Below are positions 1 to 64,000 of a stretch of DNA of 64,000 nucleotides, piece by piece. Both the position numbers and the translations under genes were made by a program. Below the pieces are notes generated by a model, which was given only the letters and a program-made list of their open reading frames with translations, ran no database searches and was not told the DNA's origin. The stretch spans positions 1 through 64,000 of the forward strand of contig NZ_BEWP01000001.1 in the NCBI RefSeq assembly GCF_002723995.1, written 5' to 3'. The stretch's first letter is position 1. Each line of letters opens with the position of its first letter. The stretch is from Gluconobacter kondonii. GTDB taxonomy: Bacteria; Pseudomonadota; Alphaproteobacteria; Acetobacterales; Acetobacteraceae.

Positions 1-163
1 CACCGACACAAGGCTCCCCGTCGAAGTCAAACAGCAAAACGCCTTCGTCAGAGCTTTTACAAGGTAATCCTGAACGAACTGATCGCATAAAACCATTTGG
101 GTTTTATGACGAAACACGACAATATCCGTTCAGGACTCCCTGACCACTCAGCAAGGATCAGTG
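1..163. other. Window-edge sequence with nested inverted repeats
   Basis: No gene can be supported here. All three forward frames can be read from the edge and end in stops, and none gives a recognisable protein tail. Two nested perfect inverted repeats are visible: an inner pair at 86-94/100-108 (cataaaacc / ggttttatg, 5-base loop) and an outer pair at 68-76/127-135 (tcctgaacg / cgttcagga). There is no T-tract after the inner stem, so it is not a clear terminator. It could be the leader of the next gene or the edge of something upstream. Confidence 0.3.
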
Positions 164-1198
164 ATGGGTAGACTGACCTTGTGGCGCAATATTCCCGCAT
201 TCGTGGCAGCTACTTGCCTGCTTTGTTCTCCCGTACACGCGCGAAACATCCATGACTGCGTCACCATGAGCGAGGTCCTCCCCTTCCTTAATCCGGCTGG
301 CGCTCCCGTTATTCATGTCCAAATCAACGGCCATGATGTCGGCTCTTTCTTCTCGACATTCACAACGCGGACCAGCGTCTGGGATGCAAAAGGGTTTGAT
401 TTTTACCGTCTTGATCCCATCAGAACCATGTCGGTCACTGGAACGGGCGGAAACTATTCCACCACGATCGAAAGCCTCCAGATCGGTCAATCCGTGCTCA
501 AAGACATGACAGCCCTGCTAGTCAATGAGCGGCCCCCAAAAACGCCGGATGGCCTCCTTCTGATGATGGATCTCGGATGGGACATTCTTGGACAATACCA
601 TCTGCTTATCGACAGATATTCGCAGAAAATCGGCATTTTTACATACGATACCGCTGCGGATTGCCCTGATATCGGAACCCTTCTGAAAAATACCGGGCCA
701 GTCATTCCTCTGACATCTCTTGATGATGAATCCCCGCAACTCAATCAGGTGACGGCTCTGCTGGATGGTCATAAGGTGGACATGCAGATCAATACCAGCG
801 CCAACCGCTCCATTATCCAGCAATGGGTAGCGCGGAAGATGGGGATTTCACGCCACATCCTCAAACAAGACGACGAAATCCGGGTCGGCGCTGGCGACGT
901 CCTGCTGGGGCACAGGCATCATTTCAGCACGCTGCAAATCGGCTCACACACGCTGCATGACATCACGCTGGATGTCGTCCCCGATGCAGAGTTCAATATT
1001 CTTGGGATGGACGTCCTCAAGCACTTCAACGTCCTGATCAATCCCATGGCCGGTAAACTCTGGCTGGAGGACTACGTTCCGCCGCCCGGCCATGTGGAGG
1101 AAAAGGCCCTCCCTTGGTCGCCGACCCATGACCGGCTCAGTATCACCCATGCCAGCGAGGAAAGGCAGACCCCACCTCTCCCCGCCGGAAAGCCCTGA
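164..1198 (+). CDS. Secreted tandem retropepsin-fold protein lacking catalytic Asp
   Basis: An exported protein of 344 residues with an N-terminal signal peptide (hydrophobic stretch about residues 9-21, likely cut near A26). It has two tandem aspartyl-protease-like (retropepsin/gag-asp fold) halves, about residues 45-165 and 180-310. Both keep the fold hallmarks: a leading beta motif (VQINGHDV; ALLDGHKV) and a trailing hydrophobic motif (DILGQYHLLID; NILGMDVLKHFNVLI). The catalytic D-T-G triplet reads S-T-F in the first half (residues 64-66) and N-T-S in the second (210-212), so proteolysis is unlikely. I chose ATG 164 over GTG 161 because AAGGA at 153-157 is better spaced for it. The gene is convergent with the aldehyde dehydrogenase, 3 bases away. 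Function unknown; perhaps a binding or scaffold protein derived from a protease. Confidence 0.7.
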   Translation: MGRLTLWRNIPAFVAATCLLCSPVHARNIHDCVTMSEVLPFLNPAGAPVIHVQINGHDVGSFFSTFTTRTSVWDAKGFDFYRLDPIRTMSVTGTGGNYSTTIESLQIGQSVLKDMTALLVNERPPKTPDGLLLMMDLGWDILGQYHLLIDRYSQKIGIFTYDTAADCPDIGTLLKNTGPVIPLTSLDDESPQLNQVTALLDGHKVDMQINTSANRSIIQQWVARKMGISRHILKQDDEIRVGAGDVLLGHRHHFSTLQIGSHTLHDITLDVVPDAEFNILGMDVLKHFNVLINPMAGKLWLEDYVPPPGHVEEKALPWSPTHDRLSITHASEERQTPPLPAGKP

Positions 1199-1201
1199 GG
1201 G

Positions 1202-2740
1202 TCAGGCTTCTGCCGAACCGCCGTCCACGTCAAACGTCACACCCTGCGCCAGCGGCAGGGTGCGCCCATAATTGATGGCGTTGGTCTGGCGACGCATATA
1301 GGCCTTCCATGAATCCGAACCGGACTCACGGCCACCGCCGGTCTCCTTTTCACCGCCGAACGCCCCGCCAATTTCTGCACCGGACGGCCCCATATTCACG
1401 TTCGCAATGCCACAATCCGCCCCCCGCGCAGAGAGGAACTGCTCCACTTCCCGGATATCGGTCGCAAAGATCGAAGACGACAGCCCCTGCACCACGTCGT
1501 TCTGAAGCGCAATCGCCTCATCCAGCGTGTCGTATTTCATCACATACAGGATCGGCGCGAACGTCTCTTCCAGAACCGGCCCCACCTGAGACGGCATTTC
1601 GACCAGTGCCGGGCGCGCATAAAATGATGCCTCCCCGTTCACATCGACGCGGGTTCCGCCATGAACCGTACCGCCCGCATCCGCCGCAGCCTTGAGACTG
1701 TCCTGCATCATTCCAAAGGACGCCGCGTCAATCAGAGGGCCGACAAGCGCCGCTCCTTCGATCGGATTACCAACCGAAATGCTTCTGTAGACATTCACCA
1801 GTTTGGGCACGAGCGCGTCATAGACGCTGGAATGGACGAACAGACGCCGCAATGTCGTGCAGCGCTGCCCGGCAGTTCCCATCGCGCCGAACGCAACAGC
1901 CCGCAGCGTCAGATCCAGATCGGCCGAAGGCGTGACAATGGACGCATTGTTGCCGCCGAGCTCCAAAATGGAACGACCGAAACGACGTGCCACACGCTCA
2001 CCCACGTCGCGTCCCATTCGGGTCGAACCGGTTGCGGAAATGACCGGTACGCGGCGGTCTTCCACCATCAGTTCGCCAATATCGCGTCCGCCAACCAGCA
2101 ATGTGCTGAGTGCGGCTGGCGCATCGTTTCCAAAGCGTGCTGCTGCCTTCAGGAACAAAGCCTGCGTGGCGAGCGCGGTCAGCGGCGTCTTTTCCGAAGG
2201 CTTCCAGATCACGCTGTCACCGCAGACCAGCGCCAGAGCGGCATTCCACGACCAGACTGCGACCGGGAAGTTGAACGCCGAGATAATGCCAACCGGCCCA
2301 ACGGGATGCCACTGTTCCGTCAGGCGATGGTCCGGTCGTTCGGAGGGGATCGTCAAACCGTAAAGCTGGCGGGACAGACCGACTGCGAAATCGCAGATGT
2401 CGATCATTTCCTGCACTTCGCCCAGACCTTCGGACGGGACTTTCCCGACTTCCAGCGTCACCAACCGACCGAGCGCGTCCTTGTTCGCCCGCAATTCCTC
2501 GCCCAGCAGGCGGACCAGTTCGCCACGACGCGGTGCCGGAACCCTGCGCCAGACCTTGAACGCCTCTGCTGCCCGGCCGATCGTCGCTTTCGCATCGTCC
2601 GCGCTGATTTCCACAACTTCAGCAATCCGCTCGCCCGTCAGCGGCGATGTGACGGCCAGAGTGCCGCCCGAGTAGAGATCAGCCGACACGCCAAGGCTGT
2701 CGAGCAGCATTGTGACTTCGGAGCGGAGAGAGGCAGCCAT
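1202..2740 (-). CDS. amaB: ALDH7 (antiquitin-type) aldehyde dehydrogenase, AmaB-like
   Basis: A 512-residue NAD(P)-dependent aldehyde dehydrogenase. The ALDH core is complete: Asn157 in SAFNFPV, the cofactor-binding Lys180 in WKPSEKTP, the general base Glu260 in LELGGNN, and the catalytic Cys294 in GQRCTT. The C-terminal stretch with GAEIGGAFGGEKETGGGRES, followed by SDSWKAYMRRQ, is the signature of the ALDH7/antiquitin family. Family members oxidise alpha-aminoadipate semialdehyde (in equilibrium with piperideine-6-carboxylate) in lysine or pipecolate breakdown, and other aldehydes more broadly. No lysine-catabolic partner lies nearby. It is divergent from a YqhD-like alcohol dehydrogenase, so general aldehyde detoxification is an equally good reading. 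Family is secure; substrate is inferred. Confidence 0.85.
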   Translation of the reverse strand: MAASLRSEVTMLLDSLGVSADLYSGGTLAVTSPLTGERIAEVVEISADDAKATIGRAAEAFKVWRRVPAPRRGELVRLLGEELRANKDALGRLVTLEVGKVPSEGLGEVQEMIDICDFAVGLSRQLYGLTIPSERPDHRLTEQWHPVGPVGIISAFNFPVAVWSWNAALALVCGDSVIWKPSEKTPLTALATQALFLKAAARFGNDAPAALSTLLVGGRDIGELMVEDRRVPVISATGSTRMGRDVGERVARRFGRSILELGGNNASIVTPSADLDLTLRAVAFGAMGTAGQRCTTLRRLFVHSSVYDALVPKLVNVYRSISVGNPIEGAALVGPLIDAASFGMMQDSLKAAADAGGTVHGGTRVDVNGEASFYARPALVEMPSQVGPVLEETFAPILYVMKYDTLDEAIALQNDVVQGLSSSIFATDIREVEQFLSARGADCGIANVNMGPSGAEIGGAFGGEKETGGGRESGSDSWKAYMRRQTNAINYGRTLPLAQGVTFDVDGGSAEA

Positions 2741-2976
2741 TGTTCTTCCTGTCTGGGTTGCATAGCAGTGATCCCATTCACAAACCGTTACGACCCCGAC
2801 GTCAAGATGATCCCGAAGACAGCCTCATGGGACAGCCGCATATTTTCCGCTCTGGGTCAGAACGCAGAAAACCTGTAGGATCATCTCAGGCACAGCCTTG
2901 CCGTCACTCTACTCAAGCCGCAACGGCTACGGTGATAACGGTGCAATCAGAAACACCCCCTCTGAAGGCAGAACCC

Positions 2977-4134
2977 ATGCAGAATTTTGAGTTCTACAAT
3001 CCCACACGCATCATTTTTGGCGAGAACACGATCCCGAAGCTGGCAGATCAGATCCCGGCCGACGCCCGCGTCTTGATCCTGTTTGGCGGTGCAAGTGCGG
3101 AGCGCAACGGCACACTTCCGGCCGTACGCGAGGCGCTGGATGGCCGCTTCACCCGGGAATTCGGTGGCATCGAAGCCAATCCGACCTTCGAAACTCTGAT
3201 GAAAGCGGTCGAGCTGATCCGGAACGAGAAACTGGACTTCCTGCTGGCCGTAGGCGGCGGCTCCGTCATTGACGGCACCAAGTTCGTGGCCGCAGCCGTG
3301 GATTTCGAAGGTGATCCGTGGAGCATCCTGACGACGCATGGCGCGAACGTCAAAGCTGCGATGCCGCTGGGAACGGTCCTGACACTGCCTGCGACCGGTT
3401 CGGAAATGAACAGCTTCAGCGTCATCACCCGGCATGCCACGCGCGAGAAACTGGCTTTCGGCAGCCCACACGTCTTTCCGCGCTTTTCGGTTCTGGACCC
3501 GACCCGCACCTATTCCCTGCCCGTCCGGCAGATTGCAAATGGCGTTGTGGATTCCTTCGTCCACATCATGGAACAGTATCTGACCTATCCGGCGGACGGT
3601 CTGGCTCAGGACCGCTTTGCCGAGGGGCTTCTGCTCAGCCTGATCGAAATCGGGCCGAAAGTCGTTGCAGAACCCGAAAATTACACGCTCCGCGCCAATT
3701 TCATGTGGATCGCAACACTGGCGCTCAACGGCATCATCGGCGTCGGTATGCCGCAGGACTGGTCCACGCACAGCATCGGCCACGAACTGACGGCGCGTTA
3801 CGATATCGACCATGCCCGGACGCTGGCCATCGTTCTGCCGTCCATGCTGCGTGTCCGCAAAGACGCCAAGCGCGGCAAACTCCTGCAATATGCGGCTCGT
3901 GTCTGGAACCTGCATGAAGGCACGGAAGACGAGCGGATCGAAGCCGCCATCGTACAGACGGAGAAATTCTTCGAAAGTCTCGACATTCCGACCCACCTCT
4001 CCGCTTACGAAATCGGCGAAGAGGGCATTGATCCACTGGTCGCACAGCTCGATGCCCATGGCATGACTGCACTAGGGGAACAGTCTGAAGTCACTCTGGA
4101 TGTCAGCCGACGGGTGCTTGAGCTGAGCCTGTAA
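2977..4134 (+). CDS. yqhD: YqhD-like NADPH-dependent iron-containing alcohol dehydrogenase
   Basis: A 385-residue group III (iron-containing) alcohol dehydrogenase, close in length to E. coli YqhD. GGGS (93-96) is the dinucleotide-binding turn. The four metal ligands expected for the family are present: Asp192, His196, His265 and His279. YqhD reduces short-chain and lipid-derived aldehydes with NADPH. The frame is open upstream to 2740, but homology begins at MQNFEFYNPT and a good ribosome site (GAAGG, 2964-2968) lies 8 bases before ATG 2977. The 236-base region to the divergent aldehyde dehydrogenase must hold both promoters; no operator stood out. A hairpin follows the stop. Confidence 0.88.
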   Translation: MQNFEFYNPTRIIFGENTIPKLADQIPADARVLILFGGASAERNGTLPAVREALDGRFTREFGGIEANPTFETLMKAVELIRNEKLDFLLAVGGGSVIDGTKFVAAAVDFEGDPWSILTTHGANVKAAMPLGTVLTLPATGSEMNSFSVITRHATREKLAFGSPHVFPRFSVLDPTRTYSLPVRQIANGVVDSFVHIMEQYLTYPADGLAQDRFAEGLLLSLIEIGPKVVAEPENYTLRANFMWIATLALNGIIGVGMPQDWSTHSIGHELTARYDIDHARTLAIVLPSMLRVRKDAKRGKLLQYAARVWNLHEGTEDERIEAAIVQTEKFFESLDIPTHLSAYEIGEEGIDPLVAQLDAHGMTALGEQSEVTLDVSRRVLELSL

Positions 4135-4140
4135 GGCAGG

Positions 4141-4166
4141 GGGCGGCTCAGGCCGCCCCTCCTTTC
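4141..4166. terminator. GC-rich hairpin between convergent genes
   Basis: Arms gggcggc (4141-4147) and gccgccc (4152-4158) close a 4-base loop and are followed by a short pyrimidine run. It lies between the stop of the YqhD-like gene and the end of mdaB, so it can serve either strand. The T-tract is weak. Confidence 0.5.
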
Positions 4167-4755
4167 AAAACGCCGTCCCGATCACGTCTTTCAGATGCTG
4201 GTGATAGGCCGCGAGCGTCGCATCCACATTTGGTGCCTTCATCACATCCGTCGCCAGAAACGTCGGAAGCGCGGACATTCCCAGAAATTCATGAGCCTTG
4301 TGAAACGGGAAATAAACCCCGTCCACGCCGCGTCCTTCGAAGAACTGAACCGGGTCCGTAAACGCGTCTTCTGGAGCGTTCCATGTGGCTGACAGCATGT
4401 AATGCTTGCCCTGTACCAGACCACCTGAGCCATATTTACGCTCCGGATGCGCACGGCTGCGACCATCATTGGCATACAGCTTCCCATGACCAGCCGTCAT
4501 GATTTCGTCCATGTATTTCTTGACGATCCAGGGCACGCCCATCCACCAGCCGGGGCACTGATAGATAATCAGATCAGCCCACAAGAAGTTCCCGACTTCC
4601 TGCTCCACATCGTATCCGTCATCGATTTTTGTCTGGCGGATTTCGTGCCCGCTTTTGGACAGGATGTCGGCGGCAAAGGCCTGAAGCGTATCGTTCAGAC
4701 GACCGTGAGAATGAGCGAAGACCTTGCCGCCATTCAGAAGAAGAATTTTTGTCAT
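4165..4755 (-). CDS. mdaB: MdaB-type NADPH:quinone oxidoreductase
   Basis: A 196-residue flavodoxin-fold quinone reductase. The N-terminus MTKILLLNGGKVFAHSHG is the MdaB form of the FMN/FAD phosphate-binding loop. The central WADLIIYQCPGWWMGVPW segment and GGLVQGKHYMLSATWNAP are typical of the MdaB/Kef-ancillary quinone reductase family. MdaB performs two-electron reduction of quinones in the cytoplasm and protects against redox cycling. The frame extends 29 codons upstream, but homology starts at this ATG; the ribosome site is weak. It is divergent from a LysR regulator, the usual arrangement for a quinone- or electrophile-inducible gene, and an inverted repeat sits between the two. Confidence 0.88.
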   Translation of the reverse strand: MTKILLLNGGKVFAHSHGRLNDTLQAFAADILSKSGHEIRQTKIDDGYDVEQEVGNFLWADLIIYQCPGWWMGVPWIVKKYMDEIMTAGHGKLYANDGRSRAHPERKYGSGGLVQGKHYMLSATWNAPEDAFTDPVQFFEGRGVDGVYFPFHKAHEFLGMSALPTFLATDVMKAPNVDATLAAYHQHLKDVIGTAF

Positions 4756-4847
4756 GATTGCATATCCATTATTGCCCCAGATCGGAGCTGTCGGGCCATC
4801 ATGAACTCCTGAACCCCACTTGATAATCGCCACGATCTCCACAAAAT

Positions 4848-4866
4848 CTGTGAAGCAGTTTCACAG
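4848..4866. promoter_or_regulatory. Inverted repeat in the mdaB/LysR divergent promoter region
   Basis: ctgtgaa (4848-4854) and ttcacag (4860-4866) form a perfect 7-base inverted repeat with a 5-base spacer, 12 bases before the LysR start. It contains a T-N11-A arrangement (T4851 to A4863), as expected for LysR-type regulators. Candidate autoregulatory or mdaB operator; no binding evidence. Confidence 0.4.
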
Positions 4867-4878
4867 GTCGGGTAGAAA

Positions 4879-5802
4879 ATGGATAACCGTTTTGGCGAGA
4901 TGAAAGTCTTCCTTCTGATTGTGGAGAGCGGTAGTTTTTCCGAAGCGGCCCGCCGCTCCATGATGACGCCATCCACAATCAGCAAGCTGATCGGGCGCGT
5001 GGAGAACCGCCTCGGGGTTAAGCTCGTGGATCGCTCGACCCGAAAACTTTCCATCACGCCCGAGGGTCTTACCTATTACGAACGGGCTCAGGCTTTGATT
5101 GCCGAGCTTGAAGATATGGAAGGGTGTTTATCCAGAAAAACCGTCCAGTTGACAGGGATCATACGGATCAGCGCGTCCGTAGCGTTCGGGGCTTTAGTAC
5201 TGGAACCAGTGTTGCCAGAATTCTGGGCAACATATCCGGATATCGTCGTGGATCTGTCACTGTCTGACGAGATGGCAGACCTGTATCTGGACCGGACGGA
5301 TGTTGCGTTTCGAGTAGGAAAACTTCAGGATTCCAGCCTGATGGCCCGACATCTGGGAACCGTACCGCGGCTGATCGTCGGTGCGCCGGAGTATCTGGAA
5401 CGCTTCGGACGGCCTGAGAGCGTGGACGATCTGGAGCGTCATCGGTGTCTGGGTTTTAATTTCCAGCGCGCGGCTCCGGTCTGGCCATTGCAGGAGCGCG
5501 GACGGGTCGTCGATCGGATTATTCGAGGGCCGCTGCTCGCCAATAATGGTGAGACTGTCCGACGCGCGGCGATCCGGGGCGCTGGGCTGGCACGGCTGGC
5601 GGAATATCATGTGCGCGACGACCTGAACACAGGGAGACTGGTGGAGGTTCTGGCAGATCGTGGTACGCGGGACGAAGAAGCCATCCACGCGCTTTATCAG
5701 GGCGGAAAACAGATCCCGCAGCGCATCCGGGCTTTTCTGGACTTTGTGGTTCCACGTCTTCAGATAAAACTCAAACCGGCAATATCTTGTGAAAATCCAT
5801 GA
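4879..5802 (+). CDS. LysR-family transcriptional regulator
   Basis: A 307-residue LysR-type regulator. The N-terminal winged helix-turn-helix covers about residues 5-65 (SFSEAARRSMMTPSTISKLI, then RVENRLGVKLVDRSTRKLS). The remainder is the periplasmic-binding-protein-like effector domain (about 90-295). It resembles the DsdC/AaeR-like group often found divergent from quinone reductases and oxidoreductases. Position suggests control of mdaB 123 bases away on the opposite strand. It is convergent with a second LysR gene 14 bases downstream. The inducer is unknown. Confidence 0.88.
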   Translation: MDNRFGEMKVFLLIVESGSFSEAARRSMMTPSTISKLIGRVENRLGVKLVDRSTRKLSITPEGLTYYERAQALIAELEDMEGCLSRKTVQLTGIIRISASVAFGALVLEPVLPEFWATYPDIVVDLSLSDEMADLYLDRTDVAFRVGKLQDSSLMARHLGTVPRLIVGAPEYLERFGRPESVDDLERHRCLGFNFQRAAPVWPLQERGRVVDRIIRGPLLANNGETVRRAAIRGAGLARLAEYHVRDDLNTGRLVEVLADRGTRDEEAIHALYQGGKQIPQRIRAFLDFVVPRLQIKLKPAISCENP

Positions 5803-5816
5803 AGCAAATTCTAGGA

Positions 5817-6785
5817 TCATGGTTCAGACAGGCGTGATGGCGCACTTCTGAAACGGACGAGTTCGCGCCGGATAACCTGAAACACCGTATCACGCAGCCA
5901 GCGATGAACGCCATCTGAGTCCACGCGCGGATGCCAGGCCTGAAAAGACGTGACGGGAGGAAGATCGAACGGGAAGTCGAAAGCCTCAAGCTGGATCTTT
6001 GAAAGTGGAAGACGGTCGATCACGATATCGGGCAACGGAAGGATCATATCCGTCTCCCGCATGGTCTCGATCATGGAATGGTAAGTCGGCACGACCATGG
6101 CGATGGGCCGGGTCAGACCGTAACGCTCTTGAAGAACAGTATCTATCGGGCCGTAAAGGCGACCTTTCCGCGAGACGCTGATGTGATCATATTCCACCAG
6201 CGTTTGTGGTGTGATGCCTTGCGCAAAAATAGGGTGCCCTTCGCGCACCATGGCACGAAACGACGTCAGGAAGAGGGTCTGACGCATGATTTCAGGGCGC
6301 AGATCGTCCGTAGCGCCAACATAGAGATCAATCTGGCTGCTGCGCAGGGCCTCACTGGCTGGCTCCTCCGTTTCGGGAGCGAACACAACGCTGCAATTTG
6401 GACATTCCTGCTTGAGGGCCATCAGGATGACATGCCCGAACGCACTGACGACAAGATCATTGGCGCGGATCGTAAAGCGGGGCGAGAGATGGCGCAGATT
6501 GAGCGTTTCGCTGTCATTCACCAGCGCATCGGCCTCGCGCACGATATTCTGGACCCGATCGCGAATGCGGCTGGCGAAGGCTGTGGCCATCATTCGGCGC
6601 CCGGACAGAACCAGAATAGGATCTCCGAACACTGTGCGTAGTGTTGCGAGATGGCGGCTCATGGCGGCATCGCTCACTTTCAGCCGGCGCGCTGCCTGCG
6701 AGACGCTTTCTTCTTCCACAAGAACCTGAAGATAGCGCAGCAGATCGAGATCGTAGCGTCTGTGACTGTCAGCTCGTTTGGCCAT
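5817..6785 (-). CDS. LysR-family regulator (NodD/LeuO-like subgroup)
   Basis: A 322-residue LysR-type regulator. The helix-turn-helix lies at about residues 15-75 (ESVSQAARRLKVSDAAMSRH, then DPILVLSGRRMMAT). That spacing and the DPILV segment match the NodD/SyrM/LeuO subgroup. The effector domain follows from about residue 95. It is divergent from the efflux operon, with 170 bases between the starts, so the natural guess is that it controls that operon in response to a toxic or aromatic compound. A 10-base inverted repeat in the shared region is a candidate binding site. Confidence 0.88.
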   Translation of the reverse strand: MAKRADSHRRYDLDLLRYLQVLVEEESVSQAARRLKVSDAAMSRHLATLRTVFGDPILVLSGRRMMATAFASRIRDRVQNIVREADALVNDSETLNLRHLSPRFTIRANDLVVSAFGHVILMALKQECPNCSVVFAPETEEPASEALRSSQIDLYVGATDDLRPEIMRQTLFLTSFRAMVREGHPIFAQGITPQTLVEYDHISVSRKGRLYGPIDTVLQERYGLTRPIAMVVPTYHSMIETMRETDMILPLPDIVIDRLPLSKIQLEAFDFPFDLPPVTSFQAWHPRVDSDGVHRWLRDTVFQVIRRELVRFRSAPSRLSEP

Positions 6786-6840
6786 CGCTCTCTCCGTTTC
6801 CTAAGGCTTTCCAGTATATTTTCGTGTTTTTAGCCTGAAA

Positions 6841-6866
6841 TGGAAGGGTTTTTCATAACCCTTCCA
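6841..6866. promoter_or_regulatory. 10-base inverted repeat upstream of the efflux operon
   Basis: tggaagggtt (6841-6850) and aacccttcca (6857-6866) form a perfect inverted repeat with a 6-base spacer, between the divergent LysR gene and the efflux operon. The size and place fit a LysR operator. It is not followed by a T-tract, which makes a terminator unlikely. Confidence 0.45.
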
Positions 6867-6955
6867 AAAAGTGGAAACGTCACCTGCTGCAAACGTGGGT
6901 TTTCGGACCTGTCCGCTCTGGATAATGGCTGGGGGGCAACGAAAGAGACCCCACA

Positions 6956-8620
6956 ATGCAACCAGCAGCCTCGCCCTTGGCGGGTGCGCCGCCCGCGCAA
7001 CCGTCTTACATTCCCCCTTTCGGCACGCGGACCATTGTCGGCTGCCTTGGGATGCTGCTGGCCGTGCATGTCGCCGGGTTCAACGAACACATTACCGAAA
7101 TCGGCCTCGCCGATATCCGCGGCGCAATGCATATCGGGCACGATGAGGGAACGTGGTTCACCTCGATCTATGAGGCCTTCAACATTGCCGCCATGGCGTT
7201 CACGCCCTGGTTCTATATGACGTTTTCAATCTACCGGTTTTCGATCTTCATGACGGCCGTGCTCGCCATGCTGTCGATCCCCCTGCCCTTCATGCCGGAC
7301 ATGATCTCGCTGTGCTTTCTTCGCGCAGCTCAGGGTCTGAGTGCAGGCTGTCTGCCACCCGTCCTGATGACGGTCATGCTGAAATACCTGCCGCCGCCCA
7401 TCAAGGTGTTCGGCATTGGCGGCTATGCGATGAGCGCCACCTTCGGCCCCAATCTGGGTGGACCGCTTGAGGCAATGTGGTTCGAGCATGTGGGCTGGCG
7501 CTGGCTGTACTGGGAGGTCATTCCCTTCAGCATCATCGCCATCGCCATGATGGCCTACGGACTGCCGCGCGATCCGGTGCATCTCGAACGGTTCAAAAAG
7601 TTCAACTGGCGCGGCTTCTTTATTGGCGTACCATCCATCCTGTGTGTGGTGACAGTGCTTTATCAGGGGGACCGGCTGGACTGGTTCCGCTCGCCGATCA
7701 TCTCCCATCTGACATTCTGGGGCGGTGCGCTGTTCGTGGGGTTTCTGTTCCACGAATGGCACCATCATAGCCCGTTCTTCCGGCTTCAGTACTGGAAGAA
7801 CCGGAACATCACGATGGCGCTTCTAACACTCGTTGGCGTGCTGGTCATCTGCGGTCTGATGATGGAAGTCCCGATGACATATTTGGAAGCCGTGCGGGGA
7901 TACCGGCCGATTCAGGCAGCTCCGGTCGCGCTGACGGTTGCCCTGCCCCAGCTCATCATGCTGCCGCTGACGGCTGCGCTTTGCAATTCCGCACGGGTGG
8001 ACTGCCGGTATGTTCTGGCGTTCGGCATGTCGTGTCTGGCGCTGGCAGCGTTCCTTGGAACCTGGCTGACGCCGGACTGGGTGCGGGATAATTTTTATCT
8101 CCTGCAGGCACTACAGATTCTCGGTCAGCCAATGGTCGTGATCCCGGTTCTGATGCTGGCCACCATGTCTCTGGGGCCAGCGGACGGACCGTTCATCTCG
8201 GGCATGGTCAACATGCTCAAAGGCATGGCCAATGCGTTTGCTGCCGCCATTTTTGAAATCCTGCTCCGCCGTCGGGAACAGTATCATTCCACGATGCTGC
8301 TGGACCGGGCGGGCAATAACGCCACGGCGCTGTCCGGCATGGGTGATCCCATCCACGGAGCCATCAGCAACAGCTCGCCTGACGGCGATCATGTGGCGCG
8401 CAATACGCTTCAGATCTTCCATACCTATCTGCACGAGCAGTCGATCACGCTGGCACTGGTGGACATCTATTTCGTCGTGATGTGCCTCTGCATTGCCTAT
8501 GTCGCGCTGACCGCCGTGCTGCCTAAACGCGTCTATCCACCCGGCAAGGGGCCTGCTCCGGCCATGCCTGCTGCTGCCCGCGAACCCGCTTCCTCCTCCC
8601 TTCCCGCCACCGCGCACTGA
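6956..8620 (+). CDS. MFS drug:H+ antiporter, DHA2/EmrB type
   Basis: A 554-residue inner-membrane major facilitator transporter of the 14-TM DHA2 (EmrB/QacA) type, longer than 12-TM carriers. Hydrophobic segments run throughout, with motif-like stretches FTSIYEAFNIAAMAFTPWF and LRAAQGLSAGCLPPVLMTV near the N-terminal half. The C-terminal tail is Pro/Ala-rich and cytoplasmic. An AAAGAGA purine run precedes ATG 6956. It is the first gene of a three-gene operon with an EmrA-like fusion protein and a NodT-like outer-membrane protein, which together would span the envelope and export hydrophobic drugs or aromatics. Regulation is probably by the divergent LysR protein. Confidence 0.88.
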   Translation: MQPAASPLAGAPPAQPSYIPPFGTRTIVGCLGMLLAVHVAGFNEHITEIGLADIRGAMHIGHDEGTWFTSIYEAFNIAAMAFTPWFYMTFSIYRFSIFMTAVLAMLSIPLPFMPDMISLCFLRAAQGLSAGCLPPVLMTVMLKYLPPPIKVFGIGGYAMSATFGPNLGGPLEAMWFEHVGWRWLYWEVIPFSIIAIAMMAYGLPRDPVHLERFKKFNWRGFFIGVPSILCVVTVLYQGDRLDWFRSPIISHLTFWGGALFVGFLFHEWHHHSPFFRLQYWKNRNITMALLTLVGVLVICGLMMEVPMTYLEAVRGYRPIQAAPVALTVALPQLIMLPLTAALCNSARVDCRYVLAFGMSCLALAAFLGTWLTPDWVRDNFYLLQALQILGQPMVVIPVLMLATMSLGPADGPFISGMVNMLKGMANAFAAAIFEILLRRREQYHSTMLLDRAGNNATALSGMGDPIHGAISNSSPDGDHVARNTLQIFHTYLHEQSITLALVDIYFVVMCLCIAYVALTAVLPKRVYPPGKGPAPAMPAAAREPASSSLPATAH

Positions 8621-8634
8621 CGGACCTGCCTCAT

Positions 8635-9711
8635 ATGATTTACGGAAAACCCCTTCTTCTGGCCGGATGTGCGGTCGTCTTGCTGACGGGCCTCGCCTGG
8701 ACGGCGGATCGTTTCTTTGTGGGCGATGGTATCCGTCAGGAAACCAACGATGCCTATGTCACGGCCGATTTCACGACCGTGGCTCCGAAGGTCTCCGGGC
8801 GTATCGACCGGGTGCTGGCCGAGGACAATGAATACGTCCATGCCGGGGAAGAACTTGCGCATATCGAGGACGACGATTACCGCGCGGCGCTGGATGCGGC
8901 CCATGGCGATACGGCTGCGGCTCAGGGCGATGTGAACAATCTTCAGGCCCTGCTGGACCGCCAGGGTTCTATCGTCGACGCGGCGAAATATACCGTGCAG
9001 TCCGACGAGGCCGCGCTTGTCTTTGCGCGGCAGAATGCGGCCCGGTATCGCAATCTGTCAGCAGGGGGCGCGAGCACGATCGAACAGCAGCAGGGCGCGG
9101 AAGCCCGGCAGCTTGAAGCGATCGCAGCCCTTGCCCGTGACAAAGCCGGAACCAGTACGGCTGAACAGCAGGTCGCGGTACTGAAGGCGCAGCTTGAAAA
9201 GGCTCAGGGTGCGTTACTGAAGGCGAAAAGTGCCGAGCATCAAGCCGAACTGAACCTGTCCTACTGCACCATTCCCGCGCCGGTGGACGGCGTGGTGGGC
9301 GAGCGCGGCGTGCGTGTCGGTGCCTATGTCCATCCGGGCACAGGGCTGCTGGCGGTTGTGCCGGTCCGCAAGGCCTATGTGCTGGCGAATTTTCAGGAAA
9401 CCCAGCTGACGAACGTCCAGACCGGGCAGAGTGCGACGGTCTGGGTTGATACCTTCCCCGGTCATCCGCTCAAGGCGCATGTGGACAGTCTGGCCCCGGC
9501 CACAGGCGTAGCTTTCGCTGCGATCCAGCCCGATAACGCAACCGGAAACTTCACGAAAGTGGTCCAGCGCGTCCCCGTCAAACTGACCTTCGATCCCGGC
9601 CAGCCTCTGGCGGAAAAAGTGCGCGTCGGTATGTCCGTCGAAGCACGGATCGACACGTCTTCGACGCCCGAGGGTACCCATTCCCATGACGCCCGGTATC
9701 TCTGGAAATGA
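8635..9711 (+). CDS. HlyD/EmrA-family membrane fusion protein
   Basis: A 358-residue periplasmic adaptor. It has a single N-terminal transmembrane anchor (about residues 5-24) and the biotinyl-lipoyl half-motif near TTVAPKVSGRIDRVLAEDNE (about 49-68). A long alpha-helical hairpin rich in Ala, Glu and Gln covers about residues 85-200. The second lipoyl half follows in YCTIPAPVDGVVGERGVRVG, then a beta-barrel domain. It joins the EmrB-like transporter 14 bases upstream to the outer-membrane factor that overlaps its stop. The start at 8635 has only a weak ribosome site, suggesting translational coupling. Confidence 0.88.
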   Translation: MIYGKPLLLAGCAVVLLTGLAWTADRFFVGDGIRQETNDAYVTADFTTVAPKVSGRIDRVLAEDNEYVHAGEELAHIEDDDYRAALDAAHGDTAAAQGDVNNLQALLDRQGSIVDAAKYTVQSDEAALVFARQNAARYRNLSAGGASTIEQQQGAEARQLEAIAALARDKAGTSTAEQQVAVLKAQLEKAQGALLKAKSAEHQAELNLSYCTIPAPVDGVVGERGVRVGAYVHPGTGLLAVVPVRKAYVLANFQETQLTNVQTGQSATVWVDTFPGHPLKAHVDSLAPATGVAFAAIQPDNATGNFTKVVQRVPVKLTFDPGQPLAEKVRVGMSVEARIDTSSTPEGTHSHDARYLWK

Positions 9712-11219
9712 GAGCTCCCATGTTTCCTCCCTCACGCTGCTTTCTTCTGGGGCTCACCGCGCTGTCTGCCTGTACGGTCGGACCAGACTATCATCGGCCT
9801 GACCCGCAGGCACCCGCGCACTGGCATCAGAGTCTAGCCCCCGCTGCCAGCCATCCGCAGGAAACATCCATTGTCGATGCACAATGGTGGCGGATCTATC
9901 ATGACCCCACGCTGACGGCGCTGGAGGAAGACGTAGCACGCAACAATCTCGATCTGCGTGAAGCCGCCCTGCATTTCACGGAAAGTCAGGCTGAACGCCG
10001 GATCGCCAGTGCGGCGCAGATGCCACATATGGAAGGTGCTGCGTCCTATGCCCGTGAACGCGCCAGCACGAACGGTATTCTAGGCCTTCTGGGAACGATG
10101 CAACAGGCCGGGCCCGGCGAGATCGCCAGCGGCCAACAGGGCTTTGGACCGGCGGCTATGGATGGCGCGAAGGGCAACCCGTCTTTCAACCTACCGCAAT
10201 ACGGGCTGAGTGCGTCATGGGAGGTCGATTTCTGGGGGCATGTGCGCCGTCAGGTCGAGGCAGCTACCGCGGCCATGCATGAGACGGACGAACTGCGCCG
10301 CGACTTGCTGGTCTCCCTCATGGCGGAAACCGCGCAGGATTATCTGAGCCTGCGCAATATCCAGACCCAGATCGGCATCACGCAGCAGAGTATTGATATC
10401 GCAAAGCATAGCGTGAAACTCACGGAACTTCGGTTCGCGCAGGGCACGGCGACAAAACTCGATGTCGCCTATTCCCGCGGTCAGATGCATGGTTTTGAAG
10501 CGCGTCTTCCTGTGCTGAAAAGTCAGGAAGTGCACCTCGTGAATGCCCTGAGCTTCCTGACGGCACAGCAACCGGGCGCGCTGAAAGACACGCTCGGGTC
10601 TGTTCAAGCCATCCCGTCCGTCCCTGCTGACATTCCGGTCGGTTTGCCCTCCGAACTGGCCGAGCGCCGTCCCGATGTGCGAGCGGCAGAAGACCATCTC
10701 CATGCCGCAACAGCGAGTATCGGTGTTGCCGTCGCAGATTTTTTCCCACGCGTAACGCTGTCTGGCAGTCTGGATATTCAGGCGTTGCAATTCAGCGGAT
10801 TGGGTTCATGGGCGTCACGGCAGTACGGGTTCGGTCCGACCATGACCCTGCCTCTGTTCGAAGGGGGCCGTTTGACGGGACAGCTCCATCTGCGTCGCGC
10901 CCAGCAGAAAGAAGCGGCGATTGCGTTACAGCGCACACTTCTGAAAGCATGGGAAGACGTCGATGATTCCATGGCGGATCTGAGCGCCGCGCAGGAGCGT
11001 CGAAACCGACTGGAAGAAACTGTCTCGGAAAACGAGACCGCCGTCCATATCGCGCAGCTTCAATATAGTCAGGGAGCAGGAGACTTCCTCAATGTCCTGA
11101 CCACGCAGAATGCCCTCCTGGCAAGCCGAAGTGCTCTGGCTGAGTCCAGCGCAAACGTCTCGATCTCCGTCGCCCGTTTGTACCGATCCCTGGGAGGAGG
11201 CTGGAGCCAGAAATCCTGA
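9708..11219 (+). CDS. NodT/OprM-family outer-membrane efflux lipoprotein
   Basis: A 503-residue outer-membrane factor of the RND/MFS efflux type. It has a lipoprotein signal with lipobox LSAC (Cys at about residue 22) followed by TVGPDYHRPDPQAP, the standard opening of NodT/OprM proteins. Two OEP repeats follow (about 60-260 and 270-495), with the conserved GLPSELAERRPDVRAAEDHL segment. ATG 9708 overlaps the stop of the fusion-protein gene (ATGA), so coupling is likely; ATG 9720 is an alternative with a GAGAG site before it. It supplies the exit duct for the tripartite pump. Convergent with the nuclease gene, 24 bases away. Confidence 0.88.
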   Translation: MRAPMFPPSRCFLLGLTALSACTVGPDYHRPDPQAPAHWHQSLAPAASHPQETSIVDAQWWRIYHDPTLTALEEDVARNNLDLREAALHFTESQAERRIASAAQMPHMEGAASYARERASTNGILGLLGTMQQAGPGEIASGQQGFGPAAMDGAKGNPSFNLPQYGLSASWEVDFWGHVRRQVEAATAAMHETDELRRDLLVSLMAETAQDYLSLRNIQTQIGITQQSIDIAKHSVKLTELRFAQGTATKLDVAYSRGQMHGFEARLPVLKSQEVHLVNALSFLTAQQPGALKDTLGSVQAIPSVPADIPVGLPSELAERRPDVRAAEDHLHAATASIGVAVADFFPRVTLSGSLDIQALQFSGLGSWASRQYGFGPTMTLPLFEGGRLTGQLHLRRAQQKEAAIALQRTLLKAWEDVDDSMADLSAAQERRNRLEETVSENETAVHIAQLQYSQGAGDFLNVLTTQNALLASRSALAESSANVSISVARLYRSLGGGWSQKS

Positions 11220-11243
11220 CATCCAGCAAATGTCATGTCGTTC

Positions 11244-12146
11244 TCAGTCGTTGTTCAGGGCGGAATTGAGAACGGCTGCCAGGCGCACACCCGCCTGTTC
11301 AAGGCGCAGTTGCATGATCGGCCATGTCAGTTCGGTGTAGGCCTTGCCTACATCGGCGCCCTTGTTCGCCGGCAGCGCACCATAAGCCACGCTCCGAGCT
11401 AGAGAATGGCTTTCATCGGCCCAGTTGACGGTGGCGTCGTGAACGTCACCAGACGCCAGATCCTGCACCCAGCATTGCGCCTCATCCGGCGTAATCAGGG
11501 CTCCGAGGCGATCGGCTTCCTGCTTCGCACGGGCGGGGTCAATGCTGTAGAACGGGCCAACATGCAGATCCGCTTCATGGTCGATCACCCCTTCATCCCA
11601 CAAGGAATGCAGGTTCATATGACCATTGGCGTTCTTGCCGAAATAGGTCAGGTGAATTGCGTTCCCGCCCATATCCTTGTTCCGCTCAGCGGCATGCAAG
11701 GGTTGGTGGATGTCACCCATCAGATGAACGACCCATTTCAGCGCGATCAGACGGTCCTGAGGCGATGCATGCGTATCGGCAAGGACCCTGATTTCCTCGG
11801 GAAGTTTTTCCACAACACAGGCATGATCCGGGCAGTCGCGGGCCTGATCGTAGGCCGGATGGGACACATCAATATCGACATAATGCCATTTCAGAGTCTC
11901 AGGGGCTCCACCCTTCTTCTTGGGAACATGGCCGATCGTATCGGGCCAGGACGCAACCTGATCGAGGGTCTGGTGGTTTTCAAGCGCCAGCAGGGCTGTG
12001 ACGGCCTTCTGGGCCTGCGGCGTCAGGCGTTCCTGTGCGATATCCGCCACGATGGCATGCCCATAAGGCCCCCAGGCAAATGCACTGGAAGAAAAGGCAA
12101 GCATACCTGCCCCGATCAGAGACGCACAGAGAACACGAAACTGCAT
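11244..12146 (-). CDS. S1/P1-type zinc-dependent nuclease, secreted
   Basis: A 300-residue exported S1/P1 nuclease. A classic signal peptide ends at SSSAFA, so mature Trp25 would be the new N-terminus that ligates zinc in this family. The other zinc-site motifs are present: GHAIVADIA (with His30), LKWHYVDIDV, KWVVHLMGDIHQPLH and MNLHSLWDEG. Enzymes of this family cut single-stranded DNA and RNA and 3'-mononucleotides, releasing phosphate and nucleosides, here presumably in the periplasm. It is a single gene with no operon partner. Upstream is a long AT-rich region shared with the divergent lactate permease. Confidence 0.9.
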   Translation of the reverse strand: MQFRVLCASLIGAGMLAFSSSAFAWGPYGHAIVADIAQERLTPQAQKAVTALLALENHQTLDQVASWPDTIGHVPKKKGGAPETLKWHYVDIDVSHPAYDQARDCPDHACVVEKLPEEIRVLADTHASPQDRLIALKWVVHLMGDIHQPLHAAERNKDMGGNAIHLTYFGKNANGHMNLHSLWDEGVIDHEADLHVGPFYSIDPARAKQEADRLGALITPDEAQCWVQDLASGDVHDATVNWADESHSLARSVAYGALPANKGADVGKAYTELTWPIMQLRLEQAGVRLAAVLNSALNND

Positions 12147-12674
12147 GGAAAACCTGACCGCCCGTTGATGGAGAATGATGCTCCCCTGTTTCTCATCCTT
12201 TCGGGAGCATCACAAGGCATTCCAACGCGCTATTATCTCTTGCTCTGGCCTCCCGCGTTCACACGAGAACATCCAAATAAAAATCCCTAAACGACAATGA
12301 TTTATTTCAAAATCAGAGATAAAATTCGCTCCCGCAGCAAATTGTACCGCTCAATATTTTATTCAAGATCGTTATATTTACTTCATATCATTCCATTTTA
12401 TTTTCTCATGCGTGATGATTAGAGAAAATTTTCTACATTTCCCCGGAGTTTAAAGCATAAACTTTAGCGGTAAATATTATAACTTACTCCAACCATCAAA
12501 AAAATTTATTCTTAGATATCCAACTATCAAAAACAGTATGCCATAAAATTTACCATAACATTCAAAATAACATCATTGCCATTATTGTTTGCAAAAAATA
12601 CGATCCACTCACAAAGACAAGAAAAAGATATATTTTTCTTAATGTCACTCAGTTTCTACATTGGAGTCTCCAGA
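12147..12674. other. AT-rich divergent regulatory region upstream of lactate permease
   Basis: About 530 bases without a supported gene. From roughly 12290 the base composition turns strongly AT-rich, unlike the surrounding genes. Two near-identical 14-base direct repeats (ccaaccatcaaaaa at 12489 and ccaactatcaaaaa at 12520) start 31 bases apart, about three helical turns. This arrangement suggests a protein-binding region for lctP control. No clean -35/-10 pair was found. Confidence 0.4.
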
Positions 12675-14321
12675 ATGTCATCCTGGGCACAGGTTTACGA
12701 TCCAATAGGGAACATCTGGATTTCTGGAGCAATCGCTCTTATTCCAATCCTGTTTTTCTTCTTCGCCCTTCTTTATCTGCATATGAAGGGCCATATCGCC
12801 TGCACCATTACTGTGGGAATTACTTTCGCACTGGCCGTGCTGTTTTACGGGATGCCCGTGTTCACGGCTTTCGCCGCCGGTCTGTATGGCTTTGCTTATG
12901 GATTATGGCCAATTTCCTGGATCATCATCGGTGCGGTCTTTCTGTACAAGATTTCCGTCCGGACGGGTCAGTTCGACATTATCCGTCATTCCATTTCCAC
13001 AGTCTCGAAAGATCAGCGCATCCAGCTTCTTCTGGTCGCGTTTGCTTTTGGGGCTTTTCTGGAAGGAGCCGCCGGTTTTGGGGCGCCTGTAGCCATTACA
13101 ACCGCGCTGCTCGTCGGGCTTGGATTTCCGCCGATCTATGCCGCAGGACTGTGCCTGATCGCCAATGCGGCCCCCGGCGCATTCGGCGCCATGGGCATTC
13201 CCGTGATCGTTGGCGCACAGGTGATCGGGGCCGAGCCTTATGCCGTCGGTCGGCTTGTCGTCATGCAGTTGATCCTGATTGGCATCATCATTCCGTTCTG
13301 GCTGGTCGCTGTTGTGGACGGGGTGCGCGGCATTCGTGAGACATGGCCTGTCATTCTCTTTACCGGTGTTGTTTTTGCCCTCACACAGTCGCTAACGGCC
13401 CTGCTGATCGGGCCGGAACTTCCTGATATCATTGCACCGCTGGTGACAATGGTTGCCATCCCGGTCTTTCTGCGGTTCTGGAAGCCAAGCCGGGTTTTCC
13501 GTTTCGACACCGGCGATACACCCGCAGATGCCGTGATTGACAACGTGTCTTACACGTCATCGCAGATCATGCGGGCCTGGTCTCCGTTCATCATTCTCAC
13601 GGCCTTCGTCGCCATCTGGAGCATCAAGCCCTTCAAGGCGCTGTTTGCCGCTGGTGGTCCGCTGAACTGGACGGTTCTCGTCATCCAGTTTCCGGGGTTG
13701 CATAACCTTGTTCTGAAAACGGCTCCAATCGTTCCCAGCCCGACCCCCTACACCGCAATCTTCAAGCTGGATTTCATTTCCTCTGTCGGAACAGCCATTC
13801 TGCTGGCCGGTGTGATGACTGTTTTATTCCTGAAAATGCGCCCCACAGACGCCCTCGCGACATTCCGCGACACTTTGCGTGAACTGCGTATTCCCATTTA
13901 CGCCATCGGCATGGTGCTGGCTTTTGCGTTTCTTGCAAACTACTCCGGCCTTTCCACCACGCTGGCTCTGGTGCTCGCCATGACCAAGGGCGCTTTCACG
14001 TTCTTCGCACCGCTGCTGGGCTGGCTCGGGGTGTTCCTCACAGGCTCCGATACGTCTTCCAACGCGCTGTTCGGCGGACTTCAGGCGGCAACCGGACGGC
14101 AGATCGGAGTGAGCGGGGAGCTTCTGGTTGCCGCAAATACTGTCGGCGGCGCGGTTGGAAAGATGATTTCTCCGCAATCCATCGCTGTGGCGTCGGCGGC
14201 CGTCGGGCTGGTCGGGCGCGAGGGCGAACTGCTTCATTTTACACTGAAATGCAGCATCATTCTGGCCGTTCTGGTTGGGCTCATCACGACAGCACTGGTT
14301 TTCATGGGGGTAGGAACCTGA
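12675..14321 (+). CDS. lctP: L-lactate permease (LctP family)
   Basis: A 548-residue inner-membrane lactate:H+ symporter of the LctP/GlcA family. The sequence opens with [15 protein letters not shown], the conserved start of LctP, and contains [20 protein letters not shown] and the C-terminal [16 protein letters not shown] and [10 protein letters not shown] family motifs. About 13 hydrophobic segments are visible. The frame runs 33 codons further upstream, but GGAG at 12663-12666 sits 8 bases before ATG 12675 and homology starts there. It is a single gene closed by a strong terminator. The FAD-linked D-lactate-type oxidase that might use its substrate is 24 kb away. Confidence 0.92.
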
Positions 14322-14350
14322 CCCTGCGTTGATCTGAGAGCGGACATAAC

Positions 14351-14385
14351 CGGGCGCAGGAACATTTCTGCGCCCGTTTTCTTTT
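14351..14385 (+). terminator. Rho-independent terminator of lctP
   Basis: cgggcgcag (14351-14359) pairs perfectly with ctgcgcccg (14368-14376) across an 8-base loop, followed by ttttctttt. It lies 29 bases after the lctP stop. Confidence 0.9.
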
Positions 14386-14749
14386 CAGGGCCTGAACAGA
14401 ATTCCCGTACAAGCCCCCCAAAACGAATTGAGCAGCATTCTTAATAATAACAAACTTTATTGCACGAATATCCCGACAACTACTCGCGTTCCATCGAAGC
14501 TTCCTGACAATATAGCATCGTCAAATTCTTCAAGAATTTTTCGGTAACCATAATAAGATAACGATTGTTTTCGCTTTATATACTTTTGACACACCGTCCG
14601 AAAACTTTATTTTTCATGGGATTATTTACCGATAATCAGCTCTCCACGGTTGCATAATCACGTGACGTCTGTAGGTTTCGGACCTCTGTAAGGTGACACT
14701 GATCACGGTCATGTCATCCGTCTCGAGTGTATGCGAAGAGTGATCCTAC
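14386..14749 (+). promoter_or_regulatory. AT-rich region with candidate promoter for sldSLC
   Basis: Intergenic stretch of 364 bases without a gene, AT-rich to about 14640. TTGACA at 14586-14591 and TATTTT at 14608-14613 are separated by 16 bases and form the best sigma-70-like promoter I can see, giving a leader of about 130 bases before sldS. No clear inverted repeat was found. Confidence 0.4.
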
Positions 14750-15367
14750 ATGACGAAAGATCGTCACTGCCCTCTTGTTGACCTCCATACGTCTTCCCCC
14801 AATGCCATGCGCCTGAACCCGCTGACGCGGATGTCGCGTCGCGATACGCTGATGACGGGCATGGCGGGCGTGGGCGTTCTGGCGGTTGGAAATGTCGTGA
14901 CCGCAGAGCCTGCGACTGGCGCCGATCCGGAACTTGAGCGCTTCATGAAGGTGTCAACGCGCCTGACCGATCGCGCCTCTCTTGATCCCCGGATCGGAAA
15001 GGCACTGTACGAGCGCAATCTCCAGTCCGCCCCGGAGCGTAAAGCCCAGCTTTCAAAGCTGGCGACGCTTCTGGAAAGCGGGAATTACGAAAACGCCTCA
15101 GCCTTCGCCAAAGCCGCCGAACAGGCCGATCCGGCGTTTAAGGACGTCATTCATGACATCATGACCGGCTGGTATCGCGGCGTCGCGGACGGCAAGGTCG
15201 TGGTCTATCGCTCCGCCCTAATGTTCGACGTCACCAAGGACGCGATCTACCCCAAGACCTACGCCGCGGGCGGCCCGTTCTACTGGACGACGCAGCCCCC
15301 TGAAGTCGACAAGCCGACCGGTGCACCTGCGCTGTCGCCGTCCAAGTTCGACGTGGAACCTACCTGA
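14750..15367 (+). CDS. sldS: Small subunit of FAD-dependent sorbitol/fructose-type dehydrogenase
   Basis: A 205-residue small subunit of a membrane-bound three-component polyol/sugar dehydrogenase. A twin-arginine signal (SRRDTLMTG, Arg30-Arg31, then a hydrophobic stretch) exports it folded together with its catalytic partner. The C-terminal half has the family segment DIMTGWYRGVADGKVVVYR and the GGPFYW motif. In the SldSLC and fructose dehydrogenase complexes this subunit is needed for assembly and export of the large subunit. ATG 14750 is the longest start; ATG 14807 or 14831 would still keep the Tat signal. It leads the sldS-sldL-sldC operon, but its partner sldL is broken here. Confidence 0.85.
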   Translation: MTKDRHCPLVDLHTSSPNAMRLNPLTRMSRRDTLMTGMAGVGVLAVGNVVTAEPATGADPELERFMKVSTRLTDRASLDPRIGKALYERNLQSAPERKAQLSKLATLLESGNYENASAFAKAAEQADPAFKDVIHDIMTGWYRGVADGKVVVYRSALMFDVTKDAIYPKTYAAGGPFYWTTQPPEVDKPTGAPALSPSKFDVEPT

Positions 15368-15387
15368 GAGCAGGAACAGCATCTCTT

Positions 15388-16967
15388 ATGTCTTCTGATC
15401 AGAATCTCTCCGCCGATGTCGTGATCGTCGGGTCCCGTGTGGCTGGCAGTTCCATTGCGAACGAACTGGCGCGTGCGGGCATTTCCGCAATCTGGAAAAC
15501 AAGCAGTCCTACCAGGGCCCCTTCCCGTCCACGCCCTGGGCCGTGCATCCGCCCAACCAGATGACGCCGAACCAGTATCTGCATACGAGCGGCCCGAACG
15601 CGGAAGCGTATCAGCAGGTCTATCTGCGGATGATGGGTGGCACCACCTGGCACTGGGCCGGATGTGCGTGGCGTTATCTGCCGTCGGATTTCGAGCTTAA
15701 GACCCGCTATGGGCAGGGCCGTGACTGGGCCCTGAAATACGACGATCTCGAGCCGTTTTATTATCAGGCCGAAGTCATGATGGGCGTGTGCGGCCCTGAT
15801 CCGAAGGTCGAGGATCTGGGCTCCCCTCGTCAGCAGCCCTACCCCATGGAAGCGCTGCCGATTTCCTATGCGGCCCAGCAGTTCCGCAAGCTTATCACGG
15901 AAAAGACACCGTATCGCGTCGTGCATGAGCCACAGGCCCGCAATACACGGCCTTATGATGGTCGCCCGACCTGCGAGGGGCACAACAACTGCATGCCGAT
16001 CTGCCCGATCGGGGCGATGTATAACGGCGGCTATTCCGTCTATCACGCCGAGACTGCCGGGGCGAAATTCGTACCCAATGCGGTCGTTTATAAAATCGAG
16101 CGTGACAGCGCGAACAAGAAGGTGACGGCGGTTCACTATTACGATCCGGACAAGGGATCGCACCGTGTCACAGGCAAGTATTTCGTTATCGCGGCGCATT
16201 GCATCGAGACGGCCAAGTTACTTCTGGTTTCGGCAGACGAACAGAGCCCCAATGGTATTGCCAACAGTTCGGGCCATGTCGGCCGGAACATGATGGATCA
16301 TACCGGCGTGCAGGTGACGTTCATCAGCGGCGACAAGGCCCTTTGGCCGGGACGTGGCCCGCTTGAGACCAACGTGATCGACAATTTCCGCGATGGCGAC
16401 TGGCGTGGCGATCGTGGCGCGTATCTCGTGCACATGGTTGATGACAATCAGGTCGATTTCGCAACGCAGCTTGCAATTTCAAAGGGGTATGTCGGCAAGG
16501 ATCTGGAAGATCAGATCCGCTATCTGGCCTCTCACACCGTCCGTCTGTTCAGCCATAACGAGGCCCTGCCCGATCCGGACAACCGCCTGACGCTCAGCAA
16601 GACACATAAGGATGCGCTCGGCATTCCGCATCCGGATGTCTATTACAAGCTGCCGGATTACACGGTCCGCAGTTGCGAGCATACGCGCGGACTGTTCAAG
16701 GATCTCATCGGCCTGATGCATGGCACGGATGAGCAATGGACGCCGGGCTATTTCCCGCAGGATCACCCTTCGGGCAGCACCATCATGGGCGTAGACCCCA
16801 AGGACTCCGTGGTGGACGGCCATTGCCGGACGCATGACCACGAGAACCTGTTCATCGCGAGTTCGTCCGTGTTCTCCACGGTCGGGACCGGGAACATCAC
16901 CCTTACTGTCGCAGCCCTTGCGCTTCGTGTTACCGATACGCTGAAAAAAGAACTGCTCCATGCCTGA
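15388..16967 (+). pseudogene. sldL: Broken GMC-type large subunit of sorbitol dehydrogenase
   Basis: Remains of the FAD-containing catalytic subunit. ATG 15388 opens a frame with the expected start of an FAD-binding fold (DVVIVGSRVAGSSIANELA), in which the second Gly of G-x-G-x-x-G is Arg. The frame is lost near 15478-15485 and ends at a stop at 15561-15563. The rest of the protein continues in another frame from about residue-equivalent HFRNLENKQSYQGPF to 16967. Roughly 20 codons, including the rest of the FAD beta-alpha-beta motif, appear deleted out of frame. The downstream part is intact: the Cys cluster CEGHNNCMPICPIG, and the C-terminal DHPSGSTIMG and GTGNITLT that carry the GMC catalytic His and Asn. 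Restart at GTG 15543 would give a protein without an FAD site, so the enzyme is presumably inactive. Confidence 0.85.
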
Positions 16968-18276
16968 TTTCAAAACCGTTTTCTGGTCTTTTCTTGTTGG
17001 TGGAACGGTTCTGGCTGGACTGTCTTCTTTCGCTGCGCGGGCGGCGGATGTGGATCAGGATGTCATGAACCGTGGCGCCTATCTCGCTACGGCTGCGGAC
17101 TGCATCGCCTGCCACACCAAGCCGGGCGGTATACCGTTCGCGGGAGGGCTGAAGATTGCAACGCCCATGGGCGACATCATTTCCACGAACATCACGCCCG
17201 ATGCCGATCATGGGATCGGCAAATACTCGGAACATGATTTCGAGCAGGCCCTCCGCAAAGGCAAGCGCCGTGATGGCGCAAACCTCTACCCGGTCATGCC
17301 GTATGTTTCCTATGCGGCCCTGACGGATCAGGATGTTCACGCGCTTTATGTGTGGTTCATGAACGGCGTCAAACCTGTCGCGCAGACGCCGCCCGCCACG
17401 CAACTCAGCTTTCCGAGCAATATCCGCCTGACACTCTCAGGCTGGAACATGCTGGCGGGGACCGAGACGCAGGAAACTGGCGATTCTGCGAGTTATGACA
17501 AGATGCGGCGTGGCCGGTATCTGGCCATTGCGCTCGAACATTGCGGAACCTGCCACACGCCGCGCAACGTCATGCTGATGGAGAAGTCGGATCAATACCT
17601 GGCGGGCAGCCCATTGTCCGGCTGGTACGCACCGAACATCACCCCCAGCAAAACAGGCGGGATCGGTGACTGGAGCGAAGACGATCTCGTCCAGTATCTG
17701 CACACTGGTCGGGTCAAGGGCAGAAGTCAGGCGGCCGGACCGATGGGGGAAGCTGTCGAACACAGCACGAGCCATCTGACGGATGCAGATCTGCATGCAC
17801 TGGCGGCGTTCGTCCTTCAGGTCAAGGCGATCGACGATGCGTCCGACACTCAGCCTCGTGACGGTTTTGGCAAGGCGAACGACATTCCCGACCTGCGGTC
17901 AGGCGAACTGACCCGGATTGACAACCTGTCGCAGAAATCTCCGGAAAACCTGTTCGATGCCAACTGTGCCGCTTGTCATGGACAGAACGGTGCGGGGACC
18001 GTCGATCAGTATGCGCCGTCGCTCTATAAAAACTCCGTCGTCGGTGCGGGCCGTCCGGACAATCTGATCATGACGATCCTGACGGGCGTGAACCGCAAAA
18101 CGGCGGACGGTCATGCGAGCATGCCCGCTTTTGGCAGTACTTCGGATGTGCAGCGTCTGGACGATGCGGAAGTCGCGAGTCTTGTGAACTATGTCAGTAA
18201 GACCTTCGGCAGCGGCACCTATACCGTGACCGCGGATCAGGTCACAAAGGTTCGCAAGGACCACACTCCGCACTGA
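16960..18276 (+). CDS. sldC: Triheme cytochrome c subunit of sorbitol-type dehydrogenase
   Basis: A 438-residue membrane-anchored cytochrome c. A signal peptide (about residues 1-28, ending ARA) is followed by three CxxCH heme sites at Cys48/Cys51/His52, Cys195/Cys198/His199 and Cys336/Cys339/His340. This is the standard three-heme subunit of alcohol, sorbitol, gluconate and fructose dehydrogenases, which passes electrons from FAD to ubiquinone on the periplasmic side. The start overlaps the end of sldL by 8 bases. The gene is intact although its catalytic partner is not, so it may be an orphan subunit or could serve another dehydrogenase. Confidence 0.9.
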   Translation: MPDFKTVFWSFLVGGTVLAGLSSFAARAADVDQDVMNRGAYLATAADCIACHTKPGGIPFAGGLKIATPMGDIISTNITPDADHGIGKYSEHDFEQALRKGKRRDGANLYPVMPYVSYAALTDQDVHALYVWFMNGVKPVAQTPPATQLSFPSNIRLTLSGWNMLAGTETQETGDSASYDKMRRGRYLAIALEHCGTCHTPRNVMLMEKSDQYLAGSPLSGWYAPNITPSKTGGIGDWSEDDLVQYLHTGRVKGRSQAAGPMGEAVEHSTSHLTDADLHALAAFVLQVKAIDDASDTQPRDGFGKANDIPDLRSGELTRIDNLSQKSPENLFDANCAACHGQNGAGTVDQYAPSLYKNSVVGAGRPDNLIMTILTGVNRKTADGHASMPAFGSTSDVQRLDDAEVASLVNYVSKTFGSGTYTVTADQVTKVRKDHTPH

Positions 18277-18300
18277 GCGCCACCAGTCACGGGCAACGAT

Positions 18301-18340
18301 AAAAAAGGGGAGATGGACCAGATCCACCTCCCTTTTTTTT
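18301..18340. terminator. Bidirectional terminator after sldC
   Basis: An A-tract (18301-18306), a stem of gggagatgga with tccacctccc (one mismatch), and an 8-T run (18333-18340). It lies 24 bases after the sldC stop and 16 bases beyond the end of the minus-strand small membrane protein gene, so it can serve both. Confidence 0.85.
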
Positions 18341-18356
18341 ATCGAAAAACTGCGGG

Positions 18357-18611
18357 TCAGCCTTCGCTGGAAGGGCGCTTTGTCAGGCGCAGCAGGAAAT
18401 ACGGCACGAAGAAATAGAGCGCGATCACGACCATGAGCGGTTTGAGAAGCCAGTTCATGTTCTGATGCAGCAGCGACTGACTGAGAAGATTGCTCAGACC
18501 CATCATGCAGATCACCGAGAAAAGGCAGGCCAGATTGGCAAAAAATCCACGATCGCCGTTGATCTCGCGCAGTTGCTGAAAAAACGACCTGGACTGCGGC
18601 GCAACGCTCAT
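18357..18611 (-). CDS. Small two-TM membrane protein, unknown
   Basis: An 84-residue hypothetical membrane protein. A basic, polar N-terminus (SVAPQSRSFFQQLREINGDR) is followed by two hydrophobic segments at about residues 24-43 and 52-72 and a short charged tail. I chose the start at 18611, not the longer 18659, because AGGAAG (minus strand, 18626-18621) stands 9 bases before it. It stands alone between the sld and glp operons. The convergent terminators on its left and the glpK terminator to its right mark it as a separate transcript. I recognise no family. Confidence 0.55.
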   Translation of the reverse strand: MSVAPQSRSFFQQLREINGDRGFFANLACLFSVICMMGLSNLLSQSLLHQNMNWLLKPLMVVIALYFFVPYFLLRLTKRPSSEG

Positions 18612-18747
18612 GAGGGCATACTTCCTGTTCGTCGGCAGAGCATGGGAAAAGCACGCCACTCGTGGTTCTCATGCTGCCGGGCGGTGGGGAAGGATACTGC
18701 CAAGTTCGGCAGGATCAAAGCCTCAACTCGATGAAGCAGAGCTATTG

Positions 18748-18781
18748 AAAAAAACCGGCGCCTTTATGGGGCGCCGGTTTT
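18748..18781 (-). terminator. Rho-independent terminator of the glp operon
   Basis: ccggcgcc (18755-18762) pairs with ggcgccgg (18770-18777) around a short loop, with A and T runs on both sides; read on the minus strand it ends in a T-tract. It lies 17 bases beyond the glpK stop. Confidence 0.9.
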
Positions 18782-18798
18782 CAGAAGTTATTGACCGC

Positions 18799-20337
18799 TC
18801 AAGCAGCCTGACTGGAGACTGCAGCGACTGTCGCAGGCGCGGCCGCAGCAGGAGGCGTCAGCGTGCGACGGACGGCATCATGCCAGCCATCGATCATGAT
18901 GCGACGCTGTGCCGGGTCCATCTTCGGTGCGAAAACACGCTCCTGCTTCCAGGTCGCCGCAACTTCGTCCAGACTCTTCCACAACCCAACCTGCAATCCG
19001 GCGAGGAAGGCTGCCCCAAGAGCCGTGGTCTCGATATTAACCGGACGCTCAACCTCGGCCTTGAGCATCGAGGACAGGAACTGGGCAAACCAATCATTGA
19101 CCGCCATGCCACCATCAATACGCAGGATGCTCGTACGCATGGCACCGTCTTCACGCATGGCGCGGATCAGGTCATAGGTCTGATAGGCCACGGATTCCAG
19201 CATGGCGCGTGCGATATGCGCCTGCGTAGAACCGAGCGTCAGGCCGCAGATCAGGCCGCGCGCATCAGGGTCCCAGTGCGGAGCGCCAAGGCCCACGAAG
19301 GCCGGAACCATATACACACCGTGGCTGTCGGGGATACGGGTTGCCATGTCGTCGGTCTGGGAGGCATGCGTGATCAGTTGCAGGCCATCACGCAGCCACT
19401 TGATGCCCGCGCCAGCCACGAAAATGGAGCCTTCCAGCGCGTAGAAGGTCTTGCCGCCAATGCGATAAGCGATCGTCGTCAGCAGGCGATTGTTGGACAT
19501 GATGGGCTTTTCGCCGGTGTTGAGCAGCATGAAGCAGCCCGTACCGTACGTCGCCTTGGCCATGCCTTCATGGAAGCAGGCCTGCCCGATGACAGCAGCG
19601 TGCTGGTCACCTGCCATGCCGCCAATAGCAATCTTCTCGCCAAACAGCTTGGCTTCCGTTTCCCCGAAATCGCTGCTGTTGTCGCAGACTTCCGGCAGAA
19701 GGGCGCGCGGCACGTTGAAAAGCACCAGAAGTTCATCATCCCACTGCTGGGTATGGATGTTGAACAGAGACGTGCGGCAGGCATTGGTAATGTCGGTCGC
19801 GTGCTTACGCCCGCCCGTCAGGCGCCACAGCAGGAAACACTCGATCGTTCCTGCTGCGAGTTCCCCAGCTTCCGCACGGCGGCGCGCGTCAGGAACATGA
19901 TCGAGAAGCCACGCGATCTTGCTGGCCGAAAAATACGGGTCCAGCAGAAGTCCGGTCTTGTCACGGACGACGGCTTCCTTGCCCTGCTGACGCAGGAGGC
20001 TGCATTCATGGGCCGTCCGGCGATCCTGCCAGACGAGCCCACGATGGATGGGGCGGCCCGTCTCGCGATCCCAGATCACGATGGTTTCGCGCTGGTTGGT
20101 AATGCCCAGAGCCGCAATCCGCTCCGGCCCACCCACTTCGTCGATGGTCTCCCGCGCCGTGGCGAGCACATCGCGCCAGATGTCCTCGACATCATGCTCC
20201 ACCCAGCCGGGTTCGGGATAATGCTGCGGAAACTCACGACGGGAGATGGCCAGCGCCTGCGCATCCTTTCCAAAAACGATGCTGCGGGTCGAAGTCGTGC
20301 CCTGATCGATGGCGAGGATGCAGTCTTTCTTGTTCAT
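18799..20337 (-). CDS. glpK: Glycerol kinase
   Basis: A 512-residue FGGY-family kinase that phosphorylates glycerol to glycerol 3-phosphate in the cytoplasm. The phosphate-binding opening ILAIDQGTTSTRSIVF is canonical, as are NQRETIVIWDRETGRPIHRGLVWQ-region residues and the FGGY signatures KATYGTGCFMLLNTG and GGMAVNDWFAQFLSSML. An Ala/Pro/Val-rich tail of about 20 residues is added at the C-terminus. ATG 20337 is preferred over GTG 20346, because GGAG stands 8 bases before it. It is the last gene of glpD-glpF-glpK and is followed by a strong terminator. In Gluconobacter this is the cytoplasmic route for glycerol, parallel to periplasmic oxidation to dihydroxyacetone. Confidence 0.95.
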   Translation of the reverse strand: MNKKDCILAIDQGTTSTRSIVFGKDAQALAISRREFPQHYPEPGWVEHDVEDIWRDVLATARETIDEVGGPERIAALGITNQRETIVIWDRETGRPIHRGLVWQDRRTAHECSLLRQQGKEAVVRDKTGLLLDPYFSASKIAWLLDHVPDARRRAEAGELAAGTIECFLLWRLTGGRKHATDITNACRTSLFNIHTQQWDDELLVLFNVPRALLPEVCDNSSDFGETEAKLFGEKIAIGGMAGDQHAAVIGQACFHEGMAKATYGTGCFMLLNTGEKPIMSNNRLLTTIAYRIGGKTFYALEGSIFVAGAGIKWLRDGLQLITHASQTDDMATRIPDSHGVYMVPAFVGLGAPHWDPDARGLICGLTLGSTQAHIARAMLESVAYQTYDLIRAMREDGAMRTSILRIDGGMAVNDWFAQFLSSMLKAEVERPVNIETTALGAAFLAGLQVGLWKSLDEVAATWKQERVFAPKMDPAQRRIMIDGWHDAVRRTLTPPAAAAPATVAAVSSQAA

Positions 20338-20380
20338 GATGGACACTCCAATAAAGGTTCAAAAAATTTCAGACTGATTT

Positions 20381-21277
20381 TCAGGACACTCTGTTGACGA
20401 CCGGGAAAGCAGGATCACCAGGATTGGACACGACCAGAACCGGTTCGGCGGGATTGATCCCCTCGGGGGCCACGATGACCGTCTGTTCCAGATAGCGCGG
20501 CATGAACGGACGCAGGCCGAACTGGTAAATGGCAGCACCGATCGGACCACCGATCAGGGGAGCAACGATGGGCACCCAGAAGTAGTTGCCCGGTGCCGGC
20601 AGCGCGCTCTGTCCCCAGCCCGCAAAGAAGCAAAACAGGCGCGGGCCGAAGTCACGGGCCGGGTTGATCGCCCAAGCGTCCAGATAGCCACAGGACGCGC
20701 CGATGATTGCCACCAGCAGACCGATGATCAACGCGCTCGAATTGGCCTGCGGAGCCTGCGTATTGTACTGACAGGTAATCGCGAAAATCCCGAAAACCAA
20801 CACAGCCGTCAGAACCAGTTCGTCCCAGAACGCATGCGACACCGTGACGAAATCACCGGGATGGGTGAAGAATACACCCGATGCACCACCGTCGACAGCG
20901 CGCGTCAGGTTATGCGCCAGATTGAAATGGTCGATAACCGGCACATAAAGCGAGTAAATCACCGCCGCACCGGCAAAACCGCCCAGAACTTGAGCGCTAA
21001 TGTACGGAAGCACTTTTTTCCACGAAAAGCCGCGGAACATGGCGAGTGACAGCGTGACAGCCGGATTTGCATGCGTTCCGCTGATCGCGCCGGTGGCATA
21101 AATCGCCACCGTCACACCCAGACCCCAGACGATACACACGCCCCAGTAAGCCGTTTTGTACGGACTGGGATCGTAGAGCGAGTACATGGCCGCAACGCCG
21201 TCTCCAAAGAGAATGATGATTGCGACTGCGAAAAACTCCGCGAGGAGCTCACCAAGGTAACGTCTGTTTTCTGACAT
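20381..21277 (-). CDS. glpF: Glycerol uptake facilitator (aquaglyceroporin)
   Basis: A 298-residue major intrinsic protein with six transmembrane segments and the two pore-lining loops HANPAVTLSLAMF and INPARDFGPRLF (NPA and NPA-R). The Asp after the second NPA-R is the aquaglyceroporin feature that permits glycerol. The C-terminal 45 residues are a longer-than-usual cytoplasmic tail. The frame continues 10 codons upstream, but the family start fits MSENRRYLGELLAEF at 21277. It lies between glpD (36 bases) and glpK (43 bases) in one operon. Confidence 0.93.
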   Translation of the reverse strand: MSENRRYLGELLAEFFAVAIIILFGDGVAAMYSLYDPSPYKTAYWGVCIVWGLGVTVAIYATGAISGTHANPAVTLSLAMFRGFSWKKVLPYISAQVLGGFAGAAVIYSLYVPVIDHFNLAHNLTRAVDGGASGVFFTHPGDFVTVSHAFWDELVLTAVLVFGIFAITCQYNTQAPQANSSALIIGLLVAIIGASCGYLDAWAINPARDFGPRLFCFFAGWGQSALPAPGNYFWVPIVAPLIGGPIGAAIYQFGLRPFMPRYLEQTVIVAPEGINPAEPVLVVSNPGDPAFPVVNRVS

Positions 21278-21313
21278 GACTGATATCCGCCATGAAAAAT
21301 GAAGCAAAAATGG

Positions 21314-22885
21314 TCAGGCGACGTTCTGGCGCGCGACCGGATCGGGATTGGAAACAGAGGCTGGCAGGCGTTCCTCGACATAGGTCTGAAGGGCCGCACG
21401 ATCGGAATCGTTGACGAACAGACCAAGCCGTGAGCGACGCCACAGGATGTCCTCGGCGGTGCGGGCCCATTCGTTGTCGATGAGATAGTCCACTTCCCGT
21501 GCGCTGAGCGTGTCGCCGAACATCTGACCCATGCCTTCCGCATCGGCAGTGGCGATTTCATAAGCCCGGAGCCCATAATTGCGCACCAGGCGCCACGAAC
21601 TGCGCTCGGAAAGATGCGGTGCGTATCCACGGAAGCGACGAAGCTGCGCGTCGAAATCCTTCGGCGCGAACTCTCCGCCGGGAAGCGGGGTGCCATCCGT
21701 CCAGCCCGGCTTATGCAGGACGGGAAGATGCGGCGCGAGCTTCTCGACGGCATGTTCGGCCAGCTTGCGGAACGTCGTGATCTTTCCACCGAAAACGGAC
21801 AGGATCGGCGCGGCTGTCGCGTCCACATCCAACACGTAATCACGCGTCACGGCCGAGGCATTGCCCGAATTGTCGTCATAGAGCGGACGTACGCCAGCGT
21901 AGGTCCAGACGACATCATCGGGGCTGACGGTTTTTGTGAAATAGCGGTTTACGCTCTCGCACAGATAGCTGATTTCCTCAGGCGAAATATCGACCTTCCC
22001 CGGATCCTTCTCCCACGGAACATCCGTGGTGCCGATCAGGGTGAAATCCTGCTCATAGGGAATGGCGAAGACGATCCGCTTGTCCGGGTTCTGAAAGATA
22101 TAGGCTTGCGAACCCTCAAAGACGCGCGGAACTACGATGTGGCTGCCCTTGACCAGTCGCACCTTGTTGCGGCTTGGCACGTTCAGGCGGTCCTGAAGCA
22201 GTTCGGCCACCCAAGGACCGGCAGCGTTTACGAGGGCCTTGGCCTGAACCGTGCGCTGCTCGCCCGTCTGGGTATTTTCGAGCGTAGCTGTCCAGACCTG
22301 CGGACCACGGACGGCTTTGACGAGACGTGTGCGTGTCTGGACGTTCGCCCCCACACGCACGGCATCCATGGCATTGAGAACCACGAGCCGACTGTCCTGT
22401 ACCCAGCCATCCGAATACTCGAAACCGCGCACATACTCCGAACGCAGCGGCTTGCCCGCCGGAGCAGACCGCAGGTTCAGCGCCTTCGTTTTGGGAAGCG
22501 TCATGTTTGGGCAAAGATGGTCGTACAGGAACAGCCCCGTACGCAGCAGCCATGCCGGACGCAGCATTTTAGAGTGCGGCAGAACGAAGCGCATCGGCCA
22601 GATGATGTGCGGTGCGATCTTCAGCAGACGCTCACGCTCCATCAGGGCCTCACGGACCAGCCGGAACTCGTAATATTCAAGATAGCGCAGACCGCCGTGA
22701 ATGAGCTTGGTGCTGGCGGACGACGTATGGCTTGCAAGATCATCCTGCTCGACGAGAAGCACACTCGCCCCCCTGCCTGCGGCATCTCTCGCAATTCCGC
22801 AGCCATTAATCCCGCCGCCCACAACCAGAAGGTCGTAGGGCGCAGACGGATTGGCCGCAGATGAAACTTCATGAATCGATGACAT
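21314..22885 (-). CDS. glpD: Aerobic glycerol-3-phosphate dehydrogenase
   Basis: A 523-residue FAD-dependent membrane-associated dehydrogenase that oxidises glycerol 3-phosphate to dihydroxyacetone phosphate and reduces ubiquinone. The N-terminal FAD motif is intact (DLLVVGGGINGCGIARDAAG, then VLLVEQDDLASHTSSASTKL). Later family segments include GGLRYLEYYEFRLVREAL and the C-terminal SVFGGKITTFRKLAEHA. AGGAG (22896-22892) is 3 bases from ATG 22888 and 6 from ATG 22885; the second is better placed. First gene of the operon glpD-glpF-glpK. A strong inverted repeat stands just upstream of its ribosome site. Confidence 0.95.
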   Translation of the reverse strand: MSSIHEVSSAANPSAPYDLLVVGGGINGCGIARDAAGRGASVLLVEQDDLASHTSSASTKLIHGGLRYLEYYEFRLVREALMERERLLKIAPHIIWPMRFVLPHSKMLRPAWLLRTGLFLYDHLCPNMTLPKTKALNLRSAPAGKPLRSEYVRGFEYSDGWVQDSRLVVLNAMDAVRVGANVQTRTRLVKAVRGPQVWTATLENTQTGEQRTVQAKALVNAAGPWVAELLQDRLNVPSRNKVRLVKGSHIVVPRVFEGSQAYIFQNPDKRIVFAIPYEQDFTLIGTTDVPWEKDPGKVDISPEEISYLCESVNRYFTKTVSPDDVVWTYAGVRPLYDDNSGNASAVTRDYVLDVDATAAPILSVFGGKITTFRKLAEHAVEKLAPHLPVLHKPGWTDGTPLPGGEFAPKDFDAQLRRFRGYAPHLSERSSWRLVRNYGLRAYEIATADAEGMGQMFGDTLSAREVDYLIDNEWARTAEDILWRRSRLGLFVNDSDRAALQTYVEERLPASVSNPDPVARQNVA

Positions 22886-22904
22886 CATAATCTCCTGTCA
22901 TCAC

Positions 22905-22939
22905 GCTCCAAAACGAGCGGTCGATGTTCGTTTTGGAGC
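22905..22939. promoter_or_regulatory. Perfect 12-base inverted repeat before glpD; candidate GlpR operator
   Basis: gctccaaaacga (22905-22916) and tcgttttggagc (22928-22939) are exact reverse complements with an 11-base spacer. The half-site core TTCG/CGAA-like with an A/T run is what DeoR-family GlpR proteins bind. In the transcript it would form a 12-bp stem ending 8 bases before the glpD ribosome site, so an RNA role is also possible. No T-tract follows, so it is not a terminator. Confidence 0.6.
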
Positions 22940-23003
22940 ATGTTGAGCGATAAAGAAAGGGGTTTATGTGATTCGTAACGCAATAGTGTTAGAAGACGCT
23001 GCG

Positions 23004-23790
23004 TTATTCGTTATTTTCAGCCACATGCAGCGTGACACCCGCAGTATCCAGAAGCCGCTGAAAGGAGTCGGAGACCGGACGGTCCGTGATCAGGTCATCG
23101 ATATCCCGCAGATCCCCTACCCCTACCCAGCGGGTGACGCGTGAACTTCGTATGATCGGCCAACAGCAGAACACGGCGCGAGTTCCGGATAATTGTCCGT
23201 GCGCACTGGATTTCCTCCAGATCGAAATCCAGCAAAGTGCCATCTTCCTCAATCCCGCTGATCCCGATCACGCCGAATTCCGTGCGGAACGAGGACAGGG
23301 TTTCGATGGCCGTAGCACCGAGAATAGCACCGTCCTGCGGACGTAACTGGCCGCCCGCAATGATGGTATGAAAATCCGCCCGTCCAGAGACAAGCGAGGC
23401 CACATGCAGGTTGTTCGTCACAATCCGCAGATCCCTGTGGCCTGTCAGGGATCGTGCAAAGGCCTCCGTTGTGGTGCCGATGTTGATGAATAGAGACGAC
23501 CGATCGGGGATCAGGGCCGCCGCATAACGTCCGATCGCATCCTTGGCAGAGGAATTGAGGATCTGGCGCGCGTCATAATCCAGATTTTCAACCGTGGAGA
23601 CTGGCGTTGCGCCCCCGTGATGGCGGCACAGCAGACCAAGTTCCGCAAGATGGGTCACATCCCGGCGAATGGTCTGAACCGCAACGCTGAAATGCTGCGC
23701 CATCTCCTCATTGGCCATGTAGCCCTGACTGCGAACCAGACGCACGATCTGGTCCTGTCTTGGGCTGGTGGAAGGTGGATCGTGAGGCAT
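23004..23790 (-). pseudogene. glpR: Frameshifted DeoR-family glycerol repressor GlpR
   Basis: A DeoR/GlpR regulator that would be about 260 residues if intact. The N-terminus has the DeoR helix-turn-helix (RQDQIVRLVRSQGYMANEEM then QTIRRDVTHLAELG), followed by the sugar-phosphate sensing domain (INIGTTTEAFARSL, ITNNLHVASLVSG). After LLLADHTKFTRHPL the reading frame fails: the rest of the family C-terminus (VGVGDLRDIDDLITDRP and onward to 23004) lies in the next frame. One extra C within 23126-23128, in the repeat ccccta-ccccta-ccc, explains this. As read, the last 45 or so residues are replaced by about 10 wrong ones, with a stop at 23095-23097. Either a true mutation at a slippage-prone tract or a sequencing error. 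It lies upstream of and in the same orientation as glpD. Confidence 0.85.
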
Positions 23791-24016
23791 GATGGAATCC
23801 GGGCGCGAAATGTAAGAAAACGAACATAAGCGCACATTCTCGCTCACGAGAAGCCCGTGCCACCGCAAGAGCGGTCATTTTTGAAACGACAAAGCAACCT
23901 CGAAGCCCCACAGACCGTTACAGATCGAGCCCTAAAAGCCATATTCCGGCCATGTCAGAGGATTTACCTGAGACAGTAAGTGCCCGAAACAGAACGGTCG
24001 GGCCTGAAGGTGAGTT

Positions 24017-24433
24017 ATGAAGACAAGATTATTTGCAGGATTGATGGCAGGCTGCCTCCTTGCCTCAGCGCCGCTCGCTTCCGCCGATCCGCGGAATTCC
24101 GGCCCTCAGGGTGGGCCCGGATGGCATGGTGGCCCGGGACGAAATGGCGATTATCGCGGCGGCGGCCGGCGCGGTGGGCCTGACCGAGTGTGGCGTCGTG
24201 GAGACCGTTATGACGGCCCCCGTGGCAATCGCTGGGCCGTCAATAACTGGCGCAGCTATCGTGGCCTGTATGCTCCCCCACCCGGTTATTACTGGACGCG
24301 TTCTGGAAACCAGTTCCTGCTGACAGCTTTGGCGACTGGCCTAATTGCGGGGGTCGTGGGTGCCAACATTGCGGCGCAACCTCCGGGACCGCCCCCACCA
24401 CCCCCTCCGGGATATGGACCGGGGCCACGCTGA
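24017..24433 (+). CDS. RcnB-like periplasmic protein, Gly/Pro/Arg-rich
   Basis: A 138-residue exported protein. It has a signal peptide (about residues 1-23, ending ASA), a Gly/Arg-rich low-complexity segment (about 25-70), and then WRSYRGLYAPPPGYYWTRSGNQFLLTALATG, split here at ATG, which is the RcnB-family pattern of an aromatic-rich strand and a hydrophobic helix. It ends in a Pro-rich tail. RcnB proteins act in periplasmic nickel/cobalt homeostasis in enterobacteria; most homologues elsewhere are uncharacterised. A good site AAGGTGAG precedes the ATG. Convergent with ribokinase, 9 bases apart. Family likely; role uncertain. Confidence 0.7.
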   Translation: MKTRLFAGLMAGCLLASAPLASADPRNSGPQGGPGWHGGPGRNGDYRGGGRRGGPDRVWRRGDRYDGPRGNRWAVNNWRSYRGLYAPPPGYYWTRSGNQFLLTALATGLIAGVVGANIAAQPPGPPPPPPPGYGPGPR

Positions 24434-24442
24434 AGGAGTGAT

Positions 24443-25387
24443 CTACTGCTGAAGAAGCGCCGCGACCTCCCTCCATTCCGGTGCGGCGTCTGCGGCGCCA
24501 CGACGGGTCGTCGCCAAAGCCCCACAGGCTGAGGCGATCCGGGCTGCTTCCGGCAGTTTTTCTCCACGGGCCAGCGCAACGGCAAGTCCTGCATTAAAAC
24601 AGTCTCCGGCGGCTACAGTATCGATCGGAGTTACCTGAAATGGCGGGATGTGCCCTGATGACGTTCCATCGTGCCAGAACACGCCTTTCGCTCCCATTTT
24701 GACCAGAACGGCGCGAACACCTTTCGCCAGCAGAGCTTCTGCGGCCGTTTTTGCCTCTTCAACAGTCGCGGGACGGATGCCAGTGAGACTAAAAGTCTCG
24801 CTTTCATTGGGTGTCAGAATGTCGATCTCGCTCCATAAAGCGTCGAGGAGACCATACTCGGGCGCAGGAGCCGGATCGAGTACGACCAACCCTCCCGCCC
24901 GCTTTGTCTGACGCGCGGCAGCCAGAACGACTGTCTGTGGGATTTCAAGCTGGAGCAGAAGGACCTTCGCCCTGTCCAGCCAAGGCGATGCAGCCACAAC
25001 ATCCGTTCCATCCACCGCCATATTCGCACCTCCGGCGACGGTGATGCAGTTCTCCGCCGAAGCGTCGATCCCGATCAAGGCAATACCGGTCGGGTGCTCG
25101 GGATCATCCCGCAGCGGCGACAGATCCACACCGAATCCCTCAAGACTGGCCCGCGCCTGCGCCCCGAACGCATCGCGCCCCACACGCCCCGCGAGTGCGA
25201 CATCCACGTTGAACGATCGTGCCAACCTTGCAGCGGCAGCCGCCTGATTGCTGCCCTTCCCGCCCAACCCGATCGCATAACTGTCGGCGTGAACAGTTTC
25301 GCCAGGTCGAGGAAGCCGCTGGCTGCGGGCTGTCAGATCAATATTGATACTGCCGAAGGAAAGGATCAGAGGCGTCCGCAAAGTCAT
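24443..25387 (-). CDS. rbsK: Ribokinase (PfkB family)
   Basis: A 314-residue PfkB-family sugar kinase. The N-terminus FGSINIDL and the Gly-rich GLGGKGSNQAAAAARL substrate-binding segment match ribokinase, as does NESETFSLTG. The catalytic motif is DTVAAGDCFNAGLAVAL, with the Asp of AAGD as base. The enzyme phosphorylates D-ribose to ribose 5-phosphate for the pentose phosphate pathway, the main sugar route in acetic acid bacteria. The frame extends upstream, but homology starts at MTLRTPLILSFG; ATG 25393 is the other possible start. No ribose transporter is adjacent. A 250-base region separates it from the divergent YtcA-like gene. Confidence 0.88.
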   Translation of the reverse strand: MTLRTPLILSFGSINIDLTARSQRLPRPGETVHADSYAIGLGGKGSNQAAAAARLARSFNVDVALAGRVGRDAFGAQARASLEGFGVDLSPLRDDPEHPTGIALIGIDASAENCITVAGGANMAVDGTDVVAASPWLDRAKVLLLQLEIPQTVVLAAARQTKRAGGLVVLDPAPAPEYGLLDALWSEIDILTPNESETFSLTGIRPATVEEAKTAAEALLAKGVRAVLVKMGAKGVFWHDGTSSGHIPPFQVTPIDTVAAGDCFNAGLAVALARGEKLPEAARIASACGALATTRRGAADAAPEWREVAALLQQ

Positions 25388-25636
25388 GTCCATCAGGCCG
25401 AAAGCTGGAGAAAGTGATGATGTCCAAGCCTGCTTATCGGATGGCCCGACGCCCTTCAAGCAGAGCATCATTTCCCGTTCTAAATCCGAATTCGTTTCTT
25501 ACTCGTGCAACTTTTCACAGAAGCAGCAGTTTTCCATTCTCGACTTCCTTATCGGGTCGACAGGACTGTGTCTTTCGCAAATAATTGTGATAGGCTTCAG
25601 CCCTCCTGATGGCCGCGCGAAAGTTTCCTGCCTCCA

Positions 25637-25912
25637 ATGCGACCTGCCCGCCTCCGATCCTGCATTTCCGGCCCCGCTTTTCTCCTGATGGGCGGATGCA
25701 CTCTTCGCGGCGCTCCGGCCTTTCCGATCATGGGAGCCTATTTCCCGGGCTGGATGGCCTGCGCCCTGATCGGCGTGGCGACGGCTGTGGGCCTGCGCGT
25801 CCTCTTTCTGCTGACAGGGCTTGATGCGCTGCTCAGCTTCCGCCTTTTCACCTATGTCGCCCTCGGCGTCATCGCCGCACTCACTGTGTGGACGCTGGTA
25901 TTCGGACCCTGA
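25637..25912 (+). CDS. YtcA-like small membrane lipoprotein
   Basis: A 91-residue protein. The N-terminus carries a lipoprotein-type signal with LLMGGC (Cys at about residue 21), followed by PIMGAYFPGWMACALIG, the conserved segment of the YtcA family, and two further hydrophobic helices. In E. coli ytcA precedes mdtN-mdtO-mdtP, and here too the next genes are an MdtN-like adaptor and an MdtO-like FUSC protein, so it belongs to this efflux operon. Its molecular role is unknown in any species I know of. The start has no clear ribosome site. Confidence 0.75.
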   Translation: MRPARLRSCISGPAFLLMGGCTLRGAPAFPIMGAYFPGWMACALIGVATAVGLRVLFLLTGLDALLSFRLFTYVALGVIAALTVWTLVFGP

Positions 25913-25914
25913 TC

Positions 25915-26964
25915 GTGCAGCGCATCCCTGTTTCCAGCAAAAAACCAGTCGGCATCATCATCGCGGTTCTGTGCGTGGGAGCGGCCACCGCTTTCGGCAT
26001 ACATGTCGCCCATGAGGACAGTGCTCATCCCTCCTCCGATAGTGGCATCATTGATGCGGAAGTGGTGCATATCGCTTCGGTTGTGGGAGGGCGCATCAAA
26101 ACACTGAACGTGTCGGTCAACCAGCGTGTGCACAAAGGCGACGTGCTGTACCAGATTGACCCTGAGCCTTATGAACTGACGCTTCGACAGGCAAAGGCCA
26201 ATCTAGATCTGGCCAATGCGGAAGTGGAGAACCAGACACGTCTGCTCAGCGTCAAAACCTCCAACGCCGCGACGGCCGGCGATCAGGTTTCACGCGCCCA
26301 GACCAACCGGGATCTGGCAGCGCGGACGGTGGAGCGGCTTCAGCCTCTGGCCGGAAAATCCTATATCCCCTGGCAGCAATACGATCAGGCCCGCGTCGCC
26401 TTGCACGACGCCGAAATCTCGCTGGCCCAGTCCCGCATTCAGTCCACGGCGGCGACCACTGCAATTGGCGACCTGAAAAGTTCGATCGCAGCGCGTGATG
26501 CCAGTCAGGCAGCGTATGACCGCGTCCGATATGAACTGCGACAGACCACGGTCATTGCTCCTGCGGACGGATATGTTACCAGCCTGCGCGTCAAGGTCGG
26601 CGAAGTTCTGGCGCCCTCGCAGTCTTTGTTTACGCTGATCGCGGACAATGAATGGTATGCCATGGCCAATATCCGGGAGGGCGATCTTGAAGCCGTCGGG
26701 GTTGGAGACTGCGTGACGGTTCATTCCATGATCGATCGGAACACACCGATCCGTGGCCATGTCGAAAGTATCGGCTGGGGCGTTCTCTCGGTTGATTCTT
26801 CCGGAATTGCCCGTTCGCTCCCCCTCGTGCCGCGACAGATGGACTGGGTACATGTGGCACAGCGTTTCCCGGTCCGCATCCAGTTGGAGAAGACGAACCC
26901 GCTGCTGCTACGGCTCGGCGCCACCGCGACGGTCGAGGTCCGGCATGGCGCTGCCTGTCCCTGA
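25915..26964 (+). CDS. MdtN-like HlyD-family membrane fusion protein
   Basis: A roughly 349-residue periplasmic adaptor with one N-terminal transmembrane helix (GIIIAVLCVGAATAFGI). The lipoyl half-motifs are at IASVVGGRIKTLNVSVNQRV and TVIAPADGYVTSLRVKVGE, with a long Ala/Gln-rich helical hairpin between them. The partner family (MdtN/AaeA type) works with FUSC proteins such as MdtO/AaeB in export of aromatic or antimicrobial compounds. I chose GTG 25915, two bases after the ytcA stop; the same frame is open from GTG 25888, which would overlap ytcA. Neither has a convincing ribosome site, so coupling to ytcA is likely. Confidence 0.85.
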   Translation: MQRIPVSSKKPVGIIIAVLCVGAATAFGIHVAHEDSAHPSSDSGIIDAEVVHIASVVGGRIKTLNVSVNQRVHKGDVLYQIDPEPYELTLRQAKANLDLANAEVENQTRLLSVKTSNAATAGDQVSRAQTNRDLAARTVERLQPLAGKSYIPWQQYDQARVALHDAEISLAQSRIQSTAATTAIGDLKSSIAARDASQAAYDRVRYELRQTTVIAPADGYVTSLRVKVGEVLAPSQSLFTLIADNEWYAMANIREGDLEAVGVGDCVTVHSMIDRNTPIRGHVESIGWGVLSVDSSGIARSLPLVPRQMDWVHVAQRFPVRIQLEKTNPLLLRLGATATVEVRHGAACP

Positions 26965-28792
26965 CACCTCCCCTTCCCCGGACGCTTCGGATCGGGACGT
27001 GATCCAGTCCGCATCGCCCCTTCGCACCCTTGGGCTGGCGCGGATCTGGCACCTGATATGGGACCCTGCGCCAGGACGTATGGGCTATGCGCTGCGCATG
27101 GCGGCGGGTTGCACAACCACCGTTCTGGTCGGGGAAATCTGGCAAGTTCCCGATCTGGGCGTTCCGGCACTCGTGACAATGGCACTTTGGCAAAAAGACC
27201 GCGTTACCAATGCTCTCGTCGGGGTTCTGGTGAACATCGTGGTGGTGTTCCTGCTCCTGCTGATCTATGGCCTGATCAAGATCACGCTGGATCACGCGAT
27301 GGAACTGGTGATCGTGATCGCCCTCCTGTCATTCGGGTTTTTCTTTTTGGGTTCGGCCAGTAAACTCAAACCCGTGGCCTATATGTTCGGCCTGATTATC
27401 GTGTTTGGACTGGTCGTGATTGATCAGGTTCCGGTCGGGGAAGTCATTACAAGAGCTATTCTTTATACGGATCTGTTTCTGGCTGTGCCCGGAGCGGTCA
27501 TGATCGTGCTCGGTATGCTGATCTGCCCGTCTCCGCGCAGGGTTCTGACCGACGATATTGCAGCCCGTCTTCTTATGGCGTGTCGCCTGCTACGCGGCGC
27601 TGATGACCGTACCCGCGAACAAGCGACGGACATGCTGCGCATCGGCACGACAGACATGATGAAGTCTGCGAAAATGGCCGGGCTGGAAAAAATCTGGGCG
27701 GCCAAGGATCTGGCCTGCCTCAAACAGTCTGCAAGCAGCAGCGTAGCTGTCCTCGCGCTCGCCGATGAGGCAAACCGAAATGGACTATCGGCAGAAGACG
27801 CGGCCTGTCTGATAGCAACCCTTGAAAAAATGGCCGCCATTTTCGCAGCCGGGGACTATCCCGCCGACATCGAGCGCCCCACTGTCAGCGCCGCATCTCC
27901 AGCAGCCTGCGCCATGGCAGACATGCTGCCCGAGTTTACCACGCCTCCTGCGGAAAGCACGAAAGCTGCCCCCCCGGAGAAAAAATCCGGCTTCTTCGCG
28001 GACGACGCGTTCAACAATCCCGAACATGTCCGTTTTGCGGTCAAGGGCACAGCAGGGGTTATGCTCAGCTATCTGGCCTTTATGGTGCTGGACTGGCCGG
28101 GCATCCACACCTGCATCATCACCTGCTTCATCGTCGCGCTGCCAACCATGGGGGAAATGGTTTCCAAACTGACCCTGCGTATCTCCGGGGCGCTTGTAGG
28201 GGGCACGATTGGCATTGGCTCCATCATTTTCGTCATGCCCCATCTAGATGGAATCACCGGTTTTCTGGTTCTGATTTTCGTGGTGTCCCTGCTTGCGGCA
28301 TGGGTCAAAACCGGCGACGAGCGTATTGCCTACGCGGGATTTCAGATCGGTCTGGCCTTTTATCTATCGGATCTGAAAGGCTTCGGCCCCACCAGCGACA
28401 TGGAAACCGCGCGGGACCGTATCATCGGAATCATGCTGGGCAATTTCATCACTTATGCCATGTTCACGAGCTTCTGGCCCGCGACCGCCCGAGACAGAAT
28501 TGGAGAAGGTCTGCGCAAACTGGCGGAAGCTCTGAAACTCCAGTCTCAGGCCTTGACGCCGCAAGCCCGCGCAGAAGCGATTGCCAGCACCCAGTCCGCC
28601 CTTTCGGAAAGCGAGCGCACTCTGGAATATGTCATGGCAGAACCCATCAACACCCGCGTTGATCTTCCCCGTCTGAGGGAGACAAAACAGGCGCTTGATG
28701 ATGCTGGCTGCCTCTCGGAAGACCTGCTCGTCACACCCGAGAGAGCAGATCTGACCAATCACACCGCACGCCTGGAACGACTTGCAGGGTAA
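26945..28792 (+). CDS. FUSC-family (MdtO/AaeB-like) transporter
   Basis: A 615-residue fusaric-acid-resistance-type inner-membrane protein. It has two blocks of transmembrane helices, about residues 45-190 and 370-510, each followed by a cytoplasmic domain, the internal duplication typical of FUSC proteins. GYALRMAAGCTTTVLVGEIW is the conserved first-helix motif. ATG 26945 overlaps the fusion-protein gene by 20 bases; the frame is open further up but reads as non-homologous sequence. With YtcA and the MdtN-like adaptor it forms a pump, but no MdtP-like outer-membrane factor follows, so it presumably shares one encoded elsewhere. Confidence 0.85.
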   Translation: MALPVPDTSPSPDASDRDVIQSASPLRTLGLARIWHLIWDPAPGRMGYALRMAAGCTTTVLVGEIWQVPDLGVPALVTMALWQKDRVTNALVGVLVNIVVVFLLLLIYGLIKITLDHAMELVIVIALLSFGFFFLGSASKLKPVAYMFGLIIVFGLVVIDQVPVGEVITRAILYTDLFLAVPGAVMIVLGMLICPSPRRVLTDDIAARLLMACRLLRGADDRTREQATDMLRIGTTDMMKSAKMAGLEKIWAAKDLACLKQSASSSVAVLALADEANRNGLSAEDAACLIATLEKMAAIFAAGDYPADIERPTVSAASPAACAMADMLPEFTTPPAESTKAAPPEKKSGFFADDAFNNPEHVRFAVKGTAGVMLSYLAFMVLDWPGIHTCIITCFIVALPTMGEMVSKLTLRISGALVGGTIGIGSIIFVMPHLDGITGFLVLIFVVSLLAAWVKTGDERIAYAGFQIGLAFYLSDLKGFGPTSDMETARDRIIGIMLGNFITYAMFTSFWPATARDRIGEGLRKLAEALKLQSQALTPQARAEAIASTQSALSESERTLEYVMAEPINTRVDLPRLRETKQALDDAGCLSEDLLVTPERADLTNHTARLERLAG

Positions 28793-28809
28793 TGAACCTT
28801 GACGTTTCT

Positions 28810-28844
28810 GAGGGATTTTCTCTCCACTTGCGAGAAAATCCCTC
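28810..28844. other. Strong 13-bp hairpin between convergent genes
   Basis: gagggattttctc (28810-28822) and gagaaaatccctc (28832-28844) are perfect reverse complements with a 9-base loop; flanking tctga/tcaga extends the stem after a small bulge. Neither strand has a T-tract after it. Position between the FUSC gene and the convergent glycosyltransferase gene suggests a transcript-end barrier. Confidence 0.6.
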
Positions 28845-28858
28845 TCAGAGAGCGAAAA

Positions 28859-29944
28859 CTAGGCGTCCAGAAGCTCTTTTGAAAGCTCCACATGCTTTTG
28901 GGCATATGCCACGGAATTAATGGCATTTTTCACCCGCTCCTGAGCAGCTTCGGTTCTTTGCAAAGCGCCAGACGGATCGGTACGCACCGCAGAAATCGCC
29001 TCCGCAAGCGCCGCCGGGTTTCGTTCTGGCACATAGAGTACAGAATCTGACCCAAAATAATCTGTCAGACCACCACAGTCTGAAGAAATGACCGGAACCC
29101 CAAGGATAATGGCTTCTTCAACGACAGTAATACCAGAAGCATGTCGATTGGCCTGAAGGGGAACTACAACGATATCAGCGTCAGAATAAAGACCGATCAG
29201 CTCAGCATTATTTTTTGCCCGCACAAGTGTGACATTAGGGACATTCTTTGCTGCTTCAAATGCAGCAGGCGAACTGCTTGCGATGCTGAATTCCACATCA
29301 GACAATACACTTGCCGCAGCGCAGAAGGTCTTCCAGTCTCTGTGCTCGTCGTTACCAAGCGAAAGGACCTTGAGTTTTTCCCCTTGGCAGGTTCTGCGAG
29401 CGGGCTTCATATCATCTGCCCGGATCCCGAAATGCACCCGCTCAACGCGCAGACCCGGAAACATGCGCCGACCGTCATCCCGGTTGCAAACCGAGAGGAC
29501 GGTCAGCAGATCCAGATTCTTTATAAGCGACCGAAAAAACCACCGTCTCCAGAAAGGCTGCTTACGCCACCGATCCACCAACCAGACGACCTGCCCGAGA
29601 ATTTTCGGCCTGCGTGCAGGCTTCAGAATTCGGAAAAGCAGGAGAACTGCCAGAGTCTGCGATTCTGTATGTGTCCACACCACATCGGACGCAAGCATTT
29701 GCTTACGGTTCCGCCATGCATGGATGAAGTCGAAACCAAGCACGAGACGCGCACCGTAACGTAGTGCTTTCTGGAACGGATTTTCGTGCTGGTCTTCCGA
29801 ATAAACGATTTTTATGTCGTCTGAGGCAGCTCGGGAGTAGCCATAAGCCTGCTCCTCATTCAATCCCAATATTTGGCCCGCCTTCCAGCGTTCCCGCCAG
29901 GTTTTACTGCCAAAACCGTGTGCAAGCTGCACAAAAACTTTCAT
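28859..29944 (-). CDS. GT4-family glycosyltransferase, AT-rich
   Basis: A 361-residue GT-B fold glycosyltransferase of group 1 (GT4). The N-terminal acceptor domain opens MKVFVQLAHGFGSKTW. The C-terminal domain has LKVLSLGNDEHRDWKTF and the nucleotide-sugar site GITVVEEAIILGVPVISSDCGG with the E-x7-E-like pattern, then DYFGSDSVLYVPERNPAALAEA. It probably adds a sugar to a surface polysaccharide or lipid. It is a lone gene with no polysaccharide neighbours. Its base composition is clearly lower in G+C than its neighbours (47% in the first 60 bases counted by hand), which suggests recent acquisition. The start was taken at MKVFV; a 15-codon extension is possible. Confidence 0.8.
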   Translation of the reverse strand: MKVFVQLAHGFGSKTWRERWKAGQILGLNEEQAYGYSRAASDDIKIVYSEDQHENPFQKALRYGARLVLGFDFIHAWRNRKQMLASDVVWTHTESQTLAVLLLFRILKPARRPKILGQVVWLVDRWRKQPFWRRWFFRSLIKNLDLLTVLSVCNRDDGRRMFPGLRVERVHFGIRADDMKPARRTCQGEKLKVLSLGNDEHRDWKTFCAAASVLSDVEFSIASSSPAAFEAAKNVPNVTLVRAKNNAELIGLYSDADIVVVPLQANRHASGITVVEEAIILGVPVISSDCGGLTDYFGSDSVLYVPERNPAALAEAISAVRTDPSGALQRTEAAQERVKNAINSVAYAQKHVELSKELLDA

Positions 29945-30234
29945 CACACAACACCCAGAAATAATAGTTAATAAATACTTAAATCTCACCCATGAATCAA
30001 CGATGAATGAACTAAAACGGAATGAAATGCTTTGACTTTATTTTTACGATTCAGATCGGCAGCTCCACTCATCTTTATGCTCGAACAGAGCGTTCGTATC
30101 TGTGTCTTTCGGGGAACAGTCATGGGAAAACGCGCTGCATATCAGCGCTAAAACAAACGAATCATTTTGACACTCAGTGCCATAATGTGGACAGGAGACT
30201 TCAGCCCACCCATACCGACTGATCAGGACCGCTC

Positions 30235-32442
30235 ATGAAATCCGCACGCCTGCTGCTTTGCCTTCTTTCCGGATCTGTCCTGAGCAGTATGCCCGCTTTC
30301 GCAGCGGAGACACAACCCGCTTCCAAGACCCAAACAGCCGTCCCCGCACCGTCATCTCATGCCAGACTACAAACACCCAAAGCAGAGACCATCACGGTTC
30401 GCAGTCGCAACGGCTCTGGAACCGCTGCGGATTATCTGAACAAAGACGTGGCTTTGGGGCCGCTCGGCACGCGCTCTGTGCTCGATACGCCGATGTCCAT
30501 CATGGTTGTTCCGCATGATGTTCTGGTGAACCAGCAGAGCCGCAATATTAACGATCTCGTGGCGTATGTGCCGTCCGCACAGCTTGAAATGCGCGGCGAT
30601 CCGAACACCAGCCGGCCGCAGTCTCGTGGTTTTGAAGGCGATGTGATTGCCAACACCCGCATGGACGGGCTGAACATGGTCATCACCACGCCCTATGCCG
30701 CCGAACAGTTCGATAGCCTTCAGGTGCTGAACGGTCTGGCAGGCGCGCTTTACGGACCGCAGAACCCGGCGGGCACGTTCGACTTCACGCTCAAGCGCCC
30801 GACGGACCGTATGACCGAACGCTTTGTCGTGGGGACGGATTCCATCGGTTCTCCTCTGGAGAGCGCGGATGTTTCGGGGCGCGTGGGGAAAAACAAATGG
30901 TTCGGCTACCGGTTGAACCTGCTGAACCAGAACGGCGAAGGCTATGTGGAGGGCTCGCATCTGCGGCGTGATCTCGTCAGCGGCGATTTCGACATTCACC
31001 TCTCGGACAAAACCGTCATCCAGATCGATGCCAGCCAGTACACCTATGCCGAGCGCGGCTATCCGGGCGGTTTCGCCTACAGCACCGCAATCCAGCTCCC
31101 CCAGGCACCGGACCTGAGCCAGAAGGGTTATGGTCAGCCTCAGGCGGGCTACAACATGGAAACCGATACGGCTCTGGCCAAGATCATCCATAATTTCAAC
31201 GACAACTGGAGCCTCAAGCTGGGCGGTCTGTGGCAGAATGCGGCGCGCAATGTCTTCAGCACGTCCAACCAGCTGCTGAATTCCTCGGGCCTGTACCGCC
31301 AGACGATTTCCGCGGCCCTCACGGCCAATGATTTCGTTGCAGGGAGCAACATGGCTTACCTGAACGGCAAATTCCGCACCGGTCCACTGCGGCACCAGAT
31401 CGAACTCGGCACGAACGGTTATATGATGGGGAACTACAACCCCACCTCCTCCACCGGAACCATCACTCTTGGGGAAGCCACGATCGGCCACCCCAAGAGC
31501 TTCTCAAGTGTGCAGCCCTATTATTCCGGCCGCTATAAATCCGCTGATACGATGAACCAGTCGCTGCTGGCAGGCGACACAATTTCGCTGGGCAAACACT
31601 GGTCGATTATGGGGTCCCTCGCCTGGAGTTGGCTGAGCACCAACAACTACGCCAAGAGCGGTTCCAAAACATCCAGCTACGATCGCGCGGCCGCTTTCAG
31701 CCCGATGACGAGCCTGATGTACAAGCCGACGGACAGCCAGACGCTGTATTTCACATGGGGGCGTTCACTTCAGGCGGGAACCACCGCCCCGGTAGGATCG
31801 GTCAACGTGAATGACGTCACGGCCCCACTGCGGTCCGAAGAATATGAAGTCGGCTATAAGATCCTGATCGCCAAGCGCATGCAGGTCAATATTGCGGGCT
31901 TCCGCATGTCACGTCCTTTCGGGTTCACGGACCCTGTGACGCATGTTTATGCGAATTACGGCACGCAGCGGAACTATGGCGTCGAGTTTCAGGCATCGGG
32001 CAATATCACCGATAACCTGACATTTCTCGGTGGCATGACATGGCTGGATGCCCAGATGCTTGGCACAGGATCGTCGCTGACGGCCAACAAGCAGGTTGTG
32101 GGCGTCCCGCCACTGATGGCGAATGCACTGCTGGATTATCGCCTGCCGTTTCTCAAAGGCGCGGCCGTCAACGCGAATGTTCATTATATGGGCCGTCGTG
32201 CTGCCAATGTTTACAACACGACCTTTGCGCCGTCTTACGTCACACTGGATCTGGGCGCACGGTATGCGACCCATGCCTATGGCCAGCCGCTGGTGTTCCG
32301 CTTTGGTGTGAACAACGTGACGAACCAGAGCTACTGGGCCTCCGTCTATCCATCCAGCATCAATGGCGTCAGCAACGCCACCAACTCTGCCGTGGCCGGT
32401 CTGCCGCGGACGTACCATTTCAGCATCGAGCTGGACCTCTGA
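30235..32442 (+). CDS. TonB-dependent siderophore-type outer-membrane receptor
   Basis: A 735-residue TonB-dependent receptor. The signal peptide (about residues 1-23) ends at AFAAE. A TonB-box-like stretch AETITVRSRNG follows, and the plug domain runs about residues 60-190, including SVLDTPMSIMVVPHDVLVNQ and LQVLNGLAGALYGPQNPAGT, the pattern of the FhuE/FcuA/FpvA siderophore-receptor group. The 22-strand barrel fills the remainder and ends in YHFSIELDL. It would import ferric siderophores, with energy from TonB-ExbBD. The 290-base upstream region has no clear Fur box. A TetR regulator is convergent 7 bases away. Confidence 0.88.
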   Translation: MKSARLLLCLLSGSVLSSMPAFAAETQPASKTQTAVPAPSSHARLQTPKAETITVRSRNGSGTAADYLNKDVALGPLGTRSVLDTPMSIMVVPHDVLVNQQSRNINDLVAYVPSAQLEMRGDPNTSRPQSRGFEGDVIANTRMDGLNMVITTPYAAEQFDSLQVLNGLAGALYGPQNPAGTFDFTLKRPTDRMTERFVVGTDSIGSPLESADVSGRVGKNKWFGYRLNLLNQNGEGYVEGSHLRRDLVSGDFDIHLSDKTVIQIDASQYTYAERGYPGGFAYSTAIQLPQAPDLSQKGYGQPQAGYNMETDTALAKIIHNFNDNWSLKLGGLWQNAARNVFSTSNQLLNSSGLYRQTISAALTANDFVAGSNMAYLNGKFRTGPLRHQIELGTNGYMMGNYNPTSSTGTITLGEATIGHPKSFSSVQPYYSGRYKSADTMNQSLLAGDTISLGKHWSIMGSLAWSWLSTNNYAKSGSKTSSYDRAAAFSPMTSLMYKPTDSQTLYFTWGRSLQAGTTAPVGSVNVNDVTAPLRSEEYEVGYKILIAKRMQVNIAGFRMSRPFGFTDPVTHVYANYGTQRNYGVEFQASGNITDNLTFLGGMTWLDAQMLGTGSSLTANKQVVGVPPLMANALLDYRLPFLKGAAVNANVHYMGRRAANVYNTTFAPSYVTLDLGARYATHAYGQPLVFRFGVNNVTNQSYWASVYPSSINGVSNATNSAVAGLPRTYHFSIELDL

Positions 32443-32449
32443 GCGAGGT

Positions 32450-33091
32450 TCAGCCTGAACTCATCGGGAAATCGTTCTGCCACAGCAGGGGCTGAAGCGT
32501 GAAGGTCCGGCGCAGGATGGTTTCAAGATCCGACCGGCCTTCGGTCTTGACCCATTCGTCCAGAGCCGTCCGGAACGTCGCAATCGCCGTCCGGGCCAAC
32601 AAACGGGCCACGAGGGACGGCATTTCGGTGGCGGGCAAGCGGGCGATCAGGGTGGAAGCAAGCGTCTCTTCCCATTCGGAATACCGGCGCAAAGCCATGT
32701 CACGCAGCGCGGGCGTCTGTTCCACCAGCCTGACGACCGCATAGGCATCCATCCGGTCGGACGAATAACAGGCGACGACCGGCACCAGCCCCGCCAGCAC
32801 AGCGTCTTGTAGCGGAACGTCCAGCGGCACGGCGCGAATGGCATCGGTCAGGATCGTTGTGACGCCGTTGGTCCAGGCGAGAATGATATCGGCCTTGCCC
32901 GGAAAATAACGAAAGAGCGTCCGACGCGAAATCTGCGCGGCTTCTGCGATTTCATCGACGGATGTTTCTTCATAACCATACGTCGAAAACAGGCGCATGG
33001 CCTCGCGCACCAGCGCGGCATGGGTGCGGTCCTTCTTGCGTTGCCGCAGCGGTCCGTCCTGTTCGCCATCCTGTTGTGCGTCTGTCGTCAT
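32450..33091 (-). CDS. TetR-family transcriptional regulator
   Basis: A 213-residue TetR-type repressor. The DNA-binding domain covers residues 22-68, with EETSVDEIAEAAQISRRTLF and RYFPGKADIILAW as the helix-turn-helix and following helix. The C-terminal part is the effector and dimer domain of the acyl-CoA/MftR-like group (TetR_C type). It is convergent with the TonB-dependent receptor, so it does not share that promoter; its target is unknown. The convergent stops are only 7 bases apart, with no terminator between them. Confidence 0.88.
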   Translation of the reverse strand: MTTDAQQDGEQDGPLRQRKKDRTHAALVREAMRLFSTYGYEETSVDEIAEAAQISRRTLFRYFPGKADIILAWTNGVTTILTDAIRAVPLDVPLQDAVLAGLVPVVACYSSDRMDAYAVVRLVEQTPALRDMALRRYSEWEETLASTLIARLPATEMPSLVARLLARTAIATFRTALDEWVKTEGRSDLETILRRTFTLQPLLWQNDFPMSSG

Positions 33092-33170
33092 GCCGTCCAG
33101 TTATCCCGAAGTCCGCAACCAGCATAGACCCGATCTGCTGAAGCGTTCCAGCAGGCAGAAACCACCGGCT

Positions 33171-33533
33171 TCAGAACACGAGCCGGTAACGCGCTCGGAC
33201 CAGTACGTCATTTTCAAGCTGCTGCCGGAGCGCCGACATCTCCTGCGACACAACCAGAACCGCCACCTCGTGAAAAAACGGACGCCTGCCCGTCACGCGC
33301 TCCTGAAAAACCTGTGCCAGAACCATGACCACCGGATCTCGGCTGCAACACAGACATCCCGTGATGTGACGGTTCCTGAACGGCGACGGTGCTGGAATGG
33401 CGGCGACGTCGCCCCACACCTCGTCAGGCCGTGCGTTGCCGATGAGCAGCGCATGACGTCTACGCTCTTCCGGCCACGAAGACTCTCCGGACAGAAAGCT
33501 CAAAGGGATCAGGGACGTGCGTGACGATATCAT
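33171..33533 (-). CDS. CobW-like mini-protein with CxCC motif and no P-loop
   Basis: A 120-residue protein. It resembles a shortened CobW/COG0523-type GTPase: the opening IPLSFLSGESSW occupies the place of the Walker A strand but has no GKT, and ITGCLCCSRDPVVMVLAQVF matches the G-C-x-C-C metal-binding segment and following helix. CobW proteins insert or chaperone zinc or cobalt; without nucleotide binding this one could only bind metal or partner. The start at 33533 has AGAGG on the minus strand before it. It is divergent from the cobalamin-dependent methionine synthase, which may or may not be meaningful. Resemblance is by motif only. Confidence 0.55.
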   Translation of the reverse strand: MISSRTSLIPLSFLSGESSWPEERRRHALLIGNARPDEVWGDVAAIPAPSPFRNRHITGCLCCSRDPVVMVLAQVFQERVTGRRPFFHEVAVLVVSQEMSALRQQLENDVLVRARYRLVF

Positions 33534-33623
33534 TGCATCCTCTCTAGCAGGCGCGGCACATTCAGACAGCATTTTCGTATCCCCAACTCTTTGCCGCTAT
33601 GCAGGCGTTTTGCTACACCGTTC

Positions 33624-33676
33624 GGGCCTCTGACCGTATATGGAGGCCCTGTCCCGATCGCGGGTTCCCGAACCCG
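33624..33676 (+). promoter_or_regulatory. Two hairpins in the metH leader
   Basis: gggcctc/gaggccc (33624-33630/33643-33649) and cgggttc/gaacccg (33661-33667/33670-33676) are perfect stems in the last 90 bases before metH. They do not match the cobalamin, SAM or SAH riboswitch patterns I know. Possible leader structure only. Confidence 0.3.
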
Positions 33677-33711
33677 TCTCCCGTCCTTTCCAGTTACAGA
33701 GCCTTCTGCCC

Positions 33712-36700
33712 ATGTCCTCACGCCCCCATCTGCTTGACGCCCTCGCCGATCAGGTCCTGCTCTGTGATGGCGGTATGGGGTCCCGGGTGCAGATGCTGGA
33801 CCTCGAAGTCGAGCGCGATTACTGGGGACAAGAAAACTGCACGGAAATCCTGAACCTCTCGCGTCCGGAACTCGTGCGTGAAATCCATCGCGGCTATTTC
33901 GAGGCCGGGGCGGATATGGTGGAGACGAACACGTTCGGCGGCTCTATCGTTACGCTGGCGGAGTTCGGGCTGCAGGACCGCACACGGGAAATCAACCGCA
34001 CGGCGGCCACTCTGGCCCGTGAGGCGGCTGAAACGTTCTCCGACGGACGGCACCGCTACGTCATGGGCTCCATCGGTCCGGGCACAAAGCTGCCGACGCT
34101 GGGCAACATTGCTTATGACGATCTGGAAGCCGGTCTGGTCGAACAGTGCCGTGGCCTGATCGATGGCGGCGTGGACGGGTTCCTGATCGAGACGTGTCAG
34201 GACACGCTTCAGATCAAAGCGGCCGTAAATGCTGCCAAGATTGCCCGGATCGAACTGGGTTCGGATGCGCCAATCTTCGTGCAGGTCACGGTCGAGACCA
34301 CCGGCACGCTGCTGGTCGGCCCAGATATCGCTGCCGCCGCCACGACCGTTCAGGCGCTGGACGTGCCCTCGCTCGGTCTGAACTGCGCCACCGGCCCGCA
34401 GGAAATGGGCGAGCATGTCCGCTGGCTGTCAGAAAACTGGCCCGGCCTCATTTCCATGCAGCCCAACGCAGGCCTGCCCGAGCTTGTGGATGGCAAGACC
34501 GTCTACCCGCTCAGCCCCGAGGAAATGGCCGTCTGGATGGAGCGCTTCGTTCAGGAAGACGGGCTGAACCTGATCGGCGGCTGCTGTGGCACATCCACCC
34601 CGCATATTCAGGCGCTGGACGAGATGCTGCGTCGTCTTGGTGGCACGAAACTGCGTCCTGCCCCGGTCAAGCGCAGTACGATCTGGATGCCGTCGGTCTC
34701 CAGCCTCTATACGCAAACGCCGCTGCGTCAGGAGAACAGCTATTTCTCCATTGGCGAACGCTGCAACGCCAATGGCTCCAAGAAATGGCGCGAGCTTCAG
34801 GAAGCCAATGACTGGGATGGCTGCGTCGCCATCGGGCGCGAACAGGCCGCTGAGGGTTCCAACGCGCTCGATATCTGCACAGCGTTCGTGGGACGTGATG
34901 AAGTCCGCGAAATGAACGAGGTCGTCACGCGTTTCACGTCGTCCGTGAATGCGCCACTGGTGATTGACTCGACTGAGACCCCCGTCATTGAAGCCGCGCT
35001 CAAGCTGCATGGCGGCAAGCCGATCATCAACTCGATCAATTTTGAGGATGGTGAAGAACAGGCGCATGCCCGCATGAAGCTGGCCCGCAAGTTCGGCGCG
35101 GCGATGATTGCGCTCACGATCGACGAAGTTGGCATGGCGAAGGAGCCGCAGGACAAGCTGCGCATTGCCGAGCGACTGGTTGATTTCGCCTGCACCCAGT
35201 ACGGGCTGCCGCAGTCTGACCTGATGATCGACCCGCTGACCTTCACCATCGCGACGGGCGTGGAAGATGACCGCAAGCTCGGGCAGTGGACGCTTGAGGG
35301 CATCAAGCTGATCCGCGACAAGTTCCCCGACATCCAGATCATTCTCGGCCTGTCGAATATTTCCTTCGGCTTGAATCCGGCCGCGCGTGCTGTGCTGAAT
35401 TCGGTGTTCCTCGACCATGCGGTCAAGGCGGGCATGACGGGCGCGATCGTGCATGTCTCCAAGATCCGTCCGTTGCATCTGATCGCGCCTGAAGAGGTCA
35501 AGGTCGCAGAAGACCTGATCTTCGACCGTCGCACCGAAGACTACGATCCGCTTCAGAAACTTCTGGAACTGTTTGCGGGCCGAAAAGCCGCTGATGCCGT
35601 CAAGAAGCGTCGTGCGGAAACGCCAGCAGAACGTCTGAAAGACCGGATCGTGGACGGTGACCGCAAGGGCATCGAGGACGATCTGGCAGCCGCAATGACG
35701 GAAATGCCGCCGCTCGATATCATCAACAATGTTCTGCTGGACGGTATGAAGGTTGTGGGCGAGCTGTTCGGTTCGGGCAAGATGCAGCTTCCGTTCGTGC
35801 TGCAGTCCGCCGAGACGATGAAGACCGCCGTCGCCTGGCTTGAGCCGCATATGGAGCGCACGGAAGGCCAGCATCGCGGCACGATGGTGCTCGCGACCGT
35901 CAAAGGTGACGTCCACGATATCGGCAAGAACCTCGTGGACATCATCCTGACCAATAACGGCTACCGGGTCATTAATCTGGGCATCAAGGTGCCGCTCGCG
36001 GACATGATTGCGGCCGTGAAGGAACATAACGCCGATGCACTGGGCATGTCCGGGCTTCTGGTGAAGTCCACGGTTATCATGCGCGAAAACCTTGTGGAAA
36101 TGCACCGTCAGGGCTTTGACCTTCCGGTCATTCTTGGCGGCGCGGCCCTGACGCGCAATTACGTCGAGGAAGAATGCGCCCGCTCTTATGGCGCTGGTGA
36201 ACCGGGGCGTGTGGCCTATGCGCGCGATGCGTTCGACGGTCTGGGCCTGATGGACAAGATCGCCAATAACGACCTCGACTCCTATCTGGGCGCCATTCAG
36301 ACACGCCGCGCCAGCCAAGCGAGCCGAAAAACGGAACGCGCACCGGAAATCGCGGAAACGCGGGGCTTTGGTGAGGTGGATCGCGAGGCCGCAAAGGCTA
36401 GGCGTGAGCGCATTTCAGGCTCCGAGCCCGTTATTACACCGCCCTTCTGGGGCGCGCGCGTTCTGGAAGCGACGCCGAACGCAGTTCTGCCGTTTCTCAA
36501 TGAGCGGTCGCTGTACCAGTTTCAGTGGGGCTTCCGGAAACAGGGCCGCTCGCTCGACGAATTCATGGAATATGCCAAGATCGAGCTCCGCCCCGTTCTC
36601 AAGCGGATGCTGGCGCTGAGTGCGGAGCAGGACATCATCCGTCCACAGGCAATCTATGGCTACTGGAAAGCAGCGGGAGACGGGAACGATCTCGTGCTGT

Positions 36701-37218
36701 TCGAAGAAGACGGTAAAACGGAAGCCGCACGCTTCACCATGCCCCGCCAGCCCAAGGACGACGGCGAGTGCATCGCCGATTTCGTGCGCGATATCAGCGA
36801 CGATGTCCGTGACGTGGTTGGGCTTCAGGTCGTCACCGTCGGGCAGAAGGCATCCGATCTCGCGCGGGTGTGGTTCGAGGACAACCGCTATCAGGACTAT
36901 CTGTATCTGCATGGCCTGTCGGTCGAGATGGCGGAAGCCATGGCGGAATACACCCACAAGCGCATCCGCGCCGAACTGGGCTTCGCAGGCGAGGACAACC
37001 GCGACATGGAAAAGCTGCTCTCACAGTCCTATCGCGGCTCGCGCTATTCCTTCGGTTATCCCGCCTGTCCGCGGCTTGAGGATCAGGAACTGATCCTGAA
37101 AATGCTGGATGCCGAACGCATCGGCGTGTCGCTTTCAGACGGCTATCAGCTTCACCCCGAGCAGTCGACATCCGCACTCGTAATGCTGAATCCGCGTGCA
37201 AAATATTTCACCGTCTAA
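33712..37218 (+). CDS. metH: Cobalamin-dependent methionine synthase
   Basis: A 1168-residue four-module enzyme that transfers a methyl group from 5-methyltetrahydrofolate to homocysteine. The homocysteine module (about 1-320) has the zinc pair Cys291-Cys292 in GGCCGTSTPH. The pterin module (about 340-600) follows, with FSIGERCNANGSKKW at its start. The cobalamin module has DVHDIGKN with the cobalt ligand His735. The C-terminal reactivation domain (about 880-1168) has YRGSRYSFGYPACP for S-adenosylmethionine binding. The frame is open 24 codons upstream, but homology begins at MSSRPHLLDALADQ. Two hairpins lie in the leader. purU follows after 39 bases, probably co-transcribed, linking both to the one-carbon folate pool. 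Confidence 0.95.
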   Translation: MSSRPHLLDALADQVLLCDGGMGSRVQMLDLEVERDYWGQENCTEILNLSRPELVREIHRGYFEAGADMVETNTFGGSIVTLAEFGLQDRTREINRTAATLAREAAETFSDGRHRYVMGSIGPGTKLPTLGNIAYDDLEAGLVEQCRGLIDGGVDGFLIETCQDTLQIKAAVNAAKIARIELGSDAPIFVQVTVETTGTLLVGPDIAAAATTVQALDVPSLGLNCATGPQEMGEHVRWLSENWPGLISMQPNAGLPELVDGKTVYPLSPEEMAVWMERFVQEDGLNLIGGCCGTSTPHIQALDEMLRRLGGTKLRPAPVKRSTIWMPSVSSLYTQTPLRQENSYFSIGERCNANGSKKWRELQEANDWDGCVAIGREQAAEGSNALDICTAFVGRDEVREMNEVVTRFTSSVNAPLVIDSTETPVIEAALKLHGGKPIINSINFEDGEEQAHARMKLARKFGAAMIALTIDEVGMAKEPQDKLRIAERLVDFACTQYGLPQSDLMIDPLTFTIATGVEDDRKLGQWTLEGIKLIRDKFPDIQIILGLSNISFGLNPAARAVLNSVFLDHAVKAGMTGAIVHVSKIRPLHLIAPEEVKVAEDLIFDRRTEDYDPLQKLLELFAGRKAADAVKKRRAETPAERLKDRIVDGDRKGIEDDLAAAMTEMPPLDIINNVLLDGMKVVGELFGSGKMQLPFVLQSAETMKTAVAWLEPHMERTEGQHRGTMVLATVKGDVHDIGKNLVDIILTNNGYRVINLGIKVPLADMIAAVKEHNADALGMSGLLVKSTVIMRENLVEMHRQGFDLPVILGGAALTRNYVEEECARSYGAGEPGRVAYARDAFDGLGLMDKIANNDLDSYLGAIQTRRASQASRKTERAPEIAETRGFGEVDREAAKARRERISGSEPVITPPFWGARVLEATPNAVLPFLNERSLYQFQWGFRKQGRSLDEFMEYAKIELRPVLKRMLALSAEQDIIRPQAIYGYWKAAGDGNDLVLFEEDGKTEAARFTMPRQPKDDGECIADFVRDISDDVRDVVGLQVVTVGQKASDLARVWFEDNRYQDYLYLHGLSVEMAEAMAEYTHKRIRAELGFAGEDNRDMEKLLSQSYRGSRYSFGYPACPRLEDQELILKMLDAERIGVSLSDGYQLHPEQSTSALVMLNPRAKYFTV

Positions 37219-37257
37219 GGACGGCAGATTTTTAAAAAAGACGAGAAAAGATCTTCC

Positions 37258-38136
37258 ATGACGGCCCCTCCAGTTTCGCAGACGACCTATGTCCTGACAC
37301 TTTCCTGCCCCAACCGCCCGGGTATCGTGGCCGCCATCAGCGGGAAGCTGGCGGAACTGGATGCCAACATCACAGAAGCACAGCAGTTCGATGACCGGGA
37401 CAGCACGGTCTTCTTCATGCGGATCGTCTTTGAAGTCGCACAAGACCGGACCAGCGCCCAACAGCTGCGCGAGGCGCTGGCCGTTCTGGGAAACAATTTC
37501 AGCATGGAGTGGGCCCTGCATGACCGCAGCGTGAGGCCGAAGGTTCTGCTGATGGTCTCACGCTTCGATCACTGTCTGGTCGATCTGCTCTATCGCTGGC
37601 GCATCGGGGAACTTCCAATCGAGCCGGTTGGCATCGTGTCGAACCATCCGCGCGACGTGTTCGCGGATCTGGATTTCTACGGCATTCCGTTCCATCATGT
37701 GCCCGTCACGAAAGAAACGAAGCCCGCGCAGGAAGCTCATGTGCTGGACCTGCTGGCATCGAGCGGTGCCGAGCTGGTCATTCTCGCGCGTTATATGCAG
37801 GTTCTGTCCAACGAGATGGCCGCCAGCCTGTCCGGTCGCTGTATCAATATTCACCACTCCTTCCTCCCCGGCTTCAAGGGCGCGCGCCCCTACCATCAGG
37901 CCTTTGCCCGCGGCGTGAAGCTGATCGGCGCGACGGCCCATTATGTCACGCTGGACCTGGATGAGGGGCCGATCATCGAGCAGGATGTGGAGCGCATCTC
38001 CCACGCCGACACACCCGAAGACCTGATCCGCAAAGGACGCGATATCGAACGTCGCGTTCTGGCACGTGCCGTCCGGTATCACATTGAACGCCGAACCATC
38101 ATCAACGGTAGCCGCACAGTCGTCTTTGCGACCTGA
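37258..38136 (+). CDS. purU: Formyltetrahydrofolate deformylase
   Basis: A 292-residue PurU. An N-terminal ACT domain (about residues 10-85; [20 protein letters not shown]) is followed by a formyltransferase-type catalytic domain (about 95-285) containing [20 protein letters not shown], with the catalytic Asn-His and, downstream, the Asp in [12 protein letters not shown]. It hydrolyses 10-formyltetrahydrofolate to formate and tetrahydrofolate and so balances the folate pool that feeds MetH just upstream; methionine and glycine sense this balance in E. coli PurU through the ACT domain. GAGAAAAG precedes the start. Confidence 0.93.
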
Positions 38137-38236
38137 ACGAGGCTTTTCTTCGACGGGACATATAAATTTCGCACGACACCCGGAATATTCTCTCCTAGGG
38201 TCGATCCAGTATTTCACAGTCGGTAGCACTCGTCAG

Positions 38237-38674
38237 ATGACCGTCCGTAACGCTCTTTTTTCACTTACCCTCCTCATCGGCCAGACGGCCTGTTCAGGAG
38301 ACTGGGTTCTCGAAAAAAGACTGACACCAGCGGATACACTGAGGGAAACATCAAACCGCACTGTGGTTCCCGGCACGTTCGTCATGACCGTTAAAAGCGT
38401 GAACGTTTTCAACAAGATGGTCTTCCTCAACTCGGAAGATACCTATCTGGACCGCGCCAATGTCGCCGTGCAGATCACATCTTCGGTCGCCTATAATGCC
38501 GACATCCGGTTTGGCGGTGATTTCCGGAACATGGTGCTGAACAAAAAAATTCTGGTGATCGGATCGGCCATGAAAGTCGGTGCGGATCTCGAACAGGGGA
38601 TCATCGTCAACACCAAGGGGGACGAGCGGACCTATATTTTCGTCAGCCGGGCGAGCAATATTTTCTTCGAATAA
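38237..38674 (+). CDS. Hypothetical exported protein
   Basis: A 145-residue protein with a short N-terminal signal (MTVRNALFSLTLLIGQTAC) ending in Cys19, which may be a degenerate lipobox because Gln16 and Thr17 are poor lipobox residues. The mature part is predicted to be mostly beta strands (VVPGTFVMTVKSVNVFN, NVAVQITSSV, KKILVIGSAM), perhaps an OB-like barrel. I recognise no family. No clear ribosome site stands before ATG 38237; the frame is open upstream, but the hydrophobic signal begins here. It stands alone between purU and the D-lactate-type oxidase, each about 100-120 bases away. Confidence 0.5.
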   Translation: MTVRNALFSLTLLIGQTACSGDWVLEKRLTPADTLRETSNRTVVPGTFVMTVKSVNVFNKMVFLNSEDTYLDRANVAVQITSSVAYNADIRFGGDFRNMVLNKKILVIGSAMKVGADLEQGIIVNTKGDERTYIFVSRASNIFFE

Positions 38675-38794
38675 GCCCGTTGCTCTGCCCCAACAGAACC
38701 TGATCTTGCAATGCAGATCCATTTTTAGACAGATTATTTCATTCTATATCCCCATATCGGCCTGAAGATATTTCCCAACCCAACAATCCGCCCT

Positions 38795-40249
38795 ATGAAG
38801 AGCGTCCTTTTCTTCATGCCGGACCCAGTCATGACCGTCTCTTCCACTTCTGCTCAGGACCGCTTACAGGCCGTTCTCAAGGCCCTTCAGCCCGTCATGG
38901 GAGAGCAGATCAGCACGGCACTCTCCGTCCGCGAAGAACACAGCCACGGCGAGGCCATGAATGCTTCCCGGCTGCCCGAGGCGGTGGTCTTCGCGGAAAG
39001 CACGCAGGATATCGCAACCGTTCTGCGCCATTGTCATGAATGGCGGGTTCCAGTTGTGGCATTCGGAGCGGGCACCTCGGTCGAAGGGCATGTCGTACCG
39101 CCCGAGCAGGCCATCAGCCTCGACCTGTCGCGCATGACCGACATCGTGGAACTGAACGCCGAAGATCTGGACTGCCGGGTTCAGGCTGGGATCACGCGCC
39201 AGACGCTGAATGTGGAAATCCGTGACACCGGCCTTTTCTTTCCGGTCGATCCGGGTGGAGAAGCGACGATCGGCGGCATGTGCGCCACCCGGGCCTCAGG
39301 CACAGCGGCCGTGCGTTATGGCACAATGAAGGAAAACGTGCTCGGTCTGACCGTTGTGCTCGCGACCGGCGAAATCATCCGCACGGGCGGCCGCGTCCGT
39401 AAATCCTCCACCGGCTATGACCTGACATCCCTGTTCGTTGGCTCGGAAGGCACGCTGGGGATCATCACGGAAGCCCAGCTTCGTCTGCATGGACGCGCCG
39501 AGACCGTATCCGCGGCCATCTGCCAGTTTGAGAGCCTGCATGACGCAATCCGGACCGCCATGGAAATCATCCAGTGCGGTATTCCCATCACCCGCGTGGA
39601 ACTGATGGACAGCATGCAGATGGCGGCCTCCATCCAGTATTCCGGCCTTACGGAATATCAGCCGCTGACCACGCTGTTCTTCGAATTCACCGGCTCACCT
39701 GCGGCCGTGCGCGAACAGGTCGAGACAACGGAAGCCATTGCGTCGGGCAATAACGGGCTGGGTTTTGCCTGGGCCGAGAGTGCGGAAGACCGGACCCGTC
39801 TGTGGAAGGCGCGGCATGACGCCTACTGGGCGGCAAAGGCCATTGTTCCGGGCGCGCGGGTCATTTCCACGGACTGTATCGTTCCGATTTCGCGTCTGGG
39901 CGAGTTGATCGAAGGCGTGCATCGTGACATCGAAGCGTCCGGCCTACGCGCGCCGCTGCTGGGCCATGTTGGGGACGGCAATTTCCATACGCTCATCATT
40001 ACGGACGACACACCCGAAGGGCATGACCGCGCCCTCGATCTGGACCGGAAAATCGTTGCCCGCGCCCTGTCGCTGAATGGTTCGTGCAGCGGCGAACATG
40101 GTGTCGGCATGGGCAAGCTGGAGTTTCTGGAAACCGAGCATGGGGCTGGAAGTCTGAGCGTGATGCGGGCGCTGAAAAATACGATGGACCCGCATCATAT
40201 CCTCAATCCCGGCAAGCTCCTGCCTACAGGCCCGGTTTACACGGGCTGA
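38795..40249 (+). CDS. FAD-linked D-lactate/2-hydroxyacid dehydrogenase (GlcD/Dld1 type)
   Basis: A 484-residue oxidoreductase with a PCMH-type FAD domain (about residues 50-230; VPVVAFGAGTSVEGHVVPPE, DPGGEATIGGMCATRASGT, STGYDLTSLFVGSEGTLG) and a C-terminal substrate domain (about 240-480) with the metal/substrate motif GHVGDGNFH and SCSGEHGVGMGK. This is the cytochrome-linked D-lactate dehydrogenase (Dld1/LDHD) and glycolate oxidase GlcD family. It would feed electrons from D-lactate or glycolate into the respiratory chain. Starts at 38795, 38816 or 38831 are all possible and none has a good ribosome site. mqo follows after 56 bases, perhaps in one transcript, joining two respiratory 2-hydroxyacid oxidations. 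Confidence 0.85.
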   Translation: MKSVLFFMPDPVMTVSSTSAQDRLQAVLKALQPVMGEQISTALSVREEHSHGEAMNASRLPEAVVFAESTQDIATVLRHCHEWRVPVVAFGAGTSVEGHVVPPEQAISLDLSRMTDIVELNAEDLDCRVQAGITRQTLNVEIRDTGLFFPVDPGGEATIGGMCATRASGTAAVRYGTMKENVLGLTVVLATGEIIRTGGRVRKSSTGYDLTSLFVGSEGTLGIITEAQLRLHGRAETVSAAICQFESLHDAIRTAMEIIQCGIPITRVELMDSMQMAASIQYSGLTEYQPLTTLFFEFTGSPAAVREQVETTEAIASGNNGLGFAWAESAEDRTRLWKARHDAYWAAKAIVPGARVISTDCIVPISRLGELIEGVHRDIEASGLRAPLLGHVGDGNFHTLIITDDTPEGHDRALDLDRKIVARALSLNGSCSGEHGVGMGKLEFLETEHGAGSLSVMRALKNTMDPHHILNPGKLLPTGPVYTG

Positions 40250-40305
40250 ACTTTCAGGGATCTTTCGCTCTCTTTTCTTTCCAGCCCTTGCCGGATTTCA
40301 GCCTC

Positions 40306-41805
40306 ATGCCGTCAGTTTCCAGCCTCTGCCCCGACGTCGTTCTGATCGGTGCGGGGATCATGAGTTCCACACTTGCGGCCCTGCTGCGCGAACTCGATCC
40401 GTCGCTGTCGATGATGATGTTCGAAACGTTGCCGGATTGCGGACAGGAAAGTTCCTATGCCTGGAACAATGCCGGGACCGGACATGCCGGGAACTGCGAA
40501 CTGAATTACACGCCCCAGCGCGCGGATGGCAGCATCGACATCTCCAAGGCGCTGGCGATCAACACGGAATTCGACCTCTCAAGGCAGCTCTGGACGCACT
40601 GGGTCCGCGAAGGTCGCATTGCCGATCCGGCAGCTTTCGTGCAGCCCTGCCCCCATATCAGTCTGGTTTGGGGAGCGGAGAACGTCGCCTTTCTCAAGGC
40701 CCGTTACGAGGCGATGGTCGCCCATCACTGCTTTGCGGATATGGAATACACGTCCGATCCGGCGCTTATCGCGCAATGGGCCCCCCTTGCAATGGCAGGA
40801 CGCGATACGTCCCAACCCGTTGCGGCCACGCGTATCAAAGAGGGCACGGACGTCAATTTCGGCGCCCTGACCCACGCGCTGACGGATTCTCTCAAGTCAG
40901 ACCGCAACATTGCCATCCACTACAATCATCGCGTCACCGGCCTGACACGCACCACGGACGGACGCTGGCGCGTGACGGCCACCGATACCGAAAGCGGCCA
41001 CACGACCACGGTTCTGACGCGGTTTGTTTTTATCGGCGCGGGGGGCAATGCGCTGCCTCTGCTTCAGGCCTCCGGCATTCCCGAAGCAGCACATTACGCC
41101 GGTTTCCCCGTCAGCGGCCTGTGGCTGCGCTGCATGGACCCGTCCATTACGGGGCAACACCACGCCAAGGTCTACGGCAAGGCCCCTGTCGGCTCCCCCC
41201 CCATGTCGGTCCCGCATCTCGATACGCGCGTCATCCACGGCAAATCCTGCCTGCTGTTCGGACCTTATGCGGGATTTTCCACGAAATTCCTCAAAAGCGG
41301 TTCATGGACGGATTATTTCCGCTCTCTGACGCCCCAAAATATCATTCCCGCCCTGACAGCCGGGAAAGACAACCTCGGACTACTGGACTATCTCGTGCGT
41401 CAGGTTCTTCAGACGAACGAGGACCGCTTCAAAGCCCTTCAGGATTTCTACCCGACAGCCAGACCAGAAGACTGGACGAAAGGCGTTGCCGGACAGCGCG
41501 TGCAGATTATCCGTCCGGACAAGGGGCTGCACGGAACACTGCGCTTTGGGACCGAGCTTGTGAAAAGCGCCGACCGCTCCCTCATGGCCATCCTCGGCGC
41601 ATCGCCCGGAGCGTCCGTTGCCGCTTCCGTGGCGCTTCAGGTCGTCCAACACGTCTTTCCCGAACGGCTGACAGAAACCGACTGGCTGCCCCGTCTGCGT
41701 CAGGTGTTTCCAGCCTACGGGATCGATCTGACCAAAGACGCCCAAGCCTGCGCAACACTTCGGGAAGAAACTGCCCGTGTTCTGAAGATCACGGCAAAAG
41801 CGTAA
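40306..41805 (+). CDS. mqo: Malate:quinone oxidoreductase
   Basis: A 499-residue FAD-dependent Mqo. The N-terminal FAD motif DVVLIGAGIMSSTLAALLRE is the Mqo form (G-A-G-I-M-S), and SSYAWNNAGTGHAGNCELNY is the family's signature segment. Later PLLQASGIPEA and the C-terminal LGASPGASVAASVALQVVQH, which contacts FAD, are also typical. It oxidises malate to oxaloacetate and reduces ubiquinone at the membrane. Gluconobacter has an incomplete citrate cycle, and Mqo is one of the few malate-oxidising enzymes it is known to have. Homology and start match ATG 40306; longer in-frame sequence overlaps the upstream gene. Confidence 0.94.
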   Translation: MPSVSSLCPDVVLIGAGIMSSTLAALLRELDPSLSMMMFETLPDCGQESSYAWNNAGTGHAGNCELNYTPQRADGSIDISKALAINTEFDLSRQLWTHWVREGRIADPAAFVQPCPHISLVWGAENVAFLKARYEAMVAHHCFADMEYTSDPALIAQWAPLAMAGRDTSQPVAATRIKEGTDVNFGALTHALTDSLKSDRNIAIHYNHRVTGLTRTTDGRWRVTATDTESGHTTTVLTRFVFIGAGGNALPLLQASGIPEAAHYAGFPVSGLWLRCMDPSITGQHHAKVYGKAPVGSPPMSVPHLDTRVIHGKSCLLFGPYAGFSTKFLKSGSWTDYFRSLTPQNIIPALTAGKDNLGLLDYLVRQVLQTNEDRFKALQDFYPTARPEDWTKGVAGQRVQIIRPDKGLHGTLRFGTELVKSADRSLMAILGASPGASVAASVALQVVQHVFPERLTETDWLPRLRQVFPAYGIDLTKDAQACATLREETARVLKITAKA

Positions 41806-41926
41806 TAGTCACCTTTTTAGGGCCGGATTTCGCTCAACGGACGTTACACGTCCATTCGGCTCTGATATCGTATGTGTGATTTTACACTTGTCTGTTTGCT
41901 TTCACGCTCAGGAATCGATTTGACAC

Positions 41927-42745
41927 ATGACTGATGGTTCGGGCTCCGTGATCACCACCGCCTCGCCGCAGAGTTCGAAAAGGCGGGATAATTCGGCCCG
42001 GCAGAAACAGATCCTCGACGTCCTTCTCGAAACCGGAAGCGCCACCATCGAAGGTCTGGCAGAGCGTTTCGGGGTGAGTCGCATGACGATTCACCGTGAC
42101 TCCCATGCCCTCGTGCAGCAGGGTCTGATCGACAAGCTGCATGGCAGCATCGTCCTGCGCAACAAAGTCACGACCCAGAAAACGGTCAATTTCCGACGCT
42201 CACGGGCGACAGATCTCAAGGACGCGATTATCCAGCGGGCCGTCTCGCTGATCCAGCCCGAGCAGGTTCTGGTCCTTGATGACTCCACCACCGTCGCGGC
42301 CATGCTGCCGCTGCTGCCTGCTCTTGCGCCCCTGACGATCATTACCAACGCCGTGGGTGTCATTCAGGCACTCTCGCCCTACCCCAACCTGAAACTGATC
42401 TGCCTTGGCGGCGACTATAATCCGCCGCGCAATGCGTTTTTCGGGCTGGTCTGCGAACAGGCCGCGCAGTCCCTGCGGGCGAACATGATGTTTCTCTCGA
42501 CCTCCATTATCCATAACGCCACCGCGTTCCAGAACGATCAGGATGTGGTCAAGGTCAAGCGGATCATGATGGATATGGCGGACCAGTGTGTTCTGCTGGT
42601 GGACAGCACGAAGTTCCGCAAAGGCGGCCTGCACCGTCTGGCGTCCCTGTCGGAATTCGACCACGTCCTGACAGATTCCCATCTCAAGCCGTCCATCGCG
42701 AAGGCTCTGGCGCAGGAAGACGTCAATCTCGAAATCTGCACCTGA
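41927..42745 (+). CDS. DeoR-family transcriptional regulator
   Basis: A 272-residue DeoR/GlpR-type regulator. The helix-turn-helix is at about residues 24-72 (ARQKQILDVLLETGSATIEG, SRMTIHRDSHALVQQG), followed by the sugar-phosphate sensor domain (LDDSTTVAAMLPLL, ITNAVGVIQAL, LICLGGDYNPPRNAFFG). The terminal motif LLVDSTKFRKGGLHRLASL matches intact DeoR proteins and is what the frameshifted GlpR in this window lacks. Ligand and targets are unknown. A 6-base inverted repeat (ggacgt/acgtcc, 41839-41853) lies in its 121-base upstream gap. Convergent with mntR. Confidence 0.85.
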   Translation: MTDGSGSVITTASPQSSKRRDNSARQKQILDVLLETGSATIEGLAERFGVSRMTIHRDSHALVQQGLIDKLHGSIVLRNKVTTQKTVNFRRSRATDLKDAIIQRAVSLIQPEQVLVLDDSTTVAAMLPLLPALAPLTIITNAVGVIQALSPYPNLKLICLGGDYNPPRNAFFGLVCEQAAQSLRANMMFLSTSIIHNATAFQNDQDVVKVKRIMMDMADQCVLLVDSTKFRKGGLHRLASLSEFDHVLTDSHLKPSIAKALAQEDVNLEICT

Positions 42746-42768
42746 GCGCAGATTTCGGACCCGGACTA

Positions 42769-43260
42769 TCAGGCGTCCGGTAAGTTTTGCATGAACTGTT
42801 GCAGATTGCCCCGGATCGCCTTTTCAAACAGCGTTAGAGTCTCGCTCCCGACGTAATGCTCCACCCCTTCGGAATCGACGCGGGCATTTTCCTCGCTGAC
42901 GCCGAGCGCCAACAGAAATGCTTCCACGATCCGGTGCCGGTGCCGTGCCTTGTCCGCCATTTCCTGTCCCGCGGGCGTCAGAAATACCCCTCTGTAGGGT
43001 TTCTGCGTGACGTAACCTTCCGTTGCGAGACGGGCGAGCATTTTTGCCACGGTCGGCTGTGACACGCCCAGACGCCCGGCGATATCGACCTGTCGCGCTT
43101 CCTGCCCTTCCGACAGCAGGTCCGAAATCAGTTCGACATAGTCTTCCACCAGCACATTGCGCCGCGCCTCACGATTGGCGCGGAAGCCCTCGGAATGGGT
43201 TTCGACATCAGGCAGCGTCTCCTTGGGCGCGGTGTCCTTCAGCCGTTTTTTCCGTTCCAT
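42769..43260 (-). CDS. mntR: Manganese-responsive regulator MntR (DtxR family)
   Basis: A 163-residue DtxR/MntR-family regulator. A charged N-terminal extension of about 35 residues precedes the winged helix-turn-helix ([20 protein letters not shown] then [20 protein letters not shown]). The dimer and metal-binding part follows, with [18 protein letters not shown] and [12 protein letters not shown] carrying the conserved His and Glu ligands. It lacks the SH3-like third domain of DtxR, as MntR does. It is divergent from mntH with 148 bases between, and would repress it when manganese is sufficient. A palindrome just before mntH is the likely operator. Confidence 0.92.
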
Positions 43261-43378
43261 TCCCGTCCTGTGCCTCTATCCAGAAAACATTATTCACGGC
43301 GGAATAAAACATTCCCGATCGCTTTGCCAGTCCGGGCAATCACGATTTTCAGATATTCCGTGTTTTTCATGAGGCTCA

Positions 43379-43395
43379 TCAATATAGCATATTGA
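43379..43395. promoter_or_regulatory. Palindrome before mntH; candidate MntR operator
   Basis: TCAATATAGCATATTGA is a perfect 7-base inverted repeat with a 3-base spacer, 14 bases before the mntH start, in the region shared with divergent mntR. The AT-rich palindrome of this size fits a metalloregulator site, from position and symmetry only. Confidence 0.6.
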
Positions 43396-43408
43396 ATATA
43401 AATCACGG

Positions 43409-44764
43409 ATGGGATTGAATATGTCCCCGATGCCAGACGCCAACGCCCCCCGCACACCCTCTCCGGCCCTCCGCCCGAGCCTGCCCGATGTGTTCTCCAG
43501 CATCCGTGTTCCGGGTGCGGAAGCGTCGTGGTTCAGTCGCTTCATGGCGTTTGTCGGGCCGGGATTCATGGTCTCGGTCGGCTATATGGACCCCGGAAAC
43601 TGGGCCACCGACCTTCAGGGCGGCGCGCGATATGGCTATACGCTGCTCTGCGTCATCATGCTGTCGAACCTCATGGCAATCCTGCTTCAGGCACTCTCCG
43701 CCCGCCTCGGGATTGCGACGGGACAGGATCTCGCTCAGGCCTGCCGGAACCATTTTTCCCCGCGCGTGAACATCGTTCTGTGGCTGGCCTGTGAACTGGC
43801 CATCATTGCCTGCGATTTGGCGGAAGTCATCGGCACGGCCGTGGCGCTCCAGCTCCTGTTCGGCCTGCCCCTCCTCGGCGGGGCCCTGCTGTCCATTCTG
43901 GACGCGTTGATCGTGCTGATGCTGATGAACCGGGGCTTCCGATATCTGGAGGCGTTCGTGATCGCGCTGTTGGGGATCATCGCCCTGTGCTTCGGGATCC
44001 AGCTCGTCGCGGCAGCCCCGCCCGTCCACAGCGTTCTGGCTGGACTTCTACCCGACCCGAAAATCGTGACGACGCCGGGGATGCTCTACATCGCCATCGG
44101 CATCATTGGCGCCACGGTCATGCCGCATAATCTGTATCTGCATTCCTCGATCGTTCAGACCCGCGCCTATGAACGCACCCCGGCCGGACGGCGTGACGCC
44201 ATCCGTTGGACGACGTGGGACAGCACGATCGCCCTGACGCTGGCGCTGTTCATCAATGCGGCCATCCTGATCGTGGCGGCAGCGGCGTTCCACAACTCCG
44301 GCCATCAGGATGTGGCGGAAATTCAGGATGCCTACAGGCTACTCTCCCCGATCCTCGGGCTGGGCATCGCCTCCACGCTGTTTGCGCTGGCACTTCTGGC
44401 AGCGGGCACGAACTCCACGATCACCGGCACGCTGGCCGGACAGATCATCATGGAAGGCTTCCTGCACCTTCGCATCCCGCACTGGGCGCGGCGGCTGCTG
44501 ACACGCGGGCTGGCGATTATTCCCGTGGCGATCGTCACGTTGATCTATGGCAATCGGGGCGTAAGTGATTTGCTGATGGCCAGTCAGGTCATCCTGTCGC
44601 TGCAACTGCCTTTTGCCGTCATTCCGCTCGTCATGTTCGTCTCGGACCGGCGCAAGATGGGCGAGTTCGTGATTTCCATGCCCATCCGTATCCTGTCATG
44701 GGGCGTGGCGGGGCTGATCCTGCTGCTGAATTTCAAGCTGCTTTACGACACTCTGGCGGGCTGA
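43409..44764 (+). CDS. mntH: Nramp-family Mn2+/divalent metal:H+ symporter
   Basis: A 451-residue Nramp transporter. The first unwound helix carries the metal-binding DPGNW motif ([16 protein letters not shown]), and helix 6 carries [14 protein letters not shown] with the conserved Met-Pro-His. Eleven to twelve transmembrane helices are visible; the first 40 residues are cytoplasmic. It imports Mn2+ (and some Fe2+) with protons. It is divergent from mntR and preceded by a palindrome. ATG 43409 is used; ATG 43421 is a close alternative. Convergent with glutaminase, with only 3 bases between the stops. Confidence 0.93.
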
Positions 44765-44767
44765 GAA

Positions 44768-45724
44768 TCAGGTTGGATTGACAACCCACGGGCTGGCGCG
44801 AAACACCGACCATCCTGTGTGCTGCACAAGCCGCTCCAGCGCGCGGGTTCCCAGAAGGGAATTACCCTGTGCGTTCAGCCCCGGCGACCACACCGCGATG
44901 GATGCCACGCCCGGCGCAATCGCAAGGATGCCGCCCCCGACACCGGATTTACCCGGAAGACCCACGCGGATGGCAAATGCCCCCGAGCCGTCATAATGGC
45001 CGCACATCATCATCAACGCGAGGATCGTCTGAGCATTGCGCTCTGACATGACGCGTTCGCCGGTCAGCGGGTTCAGGCCGCCCGTCATGAGATAGGTTCC
45101 GACCTGCGCAAGCTGCTGGCAGTTCATGGTCAGCGCGCATTGATGGAAATAGAAATCCAGCGTGTCCTCAACCACGTTGCGGATATTGCCGAAAGTCCGC
45201 ATGTAGTTCGCGAGCGCCATGTTGCGAAAGCCGGTCTCGCGTTCCTGCCGCGCGACATCCGTGTCGATGTCGATCGAGGCCGGATCATCCACCAGCGGAC
45301 GCAGGAAATCCAGCAGGCGCGTCCGGGCGTTCTCACGACCATAGCGGGACACCAGAATATCAGCGATGACGATGGCACCCGCATTGATGAACGGATTACG
45401 CGGAATACCGTGCTCGTTTTCAAGCTGGATGATGGAGTTGAACGCGCTGCCCGAAGGTTCCTGACGCACGCGCCCCCAAAGCTCCTCGCCCATCGCATTG
45501 AGCGCCATGCTGAGGCTGAACACCTTGGAGACGCTCTGAACAGAAAACGGAACTGCCGCGTCTCCAACAGTGTGTGTCTCACCATCCATCCCCACGACGG
45601 CCATGCCGAAACGATTGAGGTCCACCCGTGCGAGCGGAGGAATGTAATTGGCAACAGCACCCCGTTCTGAGGCCGTCCTCATTTCCTCTGCGATCGAGAC
45701 GATAATGGACGCAAGTGTGGTCAT
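44768..45724 (-). CDS. glsA: Glutaminase
   Basis: A 318-residue serine-dependent beta-lactamase-like glutaminase that hydrolyses glutamine to glutamate and ammonia. The catalytic S-x-x-K is at Ser64-Lys67 ([18 protein letters not shown]). [30 protein letters not shown] and [13 protein letters not shown] are family segments for the active-site Tyr, Asn and Ser. The start at ATG 45724 has GAGG just before it; the longer frame extension is not homologous. In E. coli such enzymes help acid tolerance by releasing ammonia, which would suit an acid-producing bacterium, but that is inference. A 142-base gap with no recognisable element separates it from cysG. Confidence 0.92.
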
Positions 45725-45866
45725 GGGGCCTCGGTGGGTGGAACGCGATGTAACTGAAAGAACATGAGTTTCACAGGCTGCCGGACTTCCGGGCAACCCG
45801 CACGGGCGTGAAGAGGGATATGCATTTACAACATAGCTGAAAGAACCTGTCTTCTTCCCATGCAGA

Positions 45867-47306
45867 TCAGGGAGAAACCACCCGATGCCGCACCACCTGC
45901 CCCACGATCACCAGCGCGGGCGATTTCACCTGTGCTTCCGCCGCCTGAAGGGCGATGTTCGATAGCGTCCCGGTCAGCACGCGCTGGGACGGCTGCGTAC
46001 CCCGCTCCACAATCGCCACCGGCCAGTCAGCCGGTAGTCCTTTTCCCAGAAGTCCGGCGGCAAGCTGCGGCAGGGTTGAAATCCCCATATAGATCACGAC
46101 CGTCTGGCGGCGATCGGCCATGTCCTCCCAAGGCAGATCCAGAACTCCGTCGGCCTTCGCATGGCCTGTCACGAACAGACAGGCCTGCGCACAGTCCCGA
46201 TGCGTCAGGGGAATGCCGGAATAAGCAGCGCATCCATTCGCCGCGGAAATGCCCGGAACCAGCCGAAAAGCGACCCCGGCCTCGACCAGCGCTTCGATTT
46301 CCTCTCCGCCACGACCGAAAATGAACGGGTCGCCGCCCTTGAGACGCAGAACGCGCTCTCCCGCCTGTGCGCGGCGGATCATTTCACGGTTGATGTCGTC
46401 CTGCGGCAGGGCATGTCTGTCACGCTGTTTGCCCACGAATACGAGTTCAGCATCCCGGCGGACCATGTCTAGCAATGCCGGAGACAGGAGATTGTCGTAG
46501 AGGACGCAATCCGCATTCTGCATCAGACGCAGCGCCTTGAGGGTCAGCAGATCCGGATCGCCGGGCCCTGCTCCAACCAGCCAGACCTCACCCGGTTTAC
46601 GATCCGCGTCCAGAAGCGCGTTCAGTCGCACATCCGCGCGGACGTCGTCGCCGTTTCGAGCCTCCTCCGCACCCGGACCATCGAGAAAATCCTCCCAGAT
46701 GCGCTTGCGGTCCTGTACCTGCGGATAGCGCTCCGAAACCTGCGACCTGCGGGACTGCATATAGGCCGCCAGCCGCCCCGTCCCTTCGGGCAGAAGCGCC
46801 TCGATCTGCTCTCGCAGACGACGCGCCAGAACAGGAGCCGCACCTCCTGTTGAAACAGCAACGCGCACTGCACCCCGGCGAACCTGCGCAGGCGTGATGA
46901 AGCTCGACGGCTGCGGATCATCCACCGCGCAGACTGGTATATTCAGCGCATCTGCCAAAGCCGCCACCTGACGGTTGACGTCCCGATCATCAGTTGCGGC
47001 ATAGACCAGGCGGCACCCCGGAAGATGCTCCTTAAGGGCGCTCTCATCTGCTCGCCCCGCAACATGGCGCACCCTGCCGCTCTCAACCCAGCCCTGCACA
47101 ACCGGATGGAGGGCCTCAGCTAGCACATCAATCCGCGCACCATGATCGAGCAAAAGCCGCCCCTTGTTCACCGCGATTTCCCCGCCGCCCACCAGCAGAA
47201 CGCGCGCGCCTGCGAGCCTGAGAGAGACCGGGAACCAGCCTGCCTGCGGATCAGAGTGGGCGCTGCCCTCTAGATAAGAACTGGAACTGGTGGATGGCGT
47301 ATTCAT
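45867..47306 (-). CDS. cysG: Siroheme synthase CysG (trifunctional)
   Basis: A 479-residue fusion of three activities that convert uroporphyrinogen III to siroheme. The N-terminal half (about residues 25-215) is the precorrin-2 dehydrogenase/ferrochelatase with the NAD motif [19 protein letters not shown] and the [12 protein letters not shown] segment. The C-terminal half (about 235-475) is the SAM-dependent uroporphyrinogen methyltransferase with [36 protein letters not shown] and [20 protein letters not shown]. Siroheme is the cofactor of sulfite and nitrite reductases. No sulfite reductase gene is adjacent. Length and domain order are those of a complete CysG. Confidence 0.94.
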
Positions 47307-47544
47307 CGAAATGTGGTTTTCCAGATCGGGGAGCGTGACAGGCGAAAGTCATGTATTGAGCGACAGGCAGACTATGACGTCAAACCAGGAATTGCACCGG
47401 CAAGCGTGACGCCTCATTTTGTGCCCTGACAGCGCATAAAAAAATCCAAACAGAACAGCTGATTAAAATGCTATGATTTTGAATGATCAGGGAGCACTCT
47501 GCTGCCCTTCTCAGATTGCAGGCCCTGTTAAGGAAGAATGCCTC

Positions 47545-47670
47545 ATGGCTGGATTGATGGTCAAAATCTTCAGATCTCTTCAACAGGGTCCCGGCTTTCT
47601 CATCCTGCTCGTGCTGCTGGCCGTTGCCTGCTTTGTGGGGTATGCAGTCCTGTACGCGCTTGTCAGGTAA
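47545..47670 (+). CDS. Small single-TM protein, unknown
   Basis: A 41-residue peptide: a short basic N-terminus (MAGLMVKIFRSLQQGPG) followed by one hydrophobic helix (FLILLVLLAVACFVGYAVLY) and a two-residue basic end. AGGAAG at 47531-47536 stands 8 bases before the ATG, which makes it likely to be translated. It precedes the HD-domain gene by 29 bases and may be co-transcribed with it. No family recognised. Confidence 0.5.
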   Translation: MAGLMVKIFRSLQQGPGFLILLVLLAVACFVGYAVLYALVR

Positions 47671-47699
47671 GGCGTTCACCACAGACTGGACTTTGCTTC

Positions 47700-48287
47700 A
47701 TGACGAAAGGCGATCTTGAAAAGCGCCTCGATTTTCTCCGGGAAGCCTCCCGGCTGAAGGATATTCTCAGACGGACCTATACCCACGGTGGGCAGACCGA
47801 AAGCACGGCGGAACATACCTGGGCGCTCTGCCTGCTGGTCATGACGTTCGCCGACCAGCTTGAGGGCATCGACCTTCTGAAGCTCCTCAAAATCTGCATT
47901 CTTCATGATCTGGGCGAAGCCATTCATGGCGACGTCCCCGCAATCTCCGCTCATGCCTCCGCCAACAAGGCAGCGCAGGAGCGCGAAGACTTGCTGACGA
48001 TCATGGCCCCTCTGCCTGCCGACCTGCAGGCAGAGTTTCTGGAGCTGTGGGACGAATATGAAAACGCAGCGTCCCCCGAAGCACGGCTGGCCAAAGCGTT
48101 CGATAAGATCGAAACCATCAGCCAGCACAATGCAGGCCTTAACCCGGACGATTTCGACCATACATTCAATCTGACCTATGGCCGAAAATATACCGATGCG
48201 ACCGAACTGACACGCGGGATCCGCGATATTCTGGACGAGGAAACGCGCCGCAATATGATGCGAAGCCGGAACATGGTCGTAGGCTGA
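47700..48287 (+). CDS. HD-domain phosphohydrolase (YfbR/YGK1-like)
   Basis: A 195-residue HD-superfamily hydrolase. The metal-binding residues are visible: His39 in STAEHTWALCLL, His69-Asp70 in CILHDLGEAIHGDVP, and Asp135 in AKAFDKIETI. The layout is that of the YfbR/HDDC2 type 5'-deoxynucleotidases, which remove phosphate from deoxynucleoside monophosphates. ATG 47700 fits homology; the frame is open for 54 further codons that read as another gene's sequence. It is the second gene after a small membrane peptide. Family firm; substrate inferred. Confidence 0.82.
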   Translation: MTKGDLEKRLDFLREASRLKDILRRTYTHGGQTESTAEHTWALCLLVMTFADQLEGIDLLKLLKICILHDLGEAIHGDVPAISAHASANKAAQEREDLLTIMAPLPADLQAEFLELWDEYENAASPEARLAKAFDKIETISQHNAGLNPDDFDHTFNLTYGRKYTDATELTRGIRDILDEETRRNMMRSRNMVVG

Positions 48288-48440
48288 GCGGCCGTTTCTG
48301 CTCGACATCTGAAAGCAAATCCGTCAAAACCGGCTTCAAATGGCCTTCCGCTGTTACGAAATCTTTGCAGATTCGTGACAATCTGTATCCGATATGGACG
48401 TTCTGGCCCACATGGAATGCAGAAGGACGCAGACAAGCGC

Positions 48441-51095
48441 ATGGCAGATCATGACCTGAAAACTGGCATCCTTCCTCCTATAGGTCGTCCTTTGCTGTGT
48501 CCGGCGCTTGGGCTGGTCTGTGGCCTCGGCAGCCTGCTGGTCAGCGCATCCGCACAGACGACTACAGCATCTGTCACGACACAGCCCGCAGCACAGAACA
48601 GCGGCACAAGTGTTACGACCTCCACCACATCCGTAAACGGTGGCGAAAAAATCGTCGTCAAGGGACACAAACCCGCCGGAGCCGTTCTGGGTGACGCCAA
48701 GGCGATCATGCAGATCCAGTCTGATGAAATCCGCTCCTATGGCGTCGATACTGCGGCAGATCTCCTGACGGCCATTGCCCCCGAAACCCGCTCTGGCCGG
48801 GGCGCTACGGGGAATACGCCGGTTGTATTGCTCAACGGTAAGCGCATTTCGGGGATGCAGGAGGTGAACGACCTGCCCTTCGAAGCCATTGCCCGGGTCG
48901 AAATCTTCACTGAAGAAGAAGCCTTGCGCTACGGCTATCCAGCTGATGAGCGCGTGGTGAACATCATTACGGTAAAAAATTTCCGCGCTGTCCGGATGCG
49001 TGCCTATGGCAGTACTTCCACCGATGGTGGCGGAGACGATGGTGTTCTGGGCGCGAGTTTTACGAAACTCTCACGCGAACGGCGGATCAATCTGAGCGCG
49101 CGTTATGAGGCGCAGGCCCGTCTGCTCGACAGTGATCGCGGTGTGACGCCCCCTTCTGCAAGCGGGCTGTATTCCAACGCGGGCAATGTCACGTCCGTCA
49201 GTGGCGGCAGCCTCGATCCGGCTCTGGATGCACTTGTCGGACAGAGCGTCACATCCGCAGGCGTACCGTCACTGGCAGCAGGACAGATTCCGACACTTCA
49301 GGATTTCACGGCCTATGCCAATGCGCCTCATGTCAGTTCAAACGCCTCTGATTACAGCCTGCAGCCCAGAACGCATGAACTGAAGCTGAACGGCGTTTAT
49401 GCCGATCAGATCTTCAAGACCGTGTCGGCGTCGTTCAATGCCAGTTACACCCACAGCAATTCCGAAAGCCTTCAGGGACCGGCACGCGGCATCCTCACCC
49501 TTCCGGCTGACAGCCTTTACTCGCCGTTTTCTCAGGACACGCTGCTCTACCGGAACTACACCGCCGTTCCCGCCCTGCAGCACACGGCGCATACGGACAC
49601 CGTTCATGCCGGGCTGAATTTCAACGGCGATGTCGGAGACTGGAAGTGGAACAGCACAGAAAGTTTCGACCGCTCCACCTCGTCCACCAACAGCCAGACC
49701 GGCCTCGACCTGAGTGCCGCCCAGACAGCCCTGACCAGCGGCCTCAGCAGTTTCGATCCATTCTCCGAAGTGGACCGCAACTGGCTGAACAACCGCCTGA
49801 TTAATCGCGGCCACACCACCGGCACGAGCGGCGAAATCAAGGGCCTGCTGTCAGGCTCGCTCTTTTCCCTGCCCGCGGGTGATGTCTCCACCAGCATCGC
49901 GCCGACCGGCACCTTAACGGAGCAAAACGCCACCTCGCTCAGTCAGGGAAAGCTGCAACGCACCCATATCAGCCGCGACGTCGGCACGCTTCAGATCGAC
50001 GGTGATATCCCCATCGCCAATGCGCGCAAGCATGTCCTGTCGTTTCTGGGCAAGCTTGATGCGAACATCAATGGCGCCATCAGTCAGGTGTCCCATTTCG
50101 GAACGCTGGGAACAATCGGCGGCGGCGTGACGTGGGAGCCTGAGCCTTGGGTCCAGTTCCCGTTCTCCGTCACCGACCGCACCGAGGCTCCGGGCGCCAC
50201 GGACCTCATTGCTCCCCGGATCGAAACGCCCAACGTTACAACCTATGATTACGTCACCGGACGTTCAGTACAGGTGACGACGATTTCGGGTGGCAACCGC
50301 AACCTTCAAGCCGCAGACCGGCACGAAATCAGCATCGGAACGATCATTTCCCCGAGCTTTCTCGACGGCGCTCGTCTGCATGTGAACTACGTCCGGGACC
50401 GCAACCACAACCCAGTCATGAGCTTGCCGACCGCGACCGCCGCCATCGAAGACGCATTTCCAGACCGCTACCAGCGCAATTCGGACGGCATTCTCGATGT
50501 CGTCGATATTCGTCCAGTCAATGCGCTGATGGAAAAGCGCAACGAGTGGAACGCGACATTCTCTTTTTCCAGACCGCTTGGAAAAAAGCCGGAAGGAAAA
50601 GGCGAAAAACATGCTGCGGGAGGACGGTATTACATTGTTCTGACGCAGGTCTGGCGCCTTAAGGATACCGTGCAGCTTCGCTCAGGCCTCCCCCCTATCG
50701 ACCTACTCAACGGCGGAACCATCGGCGGAACAGGCGGCCAGCCACGGCATGAAGTCGAACTTCAGGGCGGCGTTTTCAAAAACGGGTTCGGCTTCCGTCT
50801 CGTAACCAAATGGCAGTCCGCAACCTCCACACTCGCCAGCACCCATGCCAGCAGCCTGTTCTTCAGCGATCTGGCCACAGTGGATACGACGGCTTTTGCC
50901 GATCTGGGGGAAATTCCGCGCTGGCAGAAGCGCCGCTGGGCCAAGAATTTCCGGGTCATGATGTCGGTCAGCAACCTGTTCAACAGCCGCATCCGCGCCC
51001 GCAACGGCCTCGGCGTGACACCGGCAGGCTATGAACCCGCTTTTCTGGACCCGCTGGGCCGGACTGTCTCCATCTCGATCCGCAAATCGGTCTGA
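48441..51095 (+). CDS. TonB-dependent outer-membrane receptor, large
   Basis: An 884-residue TonB-dependent receptor. The N-terminus has a long hydrophilic lead and a hydrophobic core (ALGLVCGLGSLLVSASA) as signal. After a Thr/Ser-rich linker (about residues 40-70) the plug domain begins (about 72-175): GEKIVVKGHKPAG, a diagnostic DTAADLLTAIAPETRSGRG and VARVEIFTEEEALRYG-like plug end. The barrel contains long Thr/Ser/Asn-rich extracellular loops. It ends GRTVSISIRKSV instead of a Phe or Trp. Starts at 48417 and 48375 are possible. Ligand unknown: it lacks the close FhuE-like features of the receptor at 30235. Convergent with alr, 6 bases apart. Confidence 0.82.
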   Translation: MADHDLKTGILPPIGRPLLCPALGLVCGLGSLLVSASAQTTTASVTTQPAAQNSGTSVTTSTTSVNGGEKIVVKGHKPAGAVLGDAKAIMQIQSDEIRSYGVDTAADLLTAIAPETRSGRGATGNTPVVLLNGKRISGMQEVNDLPFEAIARVEIFTEEEALRYGYPADERVVNIITVKNFRAVRMRAYGSTSTDGGGDDGVLGASFTKLSRERRINLSARYEAQARLLDSDRGVTPPSASGLYSNAGNVTSVSGGSLDPALDALVGQSVTSAGVPSLAAGQIPTLQDFTAYANAPHVSSNASDYSLQPRTHELKLNGVYADQIFKTVSASFNASYTHSNSESLQGPARGILTLPADSLYSPFSQDTLLYRNYTAVPALQHTAHTDTVHAGLNFNGDVGDWKWNSTESFDRSTSSTNSQTGLDLSAAQTALTSGLSSFDPFSEVDRNWLNNRLINRGHTTGTSGEIKGLLSGSLFSLPAGDVSTSIAPTGTLTEQNATSLSQGKLQRTHISRDVGTLQIDGDIPIANARKHVLSFLGKLDANINGAISQVSHFGTLGTIGGGVTWEPEPWVQFPFSVTDRTEAPGATDLIAPRIETPNVTTYDYVTGRSVQVTTISGGNRNLQAADRHEISIGTIISPSFLDGARLHVNYVRDRNHNPVMSLPTATAAIEDAFPDRYQRNSDGILDVVDIRPVNALMEKRNEWNATFSFSRPLGKKPEGKGEKHAAGGRYYIVLTQVWRLKDTVQLRSGLPPIDLLNGGTIGGTGGQPRHEVELQGGVFKNGFGFRLVTKWQSATSTLASTHASSLFFSDLATVDTTAFADLGEIPRWQKRRWAKNFRVMMSVSNLFNSRIRARNGLGVTPAGYEPAFLDPLGRTVSISIRKSV

Positions 51096-51101
51096 GACAG
51101 G

Positions 51102-52205
51102 TTAGCCCTCCGGCACATAAACCCGATGAAAGCGGCTTCCGAGTGAGGTCAGAACTTCATATCCGATCGTCCCCGCGGACCGTGCCAGCGCGTCCACATC
51201 CTGCTGCGGCCCAAGAACTGAGAGGACATCCCCTGCTTTCAGGTCAGCAGGCGCATCGGTCAGATCGACGGAAATGCTGTCCATCGAGACGCGCCCGATA
51301 ACCGGAAGACGCGTCTGACCATGCCAGACACTCGCCTGCCCCGCCTGAGCGCGGAAGAAGCCATCCGCATATCCGAGACCAAGCGTGCCAATGCGCGTTG
51401 GTTTCGAAGCCGTCCAACTCAGGCCATACCCCACCCTGTCTCCGGGCTGGATCGTGCGGATTTGAGCGATGCGTGCATCGAGCGAAACGACCGGCGCAAG
51501 AACACGATGCCCTTCGGAAGGCGCAATCCCATAAAGGGCCGCGCCCGGTCGGATCAGTTCAAAATGATAGTCCGGCCCCAGAAAAATCCCGGATGACGCC
51601 GCCAGAGAGCGGGGAACACCGGGAAAAGCCGCCGCCATCGTCACGAAACGCTGTCGCTGCATCTCGTTGGCAGGGCTGTCGGGCATATCCGCACAGGCCA
51701 GATGACTCATGACGAGTTGCAGGTTCAGCCCCTCGAAAAGGTTCCGCTCCGCCAGATCCTCAACGCTCAGACCAAAACGCGACATTCCGCTATCAAACTG
51801 GAGCGCCGCCGGGAAAGCCTGCCCCGCCCGCTCACACAACTGCTTCCAGCTCCGCACCTGATCGAGGCTGTTCAGAACGGGCATAAGACCATGAGCCTGC
51901 ATCCTGCTCTCACAGTCTGGCATGAAGCCATGCAGCACGAAAATCCGTGCGTGGGGCAGTGTCTCCCGTAACGTCATGCCTTCATCGAGATGCGCTACGA
52001 AAAACGTCTCAGCACCTCTCGCGGCCAGAGCCTGTGCGACCTGCACCGCCCCCAGCCCATAAGCATCCGCCTTGACCACCGCCGCGCACTCTGCCCCCGC
52101 GCCTAGTCCGGCGGCAAGATCATAATTATCGGCAATGGCCTTCAGATTGACGGTAAGCCACGCGCCCGCTCTGGCGGATGCGTCGTCCTGAGAGAATATG
52201 TGCAT
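51102..52205 (-). CDS. alr: Alanine racemase
   Basis: A 367-residue PLP-dependent fold-III racemase that makes D-alanine for peptidoglycan. The PLP lysine is Lys45 in AAVVKADAYGLG. FDSGMSRFGL, RPGAALYG and the catalytic tyrosine in LGLGYADGFFR are canonical, as is GRVSMDSISVDLT (usually MDM). The start at ATG 52205 (MHIFSQDD) is preferred; the frame continues nine codons upstream. It is divergent from the flippase gene, with 226 bases in between that contain no clear operator. Length and motifs indicate a functional enzyme. Confidence 0.93.
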   Translation of the reverse strand: MHIFSQDDASARAGAWLTVNLKAIADNYDLAAGLGAGAECAAVVKADAYGLGAVQVAQALAARGAETFFVAHLDEGMTLRETLPHARIFVLHGFMPDCESRMQAHGLMPVLNSLDQVRSWKQLCERAGQAFPAALQFDSGMSRFGLSVEDLAERNLFEGLNLQLVMSHLACADMPDSPANEMQRQRFVTMAAAFPGVPRSLAASSGIFLGPDYHFELIRPGAALYGIAPSEGHRVLAPVVSLDARIAQIRTIQPGDRVGYGLSWTASKPTRIGTLGLGYADGFFRAQAGQASVWHGQTRLPVIGRVSMDSISVDLTDAPADLKAGDVLSVLGPQQDVDALARSAGTIGYEVLTSLGSRFHRVYVPEG

Positions 52206-52431
52206 GGGACCGTCCGCAAGGATGCAATGCACCTTTATGGCACGCCCGCCATACGACGCAACGGTCGCAACCCTCTTTTCAGATCGAACATTCTGCGCAA
52301 CAAGACGCTCTGATCCGTATATGAACGCAATTTTTCGTCACAAAAAGTGAGTTCAGATTTTCAGGGAAACGCCTATTTCTGTTCGCCACTGACGTTAACG
52401 ACAAGACAGTTACGAAAGTTTCCATAAACTG

Positions 52432-53799
52432 ATGTCAGACGACTCATCGTCTTCTCAGGCAGCGAGGCCCGGCGGTATCCAGCGCGTCATGAGCAATCTG
52501 GGTGTCCTTCTCGGGGGACGTGCCGTGAATGCTCCGCTGAGCCTTCTTCATATCTGGCTCGCGACCCATCTGCTGGGAAGCTACGGCTTCGGGCTCGTTG
52601 CGATGATGTATGCCTTCGCCCGAACGATGGGGGATATCGTCGACTTTCAGTCCTGGCAGACCGTTCTACACTACGGCCTTAAACCCCTAACGCAGGGAAA
52701 TCGTCGCAGTTTCCAGAAAATCGTGTCTTTCAGCCTTCTGCTGGACATTTCGGGAGGATTGCTGGGCTTCGGTGGCGGCGTCCTCATCAGTCTTCTGGCC
52801 ATGAATTTTCTGGGATGGCCACCTCAGATCCATATCATCGGCGTCGTCTACTGCGTTTCCATTCTCTTTATGGCGTCCGCGACCGCGACCGGCCTGCTGC
52901 GAGTGTTCGACCGCTATGACCTGCTGGCCGTACAGGGGACCATTGCCACCATCGTCCGGGTCATCGGAACGGCCTCGATGGCTCTGGGCTGGGCTTCTGT
53001 GGCAGCCCTTGCCAGCGTCTGGATTGCCGCGGAAGCCGCTGCGTGGGGCACGATCTTCTTCATGGCAGCCCGCGAAATGTATCGCCGCGACCTGATCCGC
53101 GGACTGTTTCAGGAAATGCGCGGGATTATCCCCGAACTTCTGAACGGACAGTTTTTTCGCGCCTATCCAGGGATCTGGCGCTTTGCACTGAATACGAATC
53201 TCAACTCCACGCTGGCCCTCGCTTTCGGTCATATCGGCACGCTCGTGGTCGGCGCATTCGTCGGCCCAACGAGCGCGGGCTATTACCGGATTGCCAGCCA
53301 GATCGCGGCAGGAATCGCCAAACCCGCCACCCTGATCCAGACGACCGTTTATCCGGAAATGGCCCGGCTATGGCGTGATCGGGCCATGAACCGGCTGTAT
53401 CGCATGACAGGACAGATCGCCCTGATGGCCGGAGGGATCGGAACGGCCCTGCTCCTGCTGACACTGTTCGCAGGACGCCCGCTCCTTCAGCTTTACATCG
53501 GACACACAGGCGCTACGGAAGCGCTGCCCGTCACGCTGTGGCTGCTGGCTGCCGAAGTCGTAACCGTCTGGGGTCTGCCGCTGGAGCCGCTGCTGTTCAC
53601 GACAAATCGCTCAGGTGCTGCAATCGGCGCACGCATTCTCGAATGTCTGTTCTTTCTCCCGGCGCTTGTGGTGATGGTCCGGCAGTATGGGTTGAGCGGT
53701 GTGGGCCCGGCCACGTTCTGCGGCGTAACCCTCCTTATCATGACCCAGCTTGTTCTCGTGATCCGCGCGGCCCGTAGTCCCGATGGTCTTGCAGCATGA
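52432..53799 (+). CDS. Polysaccharide-type flippase (Wzx/MOP family)
   Basis: A 455-residue inner-membrane protein of the oligosaccharide/lipid flippase (MOP) superfamily. About 12-14 hydrophobic helices are visible, starting with SNLGVLLGGRAVNAPLSLLH, the usual first helix of Wzx-like proteins; FVGPTSAGYYRIASQIAAGI and TTVYPEMARLW are further family-type segments. It overlaps the next gene by 4 bases (ATGA), and that gene in turn overlaps the fatty acyl-AMP ligase, so the three are translationally coupled to the sphingolipid genes. A flippase for a lipid-linked head group or polymer is the simplest reading; there are no other polysaccharide genes nearby. Confidence 0.85.
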   Translation: MSDDSSSSQAARPGGIQRVMSNLGVLLGGRAVNAPLSLLHIWLATHLLGSYGFGLVAMMYAFARTMGDIVDFQSWQTVLHYGLKPLTQGNRRSFQKIVSFSLLLDISGGLLGFGGGVLISLLAMNFLGWPPQIHIIGVVYCVSILFMASATATGLLRVFDRYDLLAVQGTIATIVRVIGTASMALGWASVAALASVWIAAEAAAWGTIFFMAAREMYRRDLIRGLFQEMRGIIPELLNGQFFRAYPGIWRFALNTNLNSTLALAFGHIGTLVVGAFVGPTSAGYYRIASQIAAGIAKPATLIQTTVYPEMARLWRDRAMNRLYRMTGQIALMAGGIGTALLLLTLFAGRPLLQLYIGHTGATEALPVTLWLLAAEVVTVWGLPLEPLLFTTNRSGAAIGARILECLFFLPALVVMVRQYGLSGVGPATFCGVTLLIMTQLVLVIRAARSPDGLAA

Positions 53800-54926
53800 A
53801 GGTGGCTTTCCCCCTTATCGGCCAGCGTCATCAGACCCTTCACGCCCTGCCCGTCGCGCTGGAGATTTCCGCCCGCCATCCGGACGTGGCTGTGCATGTC
53901 TCGTGCCTGACCGTCAGCCATCTGGAACTGGCCCGTTCCCTCGCAACCCTCTATCCCGAGGCCCGCGTCCAGTTCGACCTTCTTCCCATTTCCCAGAGAC
54001 TTCGCCGCCGTATCGAAAAACATGGACTGCGGGTGGTAGACCGGCTGATCGGCCTCTTCGCATCCCGACATTATTTCCGGGGTTTCGACGCCATCATCGT
54101 GCCAGAAGCGACATCTCTACAGCTTCGCCGCATGGGCGTAAGACGTCCGAAAATGATCTGGACCGGACATGGCGCCGGAGATCGGGCCATCGGATTTGCC
54201 CGCCACCTCGGAAAATTCGACTTTCTGCTGATTCCCGGACGCAAGGTGGAACAGCGCATGCTGGAAAAAGGCATCATTCGTCCCGACGCCTATCATCGCG
54301 GCACCTATGCCAAGTTTGATCTCGTGCGGCGCATGGATGCGAAGCGGCCGAAGCTTTTTAATAACAACCGGCCCACGATCCTGTATAATCCACACTTCGT
54401 CCGCCGCCTGTCTTCCTGGCCCGAAATGGGGCATCAGATCCTGAAATTCTTTGCCGGACAGGACCGCTATAATCTTGTTTTCGCGCCTCATTTCCGTCTT
54501 TTCGACAACCGTCGCGAAGAAGGCGAAGCGTTGAAACGTCAGTATGGGCATCTCCCGCACATGCTGATCGACCCCGGAAGCCACCGAAGTATCGATATGA
54601 CCTATACGATGGGTGCAGACCTCTATCTGGGGGATGTCAGCAGTCAGGTGGCGGAATTCATGATCCGTCCCCGCCCTTGTCTCTTTCTCAACGCCCACCA
54701 TGTGAAATGGCGTGGAGATCCGGATTATCAGTTCTGGACGCTGGGTCCGGTAACGGAAAATGTGTTGGATCTGGGCGACAAGATCGAGAATGCCTTCAAA
54801 ACGCATCCTCGTTTTCTTGAGGCGCAGCGCCAATATGTATTAGAGACATTCGAAACGCTGGGTGATGAACCCACTGCTCCCGCTGCGGCGGACGCAATTG
54901 TCGATTTTCTGAAAAGGGCAGCCTGA
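53796..54926 (+). CDS. TagB/TagF-like glycerophosphotransferase-fold protein
   Basis: A 376-residue cytoplasmic protein with a GT-B-like fold. It contains KMIWTGHGAGDRAIGFA in the middle and the C-terminal donor-site pattern LYLGDVSSQVAEFMIRPRPC, close to the conserved D-x-S-S-x3-(D/E)-F segment of CDP-glycerol glycerophosphotransferases (TagB/TagF). Such enzymes transfer glycerol phosphate from CDP-glycerol to lipid-linked acceptors. It starts in the overlap ATGA with the flippase gene and its stop overlaps the ligase start by one base, so it is coupled to both. I infer a role in adding a phospho-glycerol-type head group to a lipid, possibly ceramide. Family resemblance only. Confidence 0.7.
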   Translation: MKVAFPLIGQRHQTLHALPVALEISARHPDVAVHVSCLTVSHLELARSLATLYPEARVQFDLLPISQRLRRRIEKHGLRVVDRLIGLFASRHYFRGFDAIIVPEATSLQLRRMGVRRPKMIWTGHGAGDRAIGFARHLGKFDFLLIPGRKVEQRMLEKGIIRPDAYHRGTYAKFDLVRRMDAKRPKLFNNNRPTILYNPHFVRRLSSWPEMGHQILKFFAGQDRYNLVFAPHFRLFDNRREEGEALKRQYGHLPHMLIDPGSHRSIDMTYTMGADLYLGDVSSQVAEFMIRPRPCLFLNAHHVKWRGDPDYQFWTLGPVTENVLDLGDKIENAFKTHPRFLEAQRQYVLETFETLGDEPTAPAAADAIVDFLKRAA

Positions 54927-56737
54927 TGTCAGGCAACCCAAACGGAGCTAGTCCAGGTTTGACCGAGGCCAACCAGAACCCAACCGCCAATCCCGTTCCG
55001 ACACCAAGCCGATCCGGCCTGAAACGACGCTACGGAGATTTCCCCAGCTTTGCAGCCGCACTCGACTACGCGGCGCAGGGTGAGAGCGGATTCAACATCT
55101 ATTCCGGTCGCGGACAGCTTCTTGAAGCTCTGCCCTACCGCCTGCTTCGTGAACAGGCCCGCTCCATGGCCTGCCGTCTGCTGGGTCTTGGCCTCACACC
55201 CGGCGACCGTGTTGCAATCGTCGCGGAAAGCGACGGCGATTTCGCCCGAATTTTCTTCGGCTGCCAGTATGCCGGCCTTGTTCCCGCGCCGCTTCCCCTC
55301 CCCGTCGCGTTCGGCGGCAAGGACGGGTATGTGGCAACACTGCGTGGCATGATCCAGAGCGCCGCCGCCCGTGCCGTCGTGGTGCCCGACGTGATCGGAA
55401 GCTGGACCGGCGATATCGTCGAGGGTCTGGATTTGGTCTTCGGCGGTTCTCCTGCCGATCTCAACCGCCATGCCGAAGCGCGCGTCGAGCTGCCGGAAAT
55501 TGCCCCGACAGCGCTGTCTTATCTCCAGTTTTCCTCGGGCAGCACCCGCTTTCCGATGGGCGTTTCGGTTACGCAGGCGGCTGGCATGGCCAACGCCCGT
55601 GCAATCGCCCGCGACGGCCTGCACGTCCACCCAGCCGAAGACCCGCGCGATGACCGCTGCGTGTCGTGGCTGCCGCTCTATCACGATATGGGCCTCGTCG
55701 GCTTCTTCCTGACACCCCTGACCTGCCAGCTTTCCGTTGACCTGCTGCCGACCCGCGAATTTGCGCGCCGTCCGCATGTCTGGCTGGACCTGATTTCGCG
55801 CAATCGCGGCACGATCGCTTACAGCCCGTCTTTCGGTTACGAACTCTGCTCTCGACGTAGCGGTCAGGCTGACCTGGACCTGTCTTGCTGGCGGATTGCA
55901 GGGATTGGTGGCGACATGATCCGCCATCACATCCTCGAAGGCTTTGCTGAACGGTTTGCGTCCAACGGTTTCCGCGCCAGCGCTTTTGTCGCGAGCTACG
56001 GCATGGCAGAAGCAACCCTCGCGATCAGCTTTGCTCCGCTCGACACAGGCATCCAGACCGACACGATCGATCTGCGCCGCCTTGAAAAAGATGGTATCGC
56101 GGAGCCTTCCAACAACCCGTCTCACCCGCTGCGCACTTTCGTGCTGTGCGGTGCAGCGTTGCCTGACCACCAGATCGAAGTCCGGGATGCGGCTGGCCGT
56201 GACTTGGCAGACCGGCAGGTCGGAACCGTCTATGTGCGCGGGCCGAGCCTCATGTGCGGTTATTTCCGGCGCCCTGACGAGACCGAAGAGGTTCTCGATG
56301 CAGATGGCTGGCTGAACACAGGCGATCTTGGTTATCACCTCAACGGTCAGATCGTCGTCACAGGACGCGCCAAGGACCTAATCATCATCAACGGTCGCAA
56401 TATCTGGCCGCAGGATCTGGAATGGTCCGCCGAAAGCGAGATCCCGGCCCTGCGTTCGCGCGACGTCGCAGTATTCTCCGTGGATGGCGAGGAAGGCGAA
56501 AAGATCGTGGCCCTCGTCCAGTGCCGTGCGAGCGAGGATGCGAGCCGCAACCAGCTTCGTGATGAGGTCACGAATCTGTTCCGTCGCCAGCACGGGGTGG
56601 ATGTCGACGTCATCCTCGTCCCGCCTCGCACGCTGCCTCAGACATCCTCTGGCAAGCTGACCCGCGCCAGAGCCAAGACCATGCTGCTCTCCGGGCAATT
56701 TGAACAGCAACCCGAAGCCACGTCTTCAGCTGCCTGA
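54926..56737 (+). CDS. Fatty acyl-AMP ligase of the sphingolipid cluster
   Basis: A 603-residue adenylate-forming enzyme of the fatty acyl-AMP ligase/acyl-ACP synthetase type. It activates a fatty acid as acyl-AMP and would load it on the ACP encoded next. Key segments: the P-loop-like LQFSSGSTRFPMGVSV (where the usual S-G-S-T-G-x-P-K-G reads S-G-S-T-R-x-P-M-G), AFVASYGMAEATLAISF, the acidic TGDLGYHLNGQIVVTGRAKD region, and the C-terminal QTSSGKLTRAR with the catalytic Lys. Thr/Pro-rich first 30 residues are disordered. The start overlaps the previous stop (TGATG). It corresponds to the ligase that pairs with ACP and serine palmitoyltransferase in alphaproteobacterial sphingolipid loci. Confidence 0.88.
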   Translation: MSGNPNGASPGLTEANQNPTANPVPTPSRSGLKRRYGDFPSFAAALDYAAQGESGFNIYSGRGQLLEALPYRLLREQARSMACRLLGLGLTPGDRVAIVAESDGDFARIFFGCQYAGLVPAPLPLPVAFGGKDGYVATLRGMIQSAAARAVVVPDVIGSWTGDIVEGLDLVFGGSPADLNRHAEARVELPEIAPTALSYLQFSSGSTRFPMGVSVTQAAGMANARAIARDGLHVHPAEDPRDDRCVSWLPLYHDMGLVGFFLTPLTCQLSVDLLPTREFARRPHVWLDLISRNRGTIAYSPSFGYELCSRRSGQADLDLSCWRIAGIGGDMIRHHILEGFAERFASNGFRASAFVASYGMAEATLAISFAPLDTGIQTDTIDLRRLEKDGIAEPSNNPSHPLRTFVLCGAALPDHQIEVRDAAGRDLADRQVGTVYVRGPSLMCGYFRRPDETEEVLDADGWLNTGDLGYHLNGQIVVTGRAKDLIIINGRNIWPQDLEWSAESEIPALRSRDVAVFSVDGEEGEKIVALVQCRASEDASRNQLRDEVTNLFRRQHGVDVDVILVPPRTLPQTSSGKLTRARAKTMLLSGQFEQQPEATSSAA

Positions 56738-56865
56738 GCCTCAGCTCCCGTTCGCCAAACTTCTTGATCAAAACAGAGGGCTGGCGAACGCGACGGGTTT
56801 GGAGCATAAGGCTTGCCCAAGATTGCATATATTCAAGCATGCACAGACATTGAGAGTTGAAGTCC

Positions 56866-57120
56866 ATGACTGACAGCATCACCGACATTTCCGCGATGAT
56901 CATTGAAAAACTGCTTGCCAACCCGAAAGTTCCCCGGGACATCGATGGCAACAGCAAGATTGTCGAAGACCTTGCCTTTGACAGTCTGGCCGTCATGAAT
57001 TTCGTCATGGAAATCGAAGATGAGCTCGACGTTTCCGTACCCCTCGACAAGCTGGCTGATATCCGGACCATCAACGATCTGGCCGCCTGCCTGCTGACAC
57101 TGAAGGCCGCTCAGGCGTGA
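56866..57120 (+). CDS. Acyl carrier protein dedicated to serine palmitoyltransferase
   Basis: An 84-residue acidic ACP. The 4'-phosphopantetheine attachment serine is Ser40 in LAFDSLAVMNFVMEIEDEL. Four-helix ACP layout with VEDLAFDSL before helix II and DIRTINDLAACLL at the end. ATG 56866 is preferred to TTG 56857. It lies 128 bases after the acyl-AMP ligase and its stop overlaps the GTG start of serine palmitoyltransferase, so a dedicated carrier that hands palmitate to that enzyme is likely. Housekeeping AcpP has a different DSLDTVE motif. Confidence 0.9.
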   Translation: MTDSITDISAMIIEKLLANPKVPRDIDGNSKIVEDLAFDSLAVMNFVMEIEDELDVSVPLDKLADIRTINDLAACLLTLKAAQA

Positions 57121-58310
57121 TCGATATTTTTGCCAAACATGCAGGACTGCGCGAGTCTTATGACGGTCTGACGGCAACGTCTCCGCGCAATCCGTTCGAA
57201 GTTGTGATTGAACGCCCGGTTTCCGCCAGCGTCGGCATTATTGAAGGCCGTGAAACGCTCCTGTTCGGGACCAACAACTACCTCGGTCTGAGTCAGTCTA
57301 AAAAAGCCATCGAAGCCGCTGTGGAAACAGCAGAAACGATGGGCGTCGGCACGACGGGTTCGCGTATCGCCAATGGTACTTTCGGCTTGCATCGCAAGCT
57401 GGAAACCCGTCTGGCTGAATTCTTCCGGCGCAAGCACTGCATGGTGTTTTCTACCGGGTATCAGGCTAACCTGGGTACGATTTCAGCACTCGTAAACAAA
57501 GACGATGTCCTTCTGCTTGATGCGGACAGCCATGCCAGCATCTATGACGGTGCCAAACTGTCCGGTGCGCAGGTCATCCGCTTCCGCCACAATGATCCGG
57601 TCGATCTGGAAAAGCGCCTTGCGCGTCTCAAGGATCATCCCGGCGCGAAGCTGATTGTCGCCGAGGGCATCTATTCCATGACGGGCAATGTCGCCCCTCT
57701 GGACAAATTCGTGGACATCAAGACGCGCCACGGTGCTTATCTGATGGCTGACGAAGCCCATTCGTTCGGCGTCATGGGTACGCATGGCCGTGGCGTTGCA
57801 GAAGTTCAGGGCTGCGAAGACGGGATCGACTTCGTGGTTGGGACCTTCTCCAAGTCGCTTGGTACCGTCGGCGGATATTGCGTCACGGACCATGACGGCG
57901 TTGACCTGATGCGCCTGTGCTCACGGCCCTACATGTTCACGGCGTCCCTTCCCCCCGAGATCATTGCCGCCACCATGGCAGCGCTCGAGGACATGCAGGA
58001 ACACCCGGAACTGCGGACGAAGCTTCAGGACAATGCGGCCCGTCTGCATGCAGGTCTTCAGAAGGCTGGCCTCAAGACCGGTGAACATATCTCCCCCGTC
58101 GTGGCCGTAACGCTTGAAACCGTGGATCAGGCCGTCGCTTTCTGGAACGCACTGCTGGAAAACGGGGTGTACGTGAACCTCTCGTTGCCCCCGGCAACAC
58201 CTGACAACCGACCTCTGCTGCGTTGTTCGGTGATGGCGGCCCATTCGCCCGAGGAAATCGACCGCGCGATCGCAGTCTTCGGCGAAGTCGCCAGACATTT
58301 CGGGCTATAA
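57117..58310 (+). CDS. spt: Serine palmitoyltransferase
   Basis: A 397-residue PLP-dependent alpha-oxoamine synthase that condenses L-serine with a palmitoyl thioester to 3-ketosphinganine, the first step of sphingolipid synthesis. The PLP lysine is Lys246 in VGTFSKSLGTVGGYCV; His139 in DADSHASIYDG stacks on PLP; Asp212 and His215 in LMADEAHSFGV bind the ring. TNNYLGLS and GTTGSRIANGTFGLH are also diagnostic. The TFSKSLGTVGGY form (with T-V-G-G) distinguishes it from AONS and KBL. GTG 57117 overlaps the ACP stop (GTGA), so translation is coupled. A bidirectional terminator follows 5 bases after the stop. The bacterial enzyme is soluble. Confidence 0.93.
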   Translation: MIDIFAKHAGLRESYDGLTATSPRNPFEVVIERPVSASVGIIEGRETLLFGTNNYLGLSQSKKAIEAAVETAETMGVGTTGSRIANGTFGLHRKLETRLAEFFRRKHCMVFSTGYQANLGTISALVNKDDVLLLDADSHASIYDGAKLSGAQVIRFRHNDPVDLEKRLARLKDHPGAKLIVAEGIYSMTGNVAPLDKFVDIKTRHGAYLMADEAHSFGVMGTHGRGVAEVQGCEDGIDFVVGTFSKSLGTVGGYCVTDHDGVDLMRLCSRPYMFTASLPPEIIAATMAALEDMQEHPELRTKLQDNAARLHAGLQKAGLKTGEHISPVVAVTLETVDQAVAFWNALLENGVYVNLSLPPATPDNRPLLRCSVMAAHSPEEIDRAIAVFGEVARHFGL

Positions 58311-58315
58311 TCCAT

Positions 58316-58348
58316 AAAAAAGGGGGATCCAACGGATCCCCCTTTTTT
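58316..58348. terminator. Bidirectional terminator after spt
   Basis: A-tract (58316-58321), arms gggggatcc (58322-58330) and ggatccccc (58334-58342) around aac, then six T (58343-58348). It serves spt on the plus strand and the nucleotidyltransferase-like gene on the minus strand, whose TAA stop (58349-58347) lies partly in the T-tract. Confidence 0.93.
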
Positions 58349-59285
58349 ATGCTTTCGGGCGGCCCAACAGCTTTCGGGCACGCCACAGAAGTCGTGGCAG
58401 CATCACAAGCGGATGCCGACGCTCAAAGGGCGACAACTGCATATCAAAACCGGTATGACGCTGTATTTTCCACGCCAGATAGGACGCGCCGTTTTCGAAG
58501 GTGAATGCTGCTTTTAGCAGTCGGGCCACATTCCTTGGACGGCCGGATGTCTGCACCAGCGCCCAGCGATGGACGGCTTTTCGACGCAGAGTCGTACTCA
58601 AAACAGGCTCCAGAGTATCGCCATGAGCGGAGAACTGAAGTCCTGCCCTTGCCCATCCCAGCGGCAGCAGGGCCGCGTAACGCTCCTCCTGTCCTTCCAG
58701 AATGCTGTTACCACGTCCCTTTTTCTCAACCCGCAATTCAGACGCATAAGTATGGGCGAATAGGGTTTGCCAGAACTCCAGCGCCGTCATGGAAGGCGTA
58801 CCCAGCAGAGCAGCCCAGCATGAGGCCGTCGTCACACATCCCACAATCAGAGTGAGAAGAGAGTCCGCGCTCTCCGGTCCGCGCACCCAGACCAGCCGGA
58901 CCGGCTGGCAGAAACGGGCCCAGATCGTGGTGTCCAAAGCGCCAAGGCTGGTGCGGGCGGCAAACTGCTCACGGGAGAGCACTGCAATCTTTGCGCGCAG
59001 AACGCGGTCCTGATATCGAAATTCCGAATACCGCACATTGGGCGGCAGCACGAGATTTCCGGTCCGGGCGATCAACCCGCCTGAAAAGCCTTCTGCATTT
59101 TCGGTAACAATATAGAAATCAAGAATACCGTCCGGATCGGACTTACGCAGCAGCGAGCCATAAAACAGCACGCCAAGTGGCAGCTCAGGACAAGCACGGG
59201 CCAAAGCATCCGCAAAAGCGCTGACACCGGGATCGACAGGAGTGGTCAGTTCACCGATCAGCCGCCGTTCGAGCGCGTCAGGCAT
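58347..59285 (-). CDS. Nucleotidyltransferase-fold protein of the sphingolipid cluster
   Basis: A 312-residue protein. LPLGVLFYGSLLRKSDPDG followed by ILDFYIV has the G-S ... D-x-(D) arrangement of the nucleotidyltransferase fold (Gly43-Ser44, Asp50, Asp52, Asp56). The remainder is unfamiliar, with a hydrophobic middle (LLTLIVGCVTTASCWAALLG) and a basic C-terminus ending in RRHPLVMLPRLLWRARKLL, which could be a membrane-associating helix. It overlaps the kinase-family gene by 8 bases and follows it in the same operon. A role in activating a head group (for example CDP transfer) fits but is not shown. The longer start at 59309 is possible. Confidence 0.6.
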   Translation of the reverse strand: MPDALERRLIGELTTPVDPGVSAFADALARACPELPLGVLFYGSLLRKSDPDGILDFYIVTENAEGFSGGLIARTGNLVLPPNVRYSEFRYQDRVLRAKIAVLSREQFAARTSLGALDTTIWARFCQPVRLVWVRGPESADSLLTLIVGCVTTASCWAALLGTPSMTALEFWQTLFAHTYASELRVEKKGRGNSILEGQEERYAALLPLGWARAGLQFSAHGDTLEPVLSTTLRRKAVHRWALVQTSGRPRNVARLLKAAFTFENGASYLAWKIQRHTGFDMQLSPFERRHPLVMLPRLLWRARKLLGRPKA

Positions 59286-60243
59286 GGAGAAACCGGAAAC
59301 CGGGCGCACGTTCCAGCCTCAACACACCATCTGGCGCGGCGCTGAAAACTTCTCCGTCGAGGACAAAATCGCTGTCGGTCACGAGCGTCATGTCGTCCGT
59401 GCGGCCACTGACGTAATCGGGATGGCGACGCAACCAGCGCGGCGCACGACCACACAGGAGCGCCCATGTCGCTCGCAGAAGACTTTCGGGCTGTGCGCTG
59501 ACATCAAGATATCGAAGACCCTCGACATTCGGTTCAGCATCCCAGAACGGCCAGATCCCGCGTGACAGGCACGAGAGCCCCGTTACAAGAAACATGAAGC
59601 TCTGCCCATCATAGACATGACCGCCTGTCTCGATCCGAAGCGGATCTCCCCGGAGCCATGCTTCACGGCTTTTGCGGAACATGAGACTGACGAACGTGGT
59701 AAGAAGCGTGATACCGACGGCCAGATCATGCGGCGCAAAACGCAGAACCGTGGGCGAATGCGCGATGCGGACAGCACGCGCAAATCCGGCACACCCTCCA
59801 AAAAGCCCAAGCACAGGCATCCGGTCAGTTCCGGGCCAGGACAGACGCATCGGCGTACGGATGCTGGAGCGCAGGGCCCCTGCCTTCAGACGACGGATGG
59901 CTTCCATACCCCGCAGACCAAACCCCACGTCGCTGGCAATCAGGTTCGTATTGCCCGAGGCCAGAACCACGATATCCGGTAGGCGGTCTGCGGGATAGGC
60001 GCGTGCAATGGCAGTCAGGGCCGTACTGACCGTCCCGTCTCCGCCATCAATAATAATGGTGTCGATACCCCGTTCGTAGAGCTGGCGAACATGAGCGGTG
60101 GTTCCTTCCCGACTGTCGGAGGGAACGAAATCCTTCCCCAAAAGGGCCTGAGCCTCGACAGCAAAACTGGAACCGTTCCGGCGGTTTTTCCGGCTACGGG
60201 CATTATGGATCAAGGCTATGCGCACTAGGGAGGCAATCTTCAT
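59278..60243 (-). CDS. Diacylglycerol/ceramide kinase-family lipid kinase
   Basis: A 321-residue lipid kinase of the DAGK_cat family. RIALIHNARSRKN opens the domain; IDGGDGTVSTALTAIA (GGDGT, 67-71) is the nucleotide-binding loop and VLASGNTNLIASDVG the following conserved strand. The C-terminal DDMTLVTDSDFVLDGEVF with DGE is also canonical. Members phosphorylate diacylglycerol, sphingoid bases or ceramide. Because it sits beside serine palmitoyltransferase, phosphorylation of ceramide is the best guess. It is coupled by an 8-base overlap to the nucleotidyltransferase-like gene and is divergent from the metallophosphoesterase gene. Confidence 0.83.
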   Translation of the reverse strand: MKIASLVRIALIHNARSRKNRRNGSSFAVEAQALLGKDFVPSDSREGTTAHVRQLYERGIDTIIIDGGDGTVSTALTAIARAYPADRLPDIVVLASGNTNLIASDVGFGLRGMEAIRRLKAGALRSSIRTPMRLSWPGTDRMPVLGLFGGCAGFARAVRIAHSPTVLRFAPHDLAVGITLLTTFVSLMFRKSREAWLRGDPLRIETGGHVYDGQSFMFLVTGLSCLSRGIWPFWDAEPNVEGLRYLDVSAQPESLLRATWALLCGRAPRWLRRHPDYVSGRTDDMTLVTDSDFVLDGEVFSAAPDGVLRLERAPGFRFLHA

Positions 60244-60363
60244 ATGGCGTTCGGCTATGCGGGCGGGTCTAGCACGGCTATGATGGAACTGCCAGAACGG
60301 CACATCCCGGCAGTCCCGGGCGCCGTCTCATGGCGTGGATACTGACAAGGCCTTTCTTTGATC

Positions 60364-61302
60364 ATGACCCCTGACCTGCCCGCAGATCCCCTCGCGTCGC
60401 GGCACACGTCCCCTGTCACAACGCCTCATGTCACATTGGCCCATATTTCAGACCCGCATCTGCCTCCGCCGCCCGTTCACTGGCGTGCGGCGCTCAACAA
60501 GCGCGCCCTGAGCCTTCTGTCCTGGAAGAAGCACCGCCAGTACGTCCATCTCGCGCAGACCTGCGCTGCACTGGTGAAGGATATCGGACGCACAGGCGTG
60601 GACACGATCCTGGTAAGCGGGGATCTGACCAATTTCGGAACGCCGGACGAATTTGCCGAGGCCGCCCGCTGGCTGGAAGCACTCCCCGCTCCGGCTCTTG
60701 TGATTCCCGGCAATCATGACTGCATGGTCCGGCAATCGGCTTCCGTCGGACTGGATCAGTGGGAACGCTGGTCCTCGCGACAATATCCGTATGTGCGTCT
60801 GCAGAACGGGGTTGCGATCATTGGCGTTAATTCCGGCATCCCTACAGCCCCTTTCATGGCTTACGGTCGCGTTGGACGCAGGCAGCGGGAACGGCTTGAA
60901 GCTCTGCTGGAGCAGCTTGGAAAAGAAGGACTGTGCCGGGTGGTGATGATCCACCATCCCCCAAAGCGCGGCCTCGTCCCCTGGCGCAAATCCTTGCTGG
61001 ATTACCGCGAGGTTGCCGCCCTCCTGCGACGGGCCGGAGCGGAACTCGTCCTGCACGGTCATTCGCATGACGCGACGCTGACGCATATCGCCGGAACGGA
61101 TATTCCGTTGCTGGGCGTGGCCTCGGCTTCCCTGACAGATGACCGCCCTCACCGCCAGGCCTGCTGGAATCATCTGACAATCCATCCATATGAAGAAGGC
61201 TGGAAAATCGATCTGGCCCGTCACCGGCTGGATGGTTCGGTCAGCGAGCGGGCCTCATGGAAGAGATCCGGGCGGAAACAGGCAGGAAGGACAGGCGCGT
61301 GA
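60364..61302 (+). CDS. Calcineurin-like metallophosphoesterase of the sphingolipid cluster
   Basis: A 312-residue two-metal phosphoesterase. All signature blocks are present: HISDPHL (Asp30, His32), VSGDLTNFG (Asp85, Asn88), PGNHDC (Asn115, His116, Asp117), MIHHPP and LHGHSHDATL. The C-terminus is basic (RSGRKQAGR). The family hydrolyses phosphate mono- or diesters, including lipid-linked ones such as in LpxH. The substrate here may be a phosphorylated lipid intermediate, given the neighbours; it is divergent from the kinase and coupled to the LptF-like gene by a GTGA overlap. ATG 60364 is chosen over TTG 60358. Confidence 0.83.
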   Translation: MTPDLPADPLASRHTSPVTTPHVTLAHISDPHLPPPPVHWRAALNKRALSLLSWKKHRQYVHLAQTCAALVKDIGRTGVDTILVSGDLTNFGTPDEFAEAARWLEALPAPALVIPGNHDCMVRQSASVGLDQWERWSSRQYPYVRLQNGVAIIGVNSGIPTAPFMAYGRVGRRQRERLEALLEQLGKEGLCRVVMIHHPPKRGLVPWRKSLLDYREVAALLRRAGAELVLHGHSHDATLTHIAGTDIPLLGVASASLTDDRPHRQACWNHLTIHPYEEGWKIDLARHRLDGSVSERASWKRSGRKQAGRTGA

Positions 61303-62453
61303 AACAGCGGGCCAATATTCTGGACCGCTATCTGCTGACACAGATGGCGCCGCCATTTGCAATCGCGCTTCTGGCGATGCTGGTCGCCCTGCTGCTCGAA
61401 CGCCTGCTGTCGCTTTTCGACTATCTCGCTTCCGCGGGAAGCTCTCTTGCGACCTGCATCGCGCTCCTGACGGATCTGCTGCCCCATTATTTCGGCATCG
61501 CCCTACCCGCAGCGTTGTGCATCGCAGTCTTCCTGACCATCCGCGGCATGAGTGACAACAACGAGATCGACGCTCTTCAGGCAGGTCGCGTCTCGCTCAT
61601 GCGGATCAGCCGTCCTTTCATGATCGTCGGCCTGCTTCTCGGTGCGGCGAGCGTGTTCCTGTACGGCTATATCCAGCCCGTGGCCCGGTATGACTATCGC
61701 GCAGGCTTCTATTTTGCCGAACATACCGGCTGGGCGCCCCATCTTCAGGCCGGGATGTTCGCCTCCACCTCCAGCAAAGCCGTCATGACCGCAGACAGTG
61801 TCAGCCATGCCGGAACCCGCCTCAAACGCGTTTTCATCCGCGAAGTTAGCCCCAGTGGGGTCGCCCACATCATCACGGCGCAAACTGGCGCGCTGACCAT
61901 TTCGGAAAAAACGCGTAGCACGCGCCTCGATCTGTGGAACGGAGAAATCGTGGACGATCCGTTTCAGGCCACCCATCCTCACAAGCCGACAGTGACGCAT
62001 TTCGAACATGTCGTCCGCGTCATCGACCGTCCGGACAAGGAAACCGCGTTCCGCACACGCGGAGCGGACGAGCGTGAACTGACCCTGCTCGAACTGGCAC
62101 ACGACCTGCGCTACGGCCTGCCGGGCATCGAATACCGCACACTCCGGGCTGAAATGGACTTCCGCATGGCCCGCGCCATTGCCATTCCCTTCATTCCTCC
62201 CCTCGCAGTCGCACTGGCCATCAGCGCGAGACGACGCAAATCCGTCTGGGGCCTGATTGCCGTCGCGGTCATTCTGATCGGCTTCGACCAGACTTTAATG
62301 TTCGGCCACAGCCTCGCCTCCACGGGTCGTCTGCCGATCTGGCTGGCGATCTGGGTGCCGGAAGCCCTGTTCTGCATAGGCTGTCTCGCGGCCCTGCTGC
62401 GCCGTTCCCGCGGTTCGTGGCGCCGTCGCCTGCTGAAACGGGCCGCAGCATGA
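61299..62453 (+). CDS. LptF/LptG-family (YjgP/YjgQ) permease, first of pair
   Basis: A 384-residue inner-membrane protein of the YjgP/YjgQ (LptF/LptG) family: ILDRYLLTQMAPPFAIALLA is the conserved first helix, followed by two more helices and MRISRPFMIVGLLLGAASVF, a periplasmic beta-jellyroll (about 125-270) and three C-terminal helices (about 285-375). LptF/LptG form the transmembrane dimer of the ABC exporter that extracts lipopolysaccharide. I chose GTG 61299, because AGGAAGGA (61284-61291) is 7 bases before it and its GTGA overlaps the stop of the phosphoesterase gene; ATG 61257 is the alternative. No LptB gene is adjacent. It may be the general LPS exporter or a special one for sphingolipid. 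Confidence 0.85.
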   Translation: MKQRANILDRYLLTQMAPPFAIALLAMLVALLLERLLSLFDYLASAGSSLATCIALLTDLLPHYFGIALPAALCIAVFLTIRGMSDNNEIDALQAGRVSLMRISRPFMIVGLLLGAASVFLYGYIQPVARYDYRAGFYFAEHTGWAPHLQAGMFASTSSKAVMTADSVSHAGTRLKRVFIREVSPSGVAHIITAQTGALTISEKTRSTRLDLWNGEIVDDPFQATHPHKPTVTHFEHVVRVIDRPDKETAFRTRGADERELTLLELAHDLRYGLPGIEYRTLRAEMDFRMARAIAIPFIPPLAVALAISARRRKSVWGLIAVAVILIGFDQTLMFGHSLASTGRLPIWLAIWVPEALFCIGCLAALLRRSRGSWRRRLLKRAAA

Positions 62454-63559
62454 CCGCCTCTACGCCTCCCATGCCGCGTTTCGTGCTCATCAAGGCGCTC
62501 AACCGGGCCCTGCTGGGCCGGTTCATGTTGTGCGGTGTCGTGCTCGTCTCTCTGCTGGAAATTCTGGCCCTGATGGAGAAGACGACACCGATCCTGAACC
62601 GGCATCTCGGTCTTCGCGGGATTCTGACCTTCGCGTTCCTGCATCTACCTGCACTCAGCATCGACATCCTGCCGCTGGCCTTCATGGTCGGCGCGCTCTT
62701 TCTGCTGACGCAGATGACGCTGTCGAGCGAAATCTCCGCCTTACGCGCAGCCGGACTTTCGACACCCGCGCTGTATCGCCTGCTCCTACCCGCCGTTCTG
62801 ATTGTCGGCATCGGCGGCACCTGCGCTCAATACTGGCTTGTTCCGCCCTGCGAAAACGCTCTCACCACATGGTGGAACCGAACAGATCCTCTGGCCGGAC
62901 AGGACGGACAACCCGAAGACAACATCCTGTGGTTTCGCGCAGGGCCAACACTGGTCCGGATCGGGCAGATCGCCCAGGGAGGATATTTCCTGCGGGATGT
63001 GACGATCTATCACCGTGACTCCACGGGGTTGCTCACCGGAACCGAACACACAAATACGCTAACCTACACACAGGGCCAGTGGCATCCTGATGGTGCGCAG
63101 GATCTTTCCCTTTCCGAAGACAAATCGTTCGTAAATGTCACAACGGGCGATAGCACCTTCATTATCCCCGCCACCCCATCCACCATCATGACACTGTCCC
63201 AGAGCGGTGCTTTCGTCACACCGGGGCAGATCAGTGCCATTCTGCACAAGGGGGCTCCGGCAAGTCTGCCCAGAGCCACCTACCGCATGGCCCTCTTTGG
63301 CGGCATGATTTTACCGTTCGAAATTGCAGTAATGCTTCTATTGACGCTTCCGGTGATCTATATCCCTCCCCGTGCAGGACTTCGAAATCCGCTTCCGGTG
63401 TATGTTCTTGGCGCCGGAATGGGCTTCGTCATCCTGCAGGGAATGATTTCCGCACTTGGAAACGCAGGCACGCTGCCAGCCCCGCTGGCTGTCAGCGTCG
63501 GGCCATTGCTTGGCGCCCTTCTGGGTTTAACCTGGGTCCTGCGGATGGAGGAACGATGA
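62450..63559 (+). CDS. LptF/LptG-family permease, second of pair
   Basis: A 369-residue partner of the preceding permease, with the same three-helix, jellyroll, three-helix plan. FMLCGVVLVSLLEILALMEK and SSEISALRAAGLSTPALYRL are the family's first helix and coupling segment; the jellyroll spans about 125-270, including FLRDVTIYHRDSTG. ATG 62450 overlaps the previous stop (ATGA). Together the pair could form the membrane part of an exporter that carries a lipid across the periplasm along a jellyroll bridge. The following hydroxylase gene overlaps by 4 bases, so lipid tailoring and transport are coupled. Confidence 0.85.
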   Translation: MTASTPPMPRFVLIKALNRALLGRFMLCGVVLVSLLEILALMEKTTPILNRHLGLRGILTFAFLHLPALSIDILPLAFMVGALFLLTQMTLSSEISALRAAGLSTPALYRLLLPAVLIVGIGGTCAQYWLVPPCENALTTWWNRTDPLAGQDGQPEDNILWFRAGPTLVRIGQIAQGGYFLRDVTIYHRDSTGLLTGTEHTNTLTYTQGQWHPDGAQDLSLSEDKSFVNVTTGDSTFIIPATPSTIMTLSQSGAFVTPGQISAILHKGAPASLPRATYRMALFGGMILPFEIAVMLLLTLPVIYIPPRAGLRNPLPVYVLGAGMGFVILQGMISALGNAGTLPAPLAVSVGPLLGALLGLTWVLRMEER

Positions 63560-64000
63560 GCACTTTCACTGCACCGTGGCGCAACATGTCCGCCATCCGG
63601 ACTGGCCGCAGCTTTGATCTGGGGAAGATGAACCTCTCCCAGCTCTGGTTCGCCTATCTGACCTATCCGACAATCCTGCTCTATTTCGCCCTGATCGCGG
63701 GCGCTGCCTGGGCGGCCCTGCATTTCTCGACTGCCCTGTGGGTGACACTCATCCCCGTTCCCGTCGTGATCGTGGTCTACCCGCTGGCCTGGTATGCGAT
63801 CCACCGCTTCATCCTTCACGGGCGCTGGCTCTACCGCAACCACTGGACAGCTTCGCTATGGAAGCGCATCCATTTCGACCATCATCAGGACCCGCACCTG
63901 CTGGACGTTCTGTTCGGCTCGCCACTGAACACGGTGCCGACGATGGCTATCATCACGATGCCGATCGGCGGTCTGATCGCGGGCTGGAGTGGGGCGTTCT
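63556..64000 (+). CDS. Fatty acid hydroxylase / sterol desaturase-family enzyme (partial)
   Basis: Start of a di-iron membrane hydroxylase; 148 residues are visible before the window ends. Two transmembrane segments (about 33-57 and 60-80) are followed by histidine boxes: His83 and His88 (HRFILHG) and His106, His109, His110 and His114 in KRIHFDHHQDPH, the H-x4-H and H-x2-H-H patterns of the FA_hydroxylase family. ATG 63556 overlaps the LptG-like stop (ATGA). Acetic acid bacteria make ceramides with 2-hydroxy fatty acids, so this is a good candidate for the 2-hydroxylase or for sphingoid-base C4 hydroxylation; the sequence does not tell which. Confidence 0.85.
   Translation, partial: MSTFTAPWRNMSAIRTGRSFDLGKMNLSQLWFAYLTYPTILLYFALIAGAAWAALHFSTALWVTLIPVPVVIVVYPLAWYAIHRFILHGRWLYRNHWTASLWKRIHFDHHQDPHLLDVLFGSPLNTVPTMAIITMPIGGLIAGWSGAF

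Follow-up and report, generated by a model that had tools for sequence, protein, structure and literature searches.

The 64,000-nucleotide stretch of Gluconobacter kondonii DNA analyzed here (the window) carries a gene for a MOP-family flippase and a gene for a TagF-like transferase (Tag1) directly ahead of a sphingolipid gene cluster (Table 1), and the two products most likely help to assemble a complex head group on a sphingolipid and to translocate it. Judged from protein families and gene order, the cluster resembles the ceramide-phosphoglycerate cluster of Caulobacter with a different head-group arm. The fuller reading, towards which we lean slightly, is that the flippase and the TagF-like protein form the head-group and translocation arm of the sphingolipid pathway, with the TagF-like and GT4 proteins replacing CpgA and CpgD and giving a product unlike CPG2.

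Table 1. Genes of the cluster in the window and immediately beyond its end (C1, contig coordinates).
Feature	Position	Strand	Length, family match and remarks
MOP-family (Wzx-like) flippase, candidate sphingolipid flippase	52432..53799	+	455 aa; PF01943 3.6e-11, over cut-off
TagF-like (PF04464-related) transferase Tag1	53796..54926	+	376 aa; PF04464 1.9e-4
AasR, fatty acyl-AMP / acyl-ACP ligase	54926..56737	+	603 aa; NF006624 3.1e-275, over cut-off
AcpR, specialised acyl carrier protein	56857..57120	+	PF00550 3.3e-11; position upstream of spt
Spt, serine palmitoyltransferase	57117..58310	+	NF047599 1.8e-186, over cut-off
CpgC-like protein, position of CC_1161	58347..59309	-	YGS...D nucleotidyltransferase-type motif
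Lipid kinase, position of CpgB (Caulobacter ceramide kinase)	59278..60303	-	PF00781 2.1e-10, over cut-off
Metallophosphoesterase, position of CC_1158	60358..61302	+	PF00149 3e-18; cluster-conserved
LptF of second LptF/LptG pair (LptF2-like)	61257..62453	+	PF03739 over cut-off
LptG of second pair (LptG2-like)	62417..63559	+	PF03739 over cut-off
Fatty-acid hydroxylase, start only in window	63556..64000 (ends C1:64371)	+	PF04116
NTP_transf_3 gene, outside window	C1:64368-65123		PF12804
GT4 gene, outside window	C1:65120-66190		PF00534
GINT1_N gene, outside window	C1:66208-67203	-	PF24793

The three open reading frames for flippase, Tag1 and AasR are present as the initial annotation described them, with an overlap of 4 nt (ATGA) between the first two and of 1 nt (TGATG) between Tag1 and aasR. 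The term "translationally fused" applied there is to be read as overlapping genes, the products being separate proteins and not a single fused one. In a draft genome (G128) flippase and TagF form an 845-aa fusion frame, but what seems to be a single-base difference from a close relative, in a run of C/G, may reflect faulty sequencing, and the frame is given no weight here. The cluster is also larger than described there; it continues past spt with the kinase, CpgC-like, phosphoesterase and lptF/lptG genes, and the genes past the window end were read from the adjoining locus (L239, G000:C1:63500-71500). Another, higher-scoring LptF/LptG pair is encoded on contig C7, so that the window genome holds two pairs. 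The location of acpR upstream of spt is an arrangement already on record (PMC9386255).

The association with sphingolipid genes was surveyed in 150 genomes of the order, 99 with and 51 without serine palmitoyltransferase (SPT), Tag1 being counted as linked when within 6 kb of spt. A Tag1 ortholog occurs in 60 genomes, in 51 of them linked, in eight elsewhere and in one without SPT, which corresponds to 59 of the 99 SPT genomes versus 1 of the 51 others (Fisher p about 1e-13, ancestry ignored). The proposed tie of the flippase and TagF-like genes to sphingolipid genes is thereby borne out, also by a flippase-TagF-aasR order in another family (see below); an invariable position of the pair ahead of spt in these bacteria is not, as 40 of the 99 SPT genomes of the order have no Tag1 ortholog. 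The gene order in Acetobacteraceae is Tag-aasR-acpR-spt, followed by CpgC, CpgB, phosphoesterase, lptF and lptG. CpgC- and CpgB-like genes lie downstream of spt in 45 of the 51 linked clusters, window included, and are absent from the 6–14 kb of sequence past spt in the other six (L043-L046, L065, L066), four of which belong to the window's own genus.

Outside the window's own family, SPT is found in seven of the eight genomes with a strong Tag match (four families) versus 45 of 380 overall, or in seven of ten Tag genomes when two weak matches are counted. Both genomes of another alphaproteobacterial family (f51) show the order flippase-Tag-aasR-cerR-acpR-spt, with CpgC, CpgB and CpgA nearby. 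The overlaps are more than chance: each of the other 15 linked loci in the window's genus (L032-L046) has a candidate aasR start that overlaps the Tag stop by 1 nt, and the two f51 genomes share the 4-nt overlap of flippase and TagF. Sphingomonadales are known sphingolipid makers, and two sphingomonad plasmid loci (L231, L232) carry the same four gene kinds, namely TagF-like, flippase, GT4 and GINT1_N; their TagF-like proteins, however, are only about 35% identical to Tag1, spt is not adjacent in the stretches examined, and their flippases fall on separate branches. A further comparison is offered by E. coli B BL21(DE3), whose ECD_RS14825-ECD_RS14870 region contains aasR, cerR, acpR and spt together with lptGF and a flippase of the MOP type that is 31% identical to that of f51. 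No TagF-, CpgC-, CpgB- or CpgA-like gene was detected in this 37-kb stretch (tblastn with window and f51 queries, E<=0.01).

The nine unlinked Tag1 genes bear on an alternative explanation, in which the flippase, TagF-like and GT4 proteins would synthesize and flip either a surface glycan linked to undecaprenyl or a polymer resembling teichoic acid. This product would be chemically unrelated to sphingolipids, and its genes would share with theirs only an envelope locus. Such a function would suit PF01943, which is a polysaccharide-flippase family, and the six linked clusters in which kinase and CpgC-like genes are missing next to spt. A paralogous flippase/Tag pair is also present elsewhere in the window genome, away from spt; paralogous pairs and unlinked Tag1 genes adjoin glycosyltransferases, Tag sits amid glycan-type genes in family f91, and one genome (G067) retains a Tag1-GT4-GINT1_N island with no SPT over the cut-off. 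Weighing against the polymer are the near restriction of Tag1 to SPT genomes (59 of 60), its overlap with aasR across the genus, and the retention by unlinked Tag1 of a neighbor gene that otherwise belongs to the sphingolipid cluster: a GT4 gene stands alongside in eight of the nine cases. These eight GT4 neighbors form a clade (SH-aLRT 95) within an 18-row clade (99) whose other ten members are all located downstream of lptG, and the unlinked Tag1 genes cluster together inside the linked ones (tree support 90/81, under the tool's 95). Because eight of nine unlinked Tag1 genes adjoin a GT4 nested among those downstream of lptG, the arrangement looks more like the split of one cluster than like an independent polysaccharide locus, and an independent polysaccharide role for unlinked Tag1 is weakened. 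Location away from spt beside polysaccharide genes, which the initial annotation regarded as speaking against a sphingolipid role, is thus partly seen, in nine of the 60 Tag1 genes and the paralogous pair, but the neighbor in eight of the nine is of the sphingolipid-cluster type. On balance, the polymer explanation appears doubtful, though it deserves to be kept in view.

The family assignment of Tag1 bears on the chemistry of the head group. With 21.0 bits, Tag1 falls just below the PF04464 cut-off of 22.1; the profile match is weak but recurrent, 22 of 40 aligned members of the wider TagF-like family reaching PF04464 at E<=0.01. H125, G126, H200, P231, H232, D280, S282 and S283 are invariant in these 40 sequences, and the resulting His-Gly, Pro-His and Asp-x-Ser-Ser motifs are presumably of the kind conserved in TagF. 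Tag1 differs from TagF in remaining under the curated cut-off and in its setting, as no CDP-glycerol synthase over the cut-off is encoded in the window genome. PDB sequence searches returned chance-level matches both with Tag1 alone (best E 0.72) and with a 40-member Tag profile (best E 0.41); the profile search matched no TagF among solved structures.

Tag1 might instead be a nucleotide-sugar-dependent GT-B glycosyltransferase, in which case the product would be a plain glycosphingolipid and the phospho-genes would belong to another branch. Glyco_transf_4, Epimerase_2 and Glyco_trans_4_4 are each matched by single members among the 40, a GT4 gene is part of the same cluster, and the kinase is missing near spt in some linked clusters. 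PF04464 is, however, the sole family matched repeatedly among the 40 (by 22 members), and in 45 of 51 linked clusters spt is followed by both the kinase and the CpgC-like gene, which makes a plain glycosphingolipid improbable. Very unlikely, finally, is a transfer of glycerol phosphate from CDP-glycerol onto ceramide or a ceramide derivative, the head group initially suggested: despite the weak PF04464 similarity, the phosphoglycerate-bearing CPG and CPG2 of Caulobacter as precedent (PMC11324152, PMC12275187) and short-frame TIGR01518 (CDP-glycerol synthase) matches of 112–158 bits in four order genomes, one of them (G141) Tag1-positive, TIGR01518 exceeds its cut-off of 165.4 bits in none of the 150 order genomes, its sole listed match in the window genome is a 481-aa frame at 46 bits, and the window genome has no CpgD-like match at E<=1e-8.

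The head-group arm favored here is best seen against the Caulobacter crescentus cluster (CC_1168-CC_1152), with genes assigned by position and family and no Caulobacter sequence aligned. On this basis the window holds the Caulobacter-type phosphosphingolipid set of aasR, acpR and spt with kinase-like and CpgC-like genes: the positions of cpgC (CC_1161), cpgB (CC_1160), CC_1158 and LptF2/LptG2 follow spt, a putative flippase (CC_1166) precedes aasR, and a CC_1153-like NTP transferase possibly lies past lptG. CpgA is a CDP-alcohol phosphotransferase and CpgD a CDP-glycerate synthase. Unlike Caulobacter, the window genome lacks matches to CpgA-like proteins (E<=1e-15) as well as to CpgD-like ones (threshold as above; queries being the f51 CpgA-like and f126 CpgD-like proteins, not Caulobacter's own), and TagF-like, GT4 and GINT1_N genes are found instead; furthermore, cerR is not located between aasR and acpR (GOX1849 in G. 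oxydans, PMC9386255). Close CpgA- and CpgD-like homologs occur in the same two of the 150 order genomes, both without Tag1, with weak CpgD-like matches only in 28 more. The TagF-like and GT4 proteins thus apparently replace CpgA and CpgD in Acetobacteraceae, an argument drawn from two CpgA genomes. The replacement is not a general rule, since Tag and CpgA coexist in f51 and f58.

Families and synteny support a start of the long-chain base by AasR, AcpR and Spt, with a CpgB-like kinase and a CpgC-like protein encoded alongside and a second LptF/LptG pair and a hydroxylase after them. The kinase would give ceramide-1-phosphate. The CpgC-like protein and/or the downstream NTP-transferase may then form a nucleotide-activated intermediate, on which the TagF-like enzyme and GT4 would build the head group on the cytoplasmic side. 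The MOP flippase would move the finished or part-finished lipid to the periplasmic leaflet, and LptF2/LptG2 would pass it on to the outer membrane. With TagF-like and GT4 proteins in place of CpgA and CpgD, the product is expected to be distinct from the CPG2 of Caulobacter; from the apparent swap, bacteria of vinegar and food are predicted to carry another sphingolipid head group. As a more specific and tentative extension, the acetic acid bacteria, along with some further Alphaproteobacteria that produce sphingolipids, might make a glycosylated phosphosphingolipid not yet described, comparable to CPG2 or to the glycosyl inositol phosphorylceramides of plants. Here a TagF-type enzyme would replace CpgA/CpgD and work with GT4 and a protein of the GINT1_N type, the activated substrate possibly being CDP-ceramide made by the CpgC-like protein, and the overlapping MOP gene would encode the sphingolipid flippase. 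The modification had been called undescribed in the initial annotation, which is not wholly so, given that the putative flippase CC_1166 of the Caulobacter aasR-spt region (PMC11324152) and a comparison of CPG2 synthesis with TagD/TagF (PMC12275187) are on record. No paper pairing serine palmitoyltransferase with a glycerophosphotransferase was found, nor one placing a TagF-like gene in a sphingolipid setting, in the library searched, which includes only a minority of the subscription literature on lipids of these bacteria.

The flippase itself matches PF01943 at 43.4 bits (cut-off 28.2). MOP flippases have about 12–14 membrane helices, and a crude Kyte-Doolittle scan gave seven strongly hydrophobic 19-residue segments. 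An intact flippase gene adjoins Tag1 in only 23 of the 51 linked clusters. Among the other 28, the flippase is broken or a remnant in five and a contig end lies within 750 bases upstream in 20 (G145 in both counts), and two that were read (L059, L086) have other genes at its position. Spt clusters of family f126, genera g17 and g38 and E. coli BL21(DE3) also have a flippase, without Tag. As it lies in the spt cluster of several families, the MOP gene is a good candidate for a sphingolipid flippase, and it could be tested in the tractable Gluconobacter oxydans. A Caulobacter localisation study describes the sphingolipid flippase or lipid transporter as still unidentified (PMC11087976).

The CpgC-like protein matched no Pfam or NCBIfam family. 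By eye, the family presumably resembles mitochondrial Tam41-type CDP-lipid synthases; an assignment to that type is not claimed, as neither Pfam scans of 24 members nor a PDB profile search revealed such a relation, the best hit being a generic nucleotidyltransferase domain (E 0.03). Y50, G51, S52 and D64 are invariant in 24 sequences, and the family occurs in 28 of 240 genomes of the class, all 28 with SPT, which makes it a clear target for enzymology.

The window comes from a Gluconobacter-type genome, and its TagF-like protein is 94–97% identical in G. cadivus, G. albidus, G. cerevisiae, G. vitians, G. oxydans NBRC 14819 and others. The flippase, TagF-like gene and acyl-AMP ligase (aasR) that the initial annotation had described, with overlaps of 4 and 1 nt, are all present in the window, but the boundary of the cluster was drawn too narrowly, as the genes continue past spt, the serine palmitoyltransferase (SPT) gene. 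The flippase passes the PF01943 cut-off in a profile search, while PF04464 matches the TagF-like protein at E 1.9e-4, 1.1 bits below the family cut-off. Residues invariant in 40 aligned TagF-like members include H16, H125, G126, H200, P231, H232, D280, S282 and S283; the catalytic histidines of TagF enzymes sit in motifs that seem similar. Contig C7 of the same genome holds another LptF/LptG pair with higher scores, and the pair in the window is therefore the second one. Past the GINT1_N gene and one more gene lies an inositol-monophosphatase-family gene (locus L239).

Features of the cluster in the window and just past its end
Feature	Position	Strand	Remarks
Flippase	52432-53799	+	
TagF-like gene	53796-54926	+	
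aasR	54926-56737	+	
Protein without Pfam or NCBIfam family (CpgC-like)	58347-59309	-	downstream of spt
Lipid kinase (CpgB-like)	59278-60303	-	downstream of spt
Metallophosphoesterase, then LptF/LptG pair	beyond lipid kinase		from family searches
Fatty-acid hydroxylase	63556-64000		overlaps lptG by 4 bases; runs past window end
NTP_transf_3 protein, then GT4 glycosyltransferase	within C1:64001-68519		just past window end (L239)
GINT1_N protein	past window end (L239)		strand opposite to hydroxylase, NTP_transf_3 and GT4 genes

This arrangement resembles the Caulobacter region CC_1168–CC_1152 which, according to two reports, comprises CC_1166 (a potential flippase), aasR, cerR, acpR, spt, CC_1161 (cpgC), CC_1160 (cpgB, ceramide kinase), CC_1159 (cpgA), CC_1158 (phosphoesterase), LptF2, LptG2, cerS, CC_1153 and CC_1152 (cpgD; PMC11324152, PMC12275187). 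Assigned by family and gene order, the window reads flippase, [TagF-like], aasR, acpR, spt, CpgC-like, CpgB-like, phosphoesterase, LptF and LptG, and the NTP transferase past its end is perhaps CC_1153-like. Unlike in Caulobacter, cerR is not at its place in the cluster; in G. oxydans, CerR is listed as GOX1849 and spt as GOX2056 (PMC9386255). The cluster is a variant of an already known type of sphingolipid cluster, the variant itself being new. What the analysis shows are the genes, their overlaps, families, synteny and co-occurrence; all substrates, products and transport steps are inferred. The flippase and TagF-like genes most likely serve complex-sphingolipid head-group assembly and inner-membrane translocation, where the TagF-like protein would act in assembling the head group, the flippase would move the sphingolipid across the inner membrane and the second Lpt pair would export it.

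The sphingolipid link proposed in the initial annotation holds in the main. Among 150 genomes of the order, 99 have SPT over the cut-off and 69 have a TagF-like match, which is the ortholog Tag1 (48% identity or more) in 60 and paralogs or fragments only in nine. Tag1 lies within 6 kb of spt in 51 of the 60 (linked clusters) and elsewhere in eight genomes with SPT, while one (G067) lacks SPT over the cut-off; the association of Tag1 with SPT has a Fisher p of ~1e-13 with ancestry ignored. In the wider class sample, 13 of 385 genomes have a TagF-like match. Once the window's own family (G000, G003, G004) and two weak, SPT-negative matches (G399, G411) are set aside, eight genomes from four families remain, and seven of them are SPT-positive as opposed to 45/380 overall (7/10 with the weak matches; the two class draws were treated as the same genomes, their handles being identical). 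The only SPT-negative genome of the eight, G239, has a relative with SPT (G349). Family f51 retains the order flippase-Tag-aasR-cerR-acpR-spt with a flippase/Tag overlap of 4 nt and a 46% identical Tag, and in the remaining three families Tag lies apart from spt. In G004, SPT is below the cut-off, and a divergent SPT-like gene, CpgC- and CpgB-like genes, a phosphoesterase, lptFG and two Tag genes lie within 19 kb. TagF-like remnants or decayed copies upstream of aasR at three loci (L091 in G021, L100 in G072, L139 in G102) suggest that the gene was lost repeatedly.

The nine unlinked Tag1 copies (G067 counted) cluster within the linked ones, with one long branch and support of 90/81, below the tool's 95. 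A GT4 gene adjoins every copy except that of G059, and at seven of these eight loci the stretch seen also includes GINT1_N. In a quick tree, the eight GT4 neighbours form a clade (SH-aLRT 95) within a clade of 18 rows (99), whose other 10 rows, the window genome's GT4 included, all lie downstream of lptG. Among the 19 order loci that extend 4.5 kb or more past lptG, such a GT4 lies there in 16 and was not found in L060, L082 and L107; the last belongs to G106, whose GT4 adjoins its unlinked Tag1, and in G059 Tag1 is solitary and the GT4 remains near lptG. Given this nesting and the arrangements in G106 and G059, unlinked Tag1 and GT4 are read as parts of one cluster that would have been split. 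The window genome also has a separate, paralogous flippase/Tag pair, on its contig C2.

An intact flippase adjoins Tag1 in 23 of the 51 linked clusters; it is damaged in G051 and G055 and reduced to remnants in G033, G135 and G145. Among the 28 clusters without one, the contig breaks off no more than 750 bases upstream in 20, so these do not count as flippase absence. Upstream of Tag1, L086 has unrelated genes and L059 (G025) has directly adjoining rRNA-type sequence (L059:4000-9000, recognised from ORFs); such sequence beside the TagF-like gene may be behind the frequent draft breaks there. Some spt clusters in f126, two genera (g17, g38) and E. coli BL21(DE3) likewise have a flippase but no adjacent Tag; the E. 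coli protein is 31% identical to the f51 flippase. In the flippase tree, f51, f126, g17 and g38 join at 84, apart from the Acetobacteraceae set and E. coli; with no single group, the pattern would fit a single ancient flippase as well as recruitment on several occasions. According to PMC11087976, neither a flippase nor a transporter has so far been identified for the sphingolipids of Caulobacter. The E. coli spt cluster (L238:1283-11843) also holds lptGF, a YtfJ-family protein and a hypothetical protein, its flippase being a MOP-type "lipopolysaccharide biosynthesis protein". In G128, the flippase and TagF-like ORFs share one 845-aa open frame (L081:571-3063), either a natural fusion or a draft sequencing error.

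Of 240 class genomes, 28 encode a CpgC-like protein (E ≤ 0.001), and every one of these also has SPT; SPT in turn exists without a CpgC-like protein (e.g., G161), so the co-occurrence runs one way. In 45 of the 51 linked order clusters, window counted, spt is followed by CpgC- and CpgB-like genes. The CpgC/CpgB/phosphoesterase/lptFG block was not found in six Tag1-spt clusters (L043–L046, L065, L066; 6–14 kb beyond spt for CpgC/CpgB), four of them (L043–L046) from the window's own genus.

The glycerol-phosphate chemistry suggested initially finds no support, as CDP-glycerol synthase (TIGR01518, cut-off 165.4 bits) is over the cut-off in 0/150 order genomes. Hits below it occur in 150/150, among the matches listed mostly frames near 500 aa, which were taken for HldE-type proteins; short frames reach 112–158 bits in G141 (Tag1-positive), G091, G002 and G022. 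CpgA-like proteins (f51 query, E ≤ 1e-15) were found in two of 150 order genomes, G126 and G139, both with SPT and without a TagF-like match. CpgD-like proteins (f126 query, E ≤ 1e-8) were found in 30/150, close (E < 1e-70) in these two only; the others, at E 1e-23 or weaker, include the Tag1 genomes G097, G108, G142, G041, G128 and G145. At this threshold nothing matches in the window genome. By these searches the window genome has no obvious donor enzyme for either the CDP-glycerate route of Caulobacter or the CDP-glycerol route proposed initially.

Of 81 class genomes, 7 have GINT1_N; since three of the 7 (G159, G189, G218) lack SPT, it is no sphingolipid marker by itself. A tblastn search of 72,556 plasmid records gave 15 TagF-like matches, all from Sphingobium, Novosphingobium, Croceicoccus or Rhizorhabdus, which are sphingolipid makers. 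Among the three sphingomonad plasmid loci examined (L230–L232), L231 and L232 carry, besides the TagF-like gene, a flippase, GT4 and GINT1_N, and the plasmid that harbours L230 was typed as conjugative.
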